64,000 nt of DNA from Pantoea deleyi (GTDB taxonomy: Bacteria; Pseudomonadota; Gammaproteobacteria; Enterobacterales; Enterobacteriaceae). The notes below the pieces were generated by a model. The model was not told the DNA's origin. It saw only the letters and a program-made list of their open reading frames with translations, and did not search any database. The stretch is taken from the NCBI RefSeq assembly GCF_022647325.1, contig NZ_CP071405.1, positions 2,046,001 through 2,110,000 of the forward strand. Reading direction: 5' to 3'. Below, one piece after another: positions 1-64,000 of the stretch. Both the position numbers and the translations under genes were made by a program. Position 1 is the first letter of the stretch. Each line of letters begins with the position of its first letter.

Positions 1-921
1 CGTGGTAAAGGTAATCTTCCCGAAGCAGATGGCAAAGTAGATCACCATCGCCATGCCTGCGGTACTGCCCAGACCAACGATGTAACCCACCTCATTACCG
101 GCGAAGGCACTTCCGGCCAGCGCGGCGGCAATCACCCCCAGCGTCATCGAGGCCTGGGTGCCGAGTACGGTTCCGGCAAACACCGAACCGAACAGTTTCT
201 TCGCGGAGACGTCTGCGGGCAGATAGCGCGAGTAGTCGGAAACATAGGGGCAAAAGGCGATCTGCCAGGATGACGAGAGCGACACCGCCAGCAGGAAATT
301 TGCCGGGGTAAAGTGGCGATTCTGCCAGACGGCTGCCAGGTCATGCGTGGCAAAGAGCGTGATAAAGAGATACGCGAAGGCCAGCACGCCAATCACGCTC
401 GCCAGCTTGCCCAGCTGATGGATCACGCGATACCCCATCACCGCAATCACCACGATCAGGGCGCTGAACACGATCATCCCGGTGGCATTGCTGACAGAGA
501 TCAGTTTCGCCAGCGCCTGTCCGGCCAGTACCGTGCCGCTGGCGGAGAATCCCACATACATGATGCAGACCAGCACCAGGGGGATGACCGCACCGTAAAC
601 GCCGAACTGCATGCGGCTGGTGATCATCTGGGGTAAGCCCAGGCGCGGGCCCTGTAGCGCATGCAAAGACATGATCGCGGCGCCGATCATCTGCCCCACC
701 AGTAAGCCGACAAGCGACCAGACAACATCGCCGCCCAGTACCACAGCCAGCGCCCCGGTGACAATGGCGGTGATTTGCAGGTTGCCCCCAAACCAGAGCG
801 TGAACTGGCTGAAAGGATGCCCATGACGTTCGCGCAGCGGAATGTAATCGATGGAGCGGGTTTCTGACAGGCGCGGTTGTGCCGCGTCCGGATACGCTGT
901 AGCAGATGATTTGACCGACAT
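1..921 (-). CDS. NCS1-family purine/cytosine-type permease (3' end beyond window)
   Basis: The minus-strand frame is open from an ATG at 921 to the window edge, about 307 residues, so the C-terminus is missing. The protein is very hydrophobic with repeated membrane segments. It carries the sequence LQGPRLGLPQMI near residue 88, which resembles the conserved early region of nucleobase:cation symporter-1 (NCS1) proteins such as CodB and the allantoin/purine permeases. A GAGGG ribosome-binding sequence precedes the ATG. It should import a nucleobase or related heterocycle across the inner membrane with a cation; the substrate cannot be read from the sequence. No catabolic partner is visible, but upstream genes of its operon, if any, would lie to the right and none is present on this strand before the HxlR gene. 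Confidence 0.85.
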   Translation of the reverse strand, partial: MSVKSSATAYPDAAQPRLSETRSIDYIPLRERHGHPFSQFTLWFGGNLQITAIVTGALAVVLGGDVVWSLVGLLVGQMIGAAIMSLHALQGPRLGLPQMITSRMQFGVYGAVIPLVLVCIMYVGFSASGTVLAGQALAKLISVSNATGMIVFSALIVVIAVMGYRVIHQLGKLASVIGVLAFAYLFITLFATHDLAAVWQNRHFTPANFLLAVSLSSSWQIAFCPYVSDYSRYLPADVSAKKLFGSVFAGTVLGTQASMTLGVIAAALAGSAFAGNEVGYIVGLGSTAGMAMVIYFAICFGKITFTT

Positions 922-1072
922 AGATCCCTCGCTGATGCAGTGAGTCAGAGAAAACGAACAGGGCCGGATGACCGGTTGAGATGACATGTCTATACAATCA
1001 GGGAGAGTGTCACGCGCGGCAGGAAGTTACAAGACAGGCGGTCATTGGAAAATGTGATGACACCGACAGACC

Positions 1073-1195
1073 GGCACGCACGATCGGCAATGCGGGCGGC
1101 CGGGTCTTTTCCGCAGGGTAAAGGGCGGCGTCAGGCACGCACGATCGGCAATGCGGGCGGCCGGGTCTTTTCCGCAGGGTAAAGGGCGGCGTCAG
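1073..1195. repeat. 61-bp perfect tandem duplication
   Basis: Two head-to-tail copies with a 61-bp period occupy 1073-1133 and 1134-1195. Both contain the same CGATCGGCAATGCGGGCGG segment and the run through TTTTCCGCAGGG. I see no base difference between the copies. The duplication lies between the divergent or tandem 5' side of the permease gene and the 3' end of the HxlR gene. It contains no convincing ORF. Confidence 0.9.
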
Positions 1196-1206
1196 AACGC
1201 CAGGGG

Positions 1207-1662
1207 TTACCCCTTCGCCACCACCCGCTGACGATGGCAGTCGGCGGGTTCGAGCTTCTGACCCTGCGCCGAGTAAACCTCCAGACGCGGCAGCGGCCTG
1301 CCTTCCGCATTATCCAGCAGCACCGAGTGGGTCTCGCCCTGCTCAAACAGATAGCGCTCACCCCACTGCCGCATCGCCACCACCACCGGAAAGAGTGCCC
1401 GGCCTCTTTCGGTCAGGAGATACTCGCGGTAGGCGCTGCCATCGGAAGCGGGCGCAATTTCCAGCACGCCGATCCCGACCAGCTGCTTCAGTCGCGACGC
1501 CAGAATATTTTTCGCCAGTCCCAGGTTGCGCTGGAAATCACCAAACCGGCGGACGTCATCAAAGGCTTCACGCACGATCATCATGCACCAGCGCTCACCT
1601 ATCGACTCCAGGGTGCGGGCAACCGGACACTCGCTGGTTCTCAGGGATTCCTGCTTCGCCAT
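1207..1662 (-). CDS. HxlR-family winged-helix transcriptional regulator
   Basis: A 151-residue HxlR-type regulator. Near the N-terminus is the family hallmark Cys-Pro followed by a helix (CPVARTLESIGERWCMMIVR), then a winged-helix segment (FGDFQRNLGLAKNILASRLKQL), and a C-terminal dimerisation helix around QWGERYLFEQG. The ATG at 1662 is chosen over one at 1722 because the family starts just before the conserved Cys and AGAGAAGAG lies directly upstream. It is divergent from the MFS transporter at 1788, the usual layout for a local repressor of an efflux gene. HxlR proteins often sense electrophiles through the N-terminal Cys; whether this one does is inference. Confidence 0.88.
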   Translation of the reverse strand: MAKQESLRTSECPVARTLESIGERWCMMIVREAFDDVRRFGDFQRNLGLAKNILASRLKQLVGIGVLEIAPASDGSAYREYLLTERGRALFPVVVAMRQWGERYLFEQGETHSVLLDNAEGRPLPRLEVYSAQGQKLEPADCHRQRVVAKG

Positions 1663-1787
1663 CTCTTCTCTCACTTTCTCCGTTAACCGTGCCAGCTTAG
1701 CCCCTCCGAAAAGAAGTTGCAAAAAAAAACCATCCCGGTTAATGATATGGCCAATCCAGTTTCAAATAAAAACCCGAAGGCCAGACC

Positions 1788-2993
1788 ATGATCTCAACGA
1801 CCTCCAGGCGCGGGGATGCCGGACCACCGGCCCCCGCAACGCCGGTGCTTTCACCCCGGATGATTTTTCTCTTCTCGCTTACTGCGGCGCTGGCGGTCGC
1901 CAACGTGTACTCGGCGCAGCCGTTGCTGGCGTCGATCGCCGTCAGCCTGCGGATCGCGCCCGGCATCGCTGGCGCGGTGGTGACGGCCACGCAGATCGGT
2001 TATGCCCTGGGATTGCTCCTTCTGGTGCCGCTGGGTGACTGCGTGAACCGCAAAAAACTGGTGATTGCCCAGCTGCTGCTTTCCGCGCTGGCGCTGACCG
2101 CAGCGGCCTGCGCCTCCGGCCTGTTCACGCTGCTCGCAGCGATGCTGCTGGTGGGGTTAATGGCGGTGGTCACGCAACTGATGGTCGCCTGGGCCGCGAT
2201 GCTGGCGTCACCGGCGCAGCGTGGCCAGGTGGTCGGCAGCGTCACCAGCGGGATCGTCATCGGGATCCTGCTGGCGCGGTTTGTTTCGGGGACGATCGCG
2301 GATCTGGCAGGCTGGCGCGCGGTCTACTTTACGGCCGCCTGTCTGTTACTGCTGATCGCCGGGGTCCTGGCGAAGGTGCTGCCCGCCTCCGCCGGTCAGG
2401 CGCAGCGACCGGCCTGGCCGCAGCGCCTGCTGTCGGTTCTCCTGCTTTTTCGCACAGAACCCCGCCTGCGCAGCCGGGGGATCCTCGCTCTGCTGATCTT
2501 TGCCGCCTTCAGCATGCTCTGGTCTTCCATGGCGCTGCCGCTGACAACAATGGCGCTGTCGCAGACTCAGATCGGCCTGTTTGGCCTGGCGGGGCTGGCC
2601 GGTGCGCTGGCGGCCGCCAGCGCGGGCGCCTGGGCTGACCAGGGACGGGGCCAGCGCGCCACCGGCTTTGCACTGGCGCTGCTGACGTTCGCCTGGCTGC
2701 CCGTTGCCGCGCTGCCGCATTCGCTGCTGCTGATGGTGGTCGGGGTGATCCTGCTCGACTTCGCGATCCAGACGGTTCATGTCATCAACCAGAGCCTGAT
2801 CGTGGCGGCCCGGCCGGATGCGGCGAGCTGGCTGGTCGGTGCCTACATGTGCTTTTACTCCCTCGGCAGTGCGCTGGGTGCCCTTGCCGCCACCCAGCTG
2901 TATGCACACTGCGGATGGTATGGTGTCTGCGCTGGCGGGGCCGCCGTCAGTGCTGCCGCCTTTCTCTACTGGTCAGGAACCCGTCACGCATGA
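1788..2993 (+). CDS. MFS transporter (drug:H+ antiporter type)
   Basis: A 401-residue major facilitator with about twelve hydrophobic segments. The N-half has the family-like first helix (AVANVYSAQPLLASIA) and the loop between helices 2 and 3 has PLGDCVNRKKL, which fits the MFS G-D-x(3)-R-K loop motif. An arginine-rich central loop separates two six-helix halves. A GAAGG sequence precedes the ATG at 1788; an internal ATG at 1860 is possible. The last codons overlap the start of the EamA-type gene (ATGA), so the two are translationally coupled. Its position divergent from an HxlR regulator suggests inducible export of small molecules; the substrate is unknown. Confidence 0.85.
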   Translation: MISTTSRRGDAGPPAPATPVLSPRMIFLFSLTAALAVANVYSAQPLLASIAVSLRIAPGIAGAVVTATQIGYALGLLLLVPLGDCVNRKKLVIAQLLLSALALTAAACASGLFTLLAAMLLVGLMAVVTQLMVAWAAMLASPAQRGQVVGSVTSGIVIGILLARFVSGTIADLAGWRAVYFTAACLLLLIAGVLAKVLPASAGQAQRPAWPQRLLSVLLLFRTEPRLRSRGILALLIFAAFSMLWSSMALPLTTMALSQTQIGLFGLAGLAGALAAASAGAWADQGRGQRATGFALALLTFAWLPVAALPHSLLLMVVGVILLDFAIQTVHVINQSLIVAARPDAASWLVGAYMCFYSLGSALGALAATQLYAHCGWYGVCAGGAAVSAAAFLYWSGTRHA

Positions 2994-3871
2994 AACTCTC
3001 TCATCTGCTGCTCGCCGTGCTCATCACGGCCATCTGGGGCGTGAACTTCTCGGTGATTAAGCTGGGGTTGCACGCGGTCGATCCCTTTCTGCTGGCTGGG
3101 ATCCGCTTCACGCTCTGCGCTCTGCCCGCGATACTCTTTATCAAAAAACCGGACGTGCCGTGGCGCTACCTGATCGGCTATGGGCTGGTGTTCGGGATCG
3201 GCCTCTGGGGGCTGGTGAACCTGGGGATTCAGGCCGGGCTGTCGGCGGGCATCGCTTCGCTGCTGTTGCAGTTCAGTGCCTTCTTTACCCTGCTGCTCGG
3301 CAGCCTGGTCTTTCGCGAACGCCTGAGCCGCTCTCAGATCGCCGGTGGGTTCATCGCCTGCGCCGGACTGCTGTCGATATTTTTCATCACCGATGGCTCG
3401 GTGACGATCTCCGGCGTGCTGCTGGTGCTGGCGGGAGCGATAGCCTGGAGCGTGGCCAACATCATCAGCAAGAGAGCGGGCACCCGGCAGGTGTTTGCGT
3501 TTCTGGTCTGGTCATCCGCCTTTGCGCCCCTGCCGCTCTTTCTGCTGGATGGAGTGGTCAACGGCATGGCGGGCTATCGGGCGCTGCACAGCCACGCCGA
3601 CAGCCTCGCCCTGCTCTCTATTCTGTTCCAGGCCTATCCCAATACCCTGCTGGGCTACTGGGTGTGGAACGGCTTGCTGAAGCGCTACCCGGTCTCCACG
3701 GTTGCGCCCCTGTCGCTGCTGGTGCCCGTTTTTGGCATTCTGGGTTCGGTGGCGATCTTTGGCGAAACGCTTTCCACGCAGAAAATCGCTGCGCTGTTGC
3801 TGATCGTGACCGGACTGGCCGTGGGGCTCTATGGGCCGCGACTGGCGCGCCGCATCGGCCTGCGCGTCTGA
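2990..3871 (+). CDS. EamA/DMT-superfamily exporter (YdeD-like)
   Basis: A 293-residue protein with ten predicted membrane helices in two EamA repeats. It resembles the E. coli cysteine/O-acetylserine exporter EamA (YdeD) in length and sequence: the first helix (AIWGVNFSVIKLGLH) and the C-terminal APLSLLVPVFG segment both correspond. The start ATG at 2990 overlaps the stop of the upstream MFS gene. Being in the same two-gene unit as an MFS exporter and next to an HxlR gene suggests a metabolite efflux operon. The exact substrate is not known. Confidence 0.85.
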   Translation: MKLSHLLLAVLITAIWGVNFSVIKLGLHAVDPFLLAGIRFTLCALPAILFIKKPDVPWRYLIGYGLVFGIGLWGLVNLGIQAGLSAGIASLLLQFSAFFTLLLGSLVFRERLSRSQIAGGFIACAGLLSIFFITDGSVTISGVLLVLAGAIAWSVANIISKRAGTRQVFAFLVWSSAFAPLPLFLLDGVVNGMAGYRALHSHADSLALLSILFQAYPNTLLGYWVWNGLLKRYPVSTVAPLSLLVPVFGILGSVAIFGETLSTQKIAALLLIVTGLAVGLYGPRLARRIGLRV

Positions 3872-3885
3872 TGACGCCTCAGAGG

Positions 3886-4518
3886 CTATACCGCGTGCCG
3901 CTGACAGAACGCCTCAATGTCGTCGTTCTGAAAGTCGGCCAGATTTGCCATCAGCTTCTCCAGCGGCCAGTTCCACCAGGCGATACGCTGCAGACGGGCG
4001 GCAATGGCGGGCGAAAACCGCATCCGCAGCGGCCGGGCCGGAACGCCGCCCACCACGCTGTAGGGCGCGACGTCGCGGGTCACCACCGCGCCCGCGGCCA
4101 GCACCGCCCCATCACCGACGGTGACGCCAGGCAGCACGATCACGCCATGCCCGATCCAGACGTCATGACCGATGATCACCCGATCGGCCCGGCGGGCCGC
4201 AAAGAAGGGCCGATCGCGGCGGGCGTCGGGATGGTAATACTCCGGGCAGTAGGTGAAGCGATGCTGAGAGGCGCGATCCATCGGATGGTTCGGCGCGCCA
4301 AGGCGCACCTGGTTGGCGATAGCGCAGAAGCGCCCTACCTGGGTGTCGGCCAGGCAGCAGTGCTCGCCGACATAGGAGAAATCGCCCAGCTCGCTGTATT
4401 CCAGCAGGCTGTGCGCCAGGATTTCACACTGCTGACCCACGGTGGTTTCCCGCATCCGCACACTCTCGTCGATCCTGGTGTGGGCTAAGGGGGCAGGCAT
4501 AACGGCAACAATGGACAT
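3886..4518 (-). CDS. Left-handed beta-helix (hexapeptide) acetyltransferase, phosphonate-locus/xenobiotic type
   Basis: A 210-residue O-acetyltransferase-like protein. Hexapeptide repeats run through the middle ([13 protein letters not shown]..., then [33 protein letters not shown]). The catalytic-type histidine sits in the NHPMDR loop. The fold and the insert ending in [16 protein letters not shown] match the acetyltransferases sometimes found in phosphonate gene clusters and the chloramphenicol acetyltransferase B-like family. The ATG at 4518 follows a GGGA ribosome-binding sequence; a longer frame exists but lacks one. No phosphonate genes are nearby, so the substrate is open. It converges with the EamA-type gene, 14 bp away. 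Confidence 0.82.
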
Positions 4519-4602
4519 AGCATTCCCAATCCGGATAAGCACATCCCCTGCGACGTGCTTTTGCCGCACCACCTTATCCGCTTCTGATGACAGAGAATTG
4601 AC

Positions 4603-4635
4603 AAAGAAAAAAGGCGGAGTGGTTAGCTCCGCCTT
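4603..4635 (-). terminator. Rho-independent terminator after the TisB-like gene
   Basis: On the minus strand a nine-pair stem (AAGGCGGAG / CTCCGCCTT) is followed directly by a T-rich run (TTTTTTCTTT). It lies 15 bp beyond the stop codon of the small peptide gene, which supports a short dedicated transcript. Confidence 0.85.
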
Positions 4636-4649
4636 GTTTCAAGTTCCGG

Positions 4650-4739
4650 TTAACCTGCCTGACCGGTCAGTTGCATAAGGGCAACGATGATCTGCAAGAT
4701 GACCCGGATCAGATCCAGAATCAGCTTAGTCAGTTCCAT
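4650..4739 (-). CDS. TisB-like 29-residue membrane toxin of a type I system
   Basis: The peptide begins MELTKLILDLIR, contains IIVALMQL and ends GQAG. It is almost entirely hydrophobic with polar residues at positions 2, 5, 9, 12, 16, 23 and 27, which make one narrow polar stripe on a helix. E. coli TisB is also 29 residues, has a similar stripe, and contains LIVAALQL near the same place. A strong GGAGAAGG ribosome-binding sequence lies 5-6 bases upstream. Context supports the call: a LexA box about 210 bp upstream, a long leader, a dedicated terminator, and a divergent small RNA complementary to the leader. The expected action is inner-membrane depolarisation after DNA damage. Homology over so short a peptide is not proof, so the name is an inference from the whole layout. 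Confidence 0.8.
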   Translation of the reverse strand: MELTKLILDLIRVILQIIVALMQLTGQAG

Positions 4740-4819
4740 CACTTTCCTTCTCCTTTTTCAGGAGCGCGCTTTTCGGCAACCAGGGCTTTGACTCTACCCG
4801 CCGGGCGCCTGAGCACATC

Positions 4820-4837
4820 TTGTGGAGAGGGCTGAGC
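4820..4837 (-). promoter_or_regulatory. Predicted antitoxin-RNA pairing site in the toxin mRNA leader
   Basis: The plus strand here reads TTGTGGAGAG-G-GCTGAGC. The proposed small RNA contains TTGTGGAGAG-T-GCTGAGC at 5014-5031. As the toxin mRNA is the minus strand, the RNA would pair with this site over 17 of 18 positions. The site is about 70 nt upstream of the toxin ribosome-binding sequence, comparable with the ribosome standby region that IstR-1 blocks in the tisB message. Confidence 0.7.
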
Positions 4838-4949
4838 GGCACTCATGGTTAAAGCCACAGGCCAGCACCACCTGATGCCTGCCGGGATTTTAAAAACCTG
4901 CCCCTGGGAGCGGCCAGTCCACCATGAGGCGATACCCAACGCCCAACAC

Positions 4950-4965
4950 CTGTATAAACATACAG
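4950..4965. promoter_or_regulatory. LexA (SOS) operator
   Basis: CTGTATAAACATACAG is an exact CTGT-N8-ACAG LexA box with an A/T-rich centre. It lies between the divergent toxin and small-RNA genes. On the minus strand it overlaps TATACA, a plausible -10 element for the toxin. On the plus strand CATAAT at 4966-4971 could be the -10 of a longer, LexA-controlled form of the small RNA, as for IstR-2. Confidence 0.9.
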
Positions 4966-4979
4966 CATAATGGCGAAAC

Positions 4980-5008
4980 TTGAAATCCTTAGCCGCACAT
5001 TTTACACT
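4980..5008 (+). promoter_or_regulatory. Constitutive-type promoter of the antitoxin small RNA
   Basis: TTGAAA at 4980-4985 and TACACT at 5003-5008 are separated by exactly 17 bp, giving 5/6 and 4/6 matches to the sigma-70 hexamers. It lies outside the LexA box, so transcription would be independent of SOS, as for IstR-1. The predicted start is near 5015. Confidence 0.7.
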
Positions 5009-5014
5009 CTCTTT

Positions 5015-5111
5015 TGTGGAGAGTGCTGAGCACCTCGTCTGCCACGCGGTTACCCGCCGGGCTGGCAGACAAAAAAATAAAGGATTTGGCATCGCGCCAA
5101 ATCCTTTTTTT
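5015..5111 (+). ncRNA. IstR-1-like antitoxin small RNA (predicted)
   Basis: The predicted RNA is about 97 nt, from the promoter at 4980-5008 to a terminator ending at 5111. Its first ~17 nt are the segment complementary to the toxin leader at 4820-4837. An eight-pair hairpin follows (GTCTGCCA at 5037-5044 with TGGCAGAC at 5063-5070), then the terminator. The order of a 5' seed, an internal hairpin and a terminator, divergent from a TisB-like gene across a LexA box, matches the IstR-1 design. There is no credible ORF. The 5' end is a prediction. Confidence 0.7.
5080..5111. terminator. Bidirectional terminator (small RNA and sugar dehydrogenase gene)
   Basis: AAGGATTTGGC (5080-5090) pairs with GCCAAATCCTT (5096-5106) in an eleven-pair stem. 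It is followed by seven Ts on the plus strand and by TTTATTTTTTT on the minus strand. It can therefore end both the small RNA from the left and the dehydrogenase transcript from the right. Confidence 0.88.
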
Positions 5112-5141
5112 ATGCCTGCTCTTCCGCCCAGTGGGCAGAGG

Positions 5142-6443
5142 CTAGTTGGCGGCGCTGATCCGCCACACGGTATTGCCCGCATCGTCTGCGATCAGTACCC
5201 CGCCCTGTTTATCGCTGGCCAGGCCGACCGGCAGACCGCGGACCTGTTTTTCATCTTCCGTCAGGAAGCCAGAGACCACCGTCTGCGGCTCACCCACCGG
5301 CTTACCGTTTTCAAATTTCACCCAGATGACCTTGTAGCCATTCAGCGGCGTGCGGTTCCAGCTGCCATGCTCGCTGATAAACGCGCCGCCCTTATACTGC
5401 GGCATGTTATCCGCCCCGTAGAACAGCAGGCCCAGCGGCGCAACGTGCGAACTCAGCGCATAGTCAGGCTTGATCGCTTTCTCCACCAGATCGGGACGCT
5501 GCGGTTCCGCGCGGGTATCGACATGCTGACCAAAGTAGCTGTAAGGCCAGCCGTAGAAGCCTTTCTCCTCCACCGAGGTCATATAGTCAGGCACCAGATC
5601 GGAGCCGATCTCGTCGCGCTCGTTGACCACCGCCCAGAGCTTACCGCTCTGCGGCTCCCACTGCAGACCGGTGGGATTGCGTAACCCACTGGCGTAGATC
5701 CGGCTGGCGCCGCTGGCCGCGTCAACTTCCAGCACCGCGGCACGGCGATACTCTGCGCCGATGCCGTTCTCGGTCACGTTACTGTTGGAGCCGACTCCGA
5801 CATAAAGCTTGCTGCCATCGGGGCTGGCTAACAGCGCCTTGGTCCAGTGGTGGTTAATCGGCCCGCCCGGCAGTTCCGTCACCTCTTCCGGCGCGGTGCG
5901 GATCTCGGTGTCGCCTTCGCGATAGGGGAATTTCACCAGGCTGTCAGCATTCGCCACGTAGAGCGTGTTGCCGATCAGCTGCATCCCGAACGGCGAGTGA
6001 AGATTCTCGATGAAGCGATGCTGTTCCCATTTGCCGTTTACGTTGCGCAGCAGCGTGATGCGGTTACCGCCTGCGCCGCCCTTGCCGGAGGCTTTCTGCA
6101 CGATACCCATGATCAGCTGTTTCGGCCGGGTGGTCGGCTTGGGCGGGCCATTCGATTCCGCCACCAGCACATCGTTATTCGGCAGCACGTAAACCTGACG
6201 CGGATGCTGCAGATTCTCCGCAATCTTCTCGATTTTCAGCCCCTGCGCCACTTCTGGCATTTCGCCCGCTTTCCAGGGCGTGCCTTCCGGCACCTGCATC
6301 GGCGGCATAAAGAAATTGCGCGCCTGCGGCAGTTCGGGATTGGCACCAATCTGTTTCTGTGGATCGACCTGCGCGCCCTGATCGCAGCCTGCCAGCAGGG
6401 CCGTCACAGACAGCGCCAGCAGCGTTTTATGCGTTCTCTTCAT
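5142..6443 (-). CDS. PQQ-dependent sugar dehydrogenase-type lipoprotein (sorbosone dehydrogenase family)
   Basis: A 433-residue lipoprotein: the signal peptide ends in LLAGC with the lipidated Cys at position 20. The body is a beta-propeller of the soluble glucose/L-sorbosone dehydrogenase family, with motifs such as GLKIEKIAENLQHPRQV, YVGVGSNSNV, GLRNPTGLQWEP and GLASDKQGGVLIADD. Such proteins oxidise aldoses or sorbosone in the periplasm with pyrroloquinoline quinone. The same window encodes PQQ synthesis and a PQQ receptor, so cofactor supply is consistent. Cofactor use by this protein is inferred from the family. The gene is 12 bp upstream of nothing further on its strand and ends at a strong terminator; the DUF2231 gene precedes it by 12 bp, so the two form an operon. 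Confidence 0.85.
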   Translation of the reverse strand: MKRTHKTLLALSVTALLAGCDQGAQVDPQKQIGANPELPQARNFFMPPMQVPEGTPWKAGEMPEVAQGLKIEKIAENLQHPRQVYVLPNNDVLVAESNGPPKPTTRPKQLIMGIVQKASGKGGAGGNRITLLRNVNGKWEQHRFIENLHSPFGMQLIGNTLYVANADSLVKFPYREGDTEIRTAPEEVTELPGGPINHHWTKALLASPDGSKLYVGVGSNSNVTENGIGAEYRRAAVLEVDAASGASRIYASGLRNPTGLQWEPQSGKLWAVVNERDEIGSDLVPDYMTSVEEKGFYGWPYSYFGQHVDTRAEPQRPDLVEKAIKPDYALSSHVAPLGLLFYGADNMPQYKGGAFISEHGSWNRTPLNGYKVIWVKFENGKPVGEPQTVVSGFLTEDEKQVRGLPVGLASDKQGGVLIADDAGNTVWRISAAN

Positions 6444-6455
6444 GATGGCTCCTCC

Positions 6456-6863
6456 TTAAGCGCTACGGTGGCGTAACGCAAGTTGCACATTCGCCAGCAG
6501 CAGCAGCGCTACCACCAGCGTCGAAAGCGTAACGCCCAGCGGAATGACCGCGGCCGCATCACGGCTATGAATAAACGCATTGACGATGGCGATGACGATC
6601 GCGACCAGCCAGAGCCAGAAATGGCCCTTTTCTGCGCTGTCGCTGCCGCGGAACAGATAGACCAGGGCGATGATGCGCGGCACGATAGCCAGGATCAGCC
6701 CCAGCGCAATCAGCCAGCCTGCGGCATCTGTCCAGAACAGCACAAAGGTCTGCATGTAGAGAATATCGAACAGCCAGGCCGCGACAAAAAAGCCCAGCGG
6801 TACCGGCTCCAGCAGAGCATAAAGCGTCACGGCAAACGCCGATCGTCCCAGGGTATTGCGCAT
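6456..6863 (-). CDS. DUF2231-type inner-membrane protein
   Basis: A 135-residue protein with four predicted membrane helices, beginning with LEPVPLGFFVAAWLFDILY and including a second helix pair (GWLIALGLILAIVPRIIALVYLF). This arrangement, with a conserved G/R between helices, fits the DUF2231 family. The second ATG (6863) is chosen because GGAGAG lies 4 bases before it; the first ATG would overlap that sequence. It sits 12 bp ahead of the sugar dehydrogenase gene, as DUF2231 proteins often neighbour sorbosone dehydrogenase-like proteins. A supporting role for that enzyme in electron transfer is a guess. Confidence 0.75.
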   Translation of the reverse strand: MRNTLGRSAFAVTLYALLEPVPLGFFVAAWLFDILYMQTFVLFWTDAAGWLIALGLILAIVPRIIALVYLFRGSDSAEKGHFWLWLVAIVIAIVNAFIHSRDAAAVIPLGVTLSTLVVALLLLANVQLALRHRSA

Positions 6864-7027
6864 GTTTCTCTCCATTGGTTACGTGAATGCGGACCAGGTC
6901 AGACGTCGCGCTGCTGACAGCAACCGACCCCGCGCCTGTAAAAGATTAGTAAATCTGAAGAGAAACAGAGGGTTTATTCAGGAGGAATTGCACATCAGGC
7001 GGATGACGTCCCTGTCATCCCGCGCGG

Positions 7028-8143
7028 TCAGGGCTTGTCGGCAGGCAGCGTGACCCAGTATCCCGGCTGATAAGGCAGCGGCAGGAACTTCTCATGGAAC
7101 TCGCGGAAGGTGGCATCCGGATCGAGATCGGCAAAGAGATCGGGATGCAGCCATTTCGCCAGCGCCTGAATCGCGACAAACTGATAAGGGCTGTCGTAGA
7201 ACTGATGCCAGATGGCGTGGACATGGCCATTGTGCGCCACCGGCAGGGTTTTGAACGCATCGCGCGTCATCAGCGCTTTAAGGCGCGCCGTGGCTTCGGT
7301 GACATTCGCCCCCGGACCGACGCCAACCCATTTGCCCACGGTGTTGTAGTTTTTCCAGTTCGCGCCGGTCACCACCACCACATCCGGCTGGCTGGCGATG
7401 ATCTGCTCCGGGTTCAGGGTGCCGAAGGTGCCCGGGATCACGCCTTTCGCGATGTTGCGACCGCCCGCAATCTCCACCATCTGGCCGAAGTTCTCACTGC
7501 CAAAGGACATGCAGCACTCATCGCTGTAGCCGCCCGCACGGTCGATCATCACTTTCGGACGATAGCCGGTGAAGTTTTTCAGGCGTGAAGTGACCCGCTC
7601 AATCTGCTGCTGACGGAAGGCGATGATCGCCTGAGCACGCGCCGGTTTGTTCACCAGTTCGCCCATGATGCGGATGCTTTTCTCTGCGTTCACAAACGGC
7701 GCTTCGCGGAAGTCGATGAACACCACCGGCACGCCCACGGCCTGCAGTTTTTCGATCAGCTTGCCCTCATCCGTGGCGGCCTTCGACTCCAGGTTCATCA
7801 GCACCAGGTCGGGCTTCAGGGTTAACGCCTGCTCAACGTTGAAAGTGCCATCTTTCGCACCGCCAAAGGTCGGTAATTTTTTGATTTCCGGGTAGCGTTT
7901 CTCATAGGCCTGATAGCCATCCCAGTCCGCTTTCGGCAGGTCATCACGCCAGCCAATGACCCGGCTGAACGGCGCATCCGTGTCAAACGCGGCCAGCAGG
8001 TAGATCTGACGCCCCTCACCCAGAATGATGCGTTTTGCTTCCTGTGGCACCTCGACCTGACGGCCTGCGACGTCAGTGATCATCCGGGCCGAAGCCGTCC
8101 CTGCCAGCGCGAGCATCCCCAGCGCTAAAAACCATTTTTTCAT
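7028..8143 (-). CDS. Periplasmic iron/cobalamin-type ABC substrate-binding protein
   Basis: A 371-residue protein of the FepB/BtuF/FecB class. A signal peptide (MKKWFLALGMLALAGTASA) is followed by the characteristic TDVAGRQVEVP start of the mature domain, with later segments ALTLKPDLVLMNLES and IIASQPDVVVVTG from the two lobes. The ATG at 8143 is preferred over a GTG at 8155. A Fur box lies 20-40 bp upstream, so iron control is likely. No permease or ATPase gene is adjacent, so it must share a transporter encoded elsewhere or belong to an orphan system. The ligand is probably a ferric chelate or haem-like compound. Confidence 0.85.
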   Translation of the reverse strand: MKKWFLALGMLALAGTASARMITDVAGRQVEVPQEAKRIILGEGRQIYLLAAFDTDAPFSRVIGWRDDLPKADWDGYQAYEKRYPEIKKLPTFGGAKDGTFNVEQALTLKPDLVLMNLESKAATDEGKLIEKLQAVGVPVVFIDFREAPFVNAEKSIRIMGELVNKPARAQAIIAFRQQQIERVTSRLKNFTGYRPKVMIDRAGGYSDECCMSFGSENFGQMVEIAGGRNIAKGVIPGTFGTLNPEQIIASQPDVVVVTGANWKNYNTVGKWVGVGPGANVTEATARLKALMTRDAFKTLPVAHNGHVHAIWHQFYDSPYQFVAIQALAKWLHPDLFADLDPDATFREFHEKFLPLPYQPGYWVTLPADKP

Positions 8144-8161
8144 CGTCAAACCCACATAAAT

Positions 8162-8180
8162 GATAATGAGAATTATTAAT
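8162..8180. promoter_or_regulatory. Fur box
   Basis: GATAATGAGAATTATTAAT matches the 19-bp Fur consensus GATAATGATAATCATTATC at 14 positions, including the first eight. It lies just upstream of the periplasmic binding-protein gene on the minus strand, where Fur would cover the promoter. Confidence 0.75.
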
Positions 8181-8281
8181 GTAAAGCGGCGGTACTATTA
8201 CCTAAAATGGCAGGCAGGGGAAGTCATTCGGTGAAATGTTTTTGCGGCACCGGCGGGCGCCGGGCGGGCGGGAAGGACGAA

Positions 8282-8304
8282 TAAAGGCCGGTCGCGCCGG
8301 CCTC
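8282..8304 (-). terminator. Terminator after the RpiB-like gene
   Basis: On the minus strand AGGCCGG-CGCGA-CCGGCCT forms a seven-pair GC stem followed by TTTATT. It starts about 15 bp beyond the stop codon at 8320. Confidence 0.7.
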
Positions 8305-8319
8305 CGCTCAGGGCAGCCG

Positions 8320-8958
8320 TCAGTGCGTCAGCTGACGCACAAAGGCGATGATCTCCTGATTTTTACCCTGCTCAGACAGGCACTGCTGAAAACGCGGGCC
8401 GCTGACGGCGGTCCGCACCAGTTCGGGATCGAGCGCGCGCAGGGTGTCGAGGTAGTTCTCTTTCAGCATGGCGGCTTTAACCTGATTCAGCAGACCGGCA
8501 TTGCGCACCTGCGGCTCTTTACGCTCCGGCGGATAACCGTGCCCTTTTTCGCCGGTAAAGGCTTTTTCGAAGATAAAGCGCAGGTTCAGTTCTGCGCCCC
8601 AGCCAAAGCCTTTGGCGAAGGGCAAGGAGAGCGCGTTGCCGTTGTTGATCTGCGCAAACAGATAAGCGTCCGCCGGATCGATGCAGTAGCCGCACACCAC
8701 GCCCGGATGCAGGTTCAGCGACATCAGCGCACCCTGCCCGGTGCCGCACCCCGCGACCACAAAGTCCACGGCCTGGCTGTTCAGCAGCACGCTGGCCTGA
8801 ATGCCGAGATGAATATAGGTCAGCGCGTGATCCTGCTCATCGCGCATGCCGACGTTGAAGACCTGATGCCCCAGCGGCTGCACGACGCCTTCCAGCTCCT
8901 TCAGCACGATGGCGTTTTTGGCGGCCTGGCTGTTTTCCATCATTAATGCGATTTTCAT
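8320..8958 (-). CDS. RpiB/LacA/LacB-family sugar-phosphate isomerase
   Basis: A 212-residue protein with the family's Rossmann-like start (MKIALMMENSQAAKNAIVL) and the active-site region FVVAGCGTGQGALMSLNLHPGVVCGYC, which corresponds to the CGTGIG loop of RpiB. It is longer than typical RpiB (about 150 residues) by a C-terminal extension from about residue 140. The 5' side faces kdgF across a KdgR operator, so it should be induced with pectin or uronate catabolism. An isomerase acting on a uronate-derived or keto-sugar phosphate is likely; its substrate is not established by the sequence. Confidence 0.8.
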   Translation of the reverse strand: MKIALMMENSQAAKNAIVLKELEGVVQPLGHQVFNVGMRDEQDHALTYIHLGIQASVLLNSQAVDFVVAGCGTGQGALMSLNLHPGVVCGYCIDPADAYLFAQINNGNALSLPFAKGFGWGAELNLRFIFEKAFTGEKGHGYPPERKEPQVRNAGLLNQVKAAMLKENYLDTLRALDPELVRTAVSGPRFQQCLSEQGKNQEIIAFVRQLTH

Positions 8959-8975
8959 GATCTGCCCTCATAAAT

Positions 8976-8998
8976 TAATTGAAACACTGTTTCATTTT
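8976..8998. promoter_or_regulatory. KdgR operator between rpiB-like gene and kdgF
   Basis: TGAAACACTGTTTCA at 8980-8994 is a perfect 7+7 palindrome. With flanking AAT and TTTTA it matches the enterobacterial KdgR box (roughly AATGAAACANTGTTTCATT). It sits 22 bp upstream of the isomerase start and about 100 bp upstream of kdgF, so one operator could repress both divergent genes until 2-keto-3-deoxygluconate accumulates. Confidence 0.85.
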
Positions 8999-9097
8999 AA
9001 TGAAAAGCGATTAAAGTGCATGGACTAATTCGGCCGCGCGCTGTGAGTGTCATCACAATTTGACCACCGCGCGCCCGGCCATCACAGGAGGTTCAGA

Positions 9098-9427
9098 ATG
9101 TTTACCTATCATCACGCGCAGCCGATCGATGACCTCGGCCAGGGGGTGACCCGCCGGATACTGGCGCATGGCGGCAACCTGATGGCGGTCGAAGTGACCT
9201 TTGCAACCGGGGCGATCGGCCCACTGCATCATCATCCCCATGAGCAGCTGACGTACGTTCTCAGCGGCCGTTTCGCCTTCACTATCCACGGCGAAACGCG
9301 TGAAGTCGGCGCCGGGGACACGCTCTATAAAGCGCCGGATGTGGTGCATGGCTGTGTCTGTCTGGAGGCTGGCGTGCTGCTGGATACCTTCACTCCGCAG
9401 CGGGAAGATTTTCTCTCCACACCCTGA
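9098..9427 (+). CDS. kdgF: KdgF-like cupin, unsaturated uronate linearisation
   Basis: A 109-residue single-cupin protein. It has the cupin 1 motif HHHPHEQLTYVLSG (His44-His46, His48, Gln50), the second motif around DVVHGCV (His84), and a C-terminal FTPQREDFL. These resemble KdgF, which opens 4,5-unsaturated galacturonate to the linear keto form in pectin and alginate breakdown. AGGAGG lies 8 bases before the ATG at 9098. A KdgR operator upstream supports the assignment independently of homology. The downstream stem-loop at 9431-9456 ends the unit. Confidence 0.85.
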   Translation: MFTYHHAQPIDDLGQGVTRRILAHGGNLMAVEVTFATGAIGPLHHHPHEQLTYVLSGRFAFTIHGETREVGAGDTLYKAPDVVHGCVCLEAGVLLDTFTPQREDFLSTP

Positions 9428-9430
9428 ACG

Positions 9431-9456
9431 AAGCGGCTCATCGGGCCGCCATTTTC
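9431..9456 (+). terminator. Terminator after kdgF
   Basis: GCGGC-TCATCGG-GCCGC is followed by CATTTTCC, a short GC stem with a weak T tract starting 4 bp after the stop codon. Confidence 0.5.
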
Positions 9457-9690
9457 CTCTCCTGCCAGCGTCAGTTTTATCCCGCCGCCCCGCCGCATTG
9501 AAAACCGCAAAAAATTTATGAATGGCGCCTCTGCGCTAACTGAATGATAAGCAGGGATTTACCGCCAGCCCGCGCTGCGCTTCGCGTCAGCCTGAAAATC
9601 AATTCAGCAGATTTCTGTACAAAACAGGGATCGCTGTATAAGTTTAATAGCAACACCAGTACGTTTTTTAATCCAAAAAAGGATAAAAAT

Positions 9691-9927
9691 ATGCCAATGC
9701 AGAACACCCTGACCCTGCCGGGGAATCACACCGTCCCGGTGAAAAATGAGTTCAGCTCCTCCTATGCGGCGTCTGAGCAGGAGAAAATGAATTTTCTGAT
9801 CGAAGAGTTACTGGAAGCGGGTAAGGAGAAGAGCTGCATGGAGCTGCTGCGCTATCTGGCCTCGGCGGACAGCGCTGAAGAAGAGGCCTGCTGCCGGGAA
9901 CTGCTGACCATGCTGATGGCAAAATAA
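9691..9927 (+). CDS. Small YmgB/AriR-like protein (78 residues)
   Basis: The ATG at 9691 follows AAAAAAGGAT, a good ribosome-binding sequence; a longer frame from 9544 has none. The first 30 residues are polar and probably disordered. Residues 33-78 form two or three helices (FLIEELLEAGKEKS, MELLRYLASADSAEEEACCRELLTMLM). This resembles the YcgZ/YmgB/AriR biofilm and stress connector proteins, which have a short leader and a helical dimerisation hairpin. The similarity is by pattern only, so function is tentative. It is monocistronic with a terminator 30 bp downstream. Confidence 0.6.
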   Translation: MPMQNTLTLPGNHTVPVKNEFSSSYAASEQEKMNFLIEELLEAGKEKSCMELLRYLASADSAEEEACCRELLTMLMAK

Positions 9928-9957
9928 TGCGTGCTTTCTCCCCGTGGCGAATCTTCG

Positions 9958-9985
9958 CCCTGACGGCATCAGGGTTTTCCCCTCT
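9958..9985 (+). terminator. Terminator after the small AriR-like gene
   Basis: CCCTGA-CGGCA-TCAGGG followed by TTTTCCCCTCTT is a six-pair stem with a T-rich tail, about 30 bp after the stop codon. Confidence 0.75.
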
Positions 9986-10506
9986 TCACGTCTGAACCGG
10001 CTGCTGTTCAGACGTGGCCCCTTTCTTAGTCCTCAATCCGTTTGTAATTCTGCCGTTTGCGGCCCTGATGCGCCCACCGCGAGTGCCCTCACCGCGTGCC
10101 GGCAGGCCCGTGCGTGTGACGCCCGTCTGACTCAGTTCGCATCTCCTGACGGCTCTCAGGAACAGGCGGTTTCTCCGCTATCGCATCCGGTAACCGCGCC
10201 CGTGTCTGCCCGCTTCGGGTCAACAGCGATCCGTCAGGCAGGGCGATCGATCCGCCCCGTCAGTGCACAAGTCGCTTATGAATCCTGTCACATTTCCGCA
10301 AACTCATCTCAACACAGTTTACAAATCCGGACAAAACCCGTCCCGGCGTAACCCGCTGAATCACCTCTATTTTTAATGGTACCGCCCGGGAATCATGCAT
10401 CCGGAACATCAATCAATGCTCTTTTTGCACTTATTTAGCTGCGGACGCTGATCCACTCTTCAGCAACAGGCGCGGCTAAAAGCGTCATACCTTACTGGAG
10501 TTACTG
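9986..10506. other. 521-bp intergenic region upstream of the citrate-type symporter gene
   Basis: I see no credible gene. A frame at 9944-10351 exists but has no ribosome-binding sequence and unstructured composition. A CRP-like site lies inside (separate entry). The last 20 bases carry the CTGGAG ribosome-binding sequence for the next gene. A long leader is possible but I can show no structure. Confidence 0.5.
10277..10292. promoter_or_regulatory. CRP-like site upstream of the citrate-type symporter gene
   Basis: TATGA-ATCCTG-TCACA matches the CRP core TGTGA-N6-TCACA at nine of ten positions. It lies about 215 bp upstream of the symporter ATG. Catabolite control of a carboxylate uptake gene is plausible, but a single near-match may be chance. 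Confidence 0.45.
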
Positions 10507-11811
10507 ATGCAGACGACCTCACCCATGACCCATCGCGCCAGGATTGGCGCCATTTTCCGTGTGACCTCAGGCAATTTCCTCGAACAGTTCGATTTCTTCC
10601 TGTTCGGTTTCTATGCCACCTATATCGCACATACCTTCTTCCCGGCCAGCAGTGAGTTCGCGTCACTGATGATGACCTTTGCCGTGTTCGGGGCGGGCTT
10701 CCTGATGCGGCCGATTGGTGCCGTGGTACTGGGGGCCTACATCGATAAAGTCGGCCGTCGCAAAGGGCTGATCGTGACGCTCTCTATCATGGCGGCGGGC
10801 ACCTTTATGATCGTGCTGATCCCCTCTTACCAGAGCATCGGCCTGTGGGCGCCGCTGCTGGTGCTGATCGGCCGCTTACTGCAGGGCTTCTCCGCCGGTG
10901 CGGAGCTGGGCGGCGTCTCCGTCTACCTGGCCGAGATCGCCACGCCCGGTCGTAAAGGGTTCTATACCAGCTGGCAGTCGGGCAGTCAGCAGGTCGCGAT
11001 CATGGTGGCGGCGGCGATGGGCTTTATCCTCAACGCCGTGCTGGCAGAAAGTGCCATCCGTGAATGGGGCTGGCGTATTCCGTTCCTGTTTGGCTGCCTG
11101 ATTGTGCCCTTTATTTTCGTGCTGCGTCGCAAGCTGGAAGAGACGCAGGAGTTTAACAATCGCCGCAGCCATCCTGAGGTGCGTCAGGTCTTCCGCATCC
11201 TGCTGAACAACTGGCAGGTCGTGATCGCCGGAATGCTGATGGTCGCGATGACCACCACCGCGTTCTATCTGATTACGGTGTACGCCCCGACCTTTGGCAA
11301 AAAGGTGCTGCTGCTCAGCGCCTCGGACAGCCTGCTGGTTACGCTGCTGGTGGCGGTTTCAAACTTTATCTGGCTGCCGATTGGTGGCGCACTCTCCGAC
11401 CGTTTTGGCCGTAAGCCTGTTCTGGTGGCCATGACCCTGCTGGCGATGGCGACCAGCTATCCGGCGCTGAGCCTGCTGGCGGCCGCGCCGGGCTTCTCGA
11501 TGATGCTGGGCGTACTGCTGTGGCTGTCGATGATCTACGGCCTCTACAACGGCGCGATGATCCCGGCGCTGACCGAAATCATGCCAGCGGAAGTGCGCGT
11601 GGCTGGATTCTCGCTGGCCTACAGCCTGGCGACGGCGCTGTTTGGCGGCTTTACGCCGGTGATGTCGACCGGTCTGATCGAACTGACCGGCGACAAAGCT
11701 TCGCCGGGCTACTGGATGAGCTTTGCGGCTGTCTGTGCCCTGGGCGCCACACTCTATCTCTATCGTCGTACCCGCAGTGTCGTATCGCCTGCCCATGAAA
11801 CGGTGAGCTAA
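10507..11811 (+). CDS. Citrate/tricarballylate-type proton symporter (CitA/CitH/TcuC family)
   Basis: A 434-residue MFS transporter of the metabolite:H+ symporter group, the same length as Salmonella CitA and TcuC. The first helix region [23 protein letters not shown], the helix 2-3 loop DKVGRRKG, and [10 protein letters not shown] in the second half are characteristic. The ATG at 10507 follows CTGGAG. It should import a tricarboxylate (citrate, tricarballylate, cis-aconitate or similar) with protons. The downstream ModA-like periplasmic gene begins a few bases after the stop codon. A LysR gene converges at the end of the pair. CitA and TcuC are not separable by eye, so no symbol is given. 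Confidence 0.88.
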
Positions 11812-11820
11812 GGAATGATG

Positions 11821-12630
11821 ATGAAACTGAAAAAGATTGCGTTATACGCCGCCCTGCTGACCAGCGTGGCAGGCAGCGTCCCGGCGCAGGCCAGGGAGCT
11901 GACGGTGATGATCTCCGGCGGGTTTAAAGCGGCGTGGGATACCCTGTCGCCCCGCTTTGCCCGCCAGGAGGGGATCACCATTAACACGGTGGCCGGGCCG
12001 TCGATGGGCAGGACGCCACAGGCGATCCCGGCGCGACTGGCGCGCGGTGAACCGGCTGATGTGGTGATCATGGTCGGCGATGCGCTGGAGGAGCTGCAAA
12101 AGCAGGGAAAGACGCTGCCAGGCTCACGGGTTGAACTCGCCGACTCCCGGATCGGTGCGGTGATTAAGAAGGGGGCACCGCCGGTGAAGATCGGCACTGA
12201 ACGCGAGCTGCGCGCGACCCTGCTGAAGGCGCAGTCTATCGCCTATTCCGACAGCGCCAGCGGCAGATATGTCAGCAGCCAGCTGTTCAGCCGTCTGGGG
12301 ATTGCGGATCAGGTCAGCGCGAAGGCGGTGAAGGTTGAGCGTATCCCGGTGGCCTCCGAAGTCGCTGCCGGGAAATATGCCATCGGTTTTCAGCAGGTGA
12401 GCGAACTGCTGCCGGTTCAGGGCGTGACCTTTATCGGTGAGCTGCCGGACAAGGTGCAGTACACCACCCGCTTCGCCGGTGCCGTGGTGCGCCAGTCGGC
12501 TCAGCCGGACGAAGCGGCGAAGCTGTTACACTGGCTCGCCTCGCCGGAGGCTCAGCAGGCGGTGCATGACAGCGGGCTGCACAGCGTGAAAGCGACCACC
12601 CCGGTTAAAGACGCTGATACTGTTCAATAA
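11821..12630 (+). CDS. ModA-like periplasmic protein, possible aconitate isomerase
   Basis: A 269-residue protein with a signal peptide ending near AQA and a type 2 periplasmic-binding fold like molybdate-binding ModA (LTVMISGGFKAAWDTLSPRFARQEG near the start, ARLARGEPADVVIMVGDAL in the first lobe, SIAYSDSASGRYVSSQLFSRLG in the hinge). No molybdate permease genes are present. Known aconitate isomerases, which interconvert trans- and cis-aconitate in the periplasm, belong to this fold and sit beside citrate-type symporters and LysR genes. That function is an inference from context. Three ATGs occur in a row at 11815-11823; the third has the best spacing from TAAGGA. The end overlaps the convergent LysR gene by 26 bp. 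Confidence 0.75.
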   Translation: MKLKKIALYAALLTSVAGSVPAQARELTVMISGGFKAAWDTLSPRFARQEGITINTVAGPSMGRTPQAIPARLARGEPADVVIMVGDALEELQKQGKTLPGSRVELADSRIGAVIKKGAPPVKIGTERELRATLLKAQSIAYSDSASGRYVSSQLFSRLGIADQVSAKAVKVERIPVASEVAAGKYAIGFQQVSELLPVQGVTFIGELPDKVQYTTRFAGAVVRQSAQPDEAAKLLHWLASPEAQQAVHDSGLHSVKATTPVKDADTVQ

Positions 12631-13504
12631 TCAGGTTCTCCAGTTCGCTGGCGATATGGGAGAGCGTCCGGCCATTTTTACGCAGCAGACCCACGGTGCG
12701 TTTTACCTGTGGGTCAGTGAGCGGAACGGCCATCAGCAGGGCGTGATCGTATTCCGGCATCGACATGGCGGGGACGGCAGCAATGCCCAGCCCCGCCTCT
12801 ACCATCCCCAGCATGGTCGTGACGTGCCGGGTTTCACAGACACAGGGCCTCTCTGGCATGATCGCCTGCAACGCCTGATCCAGCAGGTTGCGGTTGCCGG
12901 AGGTTTTATCCAGCCCGATCCACTCTGACTGATAGAACTCCCGCCAGCTCAGACTCTTTTTGTTTGCGATGGGATGATCGCGGCGACAGGCGGCCACATA
13001 GGGGTCCTCCATCAGCGGCTGAAAGTGGACATCCGGCTGCGAGCGGCCGGAAAAACTGATACCGAAGTCAGCCTGCCCGCCGATCACCGCGTCATAGACG
13101 TTAGCCGCACTGCTGTCGATCAGTTTGACCCGCACCCTGGGGTAGCGCGTCTGAAACAGCCGGATGATGCTGGGCATAAAGTAGTAGGCGGCGGACGGCA
13201 CGCAGGCCACGGTAATCAGCCCGGTTCGGGCTAAACTCACCTCACTGAGATCGGCCATCACCTCTTCGAAATCGGCCAGCAGCTTGTCCGACCGCTGCGC
13301 AAACGCATGCCCTTTCAGGGTCAGCGTGACGCGACGGGTGGTTCGCTCAAAGAGCCTGATGCCCAGCGCGGTTTCCAGCTTGTCTATCCGGCGGCTCAGC
13401 GCCGACTGGGAAAGGCAGATCGATTCCGCCGCCAGACGGAAGTTGCCAAACTCCACCAGCGCGCGAAACGCGTAGAGATCGTTGAGATCGAAATTGACCG
13501 GCAT
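12605..13504 (-). CDS. LysR-family transcriptional regulator
   Basis: A 299-residue LysR protein. The N-terminal winged helix is intact (AAESICLSQSALSRRIDKLETALGIRLFERTTRRVTLT, residues about 25-62). The effector domain carries the usual first strand ITVACVPSAAYYFMP and the GIAAVPAMSM segment. AAAGGG precedes the ATG. It is convergent with the symporter and ModA-like genes and probably their regulator, as TcuR is for the tricarballylate genes; a divergent target gene is not present on its 5' side. Confidence 0.88.
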   Translation of the reverse strand: MPVNFDLNDLYAFRALVEFGNFRLAAESICLSQSALSRRIDKLETALGIRLFERTTRRVTLTLKGHAFAQRSDKLLADFEEVMADLSEVSLARTGLITVACVPSAAYYFMPSIIRLFQTRYPRVRVKLIDSSAANVYDAVIGGQADFGISFSGRSQPDVHFQPLMEDPYVAACRRDHPIANKKSLSWREFYQSEWIGLDKTSGNRNLLDQALQAIMPERPCVCETRHVTTMLGMVEAGLGIAAVPAMSMPEYDHALLMAVPLTDPQVKRTVGLLRKNGRTLSHIASELENLIIEQYQRL

Positions 13505-13643
13505 AGTCCCTTTTATCCTTTTCTGTCATCCCGGTTTCTGTCCTGTCACTGCGATGCCATGACGCGCCGGAATCTAAGCAATAACAGTAAGGATATCATT
13601 GATTTCAGCATTGCTCATGGCCACCCGTCAGTGAGCGTTGCGA

Positions 13644-14075
13644 TCACTCTACCTCATGCAGAAAACGCCCGGGATAATCGGGCGTGATGGCGTGCTGGCT
13701 GCTGTAGCGGCCAAACAGCCTGTAGCGGTTCAGGGCGATGCGGTCATAGGCGAAGTTGCTGATGGCATCCGGAAAGTGACGCAGCACCGCCAGACCACGC
13801 CAGGGCGCCGGGAGATGCTGCATGACCCGAAACACCGCCTGCGCCCGCAGCCAGTGCTGATTACCGGCAATGTAGACAATGGTGCTGACGTTTTCTACCG
13901 GCAGCCCGGCCCAGCGCAGCAGCGCTTTGCCCTGCTCGCTCTGCACCGAGGCAAAACGAACCTGCCGCGCCAGATGGTGGCGCAGCAGGAACTGAACCCA
14001 GCCATTGCAGAGCTTACAGACGCCGTCATAGAGCACGGCGCTTTCACCGGTTTGCAGATAGGGGGGTGACGACAT
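13644..14075 (-). CDS. DCC-family thiol-disulfide oxidoreductase-like protein (DUF393)
   Basis: A 143-residue protein with the family motif DGVCKLCNGWVQFLL (Asp-x-x-Cys-x-x-Cys) near residue 17 and a C-terminal FGRYS segment. DCC proteins are presumed redox proteins of unknown substrate. The gene is last in the PTS operon and its start overlaps the 3' end of the P-loop kinase gene by about 30 bp. Two starts are possible (14090 and 14075); the second begins MSSPP. Confidence 0.8.
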   Translation of the reverse strand: MSSPPYLQTGESAVLYDGVCKLCNGWVQFLLRHHLARQVRFASVQSEQGKALLRWAGLPVENVSTIVYIAGNQHWLRAQAVFRVMQHLPAPWRGLAVLRHFPDAISNFAYDRIALNRYRLFGRYSSQHAITPDYPGRFLHEVE

Positions 14076-14667
14076 CCTGCAGCGCCTCACTTTTCAGATG
14101 ATGAGCTGAAGTGTAGCGGGTTCTGCTGAGTTGCTGTTGCAGCCAGTGAAAGACAGCCGCGTGATCCTGCGCGCAGGCGTTGACCTCATAGAGCGGGCCC
14201 AGCGCCATCGGCCGCGCCCGTTGCGCCAGCTGGTGCAGCTCCGGCAGATATTCCGCCCCCGGATGGCCGGGCTGCCGCTGCGACAGCCGCGCCTGATAGC
14301 GCGCCACCGCCACGTCCGGCTCGATCTTCAGCCACAGCTCCAGCACCTCATCGACGCCCGCCTGTTTCACGCCCTGCTCCAGCAGCGCGCGCGGCTGGAA
14401 GCCAAACCAGGCATCAATAAGCCAGATGGGCGAGGCCGGTGACTGCCCGACAATGTTCCAGATGGCCTGATAGGCCGCGCAGCCCAGCTGCCGGTTACGC
14501 TGGCGGTCGACCGGCGCAAAGCAGGCCATAAAGGGCTCCTTGAGGCTGTCGAGCGTCAGCACCGGCCAGCCAAAGTGGTGCGACAGCGCGTGCGTCAGGG
14601 TGCTTTTGCCCGACGCCGGAATGCCGTTCACCAGCACCACACGTTTAGGGGAAGTTTTCAGCGTCAT
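14044..14667 (-). CDS. P-loop kinase-like ATPase in the PTS operon
   Basis: A 207-residue protein with Walker A GIPASGKST at residues 15-23 and a Walker B-like PIWLIDAWFGF near residue 80. The size and helical remainder fit zeta-toxin/chloramphenicol-phosphotransferase or gluconate-kinase-like small-molecule kinases, without a clear match to any. Its ATG overlaps the stop codon of the EIIA gene (ATGA), so the two are coupled. A role as sugar or sugar-acid kinase is suggested by the neighbours only. Confidence 0.75.
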   Translation of the reverse strand: MTLKTSPKRVVLVNGIPASGKSTLTHALSHHFGWPVLTLDSLKEPFMACFAPVDRQRNRQLGCAAYQAIWNIVGQSPASPIWLIDAWFGFQPRALLEQGVKQAGVDEVLELWLKIEPDVAVARYQARLSQRQPGHPGAEYLPELHQLAQRARPMALGPLYEVNACAQDHAAVFHWLQQQLSRTRYTSAHHLKSEALQDVVTPLSANR

Positions 14668-15101
14668 AGGATGTCGATGACCTCCGCAACGCTACCGGCC
14701 TGACGGAGTCTGACCAGCGTCTGCTCATCCTCCAGCAGCGACACAATCGCCCGGATCCCCTCTTCGATATGCGCGTTGCTGTCGCGGGCGCCGAACATAA
14801 TCACAATGTCCGCCTTTTCACTGCCGTCAAACGAGATCGGCTCATTCAGCAGGATCATGCTGAAACAGTCGCGGATGACCCCGGCTTCCGGTCGCGCATG
14901 GGGGATCGCGATCCCCTCTTCAAAAACATAGTAGGCGCCATGCGTCAGCGTATTGGCGATCACGGCGTCAGGATAGGAGGCCGCCAGATACCCCCCGCTG
15001 ACCAGCGGGGCCGCGGCCAGCGCGATAACCTGACGCCAGTCCGTGGCGTCAATCCCGATCTGGATGGCATTGGCCTCTTGCAATAACTGCTTAATCGTCA
15101 T
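14664..15101 (-). CDS. PTS EIIA component (mannitol/fructose/ascorbate type)
   Basis: A 145-residue EIIA domain. The phosphorylated histidine is His68 in GIAIPHARPEAG, the standard motif of the EIIA-Mtl/Ula superfamily. The start ATG at 15101 is 6 bases after AAGGAG. It would pass phosphate from HPr to the EIIB encoded at 17648-17962. Separate A, B and C polypeptides are typical for ascorbate-type systems. Confidence 0.9.
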   Translation of the reverse strand: MTIKQLLQEANAIQIGIDATDWRQVIALAAAPLVSGGYLAASYPDAVIANTLTHGAYYVFEEGIAIPHARPEAGVIRDCFSMILLNEPISFDGSEKADIVIMFGARDSNAHIEEGIRAIVSLLEDEQTLVRLRQAGSVAEVIDIL

Positions 15102-15110
15102 CAGCACTCC

Positions 15111-15380
15111 TTAAATCGACTGGCGAACCACGTTGCGCAGTTCATCGATTTTGACAAACAGCCCATCAATTTCATTGCGGTAGCGGCGGCTTTTGGCAAA
15201 TAAACTCAATGCCCGGTTATATTCCAGCATCAGCGCTTTCTGCGTTTCGCCGTGCCGCGGATTACTGGCCAGCTGCTGCTCCAGCTGCGTGATTTTTTCG
15301 CGACTGATCTCTGCCAGATGATCCTGCTGCTGCTCGTCAGCGGTGTCCACCGCCGCTGACTTTTTTAAAAATCCGAACAT
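15111..15380 (-). CDS. Small coiled-coil protein of the PTS operon, unknown function
   Basis: An 89-residue, highly charged, helical protein with no signal peptide; residues 25-85 alternate in a coiled-coil-like pattern (REKITQLEQQLASNP, LFVKIDELRNVVRQ). GGAGAG precedes the ATG by 4 bases. It sits between the aldolase and EIIA genes with short gaps on both sides, so it is part of the operon. I do not recognise the family. Confidence 0.75.
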   Translation of the reverse strand: MFGFLKKSAAVDTADEQQQDHLAEISREKITQLEQQLASNPRHGETQKALMLEYNRALSLFAKSRRYRNEIDGLFVKIDELRNVVRQSI

Positions 15381-15458
15381 AAGCTCTCCTGCCCCCGGCT
15401 CTGTCGGGGTTACTCAGCGTAAAGGGAGGATAAAAACCGGACAGCGGCGGGTCTGCGC

Positions 15459-16301
15459 TTACCGGAATAACTGCATCTTTTCGACCAGGACATCGGTGAC
15501 AGCATCGTTGGCAGGAACCAGGAAATTGCGCACGCTGTCGTTGACCTTGCCTTTCTCAAAGGTGGATTTGCAGCGCGCCACCCACTGAACGTTCATCTCG
15601 GTGCCAACGTTCACCTTCTCGATCCCGCTGCTGACGGCCAGGCGCATATCTTCGTCGCTGACCCCGGTGCCGCCGTGCAGCACCAGCGGCGTGTGGGTAG
15701 CCGCGGTGATATCTGCCAGCCGCTGGTGCTGAATGTGGGCTTTACCGGTGTAGAGACCATGCACGGTGCCGATAGAGATCGCCAGCATATCGACGCCGGT
15801 CTCTTCCACGAAGCGGCGTGCATCTTCCACCGGCGTAAAAGCGATGGCGTCCATCTCCACGCAGAGGCCATCTTCCGAGCCGCCAATCGCCCCCAGTTCG
15901 GCCTCCACCGAGACATTGTGCGGGCGCGCCATATCAATCACCCGGCGGGTATTGGCGATATTCTCCTCAATCGGCAGATGTGAACCGTCATACATTACCG
16001 AGCTGAATCCGGCGTCGATCGCCGTCTGAATCGCCGCCAGATCGGAACAGTGATCGAGGTGCAGACAGGCGGGCACATTCATACTTTCCGACAGCGATTT
16101 AATGGCATCCACCAGCAGCTTATGGCCAAGATACTTCGCGGTGCCGGTCGAGATCTGAATCATTAACGGGCTGTTGGTCTTCTCTGCCGCTTTGAAATAG
16201 GCGGGCAGCATCTCAAGACAGTGAAGATTAAACGAACCGACAGCCTTGAAATCACGCTGTTTAGCCAGCTTCAGCAGCTCGGCGAAGTTATAAAGTTTCA
16301 T
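15459..16301 (-). CDS. Class II ketose-bisphosphate aldolase (GatY/FbaA family)
   Basis: A 280-residue zinc aldolase. The metal and catalytic region CLHLDHCSD supplies Asp83 and His84, a second cluster is VEAELGAIGG, then GTVHGLYTG and LVLHGGTGV, all standard for tagatose/fructose-1,6-bisphosphate aldolases. CAGGAGG lies 8 bases before the ATG. The start overlaps the EIIC gene by 14 bp. It would cleave the bisphosphate made by the operon's phosphofructokinase into dihydroxyacetone phosphate and glyceraldehyde 3-phosphate. Stereospecificity (fructose, tagatose or another ketose) is undetermined. Confidence 0.9.
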   Translation of the reverse strand: MKLYNFAELLKLAKQRDFKAVGSFNLHCLEMLPAYFKAAEKTNSPLMIQISTGTAKYLGHKLLVDAIKSLSESMNVPACLHLDHCSDLAAIQTAIDAGFSSVMYDGSHLPIEENIANTRRVIDMARPHNVSVEAELGAIGGSEDGLCVEMDAIAFTPVEDARRFVEETGVDMLAISIGTVHGLYTGKAHIQHQRLADITAATHTPLVLHGGTGVSDEDMRLAVSSGIEKVNVGTEMNVQWVARCKSTFEKGKVNDSVRNFLVPANDAVTDVLVEKMQLFR

Positions 16302-17655
16302 GGATTTTTTCCTCCTGAGGATGGGTGGATTTACCGTTAACGAACCAGGCGATGGCGGTGACAAAGGCAATAAAGAGCGCGACGAACAGCCAGTTATTCT
16401 GGAAAGCGTGGCCAAGCACCAGGCCGGTACTGATAACGTCGGAGTCACTGAAGGTCACGCCGGTGAAGCCGTAGCTCTCCAGCATCGGCACCAGAATGGC
16501 GGGCAGAATGGTGATAAAGAGGCCGTGTACGAAGCCGCCGATCATTGCGCCGCGACGGCCCCCCATCGCATTGCCGAAGACCCCGGCGGTGCCACCGGCA
16601 AAGAAGTTAGTCAGCAGGCCGGGCAGGATCATCGCCAGACCAAACATCGGGAAGACCAGCATGCCGACAATGGAGCCGAGCGTAGTGGCGAGGAAGCCCA
16701 CAATCACCGCATTTGGCGCATAGGGAAACATCACCGGGCAATCCAGCGCCGGTTTCGCGTCCGGCACCACACGCATGGCGATACCACGGAAGGCAGGAAC
16801 CAGCTCGTTCAGCAGCAGGCGCACCCCGCTATAGAGCACAAACACCCCGGCCACGAACTGAATCGACTGCATAAAGGCGTACATCAGGTAGTTCATGCCG
16901 TTGCTGTACTGCGCAATAAACGCCGGACCGGCCGCCACGGCGGGGATCAGGTACATCGGCACCATCACCAGCGCCATCGACAGATAGGTATCCTGCAGAA
17001 ACTTAAAATTGTCGGGCAGTTTGAGATCTTCGGTGGAGCGCGATCCTTTGCCGACGACTTTCGCAACCGCCGCCGTGACCAGATAGCCGATGGTGCAGAA
17101 GTGTCCCAGCGCCACATCATCCGAATCGGTAATACGGCGCACCACCGGCTGCGCCAGCGCGGGCATCACGACGGCCATGATGCCGCCGAAGAGGCCGCCG
17201 GTCAGGATCAGCGGCAGGCCCGTGAGTCCGGCTTTGTAGCCGATGACGGCACCAATCGTCGCCATCCACAGCAGCGCCTGCCCGGTGAGGAAGATGTACT
17301 TGAAGGGGGTCAGCCGTGCGATGACGATATTCACGATAAAGATCACCAGCAGCGTCAGCGCCACCTCCGAGCCCAGCTCGCGGTTAGCCAGCCCGGCAAT
17401 GGCGGCAACATCGGTGATGTAGCCGCGCATACCGAAGCCGTGGGTAAATATCGTATTCAGGAAGGTCAGCGTGCCGACAATAATATTGATACCCGCCATC
17501 ATAATTAAGAAGCCGAGCAGCGTTTTAAAGGTGCCTTCCATCACCTTGCCGGCCGATTTTTTTTGCAGCAGCAGCCCGATCAGCGCAATAAAGGCGATCA
17601 GAATGGAGGCCTGCCCCAGCAGATCTTTTACCAGGAAGTCGATTACACTATTCAT
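16288..17655 (-). CDS. PTS EIIC permease, UlaA (ascorbate) family
   Basis: A 455-residue membrane protein with about eleven helices. Family-like segments are FLVKDLLGQASILIAFIALIGLLLQKK at the N-terminus, GNAMGGRRGAMIG, and SDSDVISTGLVLGHAFQNNW near the C-terminus. Its length is close to UlaA (465). The start overlaps the EIIB gene by 8 bp. The UlaA family includes transporters for sugars other than ascorbate. Absence of ulaD/E/F-like genes and presence of phosphofructokinase and aldolase argue for a ketose or hexose substrate. Confidence 0.9.
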   Translation of the reverse strand: MNSVIDFLVKDLLGQASILIAFIALIGLLLQKKSAGKVMEGTFKTLLGFLIMMAGINIIVGTLTFLNTIFTHGFGMRGYITDVAAIAGLANRELGSEVALTLLVIFIVNIVIARLTPFKYIFLTGQALLWMATIGAVIGYKAGLTGLPLILTGGLFGGIMAVVMPALAQPVVRRITDSDDVALGHFCTIGYLVTAAVAKVVGKGSRSTEDLKLPDNFKFLQDTYLSMALVMVPMYLIPAVAAGPAFIAQYSNGMNYLMYAFMQSIQFVAGVFVLYSGVRLLLNELVPAFRGIAMRVVPDAKPALDCPVMFPYAPNAVIVGFLATTLGSIVGMLVFPMFGLAMILPGLLTNFFAGGTAGVFGNAMGGRRGAMIGGFVHGLFITILPAILVPMLESYGFTGVTFSDSDVISTGLVLGHAFQNNWLFVALFIAFVTAIAWFVNGKSTHPQEEKIHETL

Positions 17656-17962
17656 GAGCCGCGACCTTCAGATTATGTTCTTTTAAAAACGCCAGAATCT
17701 TCTGCTCTATTTCCGCTTTATCGGTGAGCCGGTTAAGAATAATGACCCGTTTAATCTGTTCCGGACTGGCGTCGGCATTTAAGACATCGGCAAAGGCTTT
17801 CTGCGTCAGGATCATGTCTGACTTAAAGGCATTTGCTTCAGAAATGGTGGTGTGATCGATATCCGCGTCAATTTCCAGCTTTTTTAATACGGCCTTCGCG
17901 CTCATTTCAATCGCGAAACTGGAACCTAATCCACAACCACAGACACATAATATTTTCAGCAT
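17648..17962 (-). CDS. PTS EIIB component (ascorbate/galactitol type)
   Basis: A 104-residue EIIB protein. The phospho-accepting cysteine is Cys8 within CVCGCGLGSSF, the P-loop-like motif of UlaB and GatB. The ATG at 17962 follows GAGGAAAAAG; a GTG at 17977 is less likely. It overlaps the EIIC gene and lies 11 bp after the phosphofructokinase gene. Confidence 0.9.
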   Translation of the reverse strand: MLKILCVCGCGLGSSFAIEMSAKAVLKKLEIDADIDHTTISEANAFKSDMILTQKAFADVLNADASPEQIKRVIILNRLTDKAEIEQKILAFLKEHNLKVAAHE

Positions 17963-17973
17963 GGTCTTTTTCC

Positions 17974-18954
17974 TCACAATATATTGAGTTGTTTAGCGAG
18001 TTTGTATTGGTGCCCGTCAATATCGACCAGGCGTTTCTGCATGCTTTTTAAATCAATCGGAATCGGTTTATTGCTGCCATTAATAATGACCGCTTTATTC
18101 CGCATACCTGACTGAATACATCGCACCACTTCACTGGCCATAATGGTGCCCTGATAGATCTCTTCGCAGGTGGGGTCGCCATTGCGCAGCCCGTAGCCCA
18201 GGATCGTTTTGCGGATACGCACGCCAATCAGCGGCTCCAGCTGCCGGATTAAGGTGTCGATCGCACCCTGAAAGCCCGGAGAATATTCCCGGGTGTAGCC
18301 CTCCGAGCAGAGAATGATGACGCTGTTCTGCTGCGCCAGCCGCTGGGTAATACGCTGCGCCAGCTGAGGCAGCGGGATCTGACACTCCGGGATCAGCGCA
18401 ATATCGGCGTTCGATTTAATGGCGGACTGCAGCGTTAATTCGCCGCAATAGCCGCCGAGTAACTCCAGCATAAAAACCCGGCCCGGTAAGGCGCGTCCGG
18501 TATTACGGAGTTTCGCGACCTCTTTTAAAACCTGTTCGCAGGCGGTGGAGAAACCCAGGGTGTAATCACTGCCAAAAACATCGTTGTCGATGGTCATGCC
18601 GACGCCAAAACAATTTACGCCCCACTCCGACAGCGTATGCAGAAATTGCAGCGAGCCGTCGCCACCCGCCATCACTAATACATCGATCCGGGCGCTTTTT
18701 AACTGGCGCGCAATAGCGTCATATTCGCTGCGTACCAGTTTTTTCTGGGTGCGGCCTGACTGCATCACAGGAATTGAGGCGATGGAAAAATCGAGCAGAT
18801 CGCGTTCGCTGATATCACGGTGGTTATTTGCCAGCAGCCCGGGAATGCCGCCGTCAAATATCACCATCTCTGCCTGCGCCAGATGCCCTAACCGGAAAAC
18901 AAAATTATTTATACCGGTTACATCGCCGCCGCTGATCACCATTCCAATTCGCAT
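17974..18954 (-). CDS. ATP-type 6-phosphofructokinase (PfkA family)
   Basis: A 326-residue enzyme, first gene of the PTS operon. It has GGDGS at 97-101, catalytic TIDND at 121-125, the RTQKKLVRSE effector or substrate loop, and MLELLGGYCGELTLQ. Gly100 after the Asp of GGDG and the absence of Lys just before TIDND indicate the ATP form, not the pyrophosphate form. The ATG at 18954 is chosen since the family begins MRIGMVISGGD; a longer frame adds an unrelated tail. It would phosphorylate the imported hexulose 6-phosphate (fructose, tagatose or similar). Divergence from housekeeping PfkA suggests a pathway-specific kinase. Confidence 0.88.
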   Translation of the reverse strand: MRIGMVISGGDVTGINNFVFRLGHLAQAEMVIFDGGIPGLLANNHRDISERDLLDFSIASIPVMQSGRTQKKLVRSEYDAIARQLKSARIDVLVMAGGDGSLQFLHTLSEWGVNCFGVGMTIDNDVFGSDYTLGFSTACEQVLKEVAKLRNTGRALPGRVFMLELLGGYCGELTLQSAIKSNADIALIPECQIPLPQLAQRITQRLAQQNSVIILCSEGYTREYSPGFQGAIDTLIRQLEPLIGVRIRKTILGYGLRNGDPTCEEIYQGTIMASEVVRCIQSGMRNKAVIINGSNKPIPIDLKSMQKRLVDIDGHQYKLAKQLNIL

Positions 18955-19332
18955 TTTCCCGCTCCTCACTGGCCTCATCTGCTGAAGGTCATTCTTCCGG
19001 GAAGCGGGTCGGCTATTTGCAGGTGAGATCACACTTACGTGCGGTATTTTCCGGGCAGGCGGGTTGACAGCGGCCATACCAGGCCGTTATTTGTGAGCGG
19101 AATCACATAACCCGATCGGACAGAGAGGTTTTCAAAATGATGTAAATCAGGGAGTTAACACAAAGCGCCTGCGCAGTGATGCGGGCCCTGGCGAGCCGAT
19201 AAACGGCATAGGATGTGATGTTGCAAAATTGTGATTTTCACCTCATTTTTCCCGGTTCGGCGGCCGGACAGGGTGTAAAAAAAGCGTAACGTGAGGTGAC
19301 TGGGGGTTGCGGGACGGTGTGAGGATGGGGAT
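18955..19332. other. Promoter region of the PTS operon
   Basis: The 420 bp between the phosphofructokinase and yceI genes carry a consensus CRP site (separate entry) and the yceI terminator. I see no gene. The -10 and -35 elements for the operon are not clear by eye. No regulator gene is adjacent, so the specific control of the operon is unexplained. Confidence 0.5.
19092..19107. promoter_or_regulatory. CRP site upstream of the PTS operon
   Basis: TGTGA-GCGGAA-TCACA is an exact match to the CRP core TGTGA-N6-TCACA. It is 138 bp upstream of the phosphofructokinase ATG on the minus strand. Activation by cAMP-CRP fits a sugar PTS operon. Confidence 0.75.
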
Positions 19333-19340
19333 TTAAAACC

Positions 19341-19368
19341 GGGGCGCCACGGTTAACCGCAGCGCCCC
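19341..19368 (-). terminator. Terminator after yceI-like gene
   Basis: On the minus strand GGGGCGC (with inner GGTTAACC pairing) and GCGCCCC form a long stem followed by GGTTTTAAAT. It begins 6 bp after the stop codon at 19375. Confidence 0.75.
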
Positions 19369-19374
19369 GACAGA

Positions 19375-19959
19375 TTACTTCGCGTAGGCTTCAGTAGAGA
19401 GCGTCAGCGTCACGTCGTCGCTGACCGCAGGCACATATTTGTCCAGCTTGAAGTCTGAACGCTTGATGGTGCCGGTGGCGTCAAAACCAATCGCCTGCTT
19501 CTTCACCATCGGATGCTCGCCCTGCTTGTTCAGCGTAGCGTGCAGGGTAACCGGCTTCGTGATCCCTTTCAGGGTCAGGTTACCTTCAACGTCAAACTTG
19601 TTGTCACCCTTCGCCACCACTTTGGTGCTGTGGAAGGTCGCGGTCGGGTATTTCGCGGTGTCGAAATACTCAGCGCCTTTGAACTCTTTGGTCAGCGCCG
19701 CAACGTGGCTGTCGATTTTGCTGACCGGCAGGGTCACGTCAACGCGTGAGGCTTCCGGATGATCTTTATCAAATACCAGCGTACCGGTTGCATCCGGGAT
19801 ATCCGCAGTAGGATTAGAGAAGCCGAAATGGTTCCAGGCCACCACTACCGACGTATGCTCAGGGTTCAGCTGATAGTGCATCGCCTCAGCCTGGGACAGA
19901 GGAGCATAGAGCGCGGCAACGGCTAACAGGGGCAGTGCAATACGTTTAACATTCTTCAC
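19375..19959 (-). CDS. YceI-family periplasmic lipid-binding protein
   Basis: A 194-residue protein with a signal peptide ending SQAEA and a YceI domain (YQLNPEHTSVVVAWNHFGFSNP, then ATFHSTKVV, NLTLKGITKPVTL, AVSDDVTLTLS). YceI proteins are eight-stranded barrels that bind isoprenoid chains in the periplasm. GTG at 19959 is the probable start because AAGGA lies 7 bases upstream and the next codons give a normal MKNVKR signal start; a TTG at 19965 is less likely. It stands alone between the PTS operon and pqqF. Confidence 0.88.
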   Translation of the reverse strand: MKNVKRIALPLLAVAALYAPLSQAEAMHYQLNPEHTSVVVAWNHFGFSNPTADIPDATGTLVFDKDHPEASRVDVTLPVSKIDSHVAALTKEFKGAEYFDTAKYPTATFHSTKVVAKGDNKFDVEGNLTLKGITKPVTLHATLNKQGEHPMVKKQAIGFDATGTIKRSDFKLDKYVPAVSDDVTLTLSTEAYAK

Positions 19960-20073
19960 AGTCAATTCCTTATGCGGACAAAAGTGAACTGAGTGTGGTT
20001 CAGTTTGGCACGAATAGACAGTGAAGAGATTTGTCGGTAATTTTCAAATAAATTCAGCAACGCTGACCCGGCG

Positions 20074-22365
20074 TCAGGCGACCGGACCACCCGTAAAGAG
20101 GACACGCCAGCGACGGCGATCCTGAATCAGAGTGCGATGCAGCTGCTGCAGATCTGCCTGGGTCAGCACCTCGATCTGTGCCGCATCCGGCTCTGGCAGA
20201 CCGTTTTCATGCCGCAGTCGCGCCAGCGGCTGATCCGCCTGCTGGCTCAGCAGCCGCGTTTTGATCGCCTCCAGATCCGCATCCGCCAGGGTTTCCGTCA
20301 GGGAACGCAGAAACGTGCGGCAGTAGCGCAGCAGCGACAGCGGGCTGTAGTCGGGGGACTGCAGCGCAAACATCACGCCTTCCTGATCGGCACAGCGCAG
20401 ATAGCGGCTGCTGACCACGTAACCCACCGGCTGCTCAACCCGGTAGCGCTGGAAAAAACGCGGCTCATAAATCAGCGCCAGCGCACGCAGCGCCGTCAGC
20501 TGCTCCGCCCGGTGCAGCGGAATAAACAGCAGCAGCGCATTGTCTGTGCTGCTGTGCGGCAGGTAAGTCATGCCGGTGCGCGAGGTCATCTGCGTCGGCG
20601 GCGTGGCGGGATTGCACGGCAGCGGCAGCGCGCTCAGCCGCCGGGCAATCCGCGAATGCAATGCCGCGTCGCCGCCTTTCAGCGCCGCCCGCCAGCAGGG
20701 CGGATGCACGTTTGCCGCTAACTCTCCGGGCAACTGCCGCAGCAGCGCACGGATGGCAATCGTTTCGGTTGCGGGCGGCTGGCCGCGCGCGGCGGGCTGA
20801 GTCATCACCGCGATGATCTGGCTCAGCGCCCAGTCAGCAATCGCTTCCTCTGGCGGCAGCTGAAGCGTCAGTTGCCAGACACCCTCCACCTCCTGCCAGC
20901 TGCCGTGACCGCCCTGATGCCGCAGCGCGGCAAACCGCGGGCGCAGCCGTCGCGCCAGATCCTCACCAGCCTCCGTCGAGAAGGTCGACCAGAACTCGGG
21001 CCGCAGGATCAGCGTTGCCTTTCCCTCATCCGGCTGATGATGCGGCAGCGCTACCGCCGGCTCAGGCAGCGGCCCGGCGGCAACGGCGCTGTCGAGCGGA
21101 TAGAAAATGAATTCTGCCGAACGCAGCGTTTCAGGCGCTGAAGGCAGCGTTTCAGGCGTTGAAGGCTGCCAGGCGCTGAGCGCCAGGCTGAAGCCCTGAG
21201 TGATCTGATTGCCCTCCACGGCCTCCGGCGTGCAGCGCAGTACCGTGCCCGGCGCGGTGATAAGCTTCTCCACCAGCGGCAGCAGTGCAGGCAGGCTTTC
21301 GTCCGGCGCAAAGCCGAGCGCGCGCTGCCGCAGCTGCTCCATAGGTGACAGTGTCACGAACTGACTCTGCGCCAGCTGATGATAGTGCTGATGCTGTGCT
21401 TCGCGGGTCTGCCGCAGCGCCGCCAGATAGCGGTCGATCAGGCCATTAACCGCCTCCGGCTGAGCGGTGTCGATGCCCAGCGCCAGCCAGGTCGCCCCGT
21501 CGGCCTGATAGAGAATCTTCAGCTCCAGCGTCTCCGCCAGCCCCTGTTCACGCAGGGTAGCCAGCAGTGAACCGGGCGCTTCATCCAGCAGAAACTCGCG
21601 CCACAACGTGACACCGTCACTACCTGAGAGCAGCCAGCTGCGCCACAGCGCGGCCGGTGTGCCACCAAGCTGCCAGTAGGTCTGTTCTGTCTGCGGTACG
21701 GGAATATCGCGCCGGGATGCGCCAGGTGGCAGCGCCGTAACAAACTCACGCGCCAGCGCTTCGAGCGTCTCCAGGGGCTGGGGGCCCTGCAGCCAGAGGC
21801 GCATATTGCCAGCGACATAGTAACGCTGATGAAACTGACGCAGCGCCCGCTGGAGCGCGGGCAGCTCATCGCCGAAGTGGGCGCGGCTGCCAACATGGAA
21901 CTGCCGGAACGCCGGGGGAGAGGCGACAGCATGCAGCAGCGCGGCGTCGATGCGGGATGGCTGATGCTGCTGCAATAGCTGATACTCCGCATCGATCACC
22001 GCCACCTCCTGCCCGATTGCCCGGTTATCGAGCAGCGGATGGGCGATCATATCCTGCAGGCGAGACAGCCCATCGGCCAGCTGCGACGGCGCGACCTCAA
22101 AGAAGAAGGCGCTGTGGTGCGCCAGGGTGGTGGCGTTAACCCGTCCACCCTGCGCCTGGATCCACGGCATCAGCCGCCCCTCATCAGGCCAGCCGGTGCT
22201 GCCGGTAAAGAGCAGATGCTCCAGCAGATGCGCCAGGCCGGGCCAGCGGGAGGGTTCATCGTGACTGCCCGCATCCACCTGAATCAGCGCAGCGGCCTGG
22301 CGGGCGTCGGCCTGCTGAATCAGTTCGACGTTCAGCCCCTCGATCACCAGACCGCGCGTCTTCAT
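20074..22365 (-). CDS. pqqF: PqqF, M16-family zinc peptidase of PQQ synthesis
   Basis: A 763-residue M16 metalloprotease. The inverted zinc motif HLLEHLLF (His-x-x-Glu-His) is at about residue 46, with the downstream glutamate in the helix that follows GQEVAVIDAEYQ. It cuts the cross-linked PqqA peptide or its neighbours to release the Glu-Tyr unit. The start overlaps the last base of pqqE. The length is close to Klebsiella and Pantoea PqqF. It is last in pqqABCDEF. Confidence 0.95.
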   Translation of the reverse strand: MKTRGLVIEGLNVELIQQADARQAAALIQVDAGSHDEPSRWPGLAHLLEHLLFTGSTGWPDEGRLMPWIQAQGGRVNATTLAHHSAFFFEVAPSQLADGLSRLQDMIAHPLLDNRAIGQEVAVIDAEYQLLQQHQPSRIDAALLHAVASPPAFRQFHVGSRAHFGDELPALQRALRQFHQRYYVAGNMRLWLQGPQPLETLEALAREFVTALPPGASRRDIPVPQTEQTYWQLGGTPAALWRSWLLSGSDGVTLWREFLLDEAPGSLLATLREQGLAETLELKILYQADGATWLALGIDTAQPEAVNGLIDRYLAALRQTREAQHQHYHQLAQSQFVTLSPMEQLRQRALGFAPDESLPALLPLVEKLITAPGTVLRCTPEAVEGNQITQGFSLALSAWQPSTPETLPSAPETLRSAEFIFYPLDSAVAAGPLPEPAVALPHHQPDEGKATLILRPEFWSTFSTEAGEDLARRLRPRFAALRHQGGHGSWQEVEGVWQLTLQLPPEEAIADWALSQIIAVMTQPAARGQPPATETIAIRALLRQLPGELAANVHPPCWRAALKGGDAALHSRIARRLSALPLPCNPATPPTQMTSRTGMTYLPHSSTDNALLLFIPLHRAEQLTALRALALIYEPRFFQRYRVEQPVGYVVSSRYLRCADQEGVMFALQSPDYSPLSLLRYCRTFLRSLTETLADADLEAIKTRLLSQQADQPLARLRHENGLPEPDAAQIEVLTQADLQQLHRTLIQDRRRWRVLFTGGPVA

Positions 22366-23507
22366 CAGAGATTCCGGGTTTTATAGATCAGCTGCGAGTT
22401 GGTGCGGTTACGGAACTGCAGCTGACCAATTTTAATGTCGCTGCAATCCGCTTCGCGGCGCGCTTCCAGGATTTTACCGTGATGCGGCGATTTGCTGCAG
22501 ACCGGATCGGTGTTGTCGGCATCGCCCGTCAGCAGGAACGCCTGACAGCGACAGCCGCCGAAATCTTTCTCTTTCTCATCACAGGAGCGGCACGGCTCCG
22601 GCATCCAGTCAAAACCACGGTAGCGATTAAAACCAAAGGAGTTGTACCAGATATCCTCCAGGCTCCGGGTCAGCACCGAAGGAAACTCGACGGGCAGCTG
22701 ACGCGCACTGTGGCACGGCAGCGCGGTGCCCTCCGGCGTGACGCTGAGGAAGATCGATCCCCAGCCGCCCATGCAGGGTTTGGGCCGCTCTTCATAGTAG
22801 TCGGGCGTCACAAACAGCAGATTGGTCAGGTTTCCGCTGCCGCTCATCTGCTCACGATAGCGGCTGACCACCGCTTCAGCGCGGGCGATCTGGTCACGCG
22901 TCGGCAGCAGCCCTTCGCGGTTGAGCTGCGCCCAGCCGTAGAACTGACAGGTCGCCAGCTCGACATCATCCGCCTCCAGTTCGATGCAGAGGTCGATGAT
23001 TTTGTCGATCTGGTCGATGTTATGGCGATGCAGCACAAAGTTGAGCACCATCGGATAGCCGTGCGCCTTGACCGCTTTCGCCATCTCCAGCTTCTGCTGA
23101 AAGGCTTTTTTCGATCCGGCCAGCGCGGCATTCAGGGTTTCATCGCTCGCCTGAAAACTGATCTGGATATGGTCCAGCCCCGCCTCGCTGAACGCCTCCA
23201 GCTTGTTCGCGGTCAGGCCGATACCCGAGGTGATCAGGTTGGTGTAGAAGCCGAGATCGCGTGCCGCCTTGATCAGTTCGGGCAGATCTTTGCGGGTCAG
23301 CGGCTCGCCGCCGGAGAAACCGAGCTGCACGCTGCCCATCGCGCGCGCCTGGCGGAAGACCTCAATCCACTGCTCCGTGGTCAGCTCCTTCTCCTGCTGC
23401 GCGAAGTCGAGCGGATTGGAGCAGTAAGGGCACTGCAGCGGACAGCGATAGGTCAGCTCGGCCAGCAGCCAGAGCGGCGGATTCACGCCAGGTTTATGCG
23501 GGGTCAC
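22365..23507 (-). CDS. pqqE: PqqE, radical SAM enzyme cross-linking PqqA Glu and Tyr
   Basis: A 380-residue radical SAM protein. The iron-sulfur motif CPLQCPYC follows LAELTYR near residue 20; a SPASM-type C-terminus contains the Cys-rich segments [17 protein letters not shown]. It forms the C-C bond between Glu and Tyr of PqqA, presented by PqqD. I choose the GTG at 23507, which gives [13 protein letters not shown] and aligns with known PqqE starts; an ATG at 23531 would add eight residues. It overlaps pqqD by 14 bp. Confidence 0.95.
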
Positions 23508-23772
23508 GGAACTGTATCCACTTCTGTTCATAGGCAGACTGCAGGAACTCGATGACGTCCGGCCCGACGCCGCCCGCTTCCGGGAAACGGCTGTCCAGCG
23601 TGGCGATAATCGCGGCGACATCCTGCTTACCGTCCACCAGTTCAAGAATGGCGGCGGCGGTTTCATTCAGTTTTGCCATCCCTTCGGGATAGAGCACCAC
23701 GTGGGTATCCTGCGCGGCTTCCCACTGCAGGCGGTAGCCGCGACGGAACGCGACAATAGAGTTTTCGTTCAT
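23494..23772 (-). CDS. pqqD: PqqD, PqqA peptide chaperone
   Basis: A 92-residue RiPP recognition-element protein. Segments [37 protein letters not shown] and [11 protein letters not shown] are typical of PqqD. It binds PqqA and hands it to PqqE. It starts 3 bp after the pqqC stop codon. Confidence 0.95.
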
Positions 23773-23775
23773 CTG

Positions 23776-24531
23776 TTATACCAGTCGGGTGGTGTGCCAC
23801 GCCGCCTTGTCGGTGACGGTGTGATAAGGCGGACGTTTCAGCTCATAGGCCATCGTCATCGCGTCCAGCATGCTCCATAAAATATCGAGCTTAAACTGCA
23901 GAATTTCCAGCATACGGTTCTGCGACGCTGCCGTGGTGAAGGTTTCCAGCGCCAGCGCCAGACCATGCTCCACGTCGCGGTTAGCCTGACCTAAGCGGCT
24001 GCGGAAGTAGAAATAGCCCTCTTCTTTGATCCACGGATAGTGCTGCGGCCAGCTGTCGAGCCGCGACTGGTGGATCTGCGGCGCAAAGAGTTCAGTCAGC
24101 GAGCTGCAGGCCGCCTCGTGCCAGTTGGCGCGACGGGCAAAGTTAATGTAAGCATCCACCGCAAAACGCACGCCCGGCAGCACATGCTGCTCTGACAGGA
24201 GCGCGTCGCGGGTCAGACCCACCGCCTCGCCCAGCCGCAGCCAGGCCTCGATGCCCCCCTCCTCGCCGTTGCTGCCGTCGTGGTCAAGGATGCGCTGCAC
24301 CCATTTGCGGCGGGTGGCCGGATCGGGACAGTTGGCCATGATCGCGGCATCTTTCAGCGGAATGGTGGTCTGGTAGTAAAAGCGGTTCGCCACCCAGCCC
24401 TGAATCTGTTCGCGCGTGGCCTGACCGGTATGCATCGCGATGTGATAGGGATGATGAATATGGTAGTACGCGCCTTTGTCACGCAGCGCCTGTTCAAAAG
24501 CCTGCGGGGAGAGCGTTTCCGTAATCTGCAT
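23776..24531 (-). CDS. pqqC: PqqC, pyrroloquinoline-quinone synthase
   Basis: A 251-residue all-helical oxidase of the TenA-like fold. It carries [15 protein letters not shown] near residue 22 and [19 protein letters not shown], both part of the PqqC active site. It catalyses the last step, the eight-electron oxidation and ring closure to PQQ. Its ATG is 3 bp after pqqB. Confidence 0.95.
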
Positions 24532-24534
24532 GAT

Positions 24535-25452
24535 TTAGCCCTGAAGGTGGATCGCCATTCCGTCCCAGCTTACCTCTATTCCCTGCGCCGTCAGGAACTG
24601 ACGCTGCGGTGACTGCTCGTTGAGGATCGGATTGGTGTTGTTAATGTGGATCAGAATTTTACGTTTTGCCGGCAGCGACGCCAGCAGCGCCATCAGCCCC
24701 TGCTCTTCCGCCAGCGCCAGATGGCCCATCGCCTTTCCGGTATTGTGGCCCACGCCGGTGGTCAGCAGCTCATCATCCTGCCAGACGGTACCGTCGATCA
24801 GCAGGCAGTCCGCTTTCTGCAGCCACGGCAGGATCACCGCATCGGGCTCGCCCAGGCCCGGCGCATAGAGCAGCGTCTGGCCATTGGCCTGATTTTCGAT
24901 AAACAGCGCCACGTTGTGGCCCGGCAGCGGCCGGTCGCGATAGGGCGAGTATGGCGGTGCATTGCTGATAATGGGGATCGCGGTGAAGCGCAGATCGCCA
25001 CACACATCCACGCTGAACGGCGTCAGTGGCGCGACAGGCCGGTGCTGCAGACCGCCGTTCCAGTGCGAGAGCATCGGGAAGATCGGGAAGCCGCTGCTGA
25101 GATCGGCATGCACTTCCGGTGTACACCACACCTGATGCGGGCACCCTTCGCGCAGGCTCAGCAGCCCGGTGGTATGGTCGATCTGACTGTCGGTCAGGAT
25201 AATCCCGCCGATCGCCGTGCCGCGCAGTACGCCCTGGCGGGTCAGCTCTGGCGTGTGCAGGATCTGCTGGCTGATATCGGGCGAGGCGTTGCAGAGCACC
25301 CAGTCCGTACCGTTATCGCTGAGGATAATCGACGACTGCGTGCGCGGGCGGGCCTGAATGGTGCCGTTTCGCACACCGTGGCAGTTGGCGCAGTTGCAGT
25401 TCCACTGCGGAAACCCGCCACCCGCGGCTGAACCGAGGATTTTGATAAACAT
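24535..25452 (-). CDS. pqqB: PqqB, metallo-beta-lactamase-fold hydroxylase of PQQ synthesis
   Basis: A 305-residue protein with the PqqB start [19 protein letters not shown], a CxxCxxxR zinc-site region ([12 protein letters not shown]), the MBL-type [15 protein letters not shown], and a C-terminal [12 protein letters not shown]. It hydroxylates the tyrosine-derived part of the precursor. It follows pqqA by 54 bp with a stem-loop in between. Confidence 0.95.
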
Positions 25453-25471
25453 AGAGGAAAACCAGAAGTTG

Positions 25472-25500
25472 AAAAAAAATGCCCGCTCAGAGGGCGGGCA
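25472..25500 (-). terminator. Attenuator-like stem-loop between pqqA and pqqB
   Basis: On the minus strand GCCCGC-CCTCTGA-GCGGGC is followed by ATTTTTTTT, six bases after the pqqA stop. A partial terminator here would give more pqqA than pqqBCDEF message, which fits the need for a consumed peptide precursor. Confidence 0.8.
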
Positions 25501-25506
25501 GAACGA

Positions 25507-25578
25507 TTAACGGTTGGAGATGTAGAGAGTCACTTCCAGACCGAGACGCATATCAACGAAAGTTGGTTTTTTCCACAT
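25507..25578 (-). CDS. pqqA: PqqA, 23-residue PQQ precursor peptide
   Basis: The peptide starts MWKKPTFVDMRLGLEV and ends TLYISNR. Glu15 and Tyr19, separated by three residues, are the atoms' source for PQQ. AGAGGAAA lies 8 bases before the ATG. The gene is too short for usual ORF cut-offs but its position ahead of pqqB and the exact Glu-x3-Tyr leave no doubt. Confidence 0.97.
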   Translation of the reverse strand: MWKKPTFVDMRLGLEVTLYISNR

Positions 25579-25603
25579 GAGTTATTTCCTCTTTATTAAC
25601 AGT

Positions 25604-25609
25604 ATATTA
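25604..25609 (-). promoter_or_regulatory. Possible -10 element of the pqqA promoter
   Basis: TAATAT on the minus strand lies 26 bp upstream of the pqqA ATG and matches five of six bases of the -10 hexamer. I find no good -35 at the proper spacing, so an activator may be needed. The 143-bp gap to the dipeptidase gene also has a TGCGCCAATGGCGCG palindrome near 25676. Confidence 0.4.
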
Positions 25610-25721
25610 GCTGCCTGAAATCAGCGTTACCGGCGTTAAATGAGACCGCCATCACAAATTCCAGGCAGATGGTGCGCCAATGGCGCGTCAGGATCAAGCC
25701 CGGAACGTAAGGAAATTGTTA

Positions 25722-26738
25722 TCACAGCCCGGTCAGTCGTAAAACCCGCTGCCAGTTTCCCCATGCCAGTTTCTCTGTCAGTGTCTGATCATAGCCCGCT
25801 TCCTGAAAAGCGGCGAGCAATCGCGGCATTCCGCTGATATCGCCCAGCGCAGCCGGGGGGGTAATGCCGTCAAAATCAGAGCCAAAGGCGACATGGTCAC
25901 TGCCCATTATCGTCAACAGGTGATCATAATGCTTAACAATTTCTGTCAATGGCGTGTCAGCGTCGCGTTTGCCATCGGCGCGGAGAAACGCATTGCCAAA
26001 ATTGATGCCGACCAGACCGCCGCTGTCGCGGATCGCCCGCAGCTGATCGTCGGTCAGGTTGCGCGGCTGCGGACAGAGGGCGTGCGCGTTAGAGTGGCTG
26101 GCAACCAGCGGCCCGCGAAAGAGCCGGGCAGTATCGTGGAACGCCTGCAGGTTCATGTGCGACACATCGATCATCATCTTCAGCTGGCCTGCCTGCTGAA
26201 TCAGCCGTTCACCGGCGGCGGTCAGGCCCGGCCCGGTATCGGGTGAGCCGGGAAAGGTTCCGCTGACGCCCTGGCCAAAGCGGTTAGGCAGATTCCAGAA
26301 CGGCCCGATGCTGCGCACGCCCGCCTGCCAGAAGGCGTGCAGCTGTTCGCCCTCCTCATCCAGCGCATCCGCCCCCTCGATGTGGGCCACCATTGCCAGC
26401 ACGCCAGCGGCGCGGCAGGCGGCGATCTCATCCACGCTGCGGCAGAGGCGTGCCCGGCCGCCCGACTCATCAGCCAACTGCTGCAGGATCTGCAACTGCT
26501 GCCACATAATGGTCAGCGGTTCATAAGGCTCACCGGCGCGGGCGGGCGCGGTCTGCGCAATGTACGCCTGCGGCGGCACAAAAATCGCAAACAGCCCGCC
26601 GCCCAGGCCACCCTGCCGGATGCGCGGAAAATCGAGATGCCCCCGCTCAATCCCCTGATAAAACGCCTGCGCGGGCGCATCGCGATGATGCAGCCAGAGG
26701 TTGAGCAGCAGATCGTTGTGACCGTCAAAAATCAGCAT
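25722..26738 (-). CDS. Renal-dipeptidase-family membrane dipeptidase (M19)
   Basis: A 338-residue M19 peptidase. It begins MLIFDGHNDLLL with the metal-binding His-x-Asp (DGHND), followed by the glutamate in AHIEGADAL, MIDVSHMN, VASHSNAHALCPQPRNLTD and FGSDFDG. The ATG at 26738 is chosen because the family begins exactly before the HxD strand. It lies upstream of pqqA in the same direction. M19 dipeptidases are often found beside pqq genes in enterobacteria, perhaps trimming peptide remains of PqqA; that role is not established. Confidence 0.9.
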   Translation of the reverse strand: MLIFDGHNDLLLNLWLHHRDAPAQAFYQGIERGHLDFPRIRQGGLGGGLFAIFVPPQAYIAQTAPARAGEPYEPLTIMWQQLQILQQLADESGGRARLCRSVDEIAACRAAGVLAMVAHIEGADALDEEGEQLHAFWQAGVRSIGPFWNLPNRFGQGVSGTFPGSPDTGPGLTAAGERLIQQAGQLKMMIDVSHMNLQAFHDTARLFRGPLVASHSNAHALCPQPRNLTDDQLRAIRDSGGLVGINFGNAFLRADGKRDADTPLTEIVKHYDHLLTIMGSDHVAFGSDFDGITPPAALGDISGMPRLLAAFQEAGYDQTLTEKLAWGNWQRVLRLTGL

Positions 26739-27118
26739 AAAAGTCCACCCGGATAAACAGCCGACCATGCTAACCCTGCCCGGCGGATTCATCAAACGTC
26801 GCCGCACGCCGCGTGTTGTTCTGTATGCTTCTGTGCGCATTGAGGTCGCCCGATACTGGATCTGCGAATAATTCTGGTGATGTTTAAACCCGCACGAGAG
26901 AGAGTTGTCCTGCACGGCTCTATTCATAAAGCAGGTATTGAGATGAAGGAATTAAAGTCCGAAGGTAATTTATTTCCGGACCTGAAACTGATCTCAGTCC
27001 GTACCATAGAACTTTATATTTGCCTTTGCGTAACGATGTAAAATTATTTATCTTTGTTTCAGGTTCTGGCTTATCAGAATCCATCCTTTTGGCACTAAAA
27101 CTGATGGAGCACGGAAGC
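26739..27118. other. AT-rich 380-bp region upstream of the candidate effector gene
   Basis: Base composition drops sharply to AT-rich from about 26,930 onward, marking the left edge of the accessory insert. A 32-codon frame starts at 26943 (MKELKSEGNLF...) without a clear ribosome-binding sequence; I do not call it. No repeat or integrase is visible. Confidence 0.5.
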
Positions 27119-28129
27119 ATGTCGCGTAACTTAGCCCCAGGATATTGTATAGTGCAAACAGCGGGTAGTCTGGAATATCAGGCAAGAGAACTCTTCAGGG
27201 ATGTCCGTTCCCCAGCCGCCAGTCTCTTTATGAAACTCAATGCGGACACTCCTTATCTGAAACCCGGGCAAATTCTGATTGTTGCTGACACTGAGACCCC
27301 AGCCCCTCTGACAATAAAGATACTGACGATACTCCGACAGGCAAAAAACAAGACCAATGCGGCTTTTACAGGCATCAACAGCGATGACGCCAGTTTCTTG
27401 CAAAAACATTACGGAACGATTGCTGCGTTGACGGGTGCAGGGGACAAGATTTTCAGCACTGCAGGTGATGCCGGTGAAAAGTATTTTAATGCTATTGAGC
27501 AGACACTAAAAAAAATTGAAGTCAGCTATCAGAATCAATTTCGTACCCAGGGTACGTTGATCGGCCAGCAGTTCTTTGTGGAGCGCAAAGAGCTGTTACA
27601 TCAGTTAAAAGAATTAGTTAACAAACCGCTATTAAAATCCCTCAGTCGGAATATCGTCAAATTCCAGAATTATGAGAACATGAAACGGGCGTTAAACCTC
27701 TCGAGCCGTTCGATTGTTCATGAGTGGTCCACTGCGGGGATAAGCGGTATTCCGGGCTATTCATATTATGTCGGTAATGCGGCCAGGGCGGCTCGATTCC
27801 TGAAGGCTGGAGGATATATCGGTATTGGATTTGCTTTTGCCGGAACAAGTAACGATGTCGTTAATGCCTGTTTAAAAGGACGTGAAAATGAGTGTGGTAA
27901 AATTGCGGTAAGAGACTACACAAAGTTTGCTGTTGGTACGGGTAGTGCGATGTTTATCGGAGCATGGGGAGGTTCTGCCGGGCTATTGGGGTGTGCAGCA
28001 ATAGGCATAGCCACCGCAGGTGCAGGAGGCGTAGCGTGTGCAGCTGTAGGCTCCATGGTCGGCGGTTATATCGGTAGTACAGCCGGCGAAAAAACGGTGG
28101 ATTATTTAATGGGGTTTACAGGTGACTGA
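27119..28129 (+). CDS. Candidate secreted membrane-active toxin with LysM-like N-terminus and glycine-zipper C-terminus
   Basis: A 336-residue protein. Residues 6-55 resemble a LysM-type domain (GYCIVQTAGSLEYQARELF ... YLKPGQILIVAD). A charged helical middle follows. From about residue 230 to the end come long glycine/alanine-rich hydrophobic segments (VGTGSAMFIGAWGGSAGLLG, GAGGVACAAVGSMVGGYIGS) of the glycine-zipper kind seen in membrane-inserting effectors. There is no signal peptide. The ATG at 27119 follows GGAGCACGGAAG. It overlaps the next small membrane-protein gene by 8 bp, as effector and immunity genes do. No secretion genes are in the window. A type VI secretion cargo is the favoured reading; it is inference, and a plain envelope protein is possible. 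Confidence 0.6.
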   Translation: MSRNLAPGYCIVQTAGSLEYQARELFRDVRSPAASLFMKLNADTPYLKPGQILIVADTETPAPLTIKILTILRQAKNKTNAAFTGINSDDASFLQKHYGTIAALTGAGDKIFSTAGDAGEKYFNAIEQTLKKIEVSYQNQFRTQGTLIGQQFFVERKELLHQLKELVNKPLLKSLSRNIVKFQNYENMKRALNLSSRSIVHEWSTAGISGIPGYSYYVGNAARAARFLKAGGYIGIGFAFAGTSNDVVNACLKGRENECGKIAVRDYTKFAVGTGSAMFIGAWGGSAGLLGCAAIGIATAGAGGVACAAVGSMVGGYIGSTAGEKTVDYLMGFTGD

Positions 28130-28517
28130 ATTTTACATTTCAAGAATGGGTTTAATCTTTGCCCTTTCAGGTAGTGCAATAATTTTTATTTCTTTCTTTT
28201 TTTATGCTTATCACAAAAAAGAATATGAAAAAATAACTTCACTGTTTCTGGAGCGATATCAATTCCCCCCGCCCTATTCTTTTTATCACATGGTTGGTTT
28301 TTTTGGTGTCTACCAGGTATGCAGATTTTTTATTAATTTAAACAAAAAAAAGAAAATGCGCTTTTTTAGCTATCCTAATCCTGCTTATTCTTTTTTCAGT
28401 GATAACAACCTGACAGTAAGCAACTGGATGATAATTTTCTCACGTTTGTGGATGTCCGCTGGCCTTTGCTACCTTATAACGGCATTAACTGTTTTAATTT
28501 TGAGCATTATACGGTGA
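28122..28517 (+). CDS. Small membrane protein, candidate immunity protein
   Basis: A 131-residue protein with three predicted membrane helices (IFALSGSAIIFISFFFYAY, a middle one near YHMVGFFGVYQVCRFFI, and LCYLITALTVLILSII) and a basic loop KKKKMR. GTG at 28122 overlaps the upstream stop codon; the next ATG at 28146 lacks a ribosome-binding sequence. Immunity proteins to membrane-acting toxins are commonly small multi-helix membrane proteins encoded directly downstream. I do not recognise the family. Very AT-rich compared with its surroundings. Confidence 0.6.
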   Translation: MTEFYISRMGLIFALSGSAIIFISFFFYAYHKKEYEKITSLFLERYQFPPPYSFYHMVGFFGVYQVCRFFINLNKKKKMRFFSYPNPAYSFFSDNNLTVSNWMIIFSRLWMSAGLCYLITALTVLILSIIR

Positions 28518-28540
28518 AATCTGAAAGGCTCGCGATCCCA

Positions 28541-28568
28541 TAATAAGCCCACAAAGTGGGCGTATTAC
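28541..28568 (+). terminator. Stem-loop after the candidate immunity gene
   Basis: GCCCAC-AAA-GTGGGC with flanking AATA/TATT pairing makes a stem about 25 bp after the stop codon. It has no long T tract, so termination strength is uncertain. Confidence 0.45.
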
Positions 28569-28579
28569 TTGAACGATAC

Positions 28580-28783
28580 TCACAATCTCCAGCCCCCGAT
28601 CTGACATCCAGGTGCTGGCCTGAGCACCTCCCCGGCCGTATGAGCTTTTGTAAAAATACCTGTTAAACGCGTGACAGGAGCGAAAACTTTACGATGATGC
28701 CAGGGTTCGCTGGCACCGTGCGGATAATCGTGCGCCAGCGGCACCAGCGGACGCAACTGAAACGCAATGGGTTGCTGGCTCAT
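28580..28783 (-). pseudogene. Truncated AraC-family regulator (N-terminal cupin fragment)
   Basis: The frame starts MSQQPIAFQLRPLVPLAHDY and continues PHGASEPWHHRK, which looks like the beginning of an AraC-type sensor with a cupin arm (typically ...AHDYPxGxxxPWHxHxxxQLLYA). After HHR (about 28,684) the expected QLLYA continuation is replaced by unrelated sequence and a stop at 28580. The ATG overlaps the stop of the oxidoreductase gene, as an intact downstream gene would. The break coincides with the edge of the AT-rich insert. Confidence 0.6.
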
Positions 28784-29640
28784 TGCGCCCCAAGGTAGCG
28801 GTAGATTACCGCCAGATCCTCTTCACCGTGTCCGGCCTCCACCGCCTGCTCCCAGAGCCGGGCGATGTTGTCCAGCGCCGGCAGCGGGGTCTCTGCCGCA
28901 TCCAGCGCCAGCCGCGCATCCTTCAGCGCCCAGACCAGATGCATCTGCGGCGTGTAGTCGTCGCTGGCAATCATCCCGAGCTTCATTTTCGCATACGGCG
29001 CGGCCAGCGGACCGCCCTCCAGTACCTGCCAGAGATCGTCAGTGGAGAAGCCAAACTGATCCGCCAGCCGGGTACTCTCAGCCAGGCTCTGCATCAGGCC
29101 AATCAGCCAGCTGTTGATCACCAGCTTCATCCGGGTGCTTTTTCCCGCTTCGCCCAGCCACTTCGTGCCTTTACTGATGGCGGCGAACACCGCTTCTGCC
29201 GCCTGTGCCCGGCTCTGGTCACCGCTGGCCAGCACCAGAATCTGCGCGTTCTCCGCAGGTGCTTTGGTGCCGGAAACCGGGGCGTCGATCAGCAGCAGAT
29301 CGGGCCGCTGATCGGCGAAAAAGGCGATCAGCGCGTCGGTTTTTTCAACCCCGATGGTACCCATCTGGCACAGGGTTGCCCCCTGTTTAAAGGCCGCTTT
29401 CGCCTGATGCAGCACCTGCTCCGTGGTGTCACCGTCGGCGAGCATGGCGATCACCACATCCGCATCACGCACCGCCTCTTCAGGTGAATCAGCCAGCGTT
29501 AAACCGGCATCCAGCAGATCCTCGCCGCGTGCGCGGGTGCGGTTCCAGCCGTGCACGCGAAAGCCCTTTTTCAGCAGGTTGGCGGCAAATGCGTGCCCCA
29601 TTGCACCTAATCCCAGAACCGCGACTTCAGGTTGTTTCAT
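28780..29640 (-). CDS. NAD(P)-dependent oxidoreductase, 3-hydroxyisobutyrate dehydrogenase family
   Basis: A 286-residue beta-hydroxyacid dehydrogenase. The nucleotide-binding GLGAMGHAFAANLLKKG is at the N-terminus, the substrate motif DAPVSGTKAPAE at about 120, and the catalytic lysine region GEAGKSTRMKLVINSW at about 165. The ATG at 29640 follows GGGAGT. Which hydroxyacid it uses is unknown. The truncated AraC gene behind it may have been its regulator or partner. Confidence 0.88.
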   Translation of the reverse strand: MKQPEVAVLGLGAMGHAFAANLLKKGFRVHGWNRTRARGEDLLDAGLTLADSPEEAVRDADVVIAMLADGDTTEQVLHQAKAAFKQGATLCQMGTIGVEKTDALIAFFADQRPDLLLIDAPVSGTKAPAENAQILVLASGDQSRAQAAEAVFAAISKGTKWLGEAGKSTRMKLVINSWLIGLMQSLAESTRLADQFGFSTDDLWQVLEGGPLAAPYAKMKLGMIASDDYTPQMHLVWALKDARLALDAAETPLPALDNIARLWEQAVEAGHGEEDLAVIYRYLGAQ

Positions 29641-29835
29641 GCTGACTCCCGTAAGTTGTTTGCTGGCATCCAATCAGATCGGACGCGTGGTTACTGCAAA
29701 AGATGGATTCCAGCCTGGCGGTAAACGGTGAAAAAATCCAGCCCGAAACGGTATACCCCGGCGCATCAAACCCTTACCATACCCGGCGATTGTTCCGGTT
29801 GGTTCATTACCGCTCTTTTTTTCAGGCCACTTATA

Positions 29836-31956
29836 ATGAAAATAATCTCTCTGCGACGGGCCACGCTGCTGATGCTGCCCGCACTCTTACCGCTGTCGCT
29901 GCAGGCGGCGGATGATAACAATACCCTGGTCGTCACGGCTGCCCCGCCGGAAAACGGGCTTAACGAACTCGACACCCCGGCGGCCCTGAGCGTGGTCAGC
30001 GGGGACGATATGCGTCAGGCCGCACCGCGCGTTAACCTGTCGGAAAACCTCAGCGGCGTGCCGGGTCTGCAGATCCAGAACCGCCAGAACTACGCCCAGG
30101 ATCTGCAACTGTCGATGCGCGGCTTTGGCTCGCGTTCAACCTACGGCGTGCGCGGTTTACGCATCTACGTGGATGGCATCCCGGCCACCATGCCGGATGG
30201 CCAGGCGCAGACCTCCAACATCGACATCGGCTCGATCGATCACGTCGAAGTCCTGCGCGGCCCCTTTTCGGCGCTCTATGGCAACGCCTCAGGCGGCGTC
30301 ATCAACGTGACGACCCAGCAGGGTCAGCAGCCCCCCACACTCGAATACAGCAGCTGGTACGGCAGCTACGGCAGCTGGCGCAACAGCGTCAAAGCCAGCG
30401 GCGCGACCGGCGATGGCACTCACGCCGGCGATGTGAACTACACGGTGTCGGCCTCGCGCTTTACCACGCACGGCTACCGGGATCACAGCGCCGCGCAGAA
30501 GAACCTTGGTAATGCCCGGCTCGGCGTGCGAATTGATGATGTCAGCACCCTGACCCTGCTGTTTAACAGCGTGCACATTGAGGCGCAGGATCCGGGCGGA
30601 TTAACCGAGGCGCAGTGGCGTGACAACCCGCGCCAGGTGGTGAGTAACGTTTCGCTCTATAACACCCGCAAAACGGTGGATCAGACTCAGGGCGGCCTGC
30701 GCTATCAGCGTCAGATGAGTGAGAACGACGACCTCAGCGTCATGCTCTACGCGGGCATGCGCGAAACCACGCAGTTCCAGTCGATTCCCGCCGCCGTTCA
30801 GCGCAACCCTGCACATCCTGGTGGCGTGATCGCCCTGACCCGTCACTATCAGGGTGTGAACAGCCGCTGGACCCATCGCGATACGCTGCTGTCGGTTCCG
30901 GTGGCGGTGACCGCCGGACTTGATTACGAAACCATGAGCGAACGGCGTAAGGGCTATGAAAACTTCACCGTCAGCAACGGGGTGACGCAGTTGGGCGAAC
31001 AGGGCAACCTGCGCCGCAACGAACGCAACCTGATGTGGACGCTGGATCCCTATCTCCAGACCGGCTGGCAGCTGACGGACAACCTCTCGCTGGATGCCGG
31101 TGTGCGCTTCAGCACCGTGAACTTTGACTCCAATGACTTCTATATCCGGCCCGGGAACGGCGACGACAGCGGCGAGGCGCGCTATCACAAGTGGCTGCCC
31201 GCGGCGGCGCTGAAGTACGCCTTTGATCCGAGCTGGAATGCGTGGATCTCCGCCGGACGCGGCTTTGAGACCCCGACCATCAACGAGCTGTCTTACCGTT
31301 CAGACAATGCCACGGGCCTCAATCTGGGTCTGAAACCCGCCACCAGCGACACGCTGGAGATTGGCAGTAAGAAACGCATCGGTAACGGGCTGGTCAGTGC
31401 CGCACTGTTCCAGACTGATACCCGCGATGAGATTGTGGCGGATGCCAGCAGCGGCGGACGGACCACCTATAAGAATGCCGGTCAGACCCGCCGTCGCGGC
31501 CTGGAGCTGAGTCTGGACCAGCAGTTTGCCTGGGACTGGCGGCTGAAGATGGCCTACACCCTGTTGGATGCACGTTATCGCAGCAACGCCTGCAGCAATG
31601 AGAGCTGCGACGGCAACCGCATCCCGGGCATCGCCCGCAATATGGTCTACGCCGGGCTGGGTTATCTGCCAGAGACGGGTTTCTATGCGGGCAGCGAGGT
31701 GCGCTATCTGAGCCAGATCGCCGCAGAAGATCAGAACCGGGTCAACACGCCCTCCTACACCGTGGCCGCGCTGAACAGTGGGTACAAATGGGAGGTGGAG
31801 AACTGGACGCTGGATCTGTTTGGCCGCGTCGATAACCTGTTTGACCGCCACTATGTGGGGTCGGTGATCGTGAATGAGAGCAACGGTCGCTATTTCGAAT
31901 CGGCGCCGGGCCGCAACTACAGCGTGGGCCTGACGCTGGGTTACGCCTTCCGGTAA
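29836..31956 (+). CDS. pqqU: PqqU (YncD), TonB-dependent PQQ receptor
   Basis: A 706-residue outer-membrane TonB-dependent receptor closely resembling E. coli YncD, now known as the PQQ importer PqqU. Shared stretches include ENLSGVPGLQIQNRQNYAQD, IYVDGIPATMPDGQAQTSN, RGPFSALYGNASGGVINVTT and the C-terminal VDNLFDRHYVGSVIVNES. The signal peptide ends SLQAA. A plug domain is followed by a 22-strand barrel. I choose the ATG at 29836; a longer frame has an unlike N-terminus. Together with the pqq operon it indicates both synthesis and recapture of PQQ. Confidence 0.92.
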   Translation: MKIISLRRATLLMLPALLPLSLQAADDNNTLVVTAAPPENGLNELDTPAALSVVSGDDMRQAAPRVNLSENLSGVPGLQIQNRQNYAQDLQLSMRGFGSRSTYGVRGLRIYVDGIPATMPDGQAQTSNIDIGSIDHVEVLRGPFSALYGNASGGVINVTTQQGQQPPTLEYSSWYGSYGSWRNSVKASGATGDGTHAGDVNYTVSASRFTTHGYRDHSAAQKNLGNARLGVRIDDVSTLTLLFNSVHIEAQDPGGLTEAQWRDNPRQVVSNVSLYNTRKTVDQTQGGLRYQRQMSENDDLSVMLYAGMRETTQFQSIPAAVQRNPAHPGGVIALTRHYQGVNSRWTHRDTLLSVPVAVTAGLDYETMSERRKGYENFTVSNGVTQLGEQGNLRRNERNLMWTLDPYLQTGWQLTDNLSLDAGVRFSTVNFDSNDFYIRPGNGDDSGEARYHKWLPAAALKYAFDPSWNAWISAGRGFETPTINELSYRSDNATGLNLGLKPATSDTLEIGSKKRIGNGLVSAALFQTDTRDEIVADASSGGRTTYKNAGQTRRRGLELSLDQQFAWDWRLKMAYTLLDARYRSNACSNESCDGNRIPGIARNMVYAGLGYLPETGFYAGSEVRYLSQIAAEDQNRVNTPSYTVAALNSGYKWEVENWTLDLFGRVDNLFDRHYVGSVIVNESNGRYFESAPGRNYSVGLTLGYAFR

Positions 31957-31961
31957 AACGT

Positions 31962-31990
31962 TGCCGGGCCACCCCAGAGGCGGCCCGGCA
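31962..31990. terminator. Stem-loop between pqqU and the isochorismatase gene
   Basis: TGCCGGGCC and GGCCCGGCA form a nine-pair GC stem between convergent genes. The tails have only short T runs (CGTTTT on the minus strand). Confidence 0.6.
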
Positions 31991-32000
31991 CGCATCATTA

Positions 32001-32561
32001 TCAGCCGCGCGAGGTCAGCTGTGCCACGATCGCTTCACTGCTGCCGGTTTCACCCAGGCGTGGGAAGATCAGGCTGATGCTGTTGTGATGCGTATCGGCG
32101 TTAAGATCGGTCATCGCATCCGTGGCTAACGTGACGTTGTAACCTAATTCATACGCCTGACGGGCCGTAGATTCGACGCCGATGCTGGTCGCAATCCCGC
32201 AGATTACCACCTGCGTAACGCCCCGGGCCTGCAGCGCATCATGCAGCGCGGTGCCGTGAAACGCACCCCAGGTTTTCTTGGTTACGGTCAGGTCATCCTG
32301 CTGCGGCGTCATCGCCGGCACCAGCGTGGCCCAGTCGGCAGGCAGTTCGCCGCTGTGACGTCCCTGCTCATTGCGGCCGGGTGCAGCACCGGCCACGTTC
32401 ACCAGCACCACCGGCATCTGGTGCGCGCGGAAGGCCGCTGCCAGTGCGGCACAACGTTCGATCACCGGCTCTGGCGCATGCACCAGCGGCAGCGCCACGA
32501 TGCCATGTTGCAGGTCGATAACAATCAGCGCAGTTTTTGCATCAAGTGTGGTTACAGCCAT
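32001..32561 (-). CDS. Isochorismatase-family cysteine hydrolase
   Basis: A 186-residue isochorismatase-like hydrolase. The catalytic triad is visible: Asp in ALIVIDLQHGI, Lys in VTKKTWGAF, and Cys in VVICGIATSIGVESTARQA. Members hydrolyse isochorismate, nicotinamide, ureido or N-carbamoyl compounds; nothing here selects one. It follows a MarR gene by 15 bp and is probably under its control. Confidence 0.88.
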   Translation of the reverse strand: MAVTTLDAKTALIVIDLQHGIVALPLVHAPEPVIERCAALAAAFRAHQMPVVLVNVAGAAPGRNEQGRHSGELPADWATLVPAMTPQQDDLTVTKKTWGAFHGTALHDALQARGVTQVVICGIATSIGVESTARQAYELGYNVTLATDAMTDLNADTHHNSISLIFPRLGETGSSEAIVAQLTSRG

Positions 32562-32576
32562 GTTGGATCCTCAGGG

Positions 32577-33002
32577 TTAATCGTCAGCGAGTCGTTGCAG
32601 CAGAGGGAGAACGTCGGTCAGTTGCTGCTGTTCTGCCGGGCTCAGCCGGGCCGCCAGCGTCCGCACCAGCCAGTCTTCACGCATCGCCCGGCTCGACGTA
32701 ATCACCGCCAGGCTCGCCGGTGTCGGAAAATAGCGCGTTTTGCGGCCATCATGGGGATCGGGTTCGCCGGTCACCAGGCCCGACGCCAGTAATCCGGCGA
32801 CGGTCGCGCCCATCGACTGGGTCCGGACGCCCTCAGCCGCAGCCAGTTGCGTGACCGTCATCGCCCCGTCGCGCACCAGATGGCCGAGCACCGCTACCTG
32901 TGACCAGGTCAGCTCGCCGGGCGGTGCCGACTCGCGCAGGCGTCGCGCCAGCTTACCCACCAGCATCCGCAGCGTGGCGGCGGAATCAGTCAGATCGCTC
33001 AT
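32577..33002 (-). CDS. MarR-family transcriptional regulator
   Basis: A 141-residue MarR protein. The winged helix is around LTWSQVAVLGHLVRDGAMTVTQLAAAEGVRTQSMGATVAGLLASGLV and the wing ends in PDPHDGRKTRYFPT, the conserved DxR wing. It is first in a two-gene unit with the hydrolase. Self-regulation and control of the hydrolase are likely. Confidence 0.88.
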   Translation of the reverse strand: MSDLTDSAATLRMLVGKLARRLRESAPPGELTWSQVAVLGHLVRDGAMTVTQLAAAEGVRTQSMGATVAGLLASGLVTGEPDPHDGRKTRYFPTPASLAVITSSRAMREDWLVRTLAARLSPAEQQQLTDVLPLLQRLADD

Positions 33003-33068
33003 TGTCCCTCTCTGTTAACCGGCAAAAGTATAGAGATACGAAGGTAAACTGTGTAGTTTGCGCCCGTA

Positions 33069-33626
33069 TCAATTTGTAACGTCAGGCCGTTGCGGATAGT
33101 GAATCAGGCTGTGAAAGCGCAGCGGCGTGCTGAGCGGGTTGCGATAGCTGTGTGGCACATCCGCCTCAAAGCGGAACGCCTCACCCGCGAGCAGACGCCG
33201 CCACACCTCCCCGACCGCCAGCAGGAGTTCCCCCTCGATAACCACCACCTGCTCCACGCACCCCGCTTCGTGGGGCGACGAGTGACTCTGCGCCCCCGCG
33301 GCCAGCTCCACCGCCAGCAGTTCAAACCGCAGCTGCGGATCGTAGGGCAGCAGAGGCCGGACAGCCATCCCGGCGTCAGGCTGACTGAATCCCGGCGCGG
33401 CCCCGGAGGCGATCACCCGGGAGTCGATGAAAAACGAAAAAGGAACGTTAAACCCGGTGGCAATCTTCCACAGCGTGGCGATGGTCGGGCTGGATTCGCC
33501 ACGCTCAATCTGCCCCAGCATCGCTTTACTGACGCCGGTCCGCTCCGCCGTCAGCGTCAGACTCCAGCCGTTGGCCTGACGCAACTGCCTGAGCGCCTCG
33601 CTCAGATGTTGCTGAAAATCCGCCAT
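33069..33626 (-). CDS. sutR: SutR (YdcN)-like XRE-cupin regulator
   Basis: A 185-residue protein with an N-terminal HTH (GWSLTLTAERTGVSKAMLGQIERGESSPTIATLWKIATGFNVPFS) and a C-terminal cupin (VEQVVVIEGELLLAVG..., ADVPHSYRNP). It matches E. coli SutR, including the YDPQLRFE and HSLIHYP segments. SutR in E. coli influences sulfur-use genes. It is divergent from a ydcO-like gene, as in E. coli, across a striking double palindrome that is probably its operator. Confidence 0.88.
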   Translation of the reverse strand: MADFQQHLSEALRQLRQANGWSLTLTAERTGVSKAMLGQIERGESSPTIATLWKIATGFNVPFSFFIDSRVIASGAAPGFSQPDAGMAVRPLLPYDPQLRFELLAVELAAGAQSHSSPHEAGCVEQVVVIEGELLLAVGEVWRRLLAGEAFRFEADVPHSYRNPLSTPLRFHSLIHYPQRPDVTN

Positions 33627-33682
33627 GGTTTCTCCTGATTGTTTGCATGCGTCGTTAAAAGCACAGGCTGACAGTGTAACAC

Positions 33683-33729
33683 TTGTGCGTTATAGCGCAC
33701 CATGCCATCATGTGCGCTATAACGCACAA
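33683..33729. promoter_or_regulatory. Double palindromic operator between sutR and ydcO
   Basis: TTGTGCGTTATAGCGCAC (33683-33700) and GTGCGCTATAACGCACAA (33712-33729) are perfect inverted copies 11 bp apart. Each arm is also nearly palindromic by itself (GTGCG-N6-CGCAC). This suggests two regulator dimers side by side controlling both divergent genes. Confidence 0.85.
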
Positions 33730-33748
33730 CCGGATTGAGAAGTGAGAG

Positions 33749-34921
33749 ATGACACGAGCGGAACAGGCCCCCTTTACCCTGCCGATGCTGGTTTCCGGCT
33801 TTGTTGCCGTGCTGGTGGGCTACAGCAGCAGCGGCGCGATTATCTATCAGATGTTTCAGGCGGCGGGCGCCACGCCCGCGCAGATCGGCGGCTGGCTGTC
33901 GGTGCTCGGTCTCGCGCAGGGGATCGTCTCGCTGGGCCTGTCGCTGCGCTACCGGATGCCGGTGCTCGCCGCCTGGTCCACGCCCGGCGCGGCGCTGCTG
34001 GCGACCAGTTTTCACGGCGTTACGCTGAATGAGGCGGTGGGGGTTTTTGTCTTCGCCAACCTGCTGATCGTGCTCTGCGGCGTGACCGGTCTCTTTGCCC
34101 GTCTGATGAACCACATCCCCGCCTCGCTGGCGGCGGCAATGCTGGCGGGTATCTTGCTGCGCTTCGGGCTGCAGACCTTTGCCGATTTGCAGAGCAACTT
34201 TGCCCTGTGCGGCAGCATGTGCCTGGCCTGGCTGCTGGCGCGCCGCTGGCTGGCCCGCTACGCCATTCTGGTGACGCTGCTGGCAGGCATCCTGGTCGCC
34301 CTGATGCAGCACGCCATCCATTTTCCGCCGCACGCGGTCAGGCTGGCGCTGCCGGAACCGATTATGCCGCACTTTAGCCTGCCCCTGCTGCTGGGTACCG
34401 GTCTGCCCTATTTTCTGGTAACAATGGCGTCGCAGAACGCCCCCGGCATTGCGACCCTGCAGGCGCATGGCTATCGTCCGCCCGTCTCTGCCCTGATGAC
34501 CCGCACCGGGCTGACGGCACTGCTGCTGTCACCGTTTGGAGGGTTTTCGGTCTGCGTCGCCGCAATCACCGCCGCCATCTGCATGAGCGAGGAGGTTGAT
34601 CCCGACCCGCAGAAACGCTGGCGGGCGGCGGCGCTGGCCGGGGTCTTTTATCTGCTGGCGGGCGCGTCCGGTGCGCTGATCGCCGTGCTGTTCAGCGCCC
34701 TGCCTGCGGTACTGATCGAGGCGCTCGCCGGTCTGGCCCTGCTGGCCACCCTGGGCGGCAGCCTGCAGCGGGCGCTGGAGCAGCCAGCCGAACGCGACAG
34801 CGCGCTGATCACCTTTCTCATCACCGCCTCGGGCGTTTCGCTGCTGGGTATCGGACCGGCTTTCTGGGGGCTGACGGGTGGCGTTCTCGCTCACCTGCTG
34901 CTGGTGCGCAAAACGGGCTGA
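33749..34921 (+). CDS. ydcO: BenE-family (YdcO-like) membrane transporter
   Basis: A 390-residue membrane protein with about twelve helices of the BenE benzoate:proton symporter family (TLPMLVSGFVAVLVGYSSSGAIIYQ at the start; VTMASQNAPGIATLQAHGY in the conserved core). In E. coli ydcO also lies beside ydcN/sutR. AAGTGAGAG precedes the ATG. The true substrate of YdcO is not known; benzoate is only the family name. Confidence 0.88.
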   Translation: MTRAEQAPFTLPMLVSGFVAVLVGYSSSGAIIYQMFQAAGATPAQIGGWLSVLGLAQGIVSLGLSLRYRMPVLAAWSTPGAALLATSFHGVTLNEAVGVFVFANLLIVLCGVTGLFARLMNHIPASLAAAMLAGILLRFGLQTFADLQSNFALCGSMCLAWLLARRWLARYAILVTLLAGILVALMQHAIHFPPHAVRLALPEPIMPHFSLPLLLGTGLPYFLVTMASQNAPGIATLQAHGYRPPVSALMTRTGLTALLLSPFGGFSVCVAAITAAICMSEEVDPDPQKRWRAAALAGVFYLLAGASGALIAVLFSALPAVLIEALAGLALLATLGGSLQRALEQPAERDSALITFLITASGVSLLGIGPAFWGLTGGVLAHLLLVRKTG

Positions 34922-35092
34922 GGAACGCATTGTGACTGAATTATCGGTTATTTTTACGCCAGCCAGCGAAAAAAACAGTGGATTTAGCCCCTTTTCTGCC
35001 GTTTGATTGGTCATTGCCCGGCGTAAAATCAATTTAATCGTCGATAACACGCGATTTTCTGCCTCAGACAACGACCGATAAGGGCCCAACAG

Positions 35093-36442
35093 GTGGCAAA
35101 AACTTTTCTGCGCAGCGGTAAATTAGATGCTGTTCTGGCACTAGGTGAAAATGGCCAGCCGGTCTACGCCTCAGCGCTGCAAATTCGTGAAACGCTGCGT
35201 CTGCGCCGTCAGGGCGCACTGGCAGATTGCCTGGCGATCCCGCAGGCCAATGAACGGGGCGATCGCCTCGACTGGTATGCCCCTTTCAGCGGCCGGGTGA
35301 AATCCTGGCTGGGCGCGAGCGATCATGAACGTCGCGCGGCCCTGCAGCAGCTTACCGCCTGCCAGCAGGATATGCAGGATCTCAGCACGCGCGCGCGCGC
35401 GGCGGAGAACCCCGCCATGCGGCTGTTCGGTGCGCTACTGAGCAAAACCCTGCAGTTTCCCGATCAGCAATATGTCTATCTGGTGGATGGCAAACCGGTC
35501 ATCACGTTCTGGGGCTTTGTCGATGCCCAGGCGCGCAGCCGCGACGATGCGCTGGCCTGCCTGCGCGACACCCTGGAGGAGAATCTTCCGGTCGCGCTGG
35601 TTGAGCCGCTGCCCGAGCTGCCTGCTGCGCCCGTGGTCGCCGAACCCGTCCTGATGGCGGAACCCGTACCTGAAGCGGTGGAAGAACCGCAGCCGGTGGT
35701 GATAACGCCTGAGCCGGTGCAACAGAAACCTGCCCCGGCGCGCCGCCGTTTCCGCATATGGTATCTGCTGCCGCCGGTGGCGATTGCGGCCGCCGTCGTG
35801 GTGGCGGTGCTGCTGCATCGTCCCGCATCCGAGGCGCCGGTTGAAAGCGCGAAAGTCAGTGCAAAACCTGCGACGACGCCGGCCGCCGCGCCAGCGCAGG
35901 TCGCAGCTACCCCCGCTATCGCCCCGCCGGCCGTGATGGCCGCCGCAGAGAAACTTCCTGAAACGCTGCCACAGAAACCGGCCAGCGTTGCCGCCACAGA
36001 AGCCGCACCGGCTGCCGCATCTGCTACCCTTGCCAGTGTGGTGACCCCTGCGGTTCCGGCCCGGCCGGATGACCTGATCGTGACGCCGGATGCGGTGCGC
36101 GAAGGTCAGGTGCAGGTCATCGATGGCCGCTGGCGCGTCACCATCGACCAGATGCCGACGCCGACCGGTAAACCGCCGGTGATGCGTTTCCAGTTTAAAA
36201 ATGGCAAAGGCAGCGTACAGGTGACCCAGGGCAATACCAGCTGCAAAGCGGATGTCAGCGCGGCCATGACCAGCGCCGGCAACCTGGTGATCGAGAGCCG
36301 CTACACGGCGAAGTGCCAGAACAGTTCGCGCTACCGCATGCCGCTGCTGGTCTGCCACGCGAGTATTGGTGCCGCGGTGTGTGAAGCGCAGTATGCGGAA
36401 GACCGGATCTTCCCGATGACGATTAAGCGTGAGAGTAAATAA
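35093..36442 (+). CDS. srfA: SrfA-like protein, first gene of srfABC
   Basis: A 449-residue protein. The N-terminal 170 residues are a soluble domain, followed by a Pro/Ala/Val-rich linker, one membrane helix near 222-243 (IWYLLPPVAIAAAVVVAVLL), a second Pro/Ala-rich linker and a C-terminal beta domain with four cysteines (SCKADVS, AKCQNSS, LVCHAS, AVCEAQ), likely exposed to the periplasm. Together with the next two genes it matches the SrfA-SrfB-SrfC set first named as SsrB-regulated factors in Salmonella. The start is a GTG with a weak ribosome-binding sequence. The biochemical role is unknown. Confidence 0.8.
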   Translation: MAKTFLRSGKLDAVLALGENGQPVYASALQIRETLRLRRQGALADCLAIPQANERGDRLDWYAPFSGRVKSWLGASDHERRAALQQLTACQQDMQDLSTRARAAENPAMRLFGALLSKTLQFPDQQYVYLVDGKPVITFWGFVDAQARSRDDALACLRDTLEENLPVALVEPLPELPAAPVVAEPVLMAEPVPEAVEEPQPVVITPEPVQQKPAPARRRFRIWYLLPPVAIAAAVVVAVLLHRPASEAPVESAKVSAKPATTPAAAPAQVAATPAIAPPAVMAAAEKLPETLPQKPASVAATEAAPAAASATLASVVTPAVPARPDDLIVTPDAVREGQVQVIDGRWRVTIDQMPTPTGKPPVMRFQFKNGKGSVQVTQGNTSCKADVSAAMTSAGNLVIESRYTAKCQNSSRYRMPLLVCHASIGAAVCEAQYAEDRIFPMTIKRESK

Positions 36443-36444
36443 CG

Positions 36445-39408
36445 ATGCTGGCTCCCCTGATCGATGACAAACAAAAAATTACGCTGATTGAAAACAGCGG
36501 CGTGCAGTTTCTGGATTTCGGCCTGCAGCTCTCTGCCACCCCGGCGCGCCGCCAGTTCGTGCGTCAGACCGCCAACGGTCCGCTGCTGCGCCTTAACGTG
36601 GACGGCAACAGCGGTAAGTTCCTGCTCTATCCGGAAGATGGCGGTGCCGCAGAAGTGGTGCGCCCGGAGTCCGATATCGCCCTGGCCGACTCCCTCACGC
36701 TCCTCTCCGCCTGCTGGCTGCCGCTGCCTATGCTGCGCTGCGCCAGCGGCCGCCGTTTCATCGGCGGCCCTGAAAACTGGGCGCGGATGCGTCTGGTCGC
36801 TCTGCCGGCCCCGGATGCGGCGGGCAATACCCATCGCGTCAGCCTGGCGTTCGACACCCGCTGTGTCGCGGAGCAGGATGGCGGCGAACAGCTCGGTCTG
36901 ACCCCTGCCGACGCGCAGAACGGCGTGACCTTTGCGCTCGCCTGGCACAACTATGAACTGGGTGAGTTTCTCGATCTCACCTGGGTCGACGGCTGGCTGC
37001 GGGAGACCTTTACCGATCGCGTCGCCGATCGCCGTGAACAGGCGATCAATCAGGCGCTTCGTGAATTTGAATATCAGGCGCACTATCTCAATCTGCTGGA
37101 GCTGCTGGGCGAACAGCTCGACCTCAGCGAGATCCACATCCAGGCCGCCACGCTGCAGACCCCGGCCGTTAACGTCGATATCATTCTCGATGTCGGCAAC
37201 TCCCATACCTGCGGCATCCTGGTGGAAGATCACCCGGAAGAGAGCAACGGGCTGAAGCAGACCTATGAACTGCAGCTGCGCGATCTCTCCCAGCCGCATC
37301 AGGTTTACAACGAGCTGTTCGACAGCCGCCTGGAGTTTGCCGAAGCCCGCTTTGGCAAGGCGAACTTCTCGCTGGAGAGTGGCCGCGAACAGGCCTTTAT
37401 GTGGCCATCGCTGACCCGCGTCGGGCGCGAAGCGAGCCGTCTGGCGCTGCAGCGCGTAGGACTGGAAGGCAGCACCGGCCTCTCCAGCCCGCGCCGCTAT
37501 CTCTGGGATGAGGCACGCTATCAGCCAGGCTGGCGCTTCAATACGCCAGGTGAGCAGAGCGAGCCGCTGGCCTATGCCGCGCCCTTTACCACCCTGCTGA
37601 ACGACGAAGGCCAGCCGCTTTCGACGCTGCCGCCGGACGACCGCCTGCCGGTCTTTTCACCCCACTACAGCCGCAGTTCGCTGATGACCTTTATGCTGTG
37701 CGAACTGCTGGCACAGGCGCTGATGCAGATGAACAGTGCCGCTCAGCGTCAGCGGATGCCGCAGAGCCACGCGCCCCGTCAGCTGCGCCATGTCATCCTC
37801 ACGCTGCCTTCGGCGATGCCGAAACCGGAGCGTGAAATTTTCCGTCGCAGGATGCAGGAAGCGCTGGCGCTGGTCTGGAAAGCCGAAGGCTGGCTGAACG
37901 ACGAGGATGAGCTGGCCCCTGCATGGCCGCGTCAGAGCCCGAAACCGCTGCCGGATGTACAGATGGAGTGGGATGAGGCGACCTGCGGCCAGATGGTCTG
38001 GCTGTTTAACGAAACCCAGGTCAATTTTGCCGGTCGCGCCGAAGACTTTTTCAGCAGCATGGCTCGCCCGGATCGTCCGCGTGAGGCCGATGAGCTGCCC
38101 GGCAAGAGCCTGCGCATCGCCTCGATCGATATCGGCGGCGGTACCACCGATCTGGCGATTACCCAGTATCGTCTGGATGATGGTCAGGGCAACAACGTTA
38201 AAATCACGCCACGCCTGCTGTTCCGTGAAGGCTTTAAGGTGGCGGGCGACGATATCCTGCTGGATGTCATTCAGCTGTGGATCCTCCCGGCGCTGCAGCA
38301 GCATCTGCAGAAAGCGGGTCTGACCCTGACCGATCCGCTGATGAACAAGCTCTTTGGTCACGACAGCCGCATGGACGGTCAGGCCACGCTGCGTCAGCAG
38401 GTCACGTTACAGCTCTTTATTCCGCTGGCGCAGGCCGTGCTGGAGCGTTACGAGAACTGGGATCCGCTGGAAAGCCACGCCGAGATCAACGCGCTGTTTG
38501 GCGAGCTGGTTGAACAGGTGCCGGGCGACGCGGTGCTGGCGTTTGTAAACGGCGAGATCCAGCGCGAGCTGGGCGGTCACAGCCGCTTCGACCTGCTGCA
38601 GGTACCACTGGTGGTCAGCCTGTCGCAGCTGCATGGCGAATTTATGCAGCACCGCATGGCGATCATTCCGGCGCTGCGCTCAATGTGTGAAGTGGTGTCA
38701 CTCTATCAGTGTGACGTGCTGCTGCTGACCGGCCGGCCGTCGCGCTTCCCCGGCATTCAGGCGCTGGTGCGTCATCTGCAGCCGCTGCCGGGCAGCCGTA
38801 TTCTGTCGCTGGAGGGTTATCACACCAGCGACTGGTATCCGTTTAACAAACATGGCCGCATCGATAACCCGAAATCGACCGCGGCGGTAGGTGCGATGCT
38901 CTGCCTGCTGGCGCTGGATCTGCGTCTCAGCAGCTTCTGGTTCCGCGCGGGCGACTTTGAGCCCTATTCGACGATCCGCTACCTGGGCATGCTCGACGAA
39001 AATCAGGCGCTGACCGACGAGAATCTCTGCTACAGCGAAATTGACCTCGACGATCCTGGCTATGCGCTGGATAAAAAAAGCAGTTTCCGTATCCGCGGCA
39101 ACGTCTGCCTGGGCTTCCGCCAGCTCGATAACGACCGCTGGCCCGCCTCGCCGCTCTACAGCCTGACGCTGAACGACGCCACCCTGGCGCGTAAAGTGGC
39201 CGGGGAGAGCGTGCTGCGCATCCGCCTGGCGGTGAAAGCCGGCCCTGGCGCGACCGGCCCGGAAAACCTGGTGCTGAGCGATGCGCGTCTGGATGATGGC
39301 ACCCGCGTGCCGCTGGAGCAGTTAAGTCTGAAGCTGAATACCCTGTCGGCCACCGGCAATGCAAATGCGCAATACTGGATTGACAGCGGGAGCGTATGTA
39401 AACGATGA
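36445..39408 (+). CDS. srfB: SrfB, large ASKHA-like ATPase-fold protein
   Basis: A 987-residue protein of the SrfB family. Two actin/Hsp70-like phosphate motifs are visible: VDIILDVGNSHTCGILV near residue 247 and IASIDIGGGTTDLAITQY near 556; VLLLTGRPSRFPGIQALVRHL near 752 could be the adenosine motif. This suggests a nucleotide-driven, chaperone- or actin-like protein. It starts 2 bp after srfA and overlaps srfC by 4 bp, so the three are one translationally coupled operon. SrfABC has been linked to virulence and toxicity in Salmonella and Xenorhabdus; the mechanism is unresolved. Confidence 0.9.
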   Translation: MLAPLIDDKQKITLIENSGVQFLDFGLQLSATPARRQFVRQTANGPLLRLNVDGNSGKFLLYPEDGGAAEVVRPESDIALADSLTLLSACWLPLPMLRCASGRRFIGGPENWARMRLVALPAPDAAGNTHRVSLAFDTRCVAEQDGGEQLGLTPADAQNGVTFALAWHNYELGEFLDLTWVDGWLRETFTDRVADRREQAINQALREFEYQAHYLNLLELLGEQLDLSEIHIQAATLQTPAVNVDIILDVGNSHTCGILVEDHPEESNGLKQTYELQLRDLSQPHQVYNELFDSRLEFAEARFGKANFSLESGREQAFMWPSLTRVGREASRLALQRVGLEGSTGLSSPRRYLWDEARYQPGWRFNTPGEQSEPLAYAAPFTTLLNDEGQPLSTLPPDDRLPVFSPHYSRSSLMTFMLCELLAQALMQMNSAAQRQRMPQSHAPRQLRHVILTLPSAMPKPEREIFRRRMQEALALVWKAEGWLNDEDELAPAWPRQSPKPLPDVQMEWDEATCGQMVWLFNETQVNFAGRAEDFFSSMARPDRPREADELPGKSLRIASIDIGGGTTDLAITQYRLDDGQGNNVKITPRLLFREGFKVAGDDILLDVIQLWILPALQQHLQKAGLTLTDPLMNKLFGHDSRMDGQATLRQQVTLQLFIPLAQAVLERYENWDPLESHAEINALFGELVEQVPGDAVLAFVNGEIQRELGGHSRFDLLQVPLVVSLSQLHGEFMQHRMAIIPALRSMCEVVSLYQCDVLLLTGRPSRFPGIQALVRHLQPLPGSRILSLEGYHTSDWYPFNKHGRIDNPKSTAAVGAMLCLLALDLRLSSFWFRAGDFEPYSTIRYLGMLDENQALTDENLCYSEIDLDDPGYALDKKSSFRIRGNVCLGFRQLDNDRWPASPLYSLTLNDATLARKVAGESVLRIRLAVKAGPGATGPENLVLSDARLDDGTRVPLEQLSLKLNTLSATGNANAQYWIDSGSVCKR

Positions 39409-41771
39409 AAGCCCTGAAACCCCGCCAGCCGCAGACGCTGGCAAAACGCCTTAACCTGCTGCAGGATGCCCTGAATCAGAGCCTGACCTGGATTGAAGAG
39501 AGCCGTGAGCAGTCGCCGCGTCTGGCGCTGGAAGCGGAAACCCTGACGCTGCAACTGCGTCAGGCGCGCGTGCAGACCCAGGCTCTGGCGCAGCAGGTGG
39601 CGCGTCCGGTGACGCTGGCGCTGTTTGGTCAGTCGCAGGCCGGAAAGGCCTGGCTGCTGAATGAGATGGTGGCTGACGCTCAGGGTCAGCTGATGACCCG
39701 CATGGGCGACAAGCTGCTGAGCTGGTTCCAGCATATTAATCCCGGCAACCTGGATTTCGCGACCGCGACCCGTTTCAGCCATCAGCGCGAACCGCTCTCC
39801 GGCGAGTGGCCGGTTGAGCTGGCGCTGCTGAGCGAGGCAGAGATCGTGCGGCTGATGGTCGCCTGTGCCGGTGAGAGCGCACCCGACACCGCGCAGATCG
39901 ACAGCGCGCTGCAGCGCCTGCAGCGTCATCGTCTGGCAACGCCGCTGGCGGGCCTGGAGGGCGATGCGCTGGTCACGCTCTGGTCCTGGTGCCGTCGCCG
40001 TCCGCACTATGATGCCCGCCTTGACCGTCACTTCTGGCCGCAGGCGGTTGAACTGGCCCCCTGGCTGAGCGTGGACGATCGCGTGCAGCTCTTTTCGCTG
40101 CTCTGGCCGTCGCAACCGGCCCTGAATGAGATGCTGCGCAGCCTGCTGCATCTGCGTCATCAGCTGCGTAACAGCAGCCGCCTGCTCGCGCCTCTCAGCC
40201 TGCTCACCGATGCGTCACTGCTGCCAGCTGAGCAGCTGATCGTGCCGGCCAGTGAGCAGGATCAGCAGCAGATGGTGGACGTCTGCCCGCTGAACGGCAA
40301 CCGCATTGGCAAGGCGCAGAGTGTGCCGCTGGGCCTGCTCGCCCTGCTGACGCTGGAAGTGCTGGCGCCGCTCTGCTCCACACCGCGCACTGCGCTGTAC
40401 GACGATGCCGACATGCTCGATCTGCCCGCGCCCGGCGAGCCTGCGGACGCGACCGTGCAGGACGATCGTCAGCGCCTGCGTCAGCAGGATCCGCTGCGGG
40501 CGCAGCTGCTGGAGCAGAAGCGCGCGCTGCTGCCCGGCTTTTACGCCACCCGTCAGGCGATCGATCTGCTGCTGGTCTGCACCGCCGCCAGCCAGCGTCA
40601 GGATGCCAGCCTGGTGAGCGAATCGCTGCGTGAATGGCAGCGTCAGCAGCCCGCGCAGGAGTCCGCTGAGAAACCGCGCCTGATCTGGGCCATCACCCCG
40701 TTTGACGCCCGTCATCAGCAGGTTAACGTGGATGAAGCCGTGCAGCGCCAGATGGGACAGCCCGGTCAGCACTGGGGATCGATGCTGGCTCTGGATCGCG
40801 CGGGCGTTGATCGCATGGCGAGCTGGTTACAGGATGAGATGCAGCCGGAGGCCCGCCGCGACATGCTGCTGGCGCAGCTGGCCCAGATTCAGCATACCGT
40901 GGTCGAGCGCCGCTTACTGCCGTGGACCGAAGCGGAGGCCACACCGGAACAGGCGGCCCGCAAACAGAACATCGCCGACACGCTGCTGAAATGTTTACAG
41001 CACCGCACCGGCCTGCACGGTGAGCTGCTGGAACGCCTGCAGCCGCCCCGCGAGGCACTGCGCCAGCTGTGGCTGAATCAGTCCGCCCTGCCTGGCAGCA
41101 AACCGGCCAATCTGCAGGCGCCGGAGAATCAGTTCGGGATTGGATTTGAATTTGACCTGTTCAGCGAAAGCCCGGCCGAAGCGCCGGTTCAGCCGCGTCA
41201 GAGTCTGCCGGGCGCGCAGCAGTTCCCGCGTCAGGTGATGCTGCTGTGGCTGGATCATCTGCGTCAGCTGCCGGAGAACCGCAGCCTGCTGGCGTTGCTG
41301 AACGTGGATAAGGCGACGATGGAGTGGCTGGTCGAGGAGCTGATCACGGCCGGATTCCGCACCGATATCGCACAAAAACTGCAGCAGGCGCTGCATGAGC
41401 CCGACACGCAGAGCGTGAGTCATGAATCCCGTGCCGACCGTCAGGTCACGCGGGCGATGACGGTGCTGGGTGATTTCGTGGCCTGGCTCGGCTTTTTACA
41501 GCGGCCGGAAAGCGAACGGCCTGCCAGCCGGGTGAATCGTGGTCAGGTGATCTTCTCACGTCCGCCTGCGCCCAGCGTCAGCTTCGGCGCCGGTCAGCGT
41601 CTGACACGCCTCTCTGCCGCCCCGGCCAATCACACCGCCTACTACATCTACGACTGGCTGGTCGGGCTGAATCAGGTGATCATCGAGAACAACGGCTTCA
41701 CCGGCGGCGGCGACCTGCCGCGCACGGCGCGTGACGCGCTGATTGCTCTGCTTAAGCCGCTGCGCGCCTAG
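39405..41771 (+). CDS. srfC: SrfC, large helical protein with degenerate P-loop
   Basis: A 788-residue protein, mostly helical, of the SrfC family. At about residue 70 is LALFGQSQAGKAWLLNEM, which reads like a GTPase Walker A but has Ala where Ser/Thr normally binds magnesium. The C-terminal ~200 residues hold a second conserved block (YYIYDWLVGLNQVIIENN). It overlaps srfB by 4 bp and converges on barstar by 4 bp. A dynamin-like or effector role has been considered for such proteins; I cannot decide between them from sequence. Confidence 0.88.
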   Translation: MKALKPRQPQTLAKRLNLLQDALNQSLTWIEESREQSPRLALEAETLTLQLRQARVQTQALAQQVARPVTLALFGQSQAGKAWLLNEMVADAQGQLMTRMGDKLLSWFQHINPGNLDFATATRFSHQREPLSGEWPVELALLSEAEIVRLMVACAGESAPDTAQIDSALQRLQRHRLATPLAGLEGDALVTLWSWCRRRPHYDARLDRHFWPQAVELAPWLSVDDRVQLFSLLWPSQPALNEMLRSLLHLRHQLRNSSRLLAPLSLLTDASLLPAEQLIVPASEQDQQQMVDVCPLNGNRIGKAQSVPLGLLALLTLEVLAPLCSTPRTALYDDADMLDLPAPGEPADATVQDDRQRLRQQDPLRAQLLEQKRALLPGFYATRQAIDLLLVCTAASQRQDASLVSESLREWQRQQPAQESAEKPRLIWAITPFDARHQQVNVDEAVQRQMGQPGQHWGSMLALDRAGVDRMASWLQDEMQPEARRDMLLAQLAQIQHTVVERRLLPWTEAEATPEQAARKQNIADTLLKCLQHRTGLHGELLERLQPPREALRQLWLNQSALPGSKPANLQAPENQFGIGFEFDLFSESPAEAPVQPRQSLPGAQQFPRQVMLLWLDHLRQLPENRSLLALLNVDKATMEWLVEELITAGFRTDIAQKLQQALHEPDTQSVSHESRADRQVTRAMTVLGDFVAWLGFLQRPESERPASRVNRGQVIFSRPPAPSVSFGAGQRLTRLSAAPANHTAYYIYDWLVGLNQVIIENNGFTGGGDLPRTARDALIALLKPLRA

Positions 41772-42031
41772 TCGATAATCAGGCGCAGCTCGCCCGCCAG
41801 CGACTGCGCCGCCTCCTCCAGCAGCGCCAGCACCGGCGCTAAATCGGGCTGCTGCGCGTCAGCGTGCTGAAGCCGCAGCGTGGCAGGCAGCGCCATTCCG
41901 CCGGTCAGCCAGTCCCACAGCGCATCCAGATTATGACCAAAGGTCTCCGGGCAGCCGCTCTGCTCCGCAAACTGCTGATAAAAGGCGGCGCGTGTGGTGA
42001 GCTGACGCAGGTCGAAGGTCAGGCTGAGCAT
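41768..42031 (-). CDS. Barstar-family ribonuclease inhibitor
   Basis: An 87-residue barstar homologue. FGHNLDALWDWLTG at 31-44 corresponds to the barnase-binding helix of barstar, with Asp36, Trp39 and Asp40 at the places of barstar Asp35, Trp38 and Asp39. It begins 2 bp after the barnase-like gene and should neutralise it in the cytoplasm. Confidence 0.9.
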   Translation of the reverse strand: MLSLTFDLRQLTTRAAFYQQFAEQSGCPETFGHNLDALWDWLTGGMALPATLRLQHADAQQPDLAPVLALLEEAAQSLAGELRLIID

Positions 42032-42033
42032 AA

Positions 42034-42468
42034 TCAGGGTACCTGTCTGAAGCTGCGGTAGTGGTCCGTTGAGAGAAACACCAGGCCGTCTGAGGAGTAG
42101 ACCAGCCGATCCGCATCGCGATGACCACAGCGATAGTTCACATCCGCCTCATACCACTGACGTCCGGCCCGCGTGGGCAGCCGTTTTTCACGGTTAGCAA
42201 AACGATCGCCGCCGATGGCTTTGCCGGGCAACACGTCACACAGGTTGCCTTTCTCCGGGTTCCAGCCACGCTTACGCGCGTCGTTTTTCGTCAGGTAGTA
42301 GTCCGGTAAATGCTGATGCTGCAATACCCAGCGCGCCACAGTGCGGGCATCGGTCAGGGTAGCGATATCGGGCTGAGCGGGTGCTGAAACACGATTCAGC
42401 CAGGGTTTGAGGCCGTAAAAGCAGACGGCGAGGACAAGGAAAAGTCCAATCCAGAGTTTTTTTGACAT
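42034..42468 (-). CDS. Barnase-like ribonuclease with N-terminal membrane anchor or signal
   Basis: A 144-residue guanyl-type ribonuclease. Lys61, Glu107, Arg121 and His136 have the same spacing (46, 14, 15) as barnase Lys27, Glu73, Arg87 and His102, so the active site is complete. A hydrophobic segment at residues 5-20 (LWIGLFLVLAVCFYGL) would export or anchor it. Two cysteines (77 and 114) may form a disulfide, absent from Bacillus barnase. The barstar gene follows directly. Whether it acts as secreted nuclease, defence or competition toxin is open. Confidence 0.9.
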   Translation of the reverse strand: MSKKLWIGLFLVLAVCFYGLKPWLNRVSAPAQPDIATLTDARTVARWVLQHQHLPDYYLTKNDARKRGWNPEKGNLCDVLPGKAIGGDRFANREKRLPTRAGRQWYEADVNYRCGHRDADRLVYSSDGLVFLSTDHYRSFRQVP

Positions 42469-42554
42469 AATGGCATCCGTGACGACAGGATGCAGATGAT
42501 ACCAGTTTTACACGCAGAGAAAAGCGCGGGCCAGACAAGCTGGCCCTGGCGAGG

Positions 42555-42896
42555 TTATGCGGCGTGCGAATCCCCGCTGTGTCGACGCCATGCACCCGGT
42601 GCGACACCATACTGACGTTTGAAGCTGCGGTTAAAGGATTGCTGGGAGTCGAAGCCCAGAGAGATCGCCACGTTCAGAATCGGTTCGTCGGTGCTGGTCA
42701 GGCGGTCGGCTGATTTCTTCAGCTTCTTCACGCGGATGTACTCACCCAGCGGATAGCCCGTGTGCTCTTTGAACATGCGCTGCAGGTGCCACTTGGAGTA
42801 ACCTGCGCGCTCTGAAACGGTATCCAGATCCAGACGTGCTTCGATGTTGTTATCAATCCAGTCGATTAAATCGTGAATAAAGGCGTCACTCATCAT
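42555..42896 (-). CDS. RarA/RamA/SoxS-like AraC-family activator
   Basis: A 113-residue stand-alone AraC DNA-binding domain with two HTH units (SERAGYSKWHLQRMFKEHTGYPLG and ILNVAISLGFDSQQSFNRSFKRQYG). It is similar to RarA, which lies beside oqxAB in Klebsiella, and to RamA and SoxS. It is divergent from oqxA, which supports a RarA-type role in switching on the pump. I leave the symbol open since this subfamily is hard to divide by eye. Confidence 0.88.
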   Translation of the reverse strand: MMSDAFIHDLIDWIDNNIEARLDLDTVSERAGYSKWHLQRMFKEHTGYPLGEYIRVKKLKKSADRLTSTDEPILNVAISLGFDSQQSFNRSFKRQYGVAPGAWRRHSGDSHAA

Positions 42897-43200
42897 TCCA
42901 GTCTCTCCTGTTCGCCGTGGCGAAAAGTATTAGTATCAGTTGCAGTTACACTTAAGGGTGGCTGACTATGCCATTTAATGCAAGTTTTATTAGTACATTA
43001 AATGCCGCACTTTTTATGGGGATTTAGCGCGCGCTGCTCAGGCTTTCATCGCCCTGCCCCGAACCGCACATAAAGTGTATCCGTTATTCTTGCAGTTGCC
43101 AGTAACGCCAGCCTACACTCACCGCGATTAATTGCAATCTTAAAAGTTGCAAATATTGACCAGATGGTCACCTGTTACCACTTATCGCGGAAAGACAATA
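42897..43200. promoter_or_regulatory. Divergent promoter region of the rarA-like gene and oqxAB
   Basis: The 304 bp contain an AT-rich stretch around 42,960-43,020 suitable for promoters. A candidate mar/sox/rob-type half-box, ACCGCACATAAA near 43061, matches only the GCAC half of the consensus. I see no other gene. Confidence 0.4.
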
Positions 43201-44355
43201 ATGATTACGAACCGGGTTCGTCAGGGCTTGACCCTCTTTGGGATGATACTGCTTATCGCGCAGCTCAGCGGCTGCGACAGAGGGGTTGCGCAAAACGCCC
43301 CGCTCCCTCCGCCGGAGGTCAGCGCCGCGCCGGTGCTGGTTAAGCCGGTCAGCCAGTGGGACAACTTCAATGGCCGGGTGGAGGCGGTGCAGAGCGTGCA
43401 GCTGCGGCCGCGCGTTTCCGGCTATATCGACTCGGTGAATTATCGCGAAGGCGATGAGGTTCGCAAAGGTCAGGTGCTGTTTACCATCGACGACCGGAGT
43501 TACCGCGCGGCGCTGGAGCAGGCCAAAGCGGAACTTGCCCGGGCGCGCAGCCAGGCGAGCCTGGCCCGCAGCGAATCGGGCCGCAGCGAGAAGCTGATCG
43601 GCACCCAGGCGATCTCCCGCGAAGCCTGGGAACAGCGCCGCGCCGCGGCCAGTCAGGCGCAGGCGGAGGTACTGGCCGCCGAGGCGGCGGTCGATATGGC
43701 CCAGCTGAACCTGGACTTTACCCGCGTCACCGCCCCGATCGATGGCCGCGCCAGCCGCGCGATGATCACCGCCGGTAACCTGGTGACCGCGGGCGACAGC
43801 GCCAGTGTCCTGACCACGCTGGTGTCGCAGCAGCAGATGTATGTCTATTTCGATGTCGATGAGAATACCTTCCTGCACTATCAGGCGATGGCGCGTCAGG
43901 GCCAGCAGCGCCAGGCACTGCCGGTTGAGATCGCGCTGGCCGGCGATCAGGGCTTTCCGCATCAGGGCAGGGTCGATTTCCTGGATAACCAGCTGACCGC
44001 CAGCACCGGCACCATTCGTATGCGCGCCCTGCTCGACAACCCGCAGCGTCAGTTCACGCCGGGCCTGTTTGCCCGCGTGCGGCTGCCCGGCAGCGCGCAG
44101 TTCGAGGCGATACTGATCGATGACAAGGCGGTCCTGACCGATCAGGATCGCAGGTATGTCTATGTGGTGGATGGCGAGGGCAAGGCGCAGCGGCGTGATA
44201 TCCAGCCCGGCGCGATGGTGGAGGGCCTGCGTATCGTGAAATCGGGTCTGCAAGCCGGCGACCGCGTGATCGTCGCCGGTCTGCAGAAAGTCTTTATGCC
44301 GGGCATGCCCGTTACCGCTCAGCAGGTCGCCATGCGCGCGACAGCCGCTCACTAA
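43201..44355 (+). CDS. oqxA: OqxA-like RND efflux periplasmic adaptor lipoprotein
   Basis: A 384-residue membrane-fusion protein. Lipobox QLSGC gives a lipidated Cys25. It is very similar to OqxA: SVQLRPRVSGYIDSVNYREG, EVRKGQVLFTIDDRSYRAALEQA, FTRVTAPIDGRASRA and GLQKVFMPGMPV all correspond. It links OqxB to an outer-membrane channel such as TolC. The ATG at 43201 follows CGGAAAG; no outer-membrane gene is in the operon. Confidence 0.93.
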   Translation: MITNRVRQGLTLFGMILLIAQLSGCDRGVAQNAPLPPPEVSAAPVLVKPVSQWDNFNGRVEAVQSVQLRPRVSGYIDSVNYREGDEVRKGQVLFTIDDRSYRAALEQAKAELARARSQASLARSESGRSEKLIGTQAISREAWEQRRAAASQAQAEVLAAEAAVDMAQLNLDFTRVTAPIDGRASRAMITAGNLVTAGDSASVLTTLVSQQQMYVYFDVDENTFLHYQAMARQGQQRQALPVEIALAGDQGFPHQGRVDFLDNQLTASTGTIRMRALLDNPQRQFTPGLFARVRLPGSAQFEAILIDDKAVLTDQDRRYVYVVDGEGKAQRRDIQPGAMVEGLRIVKSGLQAGDRVIVAGLQKVFMPGMPVTAQQVAMRATAAH

Positions 44356-44367
44356 TCCGAGGCCGCT

Positions 44368-47300
44368 ATGGACTTTTCCCGCTTTTTTATCGATCGGCCC
44401 ATTTTTGCTGCGGTGCTGTCGATTCTGATCTTCGTCACCGGGATGATCGCCATTCCGCTGCTGCCGATCAGTGAGTATCCCGACGTTGTCCCGCCCAGCG
44501 TGCAGGTGCGTGCCGAATACCCCGGCGCGAACCCGAAAGTGATCGCAGATTCCGTGGCGACGCCACTGGAAGAGGCGATCAACGGCGTCGAGAACATGAT
44601 GTACATGAAATCCGTCGCCGGTTCGGATGGCGTGCTGGTCACCACGGTGACCTTCCGTCCGGGCACCGATCCCGATCAGGCACAGGTGCAGGTGCAGAAC
44701 CGCGTTGCGCAGGCGGAAGCCCGCCTGCCGGAGGATGTGCGCCGGCTGGGGATCACCACGCAGAAGATGTCGCCGACCCTGACACTGGTCGTTCACCTCT
44801 TCTCGCCGGACAATACCTACGATTCGCTCTATCTGCGGAACTACGCCACGCTCAAGGTGAAAGATGAGCTGGCGCGCCTGCCCGGCGTCGGTCAGATCCA
44901 GATTTTCGGCGCGGGTGAATATGCGATGCGCGTCTGGCTCGATCCCAACAAAGTGGCGGCGCGCGACCTGACCGCCCAGGACGTGATCACCGCGATGCAG
45001 GAGCAGAACGTGCAGGTTTCTGCCGGTCAGCTGGGGGCGGAACCGCTGAAGAAGCAGAGTGATTTTCTGCTGTCGATCAACACTCAGGGACGGCTGGAGA
45101 ACGAACAGCAGTTCGGCGATATCATCCTGAAGACCTCTGACGACGGTTCGCTGGTACGGCTGCGCGATGTGGCACGCATTGAGATGGGATCGGGCAGTTA
45201 CGCCCTGCGCTCTCAGCTCAACAACAAGGATGCGGTCGGTATCGGCATCTTCCAGGCACCCGGCGCCAACGCCATCGATCTCTCCAATGCGGTTCGCGCC
45301 AAAATGGATGAGCTGGCGACCCGCTTCCCCAACGATGTGAAATGGGCCGCACCTTACGATCCCACCGTCTTTGTACGCGACTCGATTAAGGCCGTGGTGC
45401 AGACCCTGCTGGAAGCGGTGATCCTGGTAGTGCTGGTGGTGATTCTGTTCCTGCAGACCTGGCGTGCCTCCATCATTCCGCTGCTGGCCGTGCCGGTGTC
45501 GGTGGTCGGAACCTTCAGCGTACTCTATCTGCTCGGTTTCTCGCTCAATACCCTGAGCCTGTTCGGGCTGGTGCTGGCGATCGGGATCGTGGTGGATGAC
45601 GCGATTGTAGTGGTGGAGAACGTCGAGCGTAACATTGAGATGGGGCTGTCGCCGCGTGCCGCTGCGCATCAGGCGATGCGCGAAGTCTCCGGGCCAATCA
45701 TCGCCATCGCGCTGGTGCTCTGCGCGGTGTTCGTGCCGATGGCGTTTCTGTCGGGCGTGACCGGACAGTTCTATAAGCAGTTCGCCACTACCATCGCGAT
45801 CTCCACCGTGATTTCGGCGATTAACTCGCTGACGCTCTCGCCTGCGCTGGCGGCGATGCTGCTGAAAGGCCATGACGCGCCGAAAGATCGCCTGACGCGA
45901 ATTATCGATGCGCTGTTTGGCTGGCTGTTCCGGCCGTTTAACCGCTTCTTCCAGCGCAGTGCGCATGGGTATGAATCGCTGGTTGGCCGCACGCTGCGTC
46001 GCCGTGGCGCGGTGTTTGCCGTCTATCTGCTGCTGCTGGCCGGGGCCGGGTTTATGTTCCATACCGTGCCGGGCGGCTTTATTCCGACGCAGGATAAGCT
46101 CTATCTGATTGGTGGCGTGAAGATGCCGGAAGGCTCTTCGCTGGCGCGGACCGATGAGGTGATTCGCAAGATGAGCGAAATCGGTATGCAGACGGACGGC
46201 GTCGCCTATGCGGTTGCTTTCCCCGGCCTGAATGCCCTGCAGTTCACCAATACGCCAAACAGCGGCACGGTCTTCTTTGGTCTGAAGCCCTTCAACGAGC
46301 GCAAGCATACGGCGGCCGAGATTAACGCGGAGATCAACGCCAAAATCGCCCGCATCCAGCAGGGGTTTGGCTTCTCCATTATGCCACCGCCGATCCTCGG
46401 GCTGGGCCAGGGATCGGGCTATTCGCTTTATGTGCAGGATCGGGCCGGTCTGGGCTATGGCGCATTGCAGACGGCGATCAATACGCTGTCGGGCAGCATC
46501 ATGCAGACGCCGGGGATGCACTTCCCTATCTCCTCTTATCAGGCCAACGTTCCGCAGCTGGATGTTCAGGTCGATCGGGATAAAGCGAAAGCACAGGGTG
46601 TGTCGCTGACCGCGCTGTTCAGCACGCTGCAGACCTATCTCGGCTCCTCTTACGTGAATGACTTTAACCGCTTTGGCCGTACCTGGCGGGTGATGGCGCA
46701 GGCGGATGGGGAGTTCCGCGACAGCGTTGAGGATATTGCGAACCTGCGCACCCGCAACGATCGCGGCGAAATGGTGCCGATTGGCAGCATGGTCAACATC
46801 ACCACCACTTACGGCCCCGATCCGGTGATCCGCTACAACGGCTACCCGGCGGCGGACCTGATCGGTGATGCCGACCCGCGCATCCTCTCCTCCGCCCAGG
46901 CGATGAGCCAGCTGGAAGCGATGTCCGGTCAGCTTCTGCCCAACGGCATGAACATCGAGTGGACTGACCTGAGTTATCAGCAGTCAACCCAGGGCAACAC
47001 GGCGCTGATCGTCTTCCCGATGGCGGTGCTGCTGGCCTTCCTGGTGCTGGCCGCGCTCTACGAGAGCTGGACGCTGCCGCTGGCGGTGATCCTGATTGTA
47101 CCGATGACGCTGCTCTCTGCGCTGTTTGGCGTCTGGCTGACCGGCGGCGACAACAACGTCTTCGTGCAGGTCGGACTGGTGGTGCTGATGGGGCTGGCGT
47201 GTAAGAACGCGATTCTGATCGTCGAGTTCGCGCGGGAGCTGGAGATGCAGGGCAAAGGGATTGTAGACGCGGCGCTGGAAGCGTGTCGTCTGCGTCTGCG

Positions 47301-47520
47301 CCCTATCGTGATGACCTCCATCGCCTTTATCGCCGGCACGGTGCCGCTGATTCTGGGTGAAGGTGCGGGCGCCGAAGTGCGTGGCGTGACCGGCATTACG
47401 GTCTTCTCCGGGATGCTCGGCGTGACACTCTTTGGCCTGTTCCTGACGCCGGTATTCTATGTCGCACTGCGCAAGCTGGTGACGCGCCAGTCACGACAGG
47501 CGGAGTCAGCCGCGGCGTAA
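44368..47520 (+). CDS. oqxB: OqxB-like RND multidrug efflux pump
   Basis: A 1050-residue inner-membrane RND transporter, nearly colinear with Klebsiella OqxB from MDFSRFFIDRPIFAAVLSIL to the C-terminal TPVFYVALRKLVTR. The proton-relay Asp pair is in LAIGIVVDDAIVVVENVER, and the second half repeats the pattern at GLACKNAILIVEFARELE. OqxAB exports quinolones, chloramphenicol and other compounds and is intrinsic to Klebsiella. It is 12 bp after oqxA and ends at a strong terminator. Confidence 0.95.
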   Translation: MDFSRFFIDRPIFAAVLSILIFVTGMIAIPLLPISEYPDVVPPSVQVRAEYPGANPKVIADSVATPLEEAINGVENMMYMKSVAGSDGVLVTTVTFRPGTDPDQAQVQVQNRVAQAEARLPEDVRRLGITTQKMSPTLTLVVHLFSPDNTYDSLYLRNYATLKVKDELARLPGVGQIQIFGAGEYAMRVWLDPNKVAARDLTAQDVITAMQEQNVQVSAGQLGAEPLKKQSDFLLSINTQGRLENEQQFGDIILKTSDDGSLVRLRDVARIEMGSGSYALRSQLNNKDAVGIGIFQAPGANAIDLSNAVRAKMDELATRFPNDVKWAAPYDPTVFVRDSIKAVVQTLLEAVILVVLVVILFLQTWRASIIPLLAVPVSVVGTFSVLYLLGFSLNTLSLFGLVLAIGIVVDDAIVVVENVERNIEMGLSPRAAAHQAMREVSGPIIAIALVLCAVFVPMAFLSGVTGQFYKQFATTIAISTVISAINSLTLSPALAAMLLKGHDAPKDRLTRIIDALFGWLFRPFNRFFQRSAHGYESLVGRTLRRRGAVFAVYLLLLAGAGFMFHTVPGGFIPTQDKLYLIGGVKMPEGSSLARTDEVIRKMSEIGMQTDGVAYAVAFPGLNALQFTNTPNSGTVFFGLKPFNERKHTAAEINAEINAKIARIQQGFGFSIMPPPILGLGQGSGYSLYVQDRAGLGYGALQTAINTLSGSIMQTPGMHFPISSYQANVPQLDVQVDRDKAKAQGVSLTALFSTLQTYLGSSYVNDFNRFGRTWRVMAQADGEFRDSVEDIANLRTRNDRGEMVPIGSMVNITTTYGPDPVIRYNGYPAADLIGDADPRILSSAQAMSQLEAMSGQLLPNGMNIEWTDLSYQQSTQGNTALIVFPMAVLLAFLVLAALYESWTLPLAVILIVPMTLLSALFGVWLTGGDNNVFVQVGLVVLMGLACKNAILIVEFARELEMQGKGIVDAALEACRLRLRPIVMTSIAFIAGTVPLILGEGAGAEVRGVTGITVFSGMLGVTLFGLFLTPVFYVALRKLVTRQSRQAESAAA

Positions 47521-47537
47521 ACCGTCAACGATTAAAA

Positions 47538-47567
47538 GGGGCGATCGCAGGATCGCCCTTTTTTTTG
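47538..47567 (+). terminator. Terminator after oqxB
   Basis: GGGCGATC-GCAG-GATCGCCC followed by eight Ts, preceded by AAAA that can extend the stem. It lies about 18 bp beyond the oqxB stop codon. Confidence 0.93.
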
Positions 47568-47609
47568 TCTGAAACACGCCTGACCGCCCCCCCGCGTGAA
47601 AGCGGCTCA

Positions 47610-48035
47610 TCAGATGAGAATCTCAACCCGGGCTTTACGGCCCAGCTGCGCCAGCGCCAGTTCAACTTTTTCAACTTTTGACGAGTGCTCTACGTCAAGC
47701 AGTCGATCAACCTGTGGTCCATTTACACCCAGCTGGCGTGCCAGATCTGCCTTGCGGGTACCGGTTTCAATCATGGCGTTATACAGTGCCGCTTTCATCG
47801 CTACCAGGACAGGCACAGAAACGATGTACTCCCCCTGCTGCGCATCACTTGCTAACGGGATGGGACGACGGGCATCCATTTCCAGAAAGATAGCGGCTAC
47901 CAGTCCATCTGCTGCCTCGGCCAGCGCTTCCTCAACGGTGTCGCCAACTGAATGCAGTAAGGGTAAATCGCGACATGACACCTCCCAGCTATCGGTTTTC
48001 AGGTCATGCGTTAATCTGACGGCATAGTTAAACAT
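47610..48035 (-). CDS. hicB: HicB-family antitoxin
   Basis: A 141-residue HicB: a degenerate RNase H-like domain at the N-terminus (SWEVSCRDLPLLHSVGDTVEEALAEAADGL) and a C-terminal HTH (RKADLARQLGVNGPQVDRLLDVEHSSKVEKVE). It neutralises HicA and should repress the operon. It follows hicA by 22 bp, the usual hicAB order. Confidence 0.9.
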   Translation of the reverse strand: MFNYAVRLTHDLKTDSWEVSCRDLPLLHSVGDTVEEALAEAADGLVAAIFLEMDARRPIPLASDAQQGEYIVSVPVLVAMKAALYNAMIETGTRKADLARQLGVNGPQVDRLLDVEHSSKVEKVELALAQLGRKARVEILI

Positions 48036-48057
48036 AGGGTGACCTCACTGATCAGGT

Positions 48058-48240
48058 TTACAGGCCCGGATCTTTTAGAATTTTCTTGCGCGTCCCTTCC
48101 GGCATTTCTTTCGCGCCATGATCCGGAAAGACAGACTGCCTGTCGCCTGAGAAGACTTTGAAATGGCTGCTTCCTCTGCGGTGCTTAACCAGAATAGCGC
48201 CTTGCTGAATGAGCCAGCGTCTGAATTCACTGTACTTCAT
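48058..48240 (-). CDS. hicA: HicA-family mRNA interferase toxin
   Basis: A 60-residue double-stranded-RNA-binding-fold protein. The catalytic His is in GSSHFKV, preceded by WLIQQGAILVKHRRGS, and the C-terminus has PEGTRKKILKD. It cleaves mRNA until bound by HicB. Length and residues are complete, so it is probably functional. Confidence 0.9.
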   Translation of the reverse strand: MKYSEFRRWLIQQGAILVKHRRGSSHFKVFSGDRQSVFPDHGAKEMPEGTRKKILKDPGL

Positions 48241-48389
48241 GGCGTTCCCTCGCTCAGTCTAAAGCAAGATTAAAACTAGTGATGCTTAAGACAACATAGA
48301 TGTTTCATTTTATTAAGAGCAGGAGCGATAAAGCAGGAGAGCAAGCAGAAAGGGGCCAAAGGCAGCGTGCAGCATGAATCCACGCCCAT

Positions 48390-48420
48390 AAAAAAAGCCG
48401 CTCATCAGCGGCTTTTTTTG
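48390..48420. terminator. Bidirectional terminator overlapping the 3' end of the Rrf2 gene
   Basis: GCCGCT-CATC-AGCGGC is flanked by AAAAAA and TTTTTTT, so it works on both strands. On the minus strand the stop codon of the Rrf2 gene lies inside the loop. Confidence 0.9.
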
Positions 48421-48899
48421 CAGAGTTCGTCACTCTCTTCGGGTTCTGGTTCCGGCACGGCGGTGCAGTTACTGGTATCGCGCTTTTTCAGTTCGTTCAG
48501 CGCGTCGGCCACGGTGCGTTTTGCCAGCACGTCCAGCGACGCCTGCTCGGCTTCGTCGGCGATCGACTTGAAGTACCAGCAGAGGTTGGCACTGACCAGA
48601 CAGCGTGGTGCCACATCGGGGCGCGCAGCCCAGATCTTTTTATCTTCAATCACCGAGACGTAGATATCCCGCAGGGTAATTTCTGCTGCAGGGCGTCCCA
48701 GATGGATGGAACCGGTGCGGCCCAGCGTCGAGACGATGATGCCGTCACGGGTCAGCGGGACCATCAATTTTCGTATGAAACTGGGATTCGCTTCCAGCCC
48801 GTAGGCCAGAATCGCGCTGGTAGAGCGTTTACCCATTTGCTCCGCCATCGCTACGCTCAGAACCATTTGCAAAGCTGTCGGGAAGCGGTAATCAAGCAT
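48405..48899 (-). CDS. Rrf2-family transcriptional regulator
   Basis: A 164-residue Rrf2 protein. The HTH is MLDYRFPTALQMVLSVAMAEQ ... TSAILAYGLEANPSFIRKLMVPLTRDGII and the C-terminal half has cysteines (APRCLVSANLCW and a terminal SNC and LCKK). The cysteine pattern does not give the three-Cys cluster of IscR clearly, so metal or redox sensing is uncertain. AGGATAAAG precedes the ATG at 48899; a longer frame lacks such a signal. Confidence 0.85.
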   Translation of the reverse strand: MLDYRFPTALQMVLSVAMAEQMGKRSTSAILAYGLEANPSFIRKLMVPLTRDGIIVSTLGRTGSIHLGRPAAEITLRDIYVSVIEDKKIWAARPDVAPRCLVSANLCWYFKSIADEAEQASLDVLAKRTVADALNELKKRDTSNCTAVPEPEPEESDELCKKSR

Positions 48900-49105
48900 T
48901 TCTTTATCCTGAGTTGCGGTGCATCTTATTGTTTTATTGCCGCATAAGTGAACAATCAATGAGCAATAAATATAACAAACACAGTTGCTTTTTTGAAGCA
49001 AACCCACGCTGACAAGGCACGTATTCACCAAAGGCAGAAGCCCGACCGCACAAGGTGCTTAGCCTGCTCACGCCCCTGTTAATGCCTGGCGGGCGTGCAA
49101 ATGGC

Positions 49106-50281
49106 TTAAACGGACGCGGCCGGGGCCACCGGTAATCGCCTCTTCAGCGCCATCACCAGCATCACGTTAATGATTGCCAGCGCGCAAAGCAACCATAGCG
49201 TGGCTGATGCGCCCATCTTTTCAAAGACATATCCACCGATCAGCGGTGTCAGCGCCTGCCCCATGAGCGCCGGGCGGGCCATTTTGCCCATCACGATGGC
49301 ATAAGATTCTGGTTTGACCATCACCAGCGGTAACGTTCCCCGCACGATGGCTCGCAGGCCATTCCCTGCCCCGTAAAGTAACATGCTCAGCAGCGCCATC
49401 TGGGGCATCACCGCCAGCAACAGCAGCCCCAGCGCCACCAGTCCGACAGAAAAGAAGGTGGTGCGGATGGGATGGCTGCGCTTAAAGGCAATATCGACGA
49501 GACGGGACGCGACCTGACACGGACCAAGCACCGCGCTGATCGCCAGCGCCGACGCCAGCGTATGACCACTCGCCTGCAGTAAGGTGATGAGCTGCACAGA
49601 GATCGCAGTCATGATCACCGATGCCAGCGTGAAGATGGCGCACAGCAGCCAGAAGAGCACCGGTGCAATCTCAGCCGCTGTGGGTGCGGAATCGCGCCGT
49701 TTTACCGGCCGCTGAGCGTGGCTCGCCGGCAGGGCAAAAAGATAGGCAGGCAGGACGCAGACGACCATCATGGCCGCAATGATCAGCGATGCGTCGCGCC
49801 AGCCAAATCCGTGAATCAGTAAGGCCGTTCCCGGCCAGACCAGCGTGGTGCAGAAACCCGATATCAGCGTAATGCCGGTGATGGCGGACCGCGCCTGCGC
49901 GCCATAGCAGGTGCCGAGCGTGGCAAACAGCGCGTCATACAGGCCCATCGCCATTCCGACCCCGATCACGACCCAGGCAAACAGAAACAGCGGCAGCGTA
50001 TGAGTGCTGGCCATGATGACCAGCCCCGCCGCCATCACCCCCCCGCTCAGCGCCAGCAGCAGGCGACCGCCAGTGCGGGCGATAATCCTGCCTGCCAGCG
50101 GCGATAACAGCCCCGACACCAGAATCCCGGCAGAGAGCGCGCCATAAATCCACTGCTGTGACCAGCCGGTCTCCTCCGCAATCGGCGACGCCATGACCGC
50201 CATCAGATAGAAGGAGCCACCCCAGGAGAGGATCTGTATCCATCCCAGGGTAATGATGGCGGCAATGCCGGGTTTGTTCAT
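49106..50281 (-). CDS. MFS transporter
   Basis: A 391-residue, twelve-helix major facilitator (GWIQILSWGGSFYLMAVMASPIAEETGWS at the N-terminus; PLAGRIIARTGGRLLL in the first loop). Family members resemble those near monocarboxylate or oxalate-type carriers, but I cannot assign a substrate. The ATG at 50281 has only a weak ribosome-binding sequence; a longer frame to 50389 is unlikely. It is divergent from tus across the Ter sequences. Confidence 0.8.
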   Translation of the reverse strand: MNKPGIAAIITLGWIQILSWGGSFYLMAVMASPIAEETGWSQQWIYGALSAGILVSGLLSPLAGRIIARTGGRLLLALSGGVMAAGLVIMASTHTLPLFLFAWVVIGVGMAMGLYDALFATLGTCYGAQARSAITGITLISGFCTTLVWPGTALLIHGFGWRDASLIIAAMMVVCVLPAYLFALPASHAQRPVKRRDSAPTAAEIAPVLFWLLCAIFTLASVIMTAISVQLITLLQASGHTLASALAISAVLGPCQVASRLVDIAFKRSHPIRTTFFSVGLVALGLLLLAVMPQMALLSMLLYGAGNGLRAIVRGTLPLVMVKPESYAIVMGKMARPALMGQALTPLIGGYVFEKMGASATLWLLCALAIINVMLVMALKRRLPVAPAASV

Positions 50282-50407
50282 CAGATTCACAGGCAATCTC
50301 AGGGTTAGCAGGCGAACCGTTTTATAACATGTTCTGCTATCAGCCAGAATGCGCGATCGCTTTTTACTGTTCTGCCAGGCAGGCCGCACGTTTTACCGAT
50401 TGGTTTA

Positions 50408-50429
50408 ACAGTATGTTGTAACTATAAAG
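50408..50429 (+). other. Ter replication-termination site (TerB-like)
   Basis: AGTATGTTGTAACTATAAAG contains the invariant GTTGTAAC core and agrees closely with E. coli TerB (AGTATGTTGTAACTAAAG). It lies about 65 bp upstream of tus, as TerB does, so Tus would also autoregulate. In this orientation forks coming from the low-coordinate side would meet the non-permissive face; that polarity is inferred from the E. coli sites. Confidence 0.88.
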
Positions 50430-50461
50430 CACTTGCATACCCGCCGGGCTTCTGCCACATT

Positions 50462-50480
50462 GTGGACGTTGTAACTATGG
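50462..50480 (+). other. Second Ter-like sequence overlapping the tus ribosome-binding site
   Basis: The 11-mer GTTGTAACTAT of the first Ter recurs at 50468-50478, in the same orientation, 53 bp downstream. The 5' part differs (GTGGAC in place of AGTAT). The GGAGG ribosome-binding sequence of tus begins at its 3' edge. Confidence 0.55.
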
Positions 50481-50488
50481 AGGTTCAC

Positions 50489-51418
50489 ATGACCCGCTAC
50501 GACTTAGTGGCTGATATGCATCAGTGTGTCAACGACCTGGAACTGGCGCTGGGCGAACTGCGCCAGCAGATTGACGCGCAGCCTCTGCTCATCGCCCGCG
50601 TGTTCAGCCTGCCGCCGGTGGTAAAAGGCCGCGAACATGAGGCAATTACCCGGATTGCCGTCGACCAGCATCTCGGCGAGCGCGCGCGGACGATGGCGCT
50701 GGATCACTACTGCCGCCTGTTTATGCAGCATCAGTCTGAACAGCTGAGCACTAAGGCCGCCGTGCGCTTGCCGGGTGCCCTCTGTATTGAGTGCGACGCG
50801 GCACGGGAAGCGGAGCTCGACGCGCTGGTGACGGTCATCAATCAGCTGAAAGCGCGGCTGGAGCAGCTGATTACGGTGGAGTCGGGCCTGCCAAGTGAAG
50901 CGCGCTTTGAGTTCGTCCACCAGCATCTGCGCGGGTTGATCACGCTGAACGCCTACCGCACCATCACCCTGCTCAGCGCACCAGACAGCCTGCGCTTCGG
51001 CTGGGCGAATAAGCACATCATCAAGAATCTCAAACGCGAAGAGGTGATCGCCCAGCTGGAAAAAAGCCTGAAAGCGGGACGCGCTCAGGCGCCCTGGTCA
51101 CGCGAACAGTGGGCAGAAAAAGTGCAGGAGGAACTGGCCAGCGTGCGCGCCCTGCCCGACTCGGCACGGCTCAAAATCAAACGTCCGGTGAAAGTCCAGC
51201 CGGTGGCGCGCGTCTGGCGTGCCGATGAGCAAAAACAGACGCAGCTGGCGTGCCCGTCACCGATCCTGGTGATCTGTCGCGACCGCACTCAGGTGCCGGT
51301 GCTGGGCGAGTTGCCCGACTATGATGCGGATAACATTACGCATCGCCACAAGCCTGCTGCGGAACCACTGAATCTGCTGATCCCCAGACTGCATCTGTGG
51401 GTGGACTGCCCGATATAA
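50489..51418 (+). CDS. tus: Tus, replication terminus site-binding protein
   Basis: A 309-residue Tus, the same length as the E. coli protein. RFGWANKHIIKNLKREEVIAQLEKSLK, the region of the DNA-binding core, and LKIKRPVKVQPVARVW are highly conserved; the C-terminus PRLHLWV matches. It binds Ter sites and stops the replicative helicase in one direction. The ATG at 50489 follows TGGAGG; a longer frame is unlike the family. Its gene neighbours (fumC, manA) agree with E. coli. Confidence 0.95.
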   Translation: MTRYDLVADMHQCVNDLELALGELRQQIDAQPLLIARVFSLPPVVKGREHEAITRIAVDQHLGERARTMALDHYCRLFMQHQSEQLSTKAAVRLPGALCIECDAAREAELDALVTVINQLKARLEQLITVESGLPSEARFEFVHQHLRGLITLNAYRTITLLSAPDSLRFGWANKHIIKNLKREEVIAQLEKSLKAGRAQAPWSREQWAEKVQEELASVRALPDSARLKIKRPVKVQPVARVWRADEQKQTQLACPSPILVICRDRTQVPVLGELPDYDADNITHRHKPAAEPLNLLIPRLHLWVDCPI

Positions 51419-51453
51419 TGCCGGGGCCAGCCTCCGCTTGCCCCGGATGTTCC

Positions 51454-52851
51454 TTACGACTTCATGCTGCCGACCATCTCTTCCGGCCGGACCCAGGCAT
51501 CAAACTCCTCTTCCGTCAGGTAGCCCAGCTTCAGCGCAGAGCCTTTCAGCGTCAGCCCCTCTTTGTGCGCCTTTTTGGCAATTTCGGCGGCTTTATCATA
51601 ACCAATGTGGGTATTCAGCGCCGTCACCAGCATCAGCGACTCATTCAGCAGCTGATCGATGCGTTCGCGCACCGGCTCGATGCCGACTGCGCAGTGATGG
51701 TTGAAGCTGTCCATGCCGTCCGCCAGCAGGCGCACCGACTGCAGGAAGTTATGGATAATCATCGGGCGGAAGACGTTAAGCTCGAAGTTACCGGACGCAC
51801 CGCCCATGTTGATCGCCACGTCGTTGCCCATTACCTGGCAGCAGAGCATGGTCATCGCCTCGCACTGGGTCGGATTGACCTTGCCTGGCATGATCGAGCT
51901 GCCCGGTTCATTTTCCGGGATCGCAATTTCGCCGATGCCGCAGCGCGGGCCGGATGAGAGCCAGCGCACGTCGTTAGCGATTTTCATCAGCGAGGCGGCC
52001 AGCCCTTTCAGCGCGCCATGCGCGTGGACCAGCGCATCGCAGGTCGCCAGCGCCTCGAACTTGTTCGGCGCCGTGACAAACGGCTGCTTCGTCAGATCGG
52101 CCAGCGCCGCCGCTACCCGCACCGCATACTCCGGATGGGTGTTGAGACCGGTTCCGACGGCGGTGCCGCCCAGCGCCAGCTCCGCTACGTGCGGAATGCT
52201 CTGCTCGATATGCTTCAGGTTATGCTCCAGCATCGCCACCCAGCCGGAGATCTCCTGCCCCAGAGTCAGCGGCGTGGCATCCTGCAGATGAGTACGCCCA
52301 ATCTTGACGATATCTTTAAAGGCGTCGGACTTCTGGCTCAGGGTCTGTTTCAGCACCTGAATCTGCGGGATCAGCTGTTCGCGCAGGGCGATGACGGCGG
52401 CCACATGCATGGCGGTCGGAAAGACGTCGTTGGAGCTCTGGCTCTTGTTCACATCGTCGTTGGGATGAACCAGCCGCGACATGCCGCGCTCGCCGCCCAG
52501 CAGTTCACTGGCGCGGTTGGCCAGCACCTCATTCATATTCATGTTGGTCTGCGTACCGGAACCGGTCTGCCAGATCGCCAGCGGAAACTCTTCCGCATGC
52601 TGGTCGGCCAGCACCTCATCCGCCGCGCGGACAATCGCATCGGCCCGTTCAGCGGGCAGCAGGCCCAGATCGCGGTTGACGCTGGCCGCCGCCCGCTTGG
52701 TCAGCGCCAGGGCGTGCACCAGCGCGGTGGGCATTTTTTCGGTTGAGATGCGGAAGTGCTCCAGTGAGCGCTGGGTCTGCGCGCCCCACAGTTTGTCTGC
52801 CGGTACGTCGATGGGGCCCATTGAATCTTTCTCAATGCGGTTGGCTGCCAT
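51454..52851 (-). CDS. fumC: Fumarase C (class II fumarate hydratase)
   Basis: A 465-residue class II fumarase. The signature [11 protein letters not shown] is present, as are [13 protein letters not shown] and the TH motif RTHLQDATP. It interconverts fumarate and malate without an iron-sulfur cluster. AAGGAG lies 8-9 bases before the ATG at 52851. In E. coli fumA follows; here none is present on this side and manA lies divergent. Confidence 0.95.
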
Positions 52852-53041
52852 GAATACATCTCCTTTACCTGTATTTAAATGAATGTGTGCCTGTTCTGAC
52901 GAGGGTCCAGGGGTACACCGGATCGCAATACACAATAATTTAACATTATCAGAGCTTAGCGCCGTTTGGGATCGGGTCGCTATTTTTAACGACAGTTTCT
53001 GCTTTAATAACGACCATAATTTTCGTGCCCGGGAGTTCGTG

Positions 53042-54217
53042 ATGCAAAAAATGAACAACTCACTGCAAAATTATGCCTGGGGTAGCCAGACGGCATTGAC
53101 CCGGCTCTATGGGATTGCCAACCCGCAGGGCCAGCCGATGGCGGAACTCTGGATGGGCGCGCATCCGAAAAGCCCCTCCACCGTCTCTGACCGGGGTCAT
53201 CCGCGGTCGCTGCGAGAGGTGATCGCGGCCGACCCGGTTGCCATGCTGGGTGAAACCGTTGCCCGGCGTTTTGGTGAACTGCCCTTCCTCTTCAAAGTCC
53301 TCTCTGCCGACCGGCCCCTCTCCATTCAGGTTCACCCCAGCAAGCCCGCCGCCGAGGCAGGCTTTGCCCGTGAGAATGCGGCCGGGATCCCTTCCGGTGC
53401 GGCGGAGCGCAACTATAAAGATCCTAACCACAAGCCGGAGCTGCTTTACGCGCTGACGCCTTTCCAGGCGATGAACGGTTTCCGCACGATCACGGAAATG
53501 GTGTCACTTCTGGAGCCGGTCGCGGGTGCCCATCCGCAGATTGCCCATTTTCTGCAGCATCCCGACCTGAAAACCCTGGCGACACTCTTCTCTGCCCTGC
53601 TCTCGCTGGAAAGGGAAGCGAAGTCGCGGGCGCTGGACGTCCTGAAATCAGTGCTTGATGTGCAGCAGGGCGAACCCTGGCAGACCGTCCGCGCCATCGC
53701 GGCGGACTATCCCGACGACTGCGGCCTGTTCTCACCCTTGCTGCTGAATGTCAGGACGCTGCAGCCAGGCGAAGCGATGTTTCTCTATGCGGAAACGCCG
53801 CACGCCTATCTGAAAGGCGTGGCGCTGGAGGTGATGGCCAACTCCGACAATGTTCTGCGCGCCGGGTTAACCCCGAAATATATTGATGTCGCTGAGCTGA
53901 TGGCCAACCTGAAGTTTGAAGAGAAACCCGCCAGCGCGTTACTGATTGCGCCGACGCAACAGGACCACGCCCTGCGCTTCCCGGTTCCGGTGGAGGATTT
54001 TGCCTTCGCCATTCACACGCTCAGCGCCGCGCCGCAATCGCTGGCGCAGCAGAGTGCCGCCGTGCTGTTCTGCATCGAGGGCCAGGCGATGGTGGTCAGA
54101 GGCGATGAGCAACTGACGCTGAAACCCGGTGAGTCCTGCTTTGTACCCGCCTGTGAATCACCCGTGTCGGTGGCCGGAACAGGCCGTCTGGCGCGGGTAT
54201 TTAACGACTTAGGGTGA
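53042..54217 (+). CDS. manA: Mannose-6-phosphate isomerase
   Basis: A 391-residue type I phosphomannose isomerase, the same length as E. coli ManA. Zinc ligands are visible in SIQVHPSK (Gln and His), KPELLYAL (Glu), and AETPHAYL (His). It converts mannose 6-phosphate and fructose 6-phosphate. The ATG at 53042 gives the normal N-terminus [15 protein letters not shown]. Confidence 0.95.
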
Positions 54218-54270
54218 ACCGGCTGACGAAGGGCCGCTTAACTGCTATTATTTCAACCTATTAGCATTTA

Positions 54271-54292
54271 AACGCCTCCGGGCGTTTTTCTT
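54271..54292 (+). terminator. Terminator after manA
   Basis: AACGCC-TCCG-GGCGTT followed by TTTC, about 55 bp after the manA stop codon. Confidence 0.85.
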
Positions 54293-54349
54293 CGGTCGTC
54301 AGGGCAGACCTGCGGCGTAAGCGGACTCAAGGATAAGGACGAATCAGCA

Positions 54350-55849
54350 ATGAAAAAGACCAATGTTGCCGTAGGTGTCATCATCGCACTGGGTGTAATC
54401 TGGACTGGCGCGGCATGGTTCACTGGCAAGCAGATTGAAAGCCACCGGGATCAGCTGGTCCAGAATGCCAACGCGCAGCTGAATGCTTATGCCCCCAACA
54501 GCCGACTGAAGATCAGCTATCAGGATTACCAGCGCGGCGTGTTCAGCAGCAAAGTGAATCTGGTGATTCAGGCCAGCTCACAGACGGAAGATAATCCGCT
54601 GCTCAAGCCCGGCCAGAGCCTGGTGCTGAATGAAACCATCGACCACGGCCCCTTCCCGTTTGCGCAGCTGAAGCATTTCAACCTGATCCCGAGCATGGCG
54701 TCGATTCATACCGAACTGGCGAACACCGACGCGGTGAAGAAGCTTTTTGAGCTGACCGGGAATCAATCCCTGATCAACGCGGATACCCGCATTGGCTACA
54801 GCGGCGCAACCGATACGGCGCTGCGCATCCTGCCGATTGATTATCAGAACGCGCAGAGCGGCGAACGTCTGGCGACCAATGGCGGAACCTTTAACGTCAG
54901 CGCGGACAACAAAGGCGACAAAGTGTCGCTCGACAGCGACGTGGATAGCCTGGCGCTGACCAGCAAAAATGAGATGGGTCAGCCGGTGCTGTTCACCCTG
55001 AACGGCCTGAAGCTGAGCGGCAACACCCACCTCAGCCCGGAAGGCGTGCGGATTGGCGACCAGTCGGTAAATATTGAGAAGGTCAATGCCAGCATCAACG
55101 GTCAGGACGCCCTGACGCTGCACAACATGAAAGGCACCTCCTCGTTCGATAACAGCGCCGGCAAGATTGGCGGCAATATCGACTATCAGGTGGAAAGCGT
55201 TCAGCTGCAGAAGCAGGACTTTGGTCAGGCCGCGCTGAAAATGAAACTGTCGCAGTTTGACGCTCAGGCGGTCAAAGCCTTCTCCGATCGCTATAACGCG
55301 CAGATGCAGGCACTGCAGAACCAGCCGGGCCTGGCGGACGATCCGATTCGCTATCAGGCGGGCGTGCATGAAATCCTGATGAACAACCTGCCGATGCTGC
55401 TGAAAGGCTCGCCATCCCTCAGCATCGCACCGCTGAGCTGGAAAAACGATAAAGGGGAAAGCACCTTTAACCTGACCGCTAACTTCAACGATCCCTCTCT
55501 GGTGAACGGCGAAGCCCAGAGCCTGAGCGCTATGGTGGATCGGGTTCTGAAGTCACTGGACAGCAAGCTGACGATCAACATGCCGATGGCGACCGAGACC
55601 ATGCACAAAGTGGGTCTGGCCGAGGGCTATCAGGCGGACGACGCACAGAAACTGGCTGACCAGCAGGTGAAAGGTCTGGCGGCGATGGGTCAGATGTTCC
55701 GACTGACGCAGCAGCAGGACAACAACATCGTGACCAGCCTGCAGTACACCAATGGCCAGGTCAATATGAACGGCGACAAGATGACGCTGGAGCAGTTCCT
55801 GTCCCGCTACATGCTGGGGATGCCGACCAGCGAAGGCATGCCACAGTAA
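54350..55849 (+). CDS. ydgA: YdgA-family (DUF945) periplasmic protein
   Basis: A 499-residue protein of the YdgA family. One N-terminal hydrophobic segment (VAVGVIIALGVIWTGAAWF) anchors or exports it; the rest is beta-rich (YQDYQRGVFSSKVNL, DHGPFPFAQLKHFNLIPSMA). YdgA follows manA in E. coli too. Its function is poorly defined; links to envelope stress and biofilm have been suggested. Confidence 0.9.
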   Translation: MKKTNVAVGVIIALGVIWTGAAWFTGKQIESHRDQLVQNANAQLNAYAPNSRLKISYQDYQRGVFSSKVNLVIQASSQTEDNPLLKPGQSLVLNETIDHGPFPFAQLKHFNLIPSMASIHTELANTDAVKKLFELTGNQSLINADTRIGYSGATDTALRILPIDYQNAQSGERLATNGGTFNVSADNKGDKVSLDSDVDSLALTSKNEMGQPVLFTLNGLKLSGNTHLSPEGVRIGDQSVNIEKVNASINGQDALTLHNMKGTSSFDNSAGKIGGNIDYQVESVQLQKQDFGQAALKMKLSQFDAQAVKAFSDRYNAQMQALQNQPGLADDPIRYQAGVHEILMNNLPMLLKGSPSLSIAPLSWKNDKGESTFNLTANFNDPSLVNGEAQSLSAMVDRVLKSLDSKLTINMPMATETMHKVGLAEGYQADDAQKLADQQVKGLAAMGQMFRLTQQQDNNIVTSLQYTNGQVNMNGDKMTLEQFLSRYMLGMPTSEGMPQ

Positions 55850-55866
55850 CTCGCCTCATCGCATCA

Positions 55867-55892
55867 GAGCGGCCTTCGGGCCGCTTTTTTTT
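55867..55892 (+). terminator. Terminator after ydgA
   Basis: AGCGGCC-TTC-GGGCCGCT followed by eight Ts, 18 bp after the stop codon. Confidence 0.93.
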
Positions 55893-56039
55893 ATCGCTGA
55901 ACGGCCAGATCAGGCCTTCGGGCGGGGTAATGGGTAATTATGCAGCATCCGGCGGCGCCGTTTGCGCAAATAACTGGCGCTGTTGCGCATGATATTTTTA
56001 TAATGCTCTGCACGTCACTGACAACTGAGCGAGTGCACC

Positions 56040-57035
56040 ATGATCGATTCCAAAATTCCCCTGACTGATATTCATCGCCACCTCGATGGCAACATCCGTG
56101 CACAGACCATCCTTGATTTAGGCCGCCAGTTTAATCTTGACCTGCCCGCTTCCACGCTGGAAACGCTGCGTCCGCACGTCCAGGTGGGCCAGAACGAGCC
56201 TGACCTCGTGAGTTTTCTGCAGAAGCTCGACTGGGGCGTAAAAGTGCTGGGCGATCTGGATGCCTGCCGCCGCATCGCCCGCGAGAATATTGAAGATGCC
56301 GCCCGCGCCGGTATTCACTACGCTGAGCTCCGTTTTTCCCCCGGTTACATGGCGATGACCCACAACCTGCCCATCGCCGGGGTGGTGGAAGCGGTCATTG
56401 ACGGCGTGCGCGCCGGTCGTCAGCAGCACGATATCGACGTGCGTCTGATCGGGATCATGAGCCGGACCTTCGGTGAAGAGGCCTGCCTCAACGAGCTGGA
56501 GGGATTACTGGCGCATCGGGATCACATCACCGCGGTCGATCTGGCGGGTGATGAGCTGGGCTTCCCCGGCAGCGAATTCCTGAGCCACTTCACGCGGGCG
56601 CGCGATGCGGGTTTCCGCGTGACCGTGCATGCGGGCGAAGCTGCCGGTCCGGAGAGCATCTGGCAGGCGATTCGTGAGCTGGGCGCGGAGCGTATCGGTC
56701 ACGGCGTGAAAGCGATCGAGGATCGGGCGCTGATGGACTTCCTGGCGGAGCATCGCATTGGCATCGAATCCTGCCTGACCTCCAACATCCAGACCAGCAC
56801 CGTGCCGTCTCTGGCGCAGCATCCGCTGAAGACCTTCCTTGAGCACGGCATTCTGGCGACCATTAACACCGACGACCCGGCGGTTCAGGGCATTGAGCTG
56901 GCCCATGAGTATCATCATGCGGCCCCAGCCGCAGGCCTGAGCGCCGCGCAGATCCGTCAGGCGCAGGAAAATGGCCTGACGATCGCCTTCCTCAGCGAGG
57001 CCGAGAAAGCGGCCATTCGCGCCCGCGTCCAGTAA
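56040..57035 (+). CDS. add: Adenosine deaminase
   Basis: A 331-residue zinc adenosine deaminase. Metal and catalytic residues are in DIHRHLDGN (the two His), [11 protein letters not shown] (His and Glu), RIGHGVKAI and NTDDPAV (Asp). It deaminates adenosine and deoxyadenosine in purine salvage. The add-ydgJ pair is also adjacent in E. coli, here convergent. Confidence 0.95.
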
Positions 57036-57045
57036 TCCCGTCGCG

Positions 57046-57076
57046 CAAAAAAACGGGCCGTTTATCCGGCCCGTTC
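57046..57076. terminator. Terminator between add and ydgJ
   Basis: ACGGGCC and GGCCCGT pair over seven bases. On the minus strand seven Ts follow the stem, so it mainly ends ydgJ; on the plus strand TCTGCTT is weaker. Confidence 0.85.
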
Positions 57077-57098
57077 TGCTTGCTCTCTTATCCGGCGA

Positions 57099-58145
57099 TC
57101 AGACGCGCTTCAGCGACATCGTCTGGCGCTTCTCGGCGGATTGCAGACCCAGCTCGATCAGCTCCATCACCTGAATCGCCTCTTCCGCCGTAACCGGGTT
57201 ATTGCCCCGTCCGGCGATCGCCTCGCGCACTGCCGCATAATAAGCCGGATAGTTGCCCGGCTGCGTCAGCTGCGTGGTTTCATTCAGCGCATCGCCCTCT
57301 ACCAGCGTCAGGGTGCCATCGCGCATGTCGTAGCCCCAGTCCGCCTGCGGCGGGAAGTCACCGGATTTCAGACGATCTTCCTGCGGGTCCAGCCCATATT
57401 TGATGTAGCTGCCGCGGGTGCCGTGCACCGTATAGCGGGCGGACTCCGCCGCCACCAGCATGCTGGCGTGCAGCACCACACGGCGCTGTGGATAGGTCAG
57501 CGTGGCATGGAAGTAGTCCGTGGTCTGCGCGCCCGGCCGCATCTCCGCCAGATCGACAGTGATGGCGACCGGCGGGCCAAACAGCTGCAGCGCCTGGTCC
57601 AGCAGATGCGGCCCCAGGTCGTACCAGATGCCGCTGCCTGCGCCCTTCATTTCGCGCCAGCGATTGCGGACTTCCAGACGGAAGCGGTCAAAGTGCGACT
57701 CAAAATAGCGCACCTCGCCCAGCGTACCGGCTTCAAGCAGCGATTTCAGCGTCAGGAAGTCGCTGTCCCAGCGGCGGTTGTGGAACACGGAGAGCAGCAG
57801 CCCTTTCGCTTTCGCCAGCGCATCCAGTTCACGCGCCTGTGACAACGTCACGGTAAACGGCTTATCGACCACAACATGCTTGCCAGCATTCAGCGCGGCT
57901 TTGGCCAGCGGGAAGTGCGTATCGTTCGGGGTGGGGATCACAATCAGCTGCAGCGTCGGGTCATCCAGCAGCGCCTGAGGATCGGCCACCACCTGAACGC
58001 CAGGCCAGTCGGCGTGGACTTTGCTGGCGTCGCTACTGGAAATCGCAGCCAGCTCCACGTCCGGCGTTCCCGCAATCAGCGGGGCGTGAAACGTTTTACT
58101 GGCAAAACCGTAGCCGATCAGACCCACACGTAATTTATCGCTCAT
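57099..58145 (-). CDS. ydgJ: Gfo/Idh/MocA-family oxidoreductase (YdgJ-like)
   Basis: A 348-residue NAD(P)-dependent oxidoreductase. The dinucleotide motif is GLIGYGFASKTFHAPLI, followed by the substrate-site sequence VVDKPFTVTLSQA (Lys-Pro) and GSGIWYDLGPHLLDQALQLFG. It matches E. coli YdgJ in sequence and position next to add. The natural sugar or polyol substrate is unknown. GAGAGGAAG precedes the ATG. Confidence 0.92.
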   Translation of the reverse strand: MSDKLRVGLIGYGFASKTFHAPLIAGTPDVELAAISSSDASKVHADWPGVQVVADPQALLDDPTLQLIVIPTPNDTHFPLAKAALNAGKHVVVDKPFTVTLSQARELDALAKAKGLLLSVFHNRRWDSDFLTLKSLLEAGTLGEVRYFESHFDRFRLEVRNRWREMKGAGSGIWYDLGPHLLDQALQLFGPPVAITVDLAEMRPGAQTTDYFHATLTYPQRRVVLHASMLVAAESARYTVHGTRGSYIKYGLDPQEDRLKSGDFPPQADWGYDMRDGTLTLVEGDALNETTQLTQPGNYPAYYAAVREAIAGRGNNPVTAEEAIQVMELIELGLQSAEKRQTMSLKRV

Positions 58146-58367
58146 TTTGCTTCCTCTCAGAGCCAGGCCCATCCGGTGAAACAGCGACCGACAGTCCGTG
58201 CACGCACCGTGCAGCCCCCCCACACCGACGGATAACTGTGAGGAGAGCGCACTGCGCGGCATGGGACTGACGTCGGGAGCCGCCAGATGGGTCAGGTATG
58301 TTGTCGCTAACCTGATTGATTTAAGACGATCAACCGGATGCGAACAAGGAGGAATTTCCCGAAAAAA

Positions 58368-59285
58368 CTAAGAGATAGCACTCCGCGCTAAAGGCCAGGC
58401 GGTCTGTGCCGCGAGGCTGTCGTGGGCATCCTGATTACGGCGGCGGAAGTCGCTGGGGCTGACGCCGACCCGCTTGCGGAACACCCGCGAAAAGTAGAGC
58501 TGGTCGTCGTAGCCCACTTCACGCCCGACCGAGGCGATCGGTTCCTGGGTGGTCTGCAGCAGCAGTTTGGCACGGATCACCCGCTGATCTTCCCGCCAGC
58601 GCAGCAGGTTAACGCCCATCTGCTCGCGGAACAGATGCGCCAGCCGTGACGGCGACAGACAGACATGACGCGCCACCTCCTCGATTCTGACCTCGCTGGC
58701 GAGATGGTTGGTGACATACTGACAGGCTTCGATGACGCGGGGATCGCGGATCAGCTGATGGCTGCGCGGATCTTCTTCGACGGCGCGCAGCAGGAGCCGT
58801 TCCAGCAGGTTCATCGCCAGCTCTTCCGCAAAGCGGCGGCCGGAGTTGTGGGTCTGTTCGATGCTGGCAAACAGGCGGTCGAACTCGCCGCGCAGCGATT
58901 CCGGCAGCAGCAGGCGTCCCACGCCCTCCTGCTCATCCTGCCAGCGCAGCCAGTCCTGCCAGTAGGCGCGCGGACGGAAATAGACCCAGCGATGGAACCA
59001 CTGCGGGCTGTCCGGCGCGCGGCCATAATAGTGGGCGGTTTTGGGCTGGAACAGCAGCAGTTCGCCCGGTTCGCAGTCGAATGCCCGCTCGCCGTCGAAT
59101 ACCCGTCCCTTCCCTTTGATGGTGAGATTCAGAATGTAACCTTTCATGCCGTGCGGACGATCGATAAAGAAATCGAGCGGGCCATCGGCGGTAATCGGGG
59201 TCAGGCCCGCTACCAGCCAGGCATTAAATGAATAGCCCGGCAACAAGGGGTTTTGCTGTTCGGCCGGTAATTCACGGTGATACAT
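58368..59285 (-). CDS. araC: AraC, arabinose operon regulator
   Basis: A 305-residue AraC. The N-terminal arabinose-binding cupin has [23 protein letters not shown] and [17 protein letters not shown]; the C-terminal DNA-binding domain has [29 protein letters not shown]. Unlike E. coli, araC is not divergent from araB here but lies at the end of the araFGH series, 76 bp after araH. GAGGG precedes the ATG at 59285. Confidence 0.93.
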
Positions 59286-59361
59286 AGCACCCTCACTCAG
59301 TCTGTTATTGTCCGGATAGCCCGCAAAGAAGGCTGCATCTGCGGGCCAACGACTCGCGCAA

Positions 59362-60345
59362 TCAGGCTTTTTTCTGTTTGTAACGGTCAAATATCACCGC
59401 AGCTAACAGTATCAGACCGCGCACCACATACTGTGAGAATGGCGAGATATTCAATAAATTCATCGCATTCTCAACCGTGCCCAGGATCAGTACCCCGGCC
59501 ACAACATAGGAGATTTTGCCGATCCCCCCCTTCAGCGAAACGCCGCCCAGCACGCAGGCTGAGATCACCACCAGCTCATAGCCGATTGAGGTCATCGGCT
59601 GGCCGCTGGTCATGCGTGACGCCAGGATGATGCCCGCCGCCGCCGACACCAGACCGGAGAGGATAAAGATGATGATGCGGGTGCGCACCACCGGCACGCC
59701 CGCCAGCCGCGCCGCCTCTTCATTGCCGCCGATGGCCAGCGTGTTACGGCCAAAGGTGGTTTTGTTGAGCAGGAAACCGAAGATCAGCATCGTCGCCAGG
59801 GTCAGCCAGATCGGCGCCGGTACGCCCAGCCAGTTAGCGAAGCCCAGCGCAAAAAAGCGCTCATCTTCGATGCCGACCGCTTTACCGTCGGAGAAGATAT
59901 AGGCCAGACCGCGTACGATCTGCATCGTCGCCAGCGTGGTGATCAGGGCGTTGATCTTCAGCCGGGCAATCACGAAGCCGTTGATAAAGCCCGTGATCAT
60001 CCCCAGCACCAGACCGGCCGCGACGCCAATCCACAGGCTTTCGGTCATGTTGATCACCACGGCGGTGACCACGCCCGCGCAGGCGATGACCGAGGCAACC
60101 GACAGGTCAAAATCCCCGGACGCCAGGCAGAACAGCATGCCGCAGGCGACCATGCCGGACATCGACATCGCCAGCCCCAGGCCTTTCATATTGATAAAGG
60201 AGCCAAAGTTCGGCACGAAGATCGCACAGACAATAAACAGCAGCGCAAAAACGACCAGCATGCCGAAGTTGTCCCAGATGCGACCTAACTGCAGTCCGCC
60301 GCGTGATGCAGGCTGCGGCGTATTTGAGGTCGTGGATGAAGCCAT
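59362..60345 (-). CDS. araH: AraH, arabinose ABC transporter permease
   Basis: A 327-residue permease of the AraH/RbsC type with about ten helices ([49 protein letters not shown]). It would form the membrane channel used by AraF and AraG. It follows araG by 12 bp. Confidence 0.93.
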
Positions 60346-60357
60346 GATGCTCTCCTG

Positions 60358-61878
60358 TCAGGCCACGGCGGCCGCTTGAGTGGTTTTAGGCATCGCCAGG
60401 CTCAGCGTCTGCTGCTCCGTGGCGTCGTCGTGCAGCAGTTCACCGGCGATGGCGCCTTCGCGCATCACCACGATGCGATCGGCCAGGCCCATCACTTCCG
60501 GTAAATCGCTGGAGGCGAACAGCACCGCGATGCCCCGGTTCGCCAGCTGATAAATCAGGTTATAGATCTCGTGTTTGGCCCCGACGTCAATGCCGCGCGT
60601 CGGCTCATCCAGCAGGATCACCTTCATCTCTTCCGACAGCCAGCGTCCCAGAATCGCCTTCTGCTGGTTGCCGCCGGAGAGGTTCATGATCAGCTGATCG
60701 GCGCTGGGCGTTTTGATGTTCAGCGAGCGGATGTGGCTGTCGGCGTTTTTGTTTTCCCAGCCGTTTTTGATCAGGCAGCCCGCGGTCAGGTTGTGACGGC
60801 GGGCGCTGATATTGATGTTATCGCGCACCGAATGCACCGGAATGATCCCCTCGGCTTTGCGATCTTCCGGGCAGAGCATAATGCCCGCACGAATGGCGTC
60901 GATCGGCTCGCGCAGTGGCAGCGGCTTGCCATCCAGGATCACCTGTCCGCCACGCAGACGGGTGCCGCCAAACAGCCCTTTCAGCAGTTCACTGCGTCCG
61001 GCACCTACCAGGCCAAACAGCCCGACGATTTCACCGGCGTGTACCTTCAGCGAAACTGGCGTACGGACGCCCTTCGCTTCGACCTTATCCAGCTCCAGCC
61101 GTACCGCGCCTTTCGCGCGCGGCGTGTAGCCATAGATGTCACCGAGATTACGGCCCACCATCGCCTGCACCAGATCGTCGTGATGGGTGTTCGCCATATC
61201 GGTGAAGGTGCGCACGTAGCGGCCATCCTTGAAGACGGTGATGGCATCGCTGAGGGCAAAGATCTCTTCCATACGGTGTGAAACGTAGAGCACCACCCGG
61301 CCCTCCTCACGGAGCTGGCGGATGACGCGGAACAGGTTGTCGATCTCACGCGCCGACAGGGAGCTGGTCGGCTCATCGAAGGCGATGATGCGCGCGTTAC
61401 GCGCCAGCGCCTTGGCAATCTCCACCATCTGCCACTGCCCCAGCGACAGGTATTTCAGCGGCATATCCGGATCGATATCCATGCCGAGATTTTTCAGTTG
61501 CAGGCCCGCTTCGTAACGCATCAGCTTACGGTTCACCAGCCCGTGTTTATGGGGGATCTGACCGAGGTAGATATTCTCCGCCACGCTCATTTCCGGCACC
61601 AGATGCAGTTCCTGGTAGATTATGGCCACGCCCGCGTCCAGCGCATCCGTGGTGCGCTGAAAGTTCATCGGCTGGCCTTTGATACGAATCTCACCGCCGC
61701 TTGGCTGATAACTGCCGCTGAGTATTTTTAACAGCGTCGATTTGCCCGCGCCGTTTTCGCCCATCAGCGCATGGACTTCACCGCCGCGGCAGTCGAAAGA
61801 GATATCCTGCAGCGCTTTCACGCCAGGAAAGGTTTTACTGATGCCATGAAACGACAGAAATGCTGAATCAGTGTTCAT
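60358..61878 (-). CDS. araG: AraG, arabinose ABC transporter ATPase
   Basis: A 506-residue double ATPase. First domain: Walker [10 protein letters not shown], signature [17 protein letters not shown], Walker [12 protein letters not shown]. Second domain: modified Walker [10 protein letters not shown], signature [24 protein letters not shown]. The N-terminus matches E. coli AraG from YLSF on. The ATG at 61878 follows GAGGATCC. A 99-bp gap separates it from araF. Confidence 0.95.
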
Positions 61879-61977
61879 GTGGATCCTCACTCTTCCGCGC
61901 CGCCAGCCGGTTAAAACGGGCGACGCGAAATCGGCTACGCAGGATGCCAGGCGGCAACGCGCCTGACAGGCTCAGGG

Positions 61978-62961
61978 TTACATCAGTCCTTTTTTCGCCA
62001 GTTCAGTTTTGAAGTTGTCACGGGTGATCAGCACCACATCGGTCACTTCGGTGAATTTCGCCGGTTCTTCACCTTTGCTGACCCAGTTGTAGAGCATCTG
62101 GCTGCTCTTATAGCCGTGGATATCCGGGCTTGGCAGCAGCGAGCCGTAGAAGCCGGTCGCTTTGTCTTTCGACAGTTCGCTGACCGCATCCACGCCGTTG
62201 ATACCGATGCCGATAACGTCAGCCGCCTTGAAGCCCTGACCTTCTGTGGCGCGCACGCCACCCAGCACGGTGTTGTCATTCATGCCGACAATCAGCCAGT
62301 GTTTGATTTCAGGATGCTGAACCAGCAGGGAGTTACCGGCGTCAAACGCGCCAGGGATATCGTTGGATTTGGTCGGGACCTGATAGATCTGTCCGGCCGG
62401 GAAACCGGCCGCCTTCAGCGCGTCCATGGAGCCGCCGGTGCGACGACGGGCGGTATCCAGTTCGTTAGCCGTAATCGCCATCACGCCGGTGGTTTTCACA
62501 TCCCAGCCGCGCTTCTGCATCTCTTTATAGAGTTCCTGACCCTGACGCTCACCAATTTTAGTCGCCGCCATCATCACCAGCGGCACGGTGTCCATCGGTT
62601 TGCCTTTGGCCGTCACGAACTGATCGTCGACCGCGATGACTTTCAGGCCGTAGCCGCGCGCTTTCGCCATGATGGCCGAGCCGAGTTTCGGATCGGGCGT
62701 ACAGATCACAAAACCTTTCGCACCGTTGGCCGCGAGGCTGTCGATGGCATTCAGGGTTTTTTCCCCATCCGGCACGGCAATTTTGATGACGTCAAAGCCA
62801 AGATCTTTGCCCGCCTTATCGGCGAATTTCCATTCCGTCTGGAACCAGGGTTCTTCTGGTTGCTTGACTAAAAAACCCAGCTTCATGGTCTCGGCGATAG
62901 CGGATTGTGACATAACCGCTGCCAGGCCGATGGCCGCGAATGCTTTAGTGAATTTATGCAT
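61978..62961 (-). CDS. araF: AraF, periplasmic L-arabinose-binding protein
   Basis: A 327-residue periplasmic protein with signal peptide ending SAIA. MKLGFLVKQPEEPWFQTEWKFA starts the mature domain, and LDTARRRTGGSMDALKAAGFPAGQIYQVPTKSNDIPGAFDA matches AraF. It binds arabinose and delivers it to AraGH. It is the first gene of araFGH-araC and divergent from araB. Confidence 0.95.
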   Translation of the reverse strand: MHKFTKAFAAIGLAAVMSQSAIAETMKLGFLVKQPEEPWFQTEWKFADKAGKDLGFDVIKIAVPDGEKTLNAIDSLAANGAKGFVICTPDPKLGSAIMAKARGYGLKVIAVDDQFVTAKGKPMDTVPLVMMAATKIGERQGQELYKEMQKRGWDVKTTGVMAITANELDTARRRTGGSMDALKAAGFPAGQIYQVPTKSNDIPGAFDAGNSLLVQHPEIKHWLIVGMNDNTVLGGVRATEGQGFKAADVIGIGINGVDAVSELSKDKATGFYGSLLPSPDIHGYKSSQMLYNWVSKGEEPAKFTEVTDVVLITRDNFKTELAKKGLM

Positions 62962-63326
62962 GATGCTCTCCGGTACCAGGTTATTTTTCGCTGCTAATAA
63001 CGAATCGGTGTAAACGCTACCAGTTAGTTTTGTTTTGTGGGTACAGCCATAAATCAGTGCGTTAGGCTGCTGTAAACGGTCAGCCTGTGCAGACGCTGGG
63101 CTAGTTTTAGCGGGATTAGCGAAGAAAAATGTAGAGCGGTATCACATCTTAAAATCACGACAAAATGATCCATATATTCAGCAAATTTAACCGGACCTTA
63201 ACTTTTGCAATGGATCACAAAATCACTGCCGATGACAGAAAAGTGCATATTGTCAGCCAGCCATGACTAACCGTTCCGGCGCGCCGAACCCAGGATACAG
63301 GAGTTAACTCATCACAGGAGATTCCA
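62962..63326. promoter_or_regulatory. Divergent araF/araB control region with AraC half-site candidates
   Basis: The 365-bp gap has no gene. TCCATA at 63169-63174 is followed after four bases by CAGC at 63179, reproducing the TCCATA-N4-TAGC junction of the E. coli araI1-I2 pair; the other half-site bases match poorly. A TCACA half-site of CRP type is near 63142. The region is AT-rich at 63,130-63,250. AGGAG precedes araB. Confidence 0.55.
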
Positions 63327-64000
63327 ATGCGTGCTGGAGCCATCACCCTTGGGCTGGATTTTGGTAGTGATTCGGTGCGTGCGCTGGCCGTGGATTGTCA
63401 CAGCGGCAAAGAGCTGCAGAGTGCGGTATCGAACTACCCGCGCTGGCAACAGGGCTTATACAGCGATCCACACACCAACCGTTTTCGTCATCATCCGCAG
63501 GATTACATTGATGCCATGGAGCAGGCGCTGCTTGGCGTGCTGAATGCACTGAGCGACGATCAGCGCCGCGCCGTGGTCGGTATCGGCGTGGACAGCACCG
63601 GCTCCACCCCCGCGCCGATTGACCGTGAGGGCCATGTGCTGGCGCTGCGGCCGGAGTTCGCCGACAACCCCAATGCGATGTTTGTCCTGTGGAAAGATCA
63701 CACCGCCATAGAAGAAGCGGAAGAGATCAATCAGCTCTGTCACAGCGGCCGCTTCCAGGATTACAGCCGCTACATCGGCGGCATCTACTCCTCAGAGTGG
63801 TTCTGGGCAAAGATCCTGCACGTCTCGCGCGAAGACGCCGCCGTGCGCGAGGCGGCAGTCTCCTGGGTCGAGCTGTGCGACTGGGTGCCCGCCCTGCTCA
63901 GCGGCACGACCGCACCGGATAAACTGCGCCGCGGCCGCTGTGCTGCCGGGCACAAGGCGCTGTGGCACGGCGACTGGAACGGTCTGCCCGATGCCGATTT
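63327..64000 (+). CDS. araB: AraB, L-ribulokinase (5' part)
   Basis: The first 224 residues of an FGGY-family ribulokinase; the rest lies beyond the window. The FGGY nucleotide motif is [16 protein letters not shown], then [29 protein letters not shown] and [13 protein letters not shown], all AraB-like. It phosphorylates L-ribulose. AGGAG lies 6 bases before the ATG. araA probably follows. Confidence 0.93.

Follow-up and report, generated by a model that had tools for sequence, protein, structure and literature searches.

The window, a 64,000 nt stretch of the Pantoea deleyi chromosome, contains between positions 4603 and 5111 a compact group of features that a sequence-only reading had taken for a type I toxin-antitoxin locus under SOS control. 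The toxin strand of the locus is the minus strand, on which an ORF at 4739-4650 can be read directly, as that reading had proposed, as a peptide of 29 aa from an ATG (MELTKLILDLIRVILQIIVALMQLTGQAG); it is followed by an intrinsic terminator on the same strand (4635-4611), which is nearly invariant in the genus and has similar counterparts in plasmid relatives described below. All the charged and amide residues of the peptide fall within 120-200 degrees of the helix, and the peptide is predicted to be amphipathic. Across the 55 loci of the genus the peptide is 29 aa long in 54 cases and 38 aa in one, and 13 of its 29 residues are invariant; variable sites at codon positions one, two and three number 15, 4 and 20, a pattern that, to judge from the alignment, is that of coding sequence. 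A GTG immediately 5' of the ATG (4742-4740) is invariant across the 55 loci, and in one 29 aa row (L066) the ATG has become ATT whilst the GTG is retained; hence translation may begin at the GTG, in which case the peptide would be 30 aa long. GTG is also the start codon in most of the plasmid relatives of the toxin. In two genomes (loci L055 and L058, in G030 and G031) the 3' end of the toxin, with its terminator, is repeated in part around 100 bp further downstream; this copy has no start region and is a tandem remnant.

Upstream of the toxin lies a LexA box, CTGTATAAACATACAG (4950-4965), described in the sequence-only reading as perfect: its CTGT and ACAG arms are indeed exact, but the 16-mer is not palindromic as a whole. 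This exact 16-mer occurs once in the 4.68 Mb genome, and a box of the form [CA]TGT-N8-ACAG is found in all 55 genus loci, 44 having CTGT..ACAG and 11 ATGT..ACAG. Overlapping it on the minus strand is a putative toxin promoter, GTTTCG-17-TATACA (4951-4979), the columns of which are conserved in the genus alignment; it is a poor match to the consensus, and weak by that measure. The toxin mRNA would start near 4944 if this promoter is used, giving a leader of about 200 nt. Diverging from it on the plus strand is a sigma-70-like sequence, TTGAAA-17-TACACT (4980-5008), present with the 17 bp spacing that had been proposed. Its score is just 9/12 and chance alone would give 0.7 such sites in the region, so the weight of this candidate sRNA promoter lies in its conservation, the -35 hexamer being conserved in the genus.

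A putative antitoxin sRNA of around 97 nt (5015-5111, plus strand) is predicted downstream of this promoter on the basis of promoter, fold and conservation. The strong intrinsic terminator anticipated at its end is present (5079-5107, plus strand), and the predicted fold of the whole RNA beats those of 200 of 200 shuffled sequences (z -5.9). Its 5' pairing segment (5014-5031, plus strand) and a putative standby or antisense target segment in the toxin leader (4820-4837, minus strand) match at 17 of 18 positions when both are read on the plus strand, so that they are complementary as RNA, as the sequence-only reading had recognised. By our arithmetic, complementarity of this extent is expected by chance at around 2e-5 for RNAs of this length. 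The predicted energy of pairing between the first 30 nt of the sRNA and the assumed toxin mRNA is -41.4 kcal/mol; the corresponding values for 500 mononucleotide-shuffled mRNAs have a mean of -27.9 and a best of -40.9 kcal/mol.

Independent variation of the two segments in related genomes had been proposed as grounds for rejecting this arrangement; instead, they covary across the 55 loci. The segment pairs include GTGGAGAG/GTGGAGAG, GTGAGGAG/GTGAGGAG, GTGATGAG/GTGATGAG and GTGAGGAA/GTGAGGAA, and in one row a T-to-G change just before the segment is present on both sides. No more than one row shows a difference between the two sides at any of 16 positions out of 17; at the remaining one the leader is variable and the sRNA has U almost throughout. 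The segments have changed together in at least four ways, counted as distinct shared states rather than as events on a tree. Mean identity of each locus's own segments is 16.4 of 17, against a mean of 15.3 and a maximum of 15.7 when partners were shuffled 10,000 times; for the 11 distinct segment pairs the values are 16.4 and 14.7, with none of 10,000 shuffles as high. Gene conversion between the direct repeats could in principle mimic such coordinated changes, although pairing would still have been preserved. The covariation also bears on whether the short ORF might be a by-product of a regulatory sRNA acting on other mRNAs. The good fold and strong terminator of the RNA would suit such a role, but the ORF varies as coding sequence does and the changes in the seed track the toxin leader, and we consider this explanation scarcely credible.

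The locus is present in 55 of 61 genomes of the genus. Four of the six genomes from which it is absent are small (1.4-2.9 Mb, one of them only 74% complete), and the other two, at 4.5 and 5.3 Mb, are of full size. Alignment of all 55 loci defines a conserved block at approximately 4606-5117, the flanking DNA being much less conserved. Conservation within the block is highest for the LexA box, both pairing segments, the Shine-Dalgarno and leader hairpins, the ORF core, the toxin terminator and the two arms of the terminator of the sRNA, whilst the middle hairpin of the sRNA and the 5' end of the leader are variable. In the 30 loci fetched with 1.5 kb flanks, a GSDH-like gene was found as a neighbour in 28 and an acetyltransferase gene in 24; hence the place of the locus is mostly conserved. 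The neighbouring acetyltransferase gene in the window (3886-4572, minus strand) matches TIGR03308, a phosphonate-associated hexapeptide transferase family, with 255.2 bits against a cut-off of 201.65.

Two structures are predicted in the toxin leader. Close to the start codon, a hairpin of the form CUCCU..AGGAG (4750-4764, minus strand) would sequester the Shine-Dalgarno sequence; when 13 loci were folded, the SD-like purines came out paired in 12, L200 being the exception. Further upstream is a hairpin at 4857-4882 (minus strand), having a CAG/CUG inner stem and a GUGGUG loop, that is common to tisB and the plasmid relatives: the sequence C[AG]GGTGG[TA]GC[CT]G lies inside a stem in the toxin leaders of the window family, of the plasmid relatives and of Escherichia coli tisB. 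A nine-pair structure was imposed on 33 distinct rows, tisB among them; standard pairs filled 97.6% of its cells, as compared to only 24-42% for control structures slid by one to three columns. Five pairs change on both sides, giving 41 such cells against 14.2 in shuffled alignments, a comparison that is inflated by kinship among the 33 rows; the excess over shuffles is weak for two of the five measures of covariation, pairs and types, for which 58 and 49 of 500 shuffles were as high. L111, which has three of the five stem pairs, was counted among these rows; the L038 match (+ strand 149, two of five) was excluded as a non-toxin match, and dinQ, which can be aligned only with gaps, did not enter the pair count. 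According to part of the text of PMC7708055, tisB is no longer toxic when either arm of its leader stem 54-57/74-77 carries a double substitution, and compensating substitutions bring the toxicity back; the letters of that stem (GCUG/CAGC) are those of the outer stem of the hairpin in the window. Pairing of the GGUGG loop with a CCACC further downstream, as a second helix in the plasmid loci, was tried and dropped, the longest run having a mean of 4.91 against 4.80 in shuffled sequences.

A covariance model of the leader hairpin was built from 32 rows without tisB. The held-out E. coli tisB leader matched it over the full model length with 26.0 bits, whilst E. coli dinQ gave a partial match (12.9 bits, E 0.39), and neither motif nor model found such a hairpin at the E. 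coli shoB and timP loci. Among 392 genomes of the family, 110 had a match at E<=0.1, with 116 matches in all. Eighty-one of these were examined; of the other 35, nine were the best-scoring, already known matches and 26 were unfetched. A TisB-like peptide was found at 58 of the 81 loci; each of these 58 also has a LexA-like box with no more than one mismatch, and in 56 there is a repeat of at least 12 nt. A further 20 had no TisB-like peptide as judged by the filter, five of them having a repeat of at least 12 nt, and three (L171, L188 and L204) had no motif near the centre. Some of the matches are probably false: the other 15 of the 20 lack a repeat of this length, although L128, L166 and L183 among them may be real. 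Two of the five that do have one, L144 and L167, look like tisB loci with an ORF that the filter missed. At L146 (G121:C10) a match of 30.2 bits was accompanied by a CRISPR-like repeat, and no toxin ORF was found. By NCBIfam model NF041473, L193 is DqlB (68.3 bits), a plasmid toxin known from independent work; L166 encodes a hydrophobic peptide, MIEILNIIKMVIDIIAAILQLIDWFN, with no match to a curated family; and L200 has a hydrophobic peptide scoring 14.5 bits against TisB (cut-off 38), a LexA-like box and a 17 nt repeat. These three, together with L183, are possible further branches found by the leader model.

The resemblance to tisB/istR-1 of E. coli requires qualification. The sequence-only reading had held that the DNA outside the shared elements does not look like the E. 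coli locus; this is borne out by a blastn search of E. coli with 4600-4830, which found no match, but not by the leader hairpin, which resembles that of tisB. Searches for known families gave the following results. The curated TisB models TIGR04459, PRK14754 and PF13939, all of which match E. coli TisB, do not match the window peptide even at E<=10. No Pfam, NCBIfam or Rfam match was obtained for the toxin-antitoxin locus; istR (RF01400) was not found in the window, the E. coli istR control scoring 150.1 bits, and relaxing the Rfam threshold yielded solely sub-threshold, unconvincing matches. A search of a phage collection found no match. Profiles were also compared: a profile of 22 distinct window-family peptides (with the 38 aa variant excluded, and the row that has lost its ATG entered with M) aligned with one of 34 TisB-like peptides in hhalign over 18 columns, with a probability of 89% and a score of 25.2, the maximum score of 60 column-permuted controls being 15.5. 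In TisB, K12 is described as strictly required, and K12 and Q19 as essential, in part of the text of PMC11449926. These align with Q16 and Q23, respectively, both of which are invariant in the 55 rows; hence the arrangement of charges differs from that of TisB.

The two loci share a divergent sRNA, a LexA box at the toxin promoter, a long leader with a covarying hairpin, an antisense target far upstream of a sequestered ribosome binding site, and a 29 aa amphipathic peptide with an alignable 18-column core that includes the equivalent of Q19. However, the window peptide lacks a lysine equivalent to K12, the C-terminal lysines and D22 of TisB, the sRNA is unlike istR, and tisB sits between ivbL and emrD. 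The leader hairpin is needed for standby in tisB/istR, whereas what the window offers is the presence of the same hairpin. The locus is best called a sister of TisB/IstR, outside that curated family.

The closest relatives of the peptide are instead found at plasmid loci. DNA searches retrieved 21, 28 and 30 plasmid records, in overlapping sets, which include Rts1 (IncT), the Serratia plasmid pR28_75, and Mixta, Erwinia, Klebsiella and Pantoea plasmids; DNA identity is around 75% over the toxin 3' end. Aligned with hhalign, the window family and ten plasmid-type peptides give 95.7%, whilst the plasmid peptides compared with TisB directly give a weak 9%, so any kinship between the plasmid peptides and TisB depends on the window family as a bridge. 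Fifteen plasmid-type loci were compared besides tisB, dinQ and the window, a locus being listed if it had a repeat of at least 12 nt, a threshold that left out L038 (10 nt repeat), L114 and shoB (L115). Not all of the 15 are known to be on plasmids, as L042 is on a 6.4 Mb contig and the kind of contig is unclear for L037 and L083. In the search of the 392 family genomes with the DNA, 32 matched, mostly over 21-35 nt with E of 1e-4 to 1e-2, and these look like chance; G163, G289 and G362 from this search, and G421 from a protein search, were taken further on the basis of motif, peptide and repeat.

In each of the 15 loci the hairpin core is accompanied by a duplicated segment of 14-24 nt and by a short hydrophobic ORF, which in most cases starts with GTG and has QLTG near its end. 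Six different sequences serve for pairing among them, and in each case that of the leader matches that of the sRNA. They share with the window the C-terminal half of the peptide (mostly ..IV...QLTG), the toxin terminator, the leader hairpin, the hairpin over the Shine-Dalgarno sequence in those that were folded, and a divergent RNA with the duplicated pairing segment. They differ in being on mobile elements, in mostly starting with GTG and in lacking an exact LexA box: CTGT-N8-ACAG was found in none of the 15, and a LexA-like site with one mismatch in five, three of these being the same site inside the sRNA gene. No family model scored above its cut-off in the plasmid loci scanned, and the records examined carry no toxin annotation for them. 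The Rts1 locus (L045) adjoins a gene annotated as plasmid SOS inhibition protein A, and that on the Pantoea agglomerans plasmid pNBBC01-3 (L112) adjoins the plasmid's umuC.

This kinship raises an alternative: the chromosomal locus could be a plasmid addiction module, domesticated or selfish, with a LexA box of secondary importance, and could persist because its loss harms the cell rather than through any benefit after DNA damage. The nearest relatives of the peptide are, as described, plasmid loci, and the similarly built DqlB-agrB plasmid system is reported, in the portions of PMC12365149 and PMC12317039 available, to be an addiction module on experimental evidence. Conversely, the LexA box in 55 of 55 loci and the neighbours shared by most of the 30 suggest long vertical use, and we judge this alternative to be unlikely.

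More doubtful still is that the locus is a module of the dinQ/agrB or dqlB/agrB type rather than of the tisB type, which would have the same layout and a different toxin lineage. These systems (E. coli dinQ/agrB, NF041472; dqlB/agrB, NF041473) likewise have a small hydrophobic toxin, a divergent antisense RNA and the leader core GGTGGTGCYG. In dinQ there is in addition a LexA box with one mismatch, and its 13 nt core, ACGGGTGGTGCCG, is one of the variants that the leader-hairpin core allows and follows that box at a similar distance; the leader model also finds the DqlB locus L193, and dinQ, like most plasmid loci and possibly the window locus, starts with GTG. Nevertheless, the dinQ match of 12.9 bits covers part of the leader model, nothing like the doubled sRNAs agrA and agrB was seen in the window, and the single dqlB locus found, L193, has no LexA-like box. 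The peptide is not matched by NF041472 or NF041473 at E<=10, models that do match E. coli DinQ and L193, yet it aligns with the TisB profile as described above. A further known system, timP/timR of Salmonella and E. coli, resembles the locus in its divergent sRNA and sequestered ribosome binding site, and a long-range structure in its leader is needed for translation, as stated in part of PMC11228461; it differs in that the E. coli locus lacks the GGTGG[TA]GC core and a model match, and in that its toxin, going by the same partial text, has no SOS link.

Taken together, the architecture, the covariation of the segments, the LexA box in every genus locus, the match to the TisB profile and the leader model support the original reading of a tisB/istR-like SOS toxin-antitoxin system, the covariation and the conserved box being what argue for a type I module under SOS control. 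Judged from these sequence features, the locus is very probably a chromosomal, LexA-repressed type I module working like tisB/istR. How it would work can be outlined by carrying over LexA repression, a constitutive sRNA, a standby route, membrane action and growth arrest from E. coli studies (PMC7708055, PMC3567139 and PMC11228461, each consulted in part) to components whose presence, conservation, covariation and common leader element are read from the DNA. In an undamaged cell, LexA would keep the toxin promoter closed, and the first 18 nt or so of the sRNA would pair with the toxin leader around 65-82 nt before the hairpin-locked Shine-Dalgarno sequence. By analogy, this leader segment would be a ribosome standby site with the conserved tisB-like hairpin on its 5' flank. 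On DNA damage, cleavage of LexA would allow the toxin mRNA to exceed the sRNA, ribosomes could load at the standby site, and the toxin would be translated; the amphipathic peptide would then be expected to insert into the inner membrane, depolarising it and slowing growth. In the predicted fold of the assumed full-length mRNA the target segment is mostly paired (mean unpaired 0.24), which would fit an inactive primary transcript, and an open standby site does not follow from this single-structure fold.

The existence of plasmid relatives of like layout without an exact LexA box suggests a wider grouping by descent; this link to plasmid modules would be the more interesting result. The leader hairpin (a covarying outer stem, an inner C[A/G]G:C[U/C]G helix and a GUGG[U/A]G loop), the standby or antisense segment and the Shine-Dalgarno hairpin may together mark one superfamily of type I toxin-antitoxin systems, comprising tisB/istR, dinQ/agrB, dqlB/agrB, the window module and the plasmid modules, in which SOS toxins are plasmid addiction modules recaptured by LexA; we give this proposal an even chance. 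If true, it would mean that a translation-control leader has been kept whilst the toxin tail, antisense sequence and promoter were exchanged. No account of this locus, the QLTG plasmid family or a hairpin common to tisB and plasmid systems was found in the open-access literature searched. TisB is described as confined to the Enterobacteriaceae in part of the text of PMC11449926, and the section seen of one review (PMC4147584) notes many chromosomal pairs without clear homology to mobile elements.

With a leader that matches tisB and a peptide that matches plasmid modules, the locus bridges chromosomal and mobile systems. Through it, SOS-induced dormancy could be tested in a lineage other than the E. 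coli group, and the replacement of K12 by Q is a natural experiment on the role of the charges of TisB. The leader hairpin, in turn, is a searchable RNA element through which small toxins missed by protein searches can be found.
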